DNA from: a virus
Strand: one strand, 5' to 3'
Virus record (IMG/VR): IMGVR_UViG_3300030107_000659
Span: 1-21,838 of that record
DNA: 21,838 bases
Each line of letters starts with the position of its first letter. Position 1 is the stretch's first letter. The notes beneath the pieces are model-generated. The model did no database searches and had not been told where the DNA came from. It worked only from the letters and a program-made list of their open reading frames with translations. Both the position numbers and the translations under genes were made by a program. Of this stretch, positions 1-21,838 are shown piece by piece.

Positions 1-440
1 TGCTCGGTGTTGCAGGGGTATTCGGTGGAGCTTTATTCGCTGCTATGCATGGAAGTCTTGTTACTTCCTCACTTATTCAGGAAACAACTGAACAAGTATC
101 GCAGAATTATGGTTATAAGTTTGGTCAGCAGGATGAAACATACAACATCGTTGCAGCTCATGGCTACTTTGGTAGACTAATTTTTCAATATGCATCCTTC
201 AATAACAGCCGTGCTCTTCATTTCTTCCTTGCTGCTTGGCCTGTTACTTGTATATGGCTCACCTCAATGGGTGTTTCAACAATGGCCTTCAATTTGAATG
301 GCTTTAATTTCAATCAATCAGTCAATGATTCTAAAGGAAGAGTTATACCTACATGGGCTGATGTATTAAACCGAGCTGATCTCGGTATGGAAGTAATGCA
401 TGAAAGAAATGCACATAACTTCCCACTTGATTTAGCTTAA
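1..440 (+). CDS. psbA: Photosystem II D1 protein, C-terminal part (5' end outside window)
   Basis: The reading frame is open from the left edge (first full codon at 3), so the ATG at 45 is internal. It encodes D1 from about residue 200. Taking that ATG as Met214, the rest aligns to D1 numbering with no gap: His215 and His272 (non-haem iron ligands), Phe255 and Ser264 (QB pocket), His332, Glu333, His337 and Asp342 (around the Mn4CaO5 cluster) are all present. The product would sit in the host thylakoid membrane and replace photodamaged D1 during infection. The stop codon follows Ala344 directly, so the usual C-terminal extension removed by CtpA is absent. In T7-like cyanophages of the P-SSP7 type psbA also lies just upstream of the capsid gene, as here. 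Family certain; phage origin inferred from the neighbours. Confidence 0.97.
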
Positions 441-457
441 CACTGTGTCCGTTCGAG

Positions 458-470
458 GCAATCTAATTGC
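458..470 (+). other. Small hairpin downstream of psbA
   Basis: GCAAT-CTA-ATTGC is a perfect 5-bp inverted repeat starting 18 bases after the psbA stop. It can be extended by one G.T and one A-T pair and is followed by only three T. It could stabilise or weakly end the psbA transcript, but it is too short to call a terminator. Confidence 0.3.
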
Positions 471-520
471 TTTGCATGAAACCACATCATGGAACGGGGG
501 TGTGGTACTGGAGAATTACA

Positions 521-577
521 ATGACTGTAAAACTAAGGTATCGCGGTGTTGAGTACACTAAGAATATCCAATCTTAA
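521..577 (+). CDS. 18-residue DUF4278-like peptide
   Basis: The ORF starts at ATG 521 and encodes MTVKLRYRGVEYTKNIQS. The pattern L-x-YRGV-x-Y resembles the N-terminus of DUF4278, a family of short cyanobacterial proteins that start with a similar MxLxYRGVxY motif; the function of that family is unknown to me. GGAG at 510-513, seven bases upstream, supports this start. The same frame is open back to ATG 476, giving a 33-residue alternative that begins MKPHHGTGVWYW but has no good ribosome site. The segment 481-506 carries an inverted repeat ACCACA/TGTGGT that overlaps this extension, so it may act as a leader rather than coding sequence. The stop codon overlaps the next start (TAATG), suggesting coupled translation. 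The product may be a truncated remnant or a genuine microprotein. Confidence 0.55.
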   Translation: MTVKLRYRGVEYTKNIQS

Positions 578-732
578 TGGCACAACAAAGTTCACAAAAT
601 AGAGCCAACGTTACTTCTTATCGACTACCTAATGAAAGGAGAGATGTTGTAGATACACTACCTAGTGATCAACAACCTCCTGGTGTAGATGAGAAAGAAC
701 CTGAATCATTAGAAGAGGCTCTTACAGGTTGA
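577..732 (+). CDS. Hypothetical hydrophilic 51-residue protein
   Basis: ATG 577 overlaps the preceding stop by one base (TAATG). The 51-residue product has a polar, Gln/Asn/Arg-rich N-terminus (MAQQSSQNRANV), a Pro-rich middle (QQPPG at about 32-36) and an acidic tail (DEKEPESLEE). There is no signal peptide, membrane segment or cysteine. I do not recognise a family. It lies between psbA and the capsid gene, where related cyanophages carry small accessory genes. The low-complexity, probably disordered composition would suit a small virion or scaffold-associated peptide, but that is only inference. It is supported by the tight overlaps with both neighbouring ORFs and by ordinary codon use. Confidence 0.5.
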   Translation: MAQQSSQNRANVTSYRLPNERRDVVDTLPSDQQPPGVDEKEPESLEEALTG

Positions 733-851
733 AAAACCTAAACGAATTATGGATAGTAGTATTCTTACTGCTATCCTTTTTTATTGTAGTGGAAACATTA
801 CACATTAATTATCATAGGTCAGAAACACCTCAGTGTAGGACTTCTGACTAA
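729..851 (+). CDS. Predicted one-helix membrane microprotein (TTG start)
   Basis: Starting at TTG 729, which overlaps the previous stop (TTGA), the frame encodes 40 residues. After the short head (M)KNLNEL, residues 8-24 (WIVVFLLLSFFIVVETL) form one strongly hydrophobic helix, followed by a polar tail with His, Arg and one Cys. The frame contains no ATG; AGAGG around 711-716 lies rather far upstream. The overlap, the clean helix and the end just before the capsid leader favour a real gene. Small single-helix phage proteins can be holins, spanin parts or membrane regulators, but no family is recognised. The alternative is chance, since AT-rich sequence often reads as hydrophobic. Too short for most gene finders. 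Confidence 0.4.
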   Translation: MKNLNELWIVVFLLLSFFIVVETLHINYHRSETPQCRTSD

Positions 852-862
852 TTGGCTTTTGC

Positions 863-896
863 CCTCCAAGGAGGATACCATTAGCCGTCTAGACGG
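863..896 (+). promoter_or_regulatory. Paired palindromes in the capsid-gene leader
   Basis: The gene-free stretch 852-968 before the capsid gene holds CCTCC-AA-GGAGG (863-874) and the perfect 12-base palindrome CCGTCTAGACGG (885-896). The second is extended by CCA (878-880) pairing with TGG (897-899) around a four-base bulge. About 70 AT-rich bases without a Shine-Dalgarno follow before ATG 969. The GGAGG half looks like a perfect ribosome site but no start codon sits at the right distance. Possible roles are an mRNA 5' stabiliser or nuclease processing site, as T7 uses around its late genes, or a phage polymerase or regulator binding site. Function is inferred only from position and symmetry. 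Confidence 0.4.
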
Positions 897-968
897 TGGG
901 ATAGACCACAAAAAATTGATCAAAAAATTTCAGCTGAGAACGTTAATATAAAATCTAAACAATAGAAA

Positions 969-2162
969 ATGGCTGTATCACAACAGAGCAGCACTAACCC
1001 TTCGGCCTTAACCTGGGGTGGTGCTAATAATCTAGCGTCTACTACAACTGATGCTAGAAGAAATTTATATCTCAAGCTGTTTTCTGGAGAAATGTTCAAA
1101 GGATTCCAACGCAATACAATTGCTAGGGATCTAATCACTAAGAGAACATTGAAGAATGGACGCTCATTGCAATTCATCTTCACTGGACGTACTAAAAGTG
1201 AATTCCATGTTCCAGGAAATAGTATATTAGGTAACACAGATGGTTCTCCTCCAGTAGCAGAGGTAACTATCGAGTGTGATGACCTCTTAATCTCAAGTGC
1301 ATTCGTTTATGAATTAGATGAGACACTTGCCCACTATGATTTACGTGGTGAGATTTCAAGAAAAATCGGTTATGCATTAGCCGAAAATTATGACAGAAGA
1401 ATCTTCCGTGCTGTAACTAAAGCTGCACGTCAAGCTTCTCCAATCACTGCTACTAACTTTGTAGAACCAGGTGGAACACAGATCCGTGTTGGAAGTGGTA
1501 CTGCTGTAAACGCATACGCTTCTGCTGATCTCATAAATGCTTTCTATGATGCCGCTGCGGCACTAGATGAGAAGGGAGTTTCAACTGAAGGACGTGTGGG
1601 TGTATTGAACCCTCGTCAGTACTATGAATTAATCCAAGCTGTTGGAACTAGTGGACTTGTAAACAGAGACGAACAGGGAGATTCCTTGCAGTCTGGTAAC
1701 GGCATCATCGAGATTGCTGGAATCAAGATTTACAAATCTATGAATATTCCTTTCTTCGGTAAGTTCGGTACTAAGTATGGTACTGCTAGTGCATCGACTC
1801 CTGGCGTAACTGATCCTGGTAACACAGGTTCATTCGTTAATGAGTCAATGGGTAACCAGCAGGAAATCAATAAGCCTACTGCTAACGCAAGTGCAAACGA
1901 AGGACAAAGAACTGTAAACGATTATGGTGAAGAGTCTAAGTTTGATCACTCTTGTGGATTGATCTTCCAAAAAGAAGCTGTTGGTTGTGTAGAAGCAATT
2001 GGACCTCAAGTTCAAGTTACTTCAGGTGACGTATCCGTGATTTATCAGGGAGACGTGATTTTAGGTAGGTTGGCTATGGGTGCTAAGCCTTTGAACCCAG
2101 CTGCTGCTGTGGAACTCGTTGCGGGTGCTGCTGCAGGTGCAGGTAACAACGCTGCATTCTAA
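969..2162 (+). CDS. gp10: Major capsid protein (T7 gp10A family)
   Basis: This 397-residue protein forms the icosahedral shell. The family is shown by the pattern of T7 gp10A: an N-terminal arm with LYLKLFSGEMFKGFQR at about 34-49, the GRTKSEFHVPGNSI loop at 76-89, and the long-helix motif ETLAHYDLRGEISRKIGYAL at about 117-136. T7 gp10A is about 344 residues, so this version is longer, with a Gly/Ser/Asn-rich stretch around 270-310 that may be a surface insertion. The C-terminus is Ala/Gly-rich (AAAGAGNNAAF). Codon use (more TTC, ATC, CGT) is less AT-biased than in the following genes, as expected for the most expressed phage protein. There is no Shine-Dalgarno; a structured leader lies upstream and a terminator directly after. 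No slippery site for a gp10B-type frameshift is visible. Confidence 0.96.
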   Translation: MAVSQQSSTNPSALTWGGANNLASTTTDARRNLYLKLFSGEMFKGFQRNTIARDLITKRTLKNGRSLQFIFTGRTKSEFHVPGNSILGNTDGSPPVAEVTIECDDLLISSAFVYELDETLAHYDLRGEISRKIGYALAENYDRRIFRAVTKAARQASPITATNFVEPGGTQIRVGSGTAVNAYASADLINAFYDAAAALDEKGVSTEGRVGVLNPRQYYELIQAVGTSGLVNRDEQGDSLQSGNGIIEIAGIKIYKSMNIPFFGKFGTKYGTASASTPGVTDPGNTGSFVNESMGNQQEINKPTANASANEGQRTVNDYGEESKFDHSCGLIFQKEAVGCVEAIGPQVQVTSGDVSVIYQGDVILGRLAMGAKPLNPAAAVELVAGAAAGAGNNAAF

Positions 2163-2175
2163 TAATATTCACATA

Positions 2176-2205
2176 AGGGGAGTCTTCTGGCTCCTCTTTT
2201 TTTTT
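2176..2205 (+). terminator. Intrinsic terminator after the capsid gene
   Basis: AGGGGAG (2176-2182) pairs with CTCCTCT (2191-2197) through seven base pairs, one a G.T wobble, around an eight-base loop. A run of nine T (2197-2205) follows. It lies 13 bases after the capsid stop, the same relative place as the late terminator Tphi of T7, and would lower tail-gene transcription relative to capsid. It is the only clear terminator in the window. Confidence 0.85.
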
Positions 2206-2218
2206 CTAAAAAAATTTT

Positions 2219-2881
2219 ATGGCTTCCACGACTACTGATACCGATACCGAACTATCCGCTGTAAATGCTATACTGGGAGCTATCGGTCAATCACCTATAA
2301 CAGAATTAAAGAATCCCACTACAGGTGCTATCAGTAACGATAACCCTGAAGTACAATTTATTTATAATTTATTAAGAGATGCCAATGTCGATACTCAAGG
2401 AGAAGGTTGGCATTATAATACAGAGAAACATGTAGAGTATACTCCTGATGCTACTACTAAAAAAATAGAAATAGGTGATGACTTACTAAAAATTGATGTC
2501 ACTGATCCATGGCTTAAGAAACAATATGATGTTGTCAGAAGATCATTGACAGTAAGTGGTACACGTAAGCATTATTTATATGATAAACTAGATCATACCG
2601 ATGAATGGGATGGTCCTATAGATTTAGATGTTGTTAAATTATATCCATTTGAAGATTTACCACCTATCTTTAGAAGGTATATAACATATAGAGCTGCACG
2701 ACAGGCTGCTACACAACTTGTAGCTAACCCTGAGCTAGTTAAATTATTATCTAATCAAGAACTAAGTTCAAGAGCAGCTTTAGTAGAGTATGAATGTAAT
2801 CAAGGTAATCATAATATGATGGGTATACCTGATGATACTGTATACCAAACTTATCAACCCTGGAGAAACTTAAGACGATGA
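2219..2881 (+). CDS. gp11: Tail tubular protein A (T7 gp11 family)
   Basis: The 220-residue protein matches T7 gp11 (196 residues), the adaptor ring between portal and nozzle. Recognisable landmarks are [20 protein letters not shown] at 11-30, the GEGWHYNTE segment at about 61-69 (T7: RGWTFNIE), the [20 protein letters not shown] stretch at about 137-156, and the late [14 protein letters not shown] region that corresponds to the conserved gp11 C-terminus. The start is ATG 2219, 13 bases after the terminator T-run, with no Shine-Dalgarno. The extra N-terminal residues are Thr/Asp-rich. The gene ends in an ATGA overlap with gp12, so the two tail-tube proteins are probably translationally coupled. 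Confidence 0.93.
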
Positions 2882-5800
2882 CAGGTATTCGACAACAGAT
2901 ACCAAACTACGGTGTAGGTGGTATCAATGAACAACCTGATGCATTGAAATTCCCAGGTCAGGTTAAAGATGTAATTAATGCCTTACCTGATGCAACCTAT
3001 GGTCTATTTAAAAGACCTGGTACTAAGAGGATAGGTACAGCACCACTAGAAAATGTACAAGCTGGTGGTACTTTCTTCCATTATTATAGAGATGAAACAG
3101 AAGGATCTTATATAGGTCAAATAGATGCTACTGGATTACTAAGGATCTGGAGTTGTACTGATGGATCACAGAAAAATGTATGGTATCAATCTACTAGTGA
3201 TGGTAGTATAGATACTAATACAAGTAATGCTACTTATAAAAGTAATTTTGATAATAGTATTGCTGGACATGGAGCGATAAAATCATATTTAACTGCTGGT
3301 AGTACAACAGAAAATATACAAACACTAACTATTAATGATAGTACTTATATCAATAATAGAACCGTAACTGTACAGACTGCTGGTGTAACTACTGCTAGAC
3401 CTCATAAGAATTGGGCTTATGTTGAAGTTACCAGAACTGAGAATGGTAGACAGTATGGTATGAACATCTATGATACTACAGCTGCTGGTAGTAAGGTAAC
3501 TATATCTAGAGCTACTAGAATTGCTATATCTTCCGATACTTTAGATGAAGGTAATGGTACTGGATCATGTCCAGGTATTGGTACACAAGTATTTACAGTA
3601 GGTAAAGGTACTAAGGATGGTCTTAGTGCTGCTAATGCTAGAAACTTAATATTCAGAATAACTACTAATGGTCAGTCTGGAGTACGTGGTGATCATACAG
3701 GTGGTGATATTAGTGGTGATGATTATCAAGCTTCTTATAGTCGTCAAGCTGTATTATTACATGGTGGAGAAGGTTGGTATGCAAATAATACCACAGGTAA
3801 TGTTACATTAACTGCAGCTAAAACTAGTTACGACTATGATATAATAGTAAAAGCTGCAGAACAGACTTCGTATAATGCAAATATAAAAGCTGTTAGACCT
3901 GAACCTACACCATTTGATGGAGAAACAGCAGTTACTATAGATACTGTATTAGGTGGTATAACTGCTGAACTAACAGGAGCTACTGTTAATGGTAATGCTT
4001 TACAACATACAGTTATAGGTAACGGTGTTTATATTTACACAGCTGCAGATGCAGATGACTTTAATATAGAAGGTGTAGATATTGATTTAATGAATATTGT
4101 TTCAGATACTGTAAACGATGTTACATTATTACCAAAACAATGTAAGCATGGTGTTATTATTAAAGTTAATAACTCTAGAATGTCTGATGAAGATGATTAT
4201 TATGTTAAGTTTGTAGGTGAAAACAATACAGATGGTAAAGGTTCATGGATTGAATGTGCTGAACCTGGTATAGTATCTGGTTTTAATTTAGAAACAATGC
4301 CTCATATTTTACAGAGGCAGGCTAACGGTGACTTCCTAGTTAAAACAGGAACCTATCCTGGTAGAGAAGTAGGAGATAATAATACTAATCCTATCCCTAG
4401 TTTCTCTAATGATCATTTAGCAGATGGTCCAGGTGTTGGTAAACAGATTAATAAAGTTCTATTCTTCCGTAATAGAATAGCATTCTTAGCAAGTGAGAAT
4501 GTAATATTAGCTAGACCTGGTACAGCAGCTGCACCTAATTTCTGGGGTTCTACAGCTTTAGCAGTAAGTGCATCAGATCCTATAGATATATCATCATCAT
4601 CTACTATGCCATCAGATTTATACGATGGTATAGATCAAGCTTCTGGTTTATTAGTATTTAGTACAAACCAACAGTTCCTATTAAGTGCAGATGAATCAAT
4701 ATTAAATCCAGATACAGCTAAGTTACGACCTATATCTAGGTATAATTATAACGAACTATTACCTCCTATATCATTAGGAACCAGTATAGGTTTTGTAGAT
4801 AATACAGGTAGGTTTAGTAGGTTCATAGAAATAGCTGATATACAGAGAGAACAACCACCTACTATGTTAGAATCTAGTAAGGTTGTACCTAGTTTAATAC
4901 CTAATGATGTAGATCTCATTACTAGTTCTAAAGAAAACGGTTTAGTAATGTTAGGTAAAACTAATAATGATGTAGTTATTTGTTTTAAATATTTAAGAAC
5001 AGGAAAAGAACAACAACAATCTAGTTGGTTTAAATGGAAATTCAATAATCCACTTAGATATCACTTTGTTGTTAATGAAACTTATTATGTTTTAGATAGT
5101 GATAACTTCTTACAGAGTTTAAATATCATACAAGATCAAAATGATATTAGTATTGATCAAGATGGTATAAACTACTTATTACATATAGATAATTATGTTA
5201 GTATTAATGGTGGTTCTCATAATACAACTACTAATCTAACTACATTTACTAATAAGTCTACTTGGATACCTGATGTTACCACACCTAATGGTAAGTTAGT
5301 TGTAGTAGACTCAGACCCCAGTACAAGTAGAGTAGGTCGTTATGCAGAGACTACTTTAACAGGTAATAATCCTAATGATGATTTCACTGTACCTGGTAAC
5401 TGGTCTGAAACAGTTGATAGTATTACTATTACAAATGCTGGTAGTGGTTATACATCTGCACCTACTGTAGCCTTTAGTGGTGGAGGTGGAACAGGTGCTG
5501 CAGCAACAGCAACAATTACTGGTGGTGCTATAACAGCTATAACTATTACTGATAATGGACGGAATTATACTTCTGCTCCTACTATTTCTATTACTGGAGG
5601 TGGTGGTTCTAGTGGTGCAGCAACATGCACTATATCGTCAGCTTTATCAATAGGTTATCTATATGATTATCAAGTAGATTTTCCTAGAATATATGTGACA
5701 AGAGCTATGGCTCCAGGACAATCATCAAGTCTAATAAATAATTCACTCGTTATACATAGAATCAAATTAAACTTTGGTAAGATTGGTTTATATGAAACTA

Positions 5801-6033
5801 CTCTAACAAGATTAGGTAAACCAGCTTATACTGAAGTATATGAATCTACTGATTTAAACCAATATGGTGTATCTGATGCTCCTTATTTAGAAGAAAAAAT
5901 AAAAACCATACCTGTTTATGAAAAAAATAAACATGTAGATATACAGTTAAAATCAACGCACCCAGCTCCTGCTACATTACATTCAATGTCATGGGAAGGA
6001 GATTATACACAACTTAATTATAAACGTGTCTAA
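2878..6033 (+). CDS. gp12: Tail tubular protein B / nozzle (T7 gp12 family)
   Basis: This 1051-residue protein forms the lower tail tube. The N-terminus ([16 protein letters not shown] at 14-29, then [10 protein letters not shown]) matches the GGISQQPD...GLQKRP start of T7 gp12. Further conserved landmarks are [16 protein letters not shown], the NPIPSF segment, [20 protein letters not shown] (about 524-543) and the final [15 protein letters not shown], which mirrors GCGWEGNYLRR in T7. It is about 250 residues longer than T7 gp12 (794). Part of the excess is an early beta-rich region (about 90-340), and part is two tandem Gly-rich repeats at 849-920. ATG 2878 overlaps the gp11 stop, with GGAG 12 bases upstream. 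Its 3' end overlaps the next gene by eight bases. Confidence 0.92.
5422..5640 (+). repeat. Two tandem Gly-rich beta repeats inside gp12
   Basis: Residues 849-882 and 888-920 of the gp12 product repeat the pattern ITIT-x2-G-x2-YTSAPT-x4-GGGG-x2-GAA with a 39-residue period. The unit looks like the YTSAPT/GGGG beta modules common in marine phage tail proteins. T7 gp12 has none at this place as far as I recall, so this is probably an inserted surface decoration near the C-terminus. Confidence 0.8.
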
Positions 6034-6469
6034 ATATGTTCACCCAGTAACTCTGAAGGCTGCCTTACAGGTGGCCTCTGATTTACTCCCAGAAGACCGT
6101 AGAGAACTCGTTGAAGGACATGGGGTAGATCCATTGGAATACTTCATTATCATGTCTCAAGAGTCCTCCACTGTCCATTTTACTGCGCCTAACGGCAAGA
6201 CTGCTGGTATGGCGGGAGTCAATTCCGATGGACAGGTATGGATGTTATGTACATCAGTTATACGTGATTATCCTGTTACATTTGCTAAAGAAGCTAAACG
6301 TTTTATAGATGGTCGATCAGAAGAACTTCTTTGGAATGTAGTAGATAAACGTAACAAATTACATTTAAAATTGCTTAAATTTTTAGGGTTCAAATTTTTG
6401 CAAGAAATTTATTTCGGACCCAACCAATTAACCTTTATAGAGTTTTGCCGTGTGCGGAGGAAATCCTGA
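6026..6469 (+). CDS. gp13: gp13-like protein (DUF2833 / GNAT-like fold)
   Basis: The 147-residue protein sits at the T7 gene 13 position and has matching length (138 in T7). Its second half resembles T7 gp13: [20 protein letters not shown] at about 101-120 against LWNYVWVGNTSHIRFLKTIG, then a short strand ending in TFIEFCRV against LFTITK. This family (DUF2833) has an acetyltransferase-like outline, with [18 protein letters not shown] at about 57-74 as its central strands. In T7 the protein is needed for virion assembly; no enzymatic role is established to my knowledge. Translation starts at GTG 6026, overlapping gp12 by eight bases. The first about 200 bases are far richer in G+C than the rest of the gene. 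Family call moderately strong, biochemical role unknown. Confidence 0.78.
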
Positions 6470-7001
6470 TAGAGATCGTGCTCGTATTGAGCATAATCGA
6501 AGAGTAGGCCAATTTAAGATGGATTCAGCTAAATACTGGAATTCTGAAACATCTTATGTAAGAGCTGAAGATAAAGCTATGATGGGGTATAGTCGTACTA
6601 CTGGAGATATAGAATCAGCAATGCGTGATGCTATAGGTGCTAGTAGATTAGCTATGGCTCAGAATGCTGCGAAGTATGCTACTACAAGAAAGATAAGTGA
6701 TGAAGGAGGTAGATCTACAAGAGCTGGTAGAAATAACTATTTAAGTATGTTAAATCAACAAGCTAGTATAGAAACTCAATTACGAAACTTTACTGGTAAG
6801 AAAGCAGCCAGAGCACAGATTGGTGCTCAAAGACAATTAGCTAGTGTAAGAGCTGGTAATGTAGAAAAACTTGGATTACCACCAGAATTCGGACCACCTA
6901 CTCAATATAGAAGACGTAGTTTCTTCGAGAAATTCATTCAACCAGTAGTTGGATTTGCATCTCAAGTAGCAGGTATAGCTGCTCCATTTTCTAGAGGATA
7001 A
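6450..7001 (+). CDS. gp14: Internal virion (core/ejection) protein, T7 gp14 family
   Basis: The 183-residue protein (T7 gp14: 196) begins [11 protein letters not shown] from GTG 6450, inside the end of gp13 (20-base overlap). The Met-Cys start is shared with T7 gp14 (MCW), which supports this GTG. GCGGAGGAA follows the start rather than preceding it. The body is helical and rich in Ala, Arg and Gln (SAMRDAIGASRLAMAQNAAK at about 56-75), and the C-terminus is hydrophobic (IQPVVGFASQVAGIAAPF), typical of gp14, which is ejected and forms the outer-membrane pore. Position between gp13 and gp15 agrees. Sequence similarity to T7 is low, so the call rests mainly on order, size, start and composition. 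Confidence 0.82.
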   Translation: MCGGNPDRDRARIEHNRRVGQFKMDSAKYWNSETSYVRAEDKAMMGYSRTTGDIESAMRDAIGASRLAMAQNAAKYATTRKISDEGGRSTRAGRNNYLSMLNQQASIETQLRNFTGKKAARAQIGAQRQLASVRAGNVEKLGLPPEFGPPTQYRRRSFFEKFIQPVVGFASQVAGIAAPFSRG

Positions 7002-7011
7002 TAATAATAAC

Positions 7012-9756
7012 ATGACATCATCATTTCAACCTGGTAACTTTAATATAGATACCAGTCAATATAACTATGCTCAAGAATCACCAGACTTAGCAAGCATGGT
7101 TAATAAAAATATAGATAGAAATAAAGAAATCCTTGATCAGCATTATAATCGTCTAGTAGAGATGAATAATGCAGCACAAAAAGCTAATGAAGAAAAGTGG
7201 GATTCTATAGCGAAAATAACAGGTACAGCTATAAAGCTAAAACCTTTTATAGAAGATAAACTTGCAATGAGACGAAAAATGGATCGTCTTAGAAGTGATA
7301 AGGGGAAGGCAGAAGTAGAACATAAAATAGATAGTCCTACAAAATTCAGTGAATTAACTACTGATGATGAATTAAAAGATAATGAACAAGATATACTCTT
7401 TGAGAATGGAGGATCACAACTCCTTACGCAAGCAACACAAGAATATAATGATCCAAATGTTACTTATGCTCAACAATTATACGGAGCAACAAGAAGAGAT
7501 CAGAAAGACTTTCTAAATAGAGAAGCTAAAGAATTCAATACTTTTCTAGAAGGTGTAGCTAAAGATAATCTTAAACTTAAATATGGTGGTAGATGGTATA
7601 GTTATACAGAAGCTATACAAGATGCTTATCTTAGTGAATTATGGCATCATGAAGCCTTAGAAGCTTATTCAGCTAGATTTAATAATCTAAATATAAGTGA
7701 AGGTATGATAAGAAAATATCTTCTAAGACCTCTTCTAGATGAAGAACAAACTATATTAGGCAAACTACATGCTACACGTACTAAGATTGCTAAAGACAAT
7801 TCAGAACGATTAAAGAATGAACATCTATTCACTAATGCTGAATCTGATAATGTTCAAGGTGTAATGAACTGGTTTAAATATTATTTACCTAGTACTGAAC
7901 TTGAATCTCCAGGATATGGTATGCGTACTCTTAAAACTTATGCTGCCAATGCTTTTGTAGAAGCACTTGAGTCAAAACAAATAGGAATTGGAGAAGCAGA
8001 AGCACTTATGAATGAGCCTTTCTTACCTAAAGGTAGTAAAAAGGAAAAGACAATAGCAGAACATTTTCCTGAGTTCTCTATAGTAAATGCTAAAATTATA
8101 GACATGAAGGAAAAAAAATATGATAGATACAAAAAGGAAGGAGATAATTCTAGAACTGAGTGGTCGATTGAACATATACCTGAAATGGAAAAAGAGGTAA
8201 CAGCGGCTTCTCCAGAAGATAGAAAAGATATATTAAATAAATGGATGATAAAGTATCATAAAGACATTACAAGCAGATTCCCAGGACTAAATTTACCATT
8301 TCCTGGTAATAAATTCATGACTCTACTAGAAAACATAGAGGATAATAGATATGAATCAGCTGAACGAGAATTCCAAAGAACAGGTGTATTGGATTATGAT
8401 AAACTAAGTGGCTTTACAGATCCAGAATTAGTAGAAAAAGCAAAGAAATTAAAAGAGAAAGCTGAGTTATTTGGATTAGAGGCAGATGAAATAAAAGATG
8501 AAGAAGCTAGATTAGCAGCCCATGTACGTGAGCATCTACAATTAGAAGTAGGTGAAGCTAATAAAGATAGTGTAGCTTTTAAAAATGTTTTCCCTGAAGC
8601 AAAAGAAGAATTATGGAAGCAATATGAATCTTTAAGAAGACAGGGACAGACCAAAGAAGCTTCTATTATAGAAGCTATGAAAAGAGCTACAGAAGGAGAG
8701 AAATTAAAAAGTTGGAATACTCAATATCGTCAAGGATATGAATTAGATCCAAATGCTCCTCAAGCTTATAGACAATTATTAAGTGCACTCTCATCAGGTA
8801 CATCACTTGATAGTAAAGAACCATTCCCTGGTGAATTACCTCATTTAGAACAAGGAATTGCATTCCTCGCTTCAAATGGTCAAAAAGGTGAATTACCTGT
8901 AATCTATAGAGATTTGGCTAGAAATAAAGTTGTAAAAATAAGATTAGATGATGGTTCAACTATAGCACTTAATGCCCATGAATTAATGGTAAGAAGACTT
9001 AAAGCAACAGGTTTCGCAGATGAAAAGACTGAAGCTGTAAGTCCAGAAAGATATAATTTGATACCAGAATTACAGGAATTACTATTAAATAAAGGTACAT
9101 ATAGTTCTGCTTATAGAGTAGTCTTAGAACAAGAGGATGAAACTGCTCAATGGATGCTTGATATACTAAATGATCCTAGAACACAAACTGTTGAAGATTT
9201 AAGAAGACAATATAGATTCTTAACTCAACATCAATATACTTATCATTCATCAGATATCAATTGGTTAAGATTAGTTGATATAGATCCAGCTGATCTAGAA
9301 GAATATAACGGTATAGTAGGTGATATGGGTCCGTATATGCAATTAGATAATTTACTTCCAGGAGTTGCTAAGGTAGCTGTGGAAGAAAGTCTAAAAGAAA
9401 AAGAAGAAGAAGAAGTACCATCTGGACATATGAGACTGATGGGTGGCGGTACTTATGATATATCTCAGCTAGGTAAGCAAACAGAGAAGACTGTACAAGA
9501 AACTTGGGAAGAGACAGGTATATATCAAGGTATCGAATTCACTAGAAAGAAATTACTAGATGTTGCTACTAATGATGATGGAACATTAAATAGTTTCGGA
9601 AGAGTATTACAACGTATTGCTTCAGGAGAAGGTTTTAGAGACGTAGAAGACGCTATAGCATCTGCACCTATAGGACAGTTACTCTTTAAACTAACTGACT
9701 ATATGACAACTTCTCAGATAGAGGAATTAATGAATGAACTTAACTCAACTAAATAA
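7012..9756 (+). CDS. gp15: Internal virion core protein, T7 gp15 family
   Basis: The 914-residue protein is longer than T7 gp15 (747). It is highly charged (Lys/Glu/Asp-rich) and predicted almost wholly helical, for example KKLKEKAELFGLEADEIKDE at about 475-494, with no signal peptide and no clear membrane segment. That fits gp15, which stacks in the core inside the capsid and is ejected to form the periplasmic tunnel with gp16. An acidic/basic run (KEKEEEEV, about 797-804) precedes a Gly-rich break (LMGGGTYD) before a last helical domain. ATG 7012 follows gp14 by ten bases, with GAGGA in the gp14 end. I see no catalytic motif. The assignment rests on position between gp14 and gp16 plus size and composition. 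Confidence 0.82.
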   Translation: MTSSFQPGNFNIDTSQYNYAQESPDLASMVNKNIDRNKEILDQHYNRLVEMNNAAQKANEEKWDSIAKITGTAIKLKPFIEDKLAMRRKMDRLRSDKGKAEVEHKIDSPTKFSELTTDDELKDNEQDILFENGGSQLLTQATQEYNDPNVTYAQQLYGATRRDQKDFLNREAKEFNTFLEGVAKDNLKLKYGGRWYSYTEAIQDAYLSELWHHEALEAYSARFNNLNISEGMIRKYLLRPLLDEEQTILGKLHATRTKIAKDNSERLKNEHLFTNAESDNVQGVMNWFKYYLPSTELESPGYGMRTLKTYAANAFVEALESKQIGIGEAEALMNEPFLPKGSKKEKTIAEHFPEFSIVNAKIIDMKEKKYDRYKKEGDNSRTEWSIEHIPEMEKEVTAASPEDRKDILNKWMIKYHKDITSRFPGLNLPFPGNKFMTLLENIEDNRYESAEREFQRTGVLDYDKLSGFTDPELVEKAKKLKEKAELFGLEADEIKDEEARLAAHVREHLQLEVGEANKDSVAFKNVFPEAKEELWKQYESLRRQGQTKEASIIEAMKRATEGEKLKSWNTQYRQGYELDPNAPQAYRQLLSALSSGTSLDSKEPFPGELPHLEQGIAFLASNGQKGELPVIYRDLARNKVVKIRLDDGSTIALNAHELMVRRLKATGFADEKTEAVSPERYNLIPELQELLLNKGTYSSAYRVVLEQEDETAQWMLDILNDPRTQTVEDLRRQYRFLTQHQYTYHSSDINWLRLVDIDPADLEEYNGIVGDMGPYMQLDNLLPGVAKVAVEESLKEKEEEEVPSGHMRLMGGGTYDISQLGKQTEKTVQETWEETGIYQGIEFTRKKLLDVATNDDGTLNSFGRVLQRIASGEGFRDVEDAIASAPIGQLLFKLTDYMTTSQIEELMNELNSTK

Positions 9757-9773
9757 TTTACTAAGGTAAACAC

Positions 9774-12700
9774 ATGGAAGAAGATCTAGTTGTAGATGTC
9801 CCTGCTCTGCAAAAAACTGCAGAAGAATATGAAGCTTTCCTTGACCAAACATCTAAAGAGGATGAAGCTAGAGAGACGTTAAAACAACAGAACCAACAAG
9901 AAGAAAGTCAAGCTTTATCTGAGCAAGAAGATCCTAGAAATAAAGAAAAATGGGATCTTAAAGCTTATGCTGAAGAATTTAAATCAATAGGTGCAGGTGG
10001 TCTACAAGATACTGCATCTTCTATAGCTACTTTTCCAGAGCGTACAGCTGATGCATTCTCTGGAGAAATACAAAAAGAAAGAAAAGAAAAAGGTTACTAT
10101 AGACCAGAATGGGACCCTTTCACAGATCATGAAAACCCTATCATAACTAAAACATGGTGGGGTCAATTAGCTAGAGGAGCTGTACACTTTGGTTCATTAG
10201 CTGCTGCTATTATACCAGCTGCTAAAGTTACTGTAGGTAGAACAGCTCTTGGAGTAGGTACACATAGTCTTGTAAGAGCTGCTGGTATTGGTGCTACATC
10301 TGATCTGATATCTAAGGAATCAGATTATCATAATATGTTAGGATCAGTAAGAGATCGATATGGTCTTTTTGATACTCCATTATCTACTAAAGAGACTGAT
10401 CATCCTGTAGTAATGAAATTAAAGAATATTGTTGAAGGCATGGGTCTCGGTCTTCTTGTAGATATTGCTTGGATGGGTTTAGGTAAAGGTAGTAAAACTG
10501 TACAAGCTAAAATCAAAGATAGAGGAAGAAGTATAGAAATAGAAACCTTAAGAAAAGGTTTACAAGAATTAAGAAAGAATGAATTTGAATTCAGAGGTAG
10601 TAAGAATAAGCCTATAGCTTCTCCAGAACAAGCTGCCCATTTATCTCAAGATGATCCTTTCGTTGTATGGGAGAATCAAAAGAGAATAAGAACAGAATGG
10701 GGTGCTGAAGAAGGTGCAGCAGGTAATGTAGTACCACCTGTTCAAAAAGAACGTGTTGCTAGGGAAGCTGCAGCAGATCCAGAAATAGTAGAACAAGTCT
10801 TGAGGAAACTTTATTCCACTGAGAAGTTCCAAAAAGTATGGGAAACTGTAGGTAAAAGTAGAAGAAGACTAGTAGAAGTCTTTGGAGACTCTATAGCTGC
10901 TCATCAACGTATTACTTTAGGTAGAAATGCAGCTGATATGCCAGCTGAAGAGTACTTAAAAGAACTATTTGAATCATTCGATGAGTTTGATAAAGGTACT
11001 GCTAATGAAATAAAGACTATTACAAGTAAAAATGTAGTAGTAGCAGACCTTATTGTAGGTACTTTATTACAAGAAGTTAGAGATAGAGGTATATCAGGTA
11101 GAGAAATAGCTGATTTTGTTAATCTTTCTAGTATTGATGGACCTTTAGATCAGATTGTAGATACAATGATGGTTGCTTTAACTGAAGCAAAGAAGGCTAG
11201 AATTGTTAAATCAGCTAATTTTAGAGAATTAGGAGCAGGAAAACGTAGATATTTAGAACAAACTCTTACTAAAGAGATGGCAGATACTAGAGAATCTATA
11301 CAAAGTATCTTGAAAATAGCTAATGATAGCGAAGATGGTGACTTATTAATGGCATTGTTTGAGGCATTCTCCTCTATGCAAACTGTTAATAGCTTAGATG
11401 ACTTCGATGCATGGGCTAGAAAGATGATTAAAGGAGGAGATATTGAAGGTAAACAGCAAATAGGAGCAGTTATTAGAGAACTAGAGGGTGTTATGATACA
11501 TAGCATTCTAAGTGGCCCTAAGACACCTATGAGAGCTATTATGGGTACAAGCACCGCAACCTTCCTTAGACCTTTCTCAACAGCATTAGGAGCTGCTTTT
11601 AGATTCCCATTTAGTGGTGATGCTACTACTTTAAGAGCTAGTTTAGCTTCAGTAAATGCTATGATAGAAACTATTCCAGAAGCATTTGATCTATTTAAGA
11701 GTAGACTAAATTCTTATTGGAAAGGTGATATATCTACAGTTAGAACTAGATTTGCAGAGTATACTAGAAGTGATGAAAATTGGGAAATCTTAAGAAGATG
11801 GGCTGAAGATAGTGGTAGAGCTTCTCCTGGAGATCGTGCATTCTTTAATTTAGCTAATATAGCCAGGTCTTTAAATAATACTAATTTCTTAACTTATTCT
11901 ACTAAAATAATGGCAGCAACTGATGATGCTTTTGCTTATATTTTAGGTAGAGCTAAGATGAGAGAGAAGGCTATGAGATCTGCTTTGGATGCTCAAAGTA
12001 AAGGAGCTTTAACTGCTTATCCTACTATCACACCAGAATTACTTAAAGTTTATGAAGATGATTTCTATCGTCAGATCTTTGATGCTAATGGTGATATAGT
12101 AGATGAAGCTACTAAATTTGCTCGTAAAGAAGTTACACTTACAAAAGAATTAACAGGCTTTGCAGCAGGATTAAACCAAGTATTCCAAGCTCATCCATGG
12201 GCTAAACCTTTCTTCCTATTTGCAAGAACAGGAGTTAATGGTTTAGAATTAACTGCTAAACATACACCTGGATTTAATTTCTTAGTTCAAGAATTTAATG
12301 ACATAGCTTTTGCAGGTATAAAAGATATAGATAACTTACGTCAATATGGTATAACTAATGCTGCTGAATTAGCAAATGCTAAGGCATTGCAAACAGGTAG
12401 ATTCGCTATAGGTAGTGGTATAGTATTCTTAGCAAGTCAAGCATGGTTAAGAGGTGATCTTACAGGTAATGGTCCTTTAGATAGACAAAAAAGACAAGTT
12501 TGGATAGATGGAGGCTGGAAGCGTAGTAGTATTAGGATAGGTGGTGAAGGTGGTGTTTGGTTCCGTCATACATCAATAGAACCATTTAACTTAATATTTG
12601 ATACTGTTGCTGATGTAGGTGATGCTAGTCAATTAATGGGTGAAGAATGGACTGAGAAACAATTACAATCCATTGCTTTAGTTATTGCACAAGGAGTTAC

Positions 12701-13472
12701 AAGTAAATCTTATCTTGCTGGTATGCAACAGATGGTTGATTTATTAGCTGGTCGCCCAGGTCAATCATCTAGAATATTAGCTGGTTTATTAAATAATCAA
12801 GTTCCTTTAGCTGGTCTTAGAAATGAAATAGGTAAAATATTCGTACCCTATATGCGTGAATTGAATTCAGGTATTGCTGATTCTGTAAGAAATAGAAACT
12901 TAATTAGTGAATTACTTCCAGGTGAAGATCTTCCTATTAAATGGGATATATTAAAACCTAATACACCAGTTAGAGATTGGGATCCATTAACTAGAATGTG
13001 GAATGCATTCAGTCCTGTTTCATTTAATCTGGATAATACTCCTGGTAGAGATTTATTATTTGCTAGTGGTTATGATTTAACAACATCTATGCAGTTTGCA
13101 CCAGATGGAACAGACTTAACAGATTCACCTGTTATAAAAAGTATGTTCGAAAGAGCTATGGGTATGCAGAATTTAGAACGTGATTTAGATAAATTAGCTG
13201 AAAACCCTAAAGTTATAGAATCTATGGCTATAATGCATAGAGATATAAATAGTGGTAGAAGAGGTGAGTATGAACCTAGAGATTATTATCATAATAAATT
13301 AATTCGTCGTGTAATAGAAAAGAAAAGAAAATTAGCTTGGGCATCTATTAAAAATGAAATTCAAGTCCAAGAACTTATAACGGGACAAAAAGAAGAAGCT
13401 AGAAATAGAAGACTTAAAACTAGAGAAACTACCCAAGCTACTCAACCAGACATTCTCTCAATTTATAAATAA
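9774..13472 (+). CDS. gp16: Internal virion core protein, T7 gp16 family (no transglycosylase domain seen)
   Basis: The 1232-residue protein is close in size to T7 gp16 (1318), the largest ejection protein. Hydrophobic stretches that could enter the inner membrane lie at about 130-177 ([20 protein letters not shown] and onward), 219-238 ([18 protein letters not shown]) and 877-894 ([18 protein letters not shown]). A conserved-looking patch at about 799-825 ([20 protein letters not shown]) recalls gp16-type core proteins of marine podoviruses. T7 gp16 starts with a lytic transglycosylase domain; here the N-terminus (1-120) is a Glu/Gln-rich charged region with no recognisable Glu-containing SLT motif, so peptidoglycan opening must come from elsewhere or be dispensable. 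ATG 9774 has a weak AAGG at 9763-9766. It ends two bases before the gp17 start. Confidence 0.83.
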
Positions 13473-13474
13473 CA

Positions 13475-16426
13475 ATGGCAACAACATTCGTAGATTATAC
13501 GGGGAATGGATCTGCAACCAAAACTTTCTCATTCCCTTCTTTTGTTGAAACTGATATCAAAGTAGAAGTAGGTGGTGTACTTAAATCTGCTGGTACACAT
13601 TATAATATAACTGGCTATACAACTACTGGAGGAGGTAATGTAGTATTTACTTCTGGTAATATACCATCTAGTCCTACTACTATAAGAATATATCGTGATA
13701 CAGATGTAGATAATGCTAAGGCAACCTACACAGCTGGTTCATCAGTTAAAGCAGGAGACTTAAATAATAATCAAAAACAAGTTTTATATTCTGTACAAGA
13801 AAGACAGAATCAAACTATAACTACAACTGATATTAAAGATGGTGCAGTTACTACAGCTAAATTAGCTGATGAATCAGTTACTTCTGCTAAGATAGAAAAT
13901 GCTACTATTACAGCTGCTGATATAGCTGCTGATACTATTCTAACAACTAACTTAGCAAATAACTCTATTACTTCTGCTAAAATAGTTGATGGTACTATTG
14001 CATCAGGTGACTTAGGTACTGACTCAGTTATAACAGCTAAGATAGCAGATGATGCTGTCACCTATGGTAAGATACAAAATGTTACGGCATCTGATCGAGT
14101 ACTAGGTAGACAAACAGCTGGTGCTGGTATAGTAGAAGAACTAACACCTGCTAATATCAGAAGCATGATTAATGTTGAAGATGGTTCAACAGGTGATCAA
14201 ACAGCTACAGAAATCAAAACTTTATATGAAAGTAATAGTAATACTAATGCTTATATTGATACTCATAACTCTTTAGTAGGTGGTATAACAGCTACTGCTA
14301 CTGAATTAAATAAAGTTGATGGTTATACTGGATCTACAGCTAACCTAAATATTGTAGATGGTATGTCGAAGGCTACATCTTTGACATCTAATAGTGATAC
14401 AGAGTATCCTACTTCTAAAGCTGTAGCAGATTATGTAGGTAATACTATAGCCCCTTTAGGTGGTTTTGAAGTAATAGCTGATGAAGTAAGCTTCCCTAAT
14501 ACAATACCAGCAGCAGGTGTTGTTATATCAATCAGTGATGCTGGTGGTGTAGTGATAAATGGATCTGGTGTAAGTACTTCTGGTACTACACTAGGTAGTT
14601 CTACTGTAACTATTAATGGTTTTCCATCTAGTTTATATGGTGAAACATTAGTAGCTGGTGTAGCTTTAATGGTTAGCTCTACTGGAGCAAGTAATACATA
14701 TAATTATCATAAAATATTAGCAAAAGAAGGTGATGTTAAACAGTTATCTGATGATATTAATGACTTTAACTCTAGATATCGTATAGCATCTTCTGCTCCA
14801 TCTAGTTCATTAGATGATGGAGACTTATGGTTTAATACTACATCTAATAAGATGAAGGTGTATAATGCATCTGGATCATCTTGGGATGATGTAGCGGCTC
14901 CAGGAAACTTCTTTATTAACACTTTATCCAGTTCATCAGGTACTCCTGGTACTGGAGGTAGTGCTACATTCAATGGATCAGCTAATCAATTTACTTTATC
15001 TAATCCTCCAAACCAAGGAGCAGCACAGGTTCTTGCTTCTATTAATGGAGTCATCCAGAAACCTAACTCTGGAACCTCAGTTCCTAGCGAAGGATTTGCC
15101 ATTGTTAGTAATGATATTGTCTTTAGTACTGCTCCTGCTAGCGGGGCTGATTTCTTTATCATCACCATCGGAAACTCAGTAAATATTGGTACACCAAGTA
15201 ACAATACAGTTACATCAGCTATTATTGTTGATGGAGCTATAATGAATGTTGATGTTAATACTAATGCAGCAATAGCTGGTAGTAAATTAGCAGATGATTC
15301 AATTGCTGAAGTTAAATTAGATATACATAATGCTCCATCTGGTACAGATAAATACCTTAAGTATACTGCTAATGGTATGGAATGGGCTGTAGATAATAAT
15401 ACAGTTTATACACACCCTAATCATAGCGGAGAAGTCACGTCTACAGGCGATGGTGCTACTGTTATTGCTAGTAATATAGTAGATGAAGATAACTTAAAGA
15501 TCAGTAATGCTGGTTCAGATGGTCAGTATCTACAGAAACAATCAGGTAATACTGGTGGTTTAACATGGGCAAGTGTGTCTCAGACTGATACTACTTATAG
15601 TATCTCATGTGAGGATGGTGATAACACTGATGAAGAGAAAATAAGACTTACTGCTGGTGGTAGTGGTAGTGGAACAGATGATGTAGTATTAGAAGCTGGA
15701 ACTGGTTTATCTATAGCTAGATCTGGAGATAAGATTACTTATACTAATACTGTAACTAATACTAATACTCAACTAACAGAAGAAGAAGTAGAAGATTTTG
15801 TTGGTGGTATGGTAACTGGTAATACTGAAACAGGTATTACAGTAACTTATGAAGATTCTGATGGTACATTAGATTTCGTAGTAGCAAGTCAAACAGATAA
15901 TAATTTCACTAATACTCTTAAAACAAAGTTAGATGGTATTGCAGCTTCTGCTAATAACTATGTACACCCTAACCATAGTGGAGAGGTTACATCTACAGCT
16001 GACGGTGCTACAGTTATAGCAAGTGATATAGTAGATGAGGATAATTTAAAGATAAGTAATGCTGGATCTAATGGACAATTCCTACAGAAACAGTCTGGTA
16101 ATACAGGTGGTCTTACATGGGCTACAGTTGCTGGTACTATTACAGCATTAAATAATCAAGCTGCTAATAGATTAACAACTATTGGTTCAACAACAACAGA
16201 ACTAGATGGTGAAGCTAATCTAACATTTGATGGTACTACTTTAGCAGTTACTGGTAATCAAACAGTTACTAAAGAAGTACAAGCTCAAGGTTATGAATGT
16301 CCTGCAGCTATATCAGCAGATTGGTCTATTGGAAGTAATAATAATGCATTCTTCCCAGGTCCAATGACAGTAAACAGTGGCGTTACCGTTACGGTTCCGT
16401 CTGGTAGCACATTAACGGTGGTTTAA
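13475..16426 (+). CDS. gp17: Tail fibre protein with T7 gp17 anchor domain
   Basis: The 983-residue trimeric-type fibre begins with the T7 gp17 N-terminal domain that fixes fibres to the tail (about 1-115: FVDYTGNGSATKTFSFP, then TIRIYRDT, then KAGDLNNNQKQVLYSVQE). Residues about 120-205 are degenerate stem repeats (LADESVTSAKI, VDGTIASGDL, IADDAVTYGKI). Next come SRYRIASSAPSSSLDDGDLW (434-453), the marine-phage module LASINGVIQKPNSGTSVPSE (about 518-537), and a duplicated 53-residue unit at 647-699 and 831-883. The C-terminus (VTVTVPSGSTLTVV) is a common end of marine phage fibres. No depolymerase or chaperone motif is seen. It binds the host surface, receptor unknown. The part between about 15000 and 15180 is more GC-rich than its flanks. 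Confidence 0.92.
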   Translation: MATTFVDYTGNGSATKTFSFPSFVETDIKVEVGGVLKSAGTHYNITGYTTTGGGNVVFTSGNIPSSPTTIRIYRDTDVDNAKATYTAGSSVKAGDLNNNQKQVLYSVQERQNQTITTTDIKDGAVTTAKLADESVTSAKIENATITAADIAADTILTTNLANNSITSAKIVDGTIASGDLGTDSVITAKIADDAVTYGKIQNVTASDRVLGRQTAGAGIVEELTPANIRSMINVEDGSTGDQTATEIKTLYESNSNTNAYIDTHNSLVGGITATATELNKVDGYTGSTANLNIVDGMSKATSLTSNSDTEYPTSKAVADYVGNTIAPLGGFEVIADEVSFPNTIPAAGVVISISDAGGVVINGSGVSTSGTTLGSSTVTINGFPSSLYGETLVAGVALMVSSTGASNTYNYHKILAKEGDVKQLSDDINDFNSRYRIASSAPSSSLDDGDLWFNTTSNKMKVYNASGSSWDDVAAPGNFFINTLSSSSGTPGTGGSATFNGSANQFTLSNPPNQGAAQVLASINGVIQKPNSGTSVPSEGFAIVSNDIVFSTAPASGADFFIITIGNSVNIGTPSNNTVTSAIIVDGAIMNVDVNTNAAIAGSKLADDSIAEVKLDIHNAPSGTDKYLKYTANGMEWAVDNNTVYTHPNHSGEVTSTGDGATVIASNIVDEDNLKISNAGSDGQYLQKQSGNTGGLTWASVSQTDTTYSISCEDGDNTDEEKIRLTAGGSGSGTDDVVLEAGTGLSIARSGDKITYTNTVTNTNTQLTEEEVEDFVGGMVTGNTETGITVTYEDSDGTLDFVVASQTDNNFTNTLKTKLDGIAASANNYVHPNHSGEVTSTADGATVIASDIVDEDNLKISNAGSNGQFLQKQSGNTGGLTWATVAGTITALNNQAANRLTTIGSTTTELDGEANLTFDGTTLAVTGNQTVTKEVQAQGYECPAAISADWSIGSNNNAFFPGPMTVNSGVTVTVPSGSTLTVV
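15413..15571 (+). repeat. Direct repeat copy 1 in gp17 (53 codons)
   Basis: It encodes HPNHSGEVTSTGDGATVIAS through GGLTWA, residues 647-699. Compared with copy 2 at 15965-16123 it has the same length with no gap, 49 of 53 identical residues, and about 28 base differences in 159 by hand count, mostly synonymous. Confidence 0.95.
15965..16123 (+). repeat. Direct repeat copy 2 in gp17 (53 codons)
   Basis: It encodes HPNHSGEVTSTADGATVIAS through GGLTWA, residues 831-883. Amino-acid differences from copy 1 are Gly/Ala, Asn/Asp, Asp/Asn and Tyr/Phe. The two copies are separated by a 131-codon segment containing LTEEEVEDFVGGMVTGNTET. Confidence 0.95.
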
Positions 16427-16428
16427 TT

Positions 16429-17403
16429 ATGGCAATCAAATTACAAGGCACAAATAGTGCAGCAGCTCCAGGCTTAACTAATGACGGTGGTGATGGAGTA
16501 GTAGTAGGAACAGATAGTGTAGATATAAGTACAGCAGGTACTAGTAGAGTTAAAGTAGATAGTGCAGGTAAGGTTGGAATAGGTGAATCAAGTCCAGATG
16601 AACTTCTCCATCTAAGTGCTAATAATACGGGTGTATCTGCCAATGCTTTTACATCAGCAGGTAATACTATTAGGCTCACTGATACTGATACAAGTGTAAC
16701 AAGTAATCAGCCAGGTGGAACTATTGAGTGGGAAACTTTAGATTCAAGTAATACTGGTGTTAATGCTTATATTGCAACCAAAAATTCAGGAACTGGTTAT
16801 GGTTCTATGCATTTTGGAACTGGTAATGCATCAACACTAGCAGAACGTATGTCCATCCATACTGATGGAAATGTAACAATCGCTGACGGCGATCTAGTAA
16901 TAGGAACCTCTGGTCACGGTATTGACTTTAGTGCTCAGACTGCTACATCTGCTAGTGGTGCTTCAACTACTAGTGAGCTTTTGGACCACTATGAAGAGGG
17001 GACTTTCACTCCATACATTAGAACATCAGGAGATAGTACTGAACCAAGTTATGCAGGTCAAGTGGGTATATATTCAAGAGTCGGTGATATAGTTCAATTT
17101 TCGATTTGGGTTAAAGCTAACAGTACTATAGCCTCATATAGTGGGTCTGTTTGGGTCGCTGGTTTACCTTTTACTGCTCAAAGCATGACAGGAGGTTGGC
17201 AGGGTAGTACAGTATTACAATACTACCATAATCTAGATAATATTAATACATCTGCAACTAGCATAGCAGCTATTGGTCCAAATAGTGGTGGTACAGTTGT
17301 TTCTTTTAATTGGCTTTCAGCAGGTGCTTGGCAAGCAGCATTAGGTGGTAATTCTATTAAAGCTAACACAGAATTCATACTTGGAGGTACTTATAAAGCA
17401 TAA
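16429..17403 (+). CDS. Accessory tail fibre / adhesin with ELLDxYEEGTFTP module
   Basis: This 324-residue protein starts two bases after the gp17 stop, with no Shine-Dalgarno, so it is probably translated by coupling. The N-terminus (MAIKLQGTNSAAAPGL) is a short Gly/Ala-rich head. Residues 30-55 (DSVDISTAGTSRVKVDSAGK) and 140-165 (MSIHTDGNVTIADGDLVIGT) are beta-stem repeats of the kind found in trimeric marine phage fibres. The C-terminal domain from 184 opens with LLDHYEEGTFTPY and continues as alternating beta strands, with Tyr/Ser-rich loops and GNSIKANTEFILGGTYKA at the end. The same module recurs in the 366-residue protein at 20416. A host-recognition role is inferred from domain type and position. 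The T7 anchor domain is absent, so it must attach through another protein. Confidence 0.78.
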   Translation: MAIKLQGTNSAAAPGLTNDGGDGVVVGTDSVDISTAGTSRVKVDSAGKVGIGESSPDELLHLSANNTGVSANAFTSAGNTIRLTDTDTSVTSNQPGGTIEWETLDSSNTGVNAYIATKNSGTGYGSMHFGTGNASTLAERMSIHTDGNVTIADGDLVIGTSGHGIDFSAQTATSASGASTTSELLDHYEEGTFTPYIRTSGDSTEPSYAGQVGIYSRVGDIVQFSIWVKANSTIASYSGSVWVAGLPFTAQSMTGGWQGSTVLQYYHNLDNINTSATSIAAIGPNSGGTVVSFNWLSAGAWQAALGGNSIKANTEFILGGTYKA

Positions 17404-18413
17404 TGACATTAAAATTAAATGGTAGCTCATCGGGTCACGTCAACCTAGATGCAAAAGCTGCGGCAGCCAGTAACACACTGACGCTGCCAGATACGGCGAA
17501 TGGTGAATTAGTAGCAGCTGATAGTTCAGGGCATATTAATTTAGCAGATGATAAAGAGATAAAATTAGGTACTGGTGGAGATTTAAAGATTTATCATAAG
17601 AGTTCTGATAATGGTAATTATATAGAATGCGAAAATAGTAGAACTTTATATTATCAATCAGATAATCACTTCATGTTAGATGAAGCTGGGAATGAATATA
17701 TAATCAAGGGTATTGCTAATGGAGCCGTAGAACTTTATCACAATAACACTAAAACTGTTGAAACGCTCGCAGCTGGTGCCAAAGTAAATGTTGCTACTGC
17801 AGCAACAGCAGAGTTTGGAATACAAGCAGCGTCTAGTCAAAATGCTGAACTTTGGTTATTATCTGATGCTGGTAATCAGTACGGAGATAAAGTAAGACTT
17901 CTTCAGGATGATGGGACTTTAAGTATTGACTTTTATACAGCATCTAATACTTGGACAACTGCTTCAAAATTTACATCTAGTGGGTATGTAACTACACCAT
18001 TAAATCCTGGATTTCATTATAAGCAATATGACAACGCTAGTACTAATGCCGCAATGAATGCTGCTGGAGTGGTTTTATTGTCCGTCAATCTTCATAATAT
18101 AGGAAATAATTATGATACTTCAAATGGTAGATTTACAGCCCCTGTAGCAGGTACTTATTTCTTCTACTTCAATGCATTAATAGATAATAATACTGCGACA
18201 GGTCATCATTATATTGTATTACAGAAGAATGGTAGTGGATATACAACTCTATGTTATACCAGACATAACTTTGCTACTAGTAATGGTGAATACACTGGGA
18301 TGTCTGGTTCAGCAGTTATAAATTTAGCTGTGTCTGATTATGTTACATTTTATTCTTCAGGTGGAATACATAATGGTGGTGAAACTAATGGTGGAGGCTT
18401 CTTATTAGGTTAA
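17403..18413 (+). CDS. Accessory tail protein with C-terminal C1q/TNF-like head
   Basis: The 336-residue protein overlaps the previous stop by one base (TAATG). Residues 1-45 (LNGSSSGHVNLDAKAAAASN, then LTLPDT) form a compact head seen in many marine phage tail proteins, encoded by markedly GC-richer DNA than the rest. Residues about 50-130 are a stem of the DLKIYHKSSDN...NGAVELYHNNTKTVET kind. From about 201 (FHYKQYDNAS) to the end is a C1q-like beta sandwich with the hallmark NGRFTAPVAGTYFFYFNALI (about 240-259), then LQKNGSGYTT, the strand SAVINLAVSDYVTFY and the closing GGGFLLG. C1q/TNF domains trimerise and bind ligands, so this is a good candidate receptor-binding tip. Ligand unknown. 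Confidence 0.82.
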   Translation: MTLKLNGSSSGHVNLDAKAAAASNTLTLPDTANGELVAADSSGHINLADDKEIKLGTGGDLKIYHKSSDNGNYIECENSRTLYYQSDNHFMLDEAGNEYIIKGIANGAVELYHNNTKTVETLAAGAKVNVATAATAEFGIQAASSQNAELWLLSDAGNQYGDKVRLLQDDGTLSIDFYTASNTWTTASKFTSSGYVTTPLNPGFHYKQYDNASTNAAMNAAGVVLLSVNLHNIGNNYDTSNGRFTAPVAGTYFFYFNALIDNNTATGHHYIVLQKNGSGYTTLCYTRHNFATSNGEYTGMSGSAVINLAVSDYVTFYSSGGIHNGGETNGGGFLLG

Positions 18414-18416
18414 ATT

Positions 18417-18686
18417 ATGGCAAATTACACAATTACTCTGACAGACACAGAAACAAAGTCTCTTGAATATGTAGCAGAAAGCAATCAAACTTGGATTGAT
18501 AATGCTGCTAAAAATCGAGCACGTATTGCTAAAGATGAGATTATCTCTTTAAATACAGCACATTGCAATAAAAATGGAGTTGCTATTGCTGTTGGTGAAG
18601 ATGCTCAAGTTACACAAGCATATACGCTTGGTGTTGTTAAAACAGCAACAGCTAGAAAAGAAGAATATTCTGGTCCTCCTGAATAA
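18417..18686 (+). CDS. Small conserved-type hypothetical protein (89 residues)
   Basis: ATG 18417 lies three bases after the previous stop. The product starts with a beta-like MANYTITLTDTETKSLEYVA, followed by a helix around WIDNAAKNRARIAKDEIISL and a more polar end (ARKEEYSGPPE). It is a small soluble protein without signal or membrane segment and with a single Cys. I recall similarly built short proteins next to cyanophage tail-fibre genes but know no function. Placement between two fibre-like genes makes a fibre assembly factor or a small baseplate/tip component plausible, which is inference only. Confidence 0.7.
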   Translation: MANYTITLTDTETKSLEYVAESNQTWIDNAAKNRARIAKDEIISLNTAHCNKNGVAIAVGEDAQVTQAYTLGVVKTATARKEEYSGPPE

Positions 18687-18704
18687 ACCAATGAGGACAC
18701 AATT

Positions 18705-19895
18705 ATGAGTAGATTAAAAACGGATGCTATCCGTAATACAAGTGCCTCGGCGGATGCTTTAACATTCGATACGAATGGGCACGTTACAGCTCCTGGTAAC
18801 TTAACAGTTAGTGGGACTACGACAATTAGTGGTTATCACCCAACTACTAGTAGATCGAATAAAAATTTGATAATAAATGGTGCGATGAATGTTGCTCAAA
18901 GAGGCACTTCGGAGAATACTACAACTGGTATGTACACTGTAGACAGATTTAGAGTTGAAGCAAGCGGTCATGATCAAAGTCCAGATCAAGCTCAACACGC
19001 TTTAACTTCTTCTGATACTGGTCCTTGGGAAAAGGGCTTTAGGTCTTCATGGCTTATAACAAATGGTAATCAAACTAGCGGAGCTGGAGCTGCTGATTCT
19101 CTATATTTAGATTATCGACTTGAAGCGCAAGACCTAGCTAATAGTGGTTGGAATTATAATTCTACGTCTAGTAAAATGACGTTATCATTCTGGGCAAAAT
19201 CTAGCGTTGCTCAGACATTTAGTTTTTGGATATGGACCGCTGATGGAACTTCGCAAGGTTGGTTTACGACTTATACTTTGGCTGCAAATACTTGGAAGAA
19301 AATAACTATTACTTTGCCTGGTGCTGCTAATTTAACCTTTGATAATAATGCCAATATTGGCTTCCAACTAGGTTGGGACTTATTCATGGGTACTGACCAC
19401 ACAAATGCCAGTGCAACAGTTGATCAATGGATTAATTGGTCAGGTGCTAAACGAGCTGTTGGTGGTTCTACTTGGTGGACAACTAATGATGCAACATTTG
19501 AAATGACAGGTGTTCAATTAGAAGTAGGAGATACAGCCACTGACTTCGAGCACAGGAGTTACGGAGATGAATTAACTAGGTGTCAAAGGTATCTAGAAAA
19601 GATTCAAATACATGCCAGTGAGATATTTATGATTGGTACTAATCAATGGGGGAGTCGTACTCCATTAATATTACCTTTTAAAAGTCAAAAAAGAGCAGTA
19701 CCTAGCTGCACTATTGATGCTAGTAGTTTTGATCGTTATGCAATTGAAGATGGTTCTAACGGTACAGTTACAGGAACAGCAGCAGCATACACAACCGATG
19801 GTATGGCAGTTACTTTTGCTGCCTTAGATAATTCGTCTTTATACTGGGCTAATAAAACTGCCACTGGTTATGTACTCGGAGATGCAGAATTATGA
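18705..19895 (+). CDS. Accessory tail fibre with carbohydrate-binding-like jelly roll
   Basis: The 396-residue protein has GAGGA at 18693-18697, seven bases before ATG 18705, one of the few good ribosome sites here. Residues 1-45 form a short head (SRLKTDAIRNTSASADALTF, then LTVSGTTTISG). From about 52 comes NKNLIINGAMNVAQRGT and TVDRFRVEA, the start of a widespread cyanophage tail domain. A CBM-like sandwich follows (LTISFW-type strand KMTLSFWAKSSVAQTFSFWI at about 157-176, then TWKKITITLPG). The hallmark end TGVQLEVGDTATDFEHRSYG lies at about 268-287, followed by DELTRCQRYLEK and a last beta domain. The jelly roll suggests binding of cell-surface sugars. The gene ends in an ATGA overlap with the next one. 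Confidence 0.82.
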   Translation: MSRLKTDAIRNTSASADALTFDTNGHVTAPGNLTVSGTTTISGYHPTTSRSNKNLIINGAMNVAQRGTSENTTTGMYTVDRFRVEASGHDQSPDQAQHALTSSDTGPWEKGFRSSWLITNGNQTSGAGAADSLYLDYRLEAQDLANSGWNYNSTSSKMTLSFWAKSSVAQTFSFWIWTADGTSQGWFTTYTLAANTWKKITITLPGAANLTFDNNANIGFQLGWDLFMGTDHTNASATVDQWINWSGAKRAVGGSTWWTTNDATFEMTGVQLEVGDTATDFEHRSYGDELTRCQRYLEKIQIHASEIFMIGTNQWGSRTPLILPFKSQKRAVPSCTIDASSFDRYAIEDGSNGTVTGTAAAYTTDGMAVTFAALDNSSLYWANKTATGYVLGDAEL

Positions 19896-20059
19896 TTCCT
19901 TATAAATTATTTCCAAAAGATGAAAGGACAAACAAGGATCAACCTTTTATTCTTAGAAAAATAGATAATGCTTCTATACCTACAGATCCAAATAATAGAG
20001 ATTATCAAGACTATCTAGAATGGGTAGCAGAAGGTAACACAGCGGAGGCTGCAGATTAG
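19892..20059 (+). CDS. 55-residue protein with YxxWVAEGNT motif
   Basis: ATG 19892 overlaps the stop of the preceding fibre gene (ATGA). The 55-residue product begins MIPYKLFPKDERTNK, has a charged middle (FILRKIDNASIPTDPNNRDY) and ends DYLEWVAEGNTAEAAD. The ending resembles the Y-x2-W-x-AEGN-T-x-E-x-AD tail seen in many small phage tail-fibre-associated proteins and fibre assembly chaperones. Direct coupling to the fibre gene supports a partner role such as chaperone or attachment peptide, but I cannot name a family. Codon use and overlap make it a real gene. Confidence 0.68.
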   Translation: MIPYKLFPKDERTNKDQPFILRKIDNASIPTDPNNRDYQDYLEWVAEGNTAEAAD

Positions 20060-20097
20060 ACCGTTAGCAAGTCTCTAAACTACGCCATAAACCTATT

Positions 20098-20112
20098 ATA
20101 TTCGGAGAATAT
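20098..20112 (+). promoter_or_regulatory. Hairpin presenting the ribosome site of the next gene
   Basis: The 59-base gap 20060-20118 ends with the perfect inverted repeat ATATTC-GGA-GAATAT. The GGAG ribosome-site core (20104-20107) is the loop plus the first pairing base, 11 bases before ATG 20119. An AT-rich hairpin here could hold or expose the site. No promoter with sensible spacing is visible in the gap. Confidence 0.35.
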
Positions 20113-20118
20113 TCTTAA

Positions 20119-20406
20119 ATGGCCTTAACAGAGTCACAGGAGAACGATAAGATTGAAGTGGTGAACAGATGGAATGTCCAGGTGCGCACTGCTACAATAA
20201 TAAAAAAAGACGGAAAGGAGCTGACACGTTCCTTCCATAGGAAAGTATTAACACCTGGAACATTAGATGCTAGTGATAATCTAGTAGAGACAAATCTCAG
20301 TTCTGAGGATGCAGATGTGAAGGCTATCGCAGAAGCTGCGTGGACTACACAGGTAAAAGCAGACTATAAAGCTTTCTTAATTGCAAACAAATCTAACACT
20401 CCATAA
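20119..20406 (+). CDS. Small hypothetical protein (95 residues) in fibre cluster
   Basis: The 95-residue product starts MALTESQENDKIEVVNRWNV, followed by beta strands (VQVRTATIIKKDGKELTRSF), a middle HRKVLTPGTLDASDNLVETN, and a C-terminal helix (DVKAIAEAAWTTQVKADYKA). It has no signal peptide, membrane segment or catalytic pattern. Short proteins of this build accompany tail genes in marine cyanophages as I remember them, without known function. The gene stands between the 55-residue protein and the next fibre-like gene. Its stop codon overlaps the strong ribosome site of that gene. Confidence 0.72.
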   Translation: MALTESQENDKIEVVNRWNVQVRTATIIKKDGKELTRSFHRKVLTPGTLDASDNLVETNLSSEDADVKAIAEAAWTTQVKADYKAFLIANKSNTP

Positions 20407-20415
20407 GGAGGGTAA
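20404..20415 (+). promoter_or_regulatory. Unusually strong ribosome binding site
   Basis: AAGGAGG (20405-20411) is a perfect Shine-Dalgarno core, overlapping the preceding stop and four bases before ATG 20416. Most genes in this window have weak or no such site, so the following fibre-like protein may be made at a higher rate. Confidence 0.8.
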
Positions 20416-21516
20416 ATGGGATTAACACAAGTTAGCACCGCAGGTGTTAAAGACGATGCAGTAACGGCTGGTAAGATACCAGCCAATGCTGTAGGAGCTA
20501 GTGAACTAGCAGACAACGCTGTTGATACAGCAGCTATAGCAGATGATGCAGTAACAGCAGATAAACTAGCTAATGCAATTAATACAGATATTGCAGCAAA
20601 AACAGTATTAACAGGAAGTACAAATAATACAGTTGCAACAGTTACAGGTGCAAATGCTATTCAAGGTGAGGCGAATCTTACTTTTGATGGAGATGGACTT
20701 GCGGTCAGTGCTAAATTACAAGTTACACACGATAATTGGGATACTGCAAGAGTAGAGAATACAAATGCAGATGCCAATGGTGCTTATCTTGATTTAGTAA
20801 AAAATTCAGCATCTCCCGCTGATGGAGACGAAACAGGAGTAATCAGATTTAGAGCTGATGATGACGCAGGAAATGAACATACTTTTGCAGTAATTCGAGG
20901 TACATCTCCTGATGTTAGTAATGGTGCAGAAAATGGTCAAATTGAGTTCCAGACTTCAAGTGGAGGAACTGTTGCAGAACGACTCAGAATAACGCAATCA
21001 GGGAATCTAAAAATATTAGACGGTGACTTACAAATAAATACTGCTGGACATGGTATTGATTTCAGTACTCATGGTAATGCAGGAGGAATGACAGCTGAGC
21101 TCTTAGACGATTATGAAGAAGGAAATTTCACGCCATCAGTTTCTGGAAGTTCTGGAACAGGAACACCTGCTTATTCTGCTCAACATGGTAAGTATACAAA
21201 AGTAGGTAGACTAGTTAGTGTTGTATTTGACCTCAATGTTTCTTCCTGGTCAGGTGCAAGTGGTAGTCTACAAGTATTACTACCGTTTGCTAATGGATCA
21301 TTTGCAGCAGGTACATCTTGGTATTATTCACCTGTTTGGCACTCTATAGACACCAACTTTATAGGTTCCACTGGTAATTACCGTTCAGGATATATGGGTC
21401 AGAGTTCAACTGCTTTACTACCAAGAATAATCGGCGATACAAATAATGATGCTGGAATGAATGTTAACACCACAGGTCGTATTGCTGGTTCAATGACTTA
21501 TATTACAGATTCATAG
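20416..21516 (+). CDS. Accessory tail fibre / adhesin, second ELLDxYEEGxFTP protein
   Basis: This 366-residue protein begins with stem repeats like those of gp17 (TAGVKDDAVTAGKIPANAVG, NAVDTAAIADDAVTADKLA, about 8-55). ANAIQGEANLTFDGDGLAVS (about 77-96) has its counterpart in gp17 near residues 910-927. Residues about 98-185 form a beta domain (HDNWDTARVEN...GVIRFRADDDAGNEHTFAVI). From about 190 (ERLRITQSGNLKILDGDLQI) it parallels the 324-residue protein at 16429, including GHGIDFS and, from 228, ELLDDYEEGNFTP. The C-terminal half differs strongly from that paralogue (SWYYSPVWHSIDTN, GSMTYITDS), as expected for a receptor-binding tip. It lacks the T7 anchor domain. Translation is driven by a perfect Shine-Dalgarno. 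Confidence 0.78.
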   Translation: MGLTQVSTAGVKDDAVTAGKIPANAVGASELADNAVDTAAIADDAVTADKLANAINTDIAAKTVLTGSTNNTVATVTGANAIQGEANLTFDGDGLAVSAKLQVTHDNWDTARVENTNADANGAYLDLVKNSASPADGDETGVIRFRADDDAGNEHTFAVIRGTSPDVSNGAENGQIEFQTSSGGTVAERLRITQSGNLKILDGDLQINTAGHGIDFSTHGNAGGMTAELLDDYEEGNFTPSVSGSSGTGTPAYSAQHGKYTKVGRLVSVVFDLNVSSWSGASGSLQVLLPFANGSFAAGTSWYYSPVWHSIDTNFIGSTGNYRSGYMGQSSTALLPRIIGDTNNDAGMNVNTTGRIAGSMTYITDS

Positions 21517-21525
21517 ACCGCTAAA

Positions 21526-21838
21526 ATGTCAATCCCTATTCCCTCTGCTAACCTCCCTAAGCCCTTAGACCTGCCTAGAATCGATTTTAAGCCACCTTCA
21601 GCACGTATACCATCATATCGCCCTATGGTGGTCCCTCCGGCTGATCTAGAGCCTCCTGAGGACGTTGAGGCAGAGGAAAAGGAAACAACTGAAACACCTG
21701 AACCACCTACTTTAAAGATTCCAGTTATTGATATTCAAATGCCAATACCTGAAACTGCTGTGGTAGTGACTGCTGTAACAACAGCTGTTATTGCAGTTAC
21801 AACTACAACTGTTACACAATCTTTATTTGAACCGATCA
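21526..21838 (+). CDS. Pro-rich protein with hydrophobic segment, partial (3' end outside window)
   Basis: ATG 21526 lies nine bases after the previous stop, without a Shine-Dalgarno; 104 codons are visible and the frame is open at the right edge. The N-terminus is strongly Pro-rich (MSIPIPSANLPKPLDLPRID, then SYRPMVVPPADLEPPEDVE), followed by an acidic Glu/Thr segment. A second IPVIDIQMPIP stretch leads into a hydrophobic, Val/Ala/Thr-rich helix at about 81-96 (AVVVTAVTTAVIAVTT). I recall similarly built proteins in marine cyanophages annotated only as structural or hypothetical. The layout suggests a virion or membrane-associated protein; a holin is possible but unsupported. The start of the gene is GC-rich compared with most of the window. 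Confidence 0.75.
   Translation, partial: MSIPIPSANLPKPLDLPRIDFKPPSARIPSYRPMVVPPADLEPPEDVEAEEKETTETPEPPTLKIPVIDIQMPIPETAVVVTAVTTAVIAVTTTTVTQSLFEPI

Follow-up and report, generated by a model that had tools for sequence, protein, structure and literature searches.

The window, by which we mean the whole stretch of 21,838 bases analysed here (out of a virus record of 28,381 bases), encodes a gp16 with 46% full-length identity to its counterpart in cyanophage P-SSP7, and its genes between capsid and terminase are arranged as in P-SSP7. Judged by these relationships, the window comes from a P-SSP7-like cyanopodovirus, a T7-like virus of marine picocyanobacteria. The anchored tail fibre gp17 (13475-16426, plus strand, 983 aa) carries a T7-type anchor at residues 3-128 (Pfam Phage_T7_tail, PF03906, E 8.6e-6, above the cut-off). 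It is 42% identical to P-SSP7 gp17 across 676 aa and matches the P-SCSP1u fibre (8i4m) with an E value of 2e-118. Within the gene, 185 bases are repeated (15407-15591 and 15959-16143, 79% identical).

Behind gp17 lie four complete, tightly packed genes, all on the plus strand: A324 (16429-17403, 324 aa), B336 (17403-18413, 336 aa), C396 (18705-19895, 396 aa) and D366 (20416-21516, 366 aa). The initial annotation had described four fibre-like reading frames here that lack the T7 anchor, and we found all four at their positions and lengths; a Pfam search for PF03906 matched gp17 and none of the four. C396 belongs to PHROG 4492, tail fiber (E 1e-45). Three small ORFs are interspersed among these genes, and the start of a conserved gene related to P-SSP7 gene 42 follows (21526-21838, plus strand), which closes the array in relatives. 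Arrays of this kind have been sequenced before. In P-SSP7, four genes with a tail fibre annotation come after gp17, one small ORF lying among them, and S-SBP1 has three such accessory genes and a small ORF, also annotated as tail fibre; thus, the adhesin array itself is known sequence.

Slot tags and exchangeable heads

We compared the ORFs from gp16 to the conserved downstream gene in relatives from IMG/VR and in isolates. Many of these contigs are fragments. The profiles of the tags and of the cap described below were seeded from array loci, and presence of either means similarity to those seeds. Intact arrays occur in dozens of relatives, which speaks against the genes being inactive there. 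Each accessory protein opens with a tag of about 20-35 residues, of which there are four kinds: T1, such as MPITLNGSGTVSGIS, T2, such as MTIKLVGSSSGSVSLDAPAST, T3, such as MSTLKVDGIRSNSATSDAITL, and T4, such as MALTQVSTGGIKDGQ. In the window, T1 covers residues ~1-25 of A324, T2 residues ~1-35 of B336, T3 residues ~1-31 of C396 and T4 residues ~1-27 of D366. The four proteins had been thought to have similar short N-terminal heads, and a single N-terminal head common to all is ruled out: the tags differ from each other and are specific to their position. The order T1-T2-T3-T4 was kept in 123 of 124 ordered pairs from 40 arrays, split at caps, and the sole exception lies in a contig (L202) without a cyanopodovirus array.

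The C-terminal heads, with which the initial annotation distinguished the four proteins, were recognised as described there. A324 and D366 share a YEEG (ELLDxYEEG) module with 42% identity over 150 residues (E 4e-24); it starts at residue ~183 of A324, after a stem, and at residue ~228 of D366, after gp17-like repeats. B336 ends, behind its stem, in a C1q head at residues 221-321 (PF00386, 43.3 bits against a curated cut-off of 23.7, E 5e-11), which a sequence search also matched to C1q in the PDB (E 1.7e-11). The model of the C396 head (residues ~80-281) was matched by Foldseek to CBM4/11/16 modules with a best E value of 1.7e-5, and it is confident in the matched head core and of low confidence at both ends. 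The predicted head has the beta-sandwich fold of a CBM and is putatively carbohydrate-binding. The recognised heads are adhesion-type folds, C1q in B336 and CBM4-like in C396. Placement of the YEEG head by fold failed, as its model was too poor (pLDDT 60) and the best matches, to parts of phage tailspikes or receptor-binding proteins, reached E 1.6e-3 or worse.

Tags and heads have diverged to very different degrees. Between P-SSP7-like contigs, DNA identity over the 66 bases at the start of each gene has a median of 94-95%, against 61-65% for the head-coding parts. The P-SSP7 head behind T1 has 81% identity, over 148 residues, with the head behind a T2 tag in L182, and identity is 77% between the T1 head of L184 and a T3 head of L183. 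Likewise, A324 and D366 in the window combine related heads with unrelated tags. As read from these alignments, heads have been swapped between slots while the tags stayed conserved. The earlier suggestion of interchangeable receptor-binding proteins is therefore well supported at the level of sequence, by near-identical heads behind different tags and by tags that are conserved while the heads diverge.

The cap at the fibre end and its link to the array

The last 48 residues of gp17 (16280-16423, plus strand) form what we call the cap, the proposed docking end, defined by a profile of 13 fibre ends. Its consensus in gp17 of array-bearing phages is ..TVTxNYTIxxNKNAxSAGPITINNGVTVTVxSGxTWTIV, and our search for a solved structure related to it found none. 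Among loci sampled by gp16, those with a cap had T1 in 14 of 15 cases and those lacking one in 0 of 23 (Fisher 1.6e-9); for T3 the counts were 11 of 15 and 0 of 23, respectively. Loci sampled by another gene gave T1 in 9 of 10 capped and 0 of 14 uncapped cases, or in 8 of 9 and 0 of 14 after removal of one duplicate contig (p 2e-5). Cap-query loci were left out of both cap-T1 associations and included in the order count above and in the T4-cap count below. The cap changed state about 10 times on the gp16 tree, and T1 followed in 8.6 of 9 independent pairs and never went against it (sign test, p 0.004). Where a later member of the chain of fibre proteins bears the cap in place of gp17, as in L019, L169 and L244, the array comes after that member.

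The cap is not sufficient for an array, because it is present in L078, which has none, and in further marine phages that lack a T1 array; these phages rule out the idea that every cap entails an array. A dependence of T4 on the cap is likewise ruled out, as T4 occurs in 3 of the 23 uncapped loci of the gp16 sample. Seven P-SSP7-like contigs (L181, L182, L183, L184, L186, L188 and L190) encode a mini-protein of 106-123 residues that consists of the T4 tag and a cap, and a second T1-T2-T3 set follows it, some of these sets ending at the contig end. Overall, T1 comes next in 11 of 11 T4-tagged proteins with a cap vs 0 of 22 without one. The pairing of cap and array is thus repeated on fibre-chain proteins and on the T4 mini-protein, which counts for a reading of the slots as based on the cap.

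The P-SSP7 locus (gp17, PSSP7_037, 038, 039 and 041) resembles that of the window in its place, in its capped gp17 and in its tags, which run T1, T2, T3, T3, but it has other heads, no T4 gene and another small ORF. P-SSP7 seems to have retained only the T3 gene of a second set. That the multi-receptor system of the initial annotation would serve several hosts is conjectural; P-SSP7, itself a carrier of such an array, is a phage of MED4 known for its narrow host range. In the literature that we searched, we found no description of the rule formed by tags, slots and cap. While the array was known before, the rule behind it (tags, order, head traffic, cap linkage, the mini-protein with its second set and the tie of s95 to YEEG heads) appears unreported.

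Small proteins between the adhesin genes

The small ORF s95 (20119-20406, plus strand) belongs to PHROG 6228 (E 3e-24). Of the loci searched, 19 encode a YEEG head, and s95 turned up in 18 of these and in 0 of the 235 others (p 1e-26); in the 19th, P-GSP1, it is present with 62% identity and had been missed by the ORF picker, which brings the count to 19 of 19. It adjoins the YEEG gene in S-CAM4, S-T4 and S-CBP3 too, the two also being neighbours in cyanomyoviruses, and relatives of s95 are also found in pelagiphages. This strict association suggests that s95 is likely a head-specific chaperone or partner of YEEG heads.

Behind the C1q gene lies s89 (18417-18686, plus strand). Its only relative among the compared loci (L119:843-1082) is also placed behind a C1q-like head, and with these two cases s89 is a possible partner of the C1q head. 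The third ORF, s55 (19892-20059, plus strand, 55 aa), overlaps the end of C396, and a similar gene of 71 aa occupies the same place in L055. Head-specific folding partners would be the simplest reading of the small ORFs, above all of s95. Many arrays contain a further family of small proteins (L003:21679-21969 and 55 relatives) that ends in ..DQLDxIYHSGIDAWKAxIKxxKDKYPKP. By analogy with s95 and the YEEG heads, this family perhaps helps the common MEVA-ending heads.

Proposed docking of the adhesins and comparison with known branched systems

We consider it probable that the accessory genes encode slot-tagged, interchangeable receptor-binding proteins that are plugged onto capped fibre ends and aided by head-specific helpers. 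The four proteins are likely virion adhesins, each made of a slot-specific short N-terminal tag, a stem and a head at the C-terminus that can be exchanged. T1, T2 and T3 would be the slots of the cap, which lies distally on the fibre and is carried by gp17 in the window and, in relatives, by the last protein of the fibre chain or by the small T4-tagged adaptor. The T1-T3 tags most likely dock at or beside the cap, which would give a fibre with several different heads; this docking is something that we infer from the gene data, because neighbouring genes also travel together. T4 would need no cap and probably starts a second, unanchored stalk, which in some relatives would bear its own cap at the end and carry a second set. 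Recombination would replace heads while the tags remain fixed, so that receptors can change without breaking assembly, and the small interleaved proteins, s95 for the YEEG head in particular, would serve as folding partners of particular heads. The comparison of loci itself shows the gene order, the conserved tags, the exchange of heads and the two linkages, of cap with array and of s95 with YEEG heads; virion incorporation, docking, receptor binding and the chaperone role are our interpretation of these data.

The main rival to this explanation is that the adhesins dock elsewhere, at the nozzle, the gp17 stem or the capsid, and that the cap end of gp17 and the array are merely neighbours swapped in one recombination event. 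The initial annotation had envisaged a branched tip, which the linkage of cap and array supports indirectly; yet cap and T1 are adjacent genes in nearly every case, and co-transfer alone could also yield that linkage. The T4 tags without a cap (3 of 23 loci; 22 proteins) make at least one accessory type independent of the cap, and the phages with a cap and no array fit such hitchhiking as well. On the other hand, T3 lies more than 1 kb from the cap, behind heads that recombine freely, and is nonetheless confined to capped loci in the gp16 sample, and the pairing recurs on the T4-tagged stalk of the mini-protein and on fibre proteins other than gp17. We regard this rival as rather unlikely.

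The array might also be a reserve, of which only one or two adhesins enter a virion, or donor sequence for recombination. Heads are clearly exchanged between slots and the short tags could act as common 5' homology, as this explanation would have it, but slot-specific tags would be superfluous for donor sequences, and the genes are intact and dense, keep their order and their distinct tags, and in some cases have a small partner gene of their own. In the general inspection of the window, neither an invertase nor an arrangement of template repeats stood out. A mere reserve is thus improbable. That the proteins are instead released during infection, for example as decoys or to act on surfaces, and are not part of the virion, we hold to be very improbable, given that the genes lie inside the late structural block, that their stems are common to fibres of other phages and that their presence tracks the form of the fibre end. 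In the literature that we searched, we found neither virion proteomics of P-SSP7-type accessory fibres nor a structure of the distal fibre, and cryo-EM of P-SCSP1u left the distal fibre unresolved (PMC10575957).

The proposed docking on capped ends would work like known branched systems, and the array differs from them in the linked element, the number of slots and the traffic of heads. In the anchor-branch systems of K1-5, KP32 and KP34, an anchored first protein is joined by further ones that begin with a short conserved peptide and whose heads are exchangeable (PMC6872550). The window likewise has an anchored first receptor-binding protein, gp17, and accessory proteins with short conserved N-terminal tags, known here from their sequences. 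However, the K1-5/KP32 type docks its further proteins on the N-terminal part of the anchor, by a T4gp10-like domain, whereas the element linked to the array in the window is the C-terminal cap; our sequence searches of Pfam, PHROGs and the PDB, which are less sensitive than the HHpred searches of PMC6872550, gave no match to a T4gp10-like domain. In contrast to the K1-5/KP32 type, the heads recognised here have adhesion folds that are not enzymatic, and six or more slots occur in some relatives. Heads move between slots in the cyanopodovirus arrays, which also sets these apart from the known branched systems.

In Ackermannviridae such as CBA120, a single branched tailspike complex unites as many as four distinct adhesins, each with a fixed role (PMC11721090). 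The presence of several different adhesins with fixed roles is a likeness to the window, while XD and TD docking domains, beta-helical enzymes and a myovirus particle are features of their own; sequence searches of Pfam, PHROGs and the PDB matched no window protein to a beta-helical enzymatic tailspike or to XD or TD domains. Other cyanopodoviruses (L019, L028, L098 and L010) have fibre chains of several proteins, in which the end of one protein is paired with the start of the next (DGGTF with IRIKR, LDFG with KLRRG, GKLIATI with DLGKIK). Like the window, they match a fibre end to the start of the following protein, but they look like single end-to-end chains, whereas in the window several heads stand behind one end.

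More tentatively, the cap may act as a hub on which three distinct trimeric adhesins sit simultaneously, the tag of each serving as its address, and the mini-adaptor of tag and cap may form a second hub with three more. With heads traded between the sockets, some marine podoviruses might then show six or more different receptor-binding heads.

Host recognition by T7-like viruses of Prochlorococcus and Synechococcus is poorly known. If the rule proposed here is true, the loosely annotated "tail fibre" genes of P-SSP7 would gain a function and PHROG 6228 a likely role, and a genome would tell how many heads its virus bears and of which kind.
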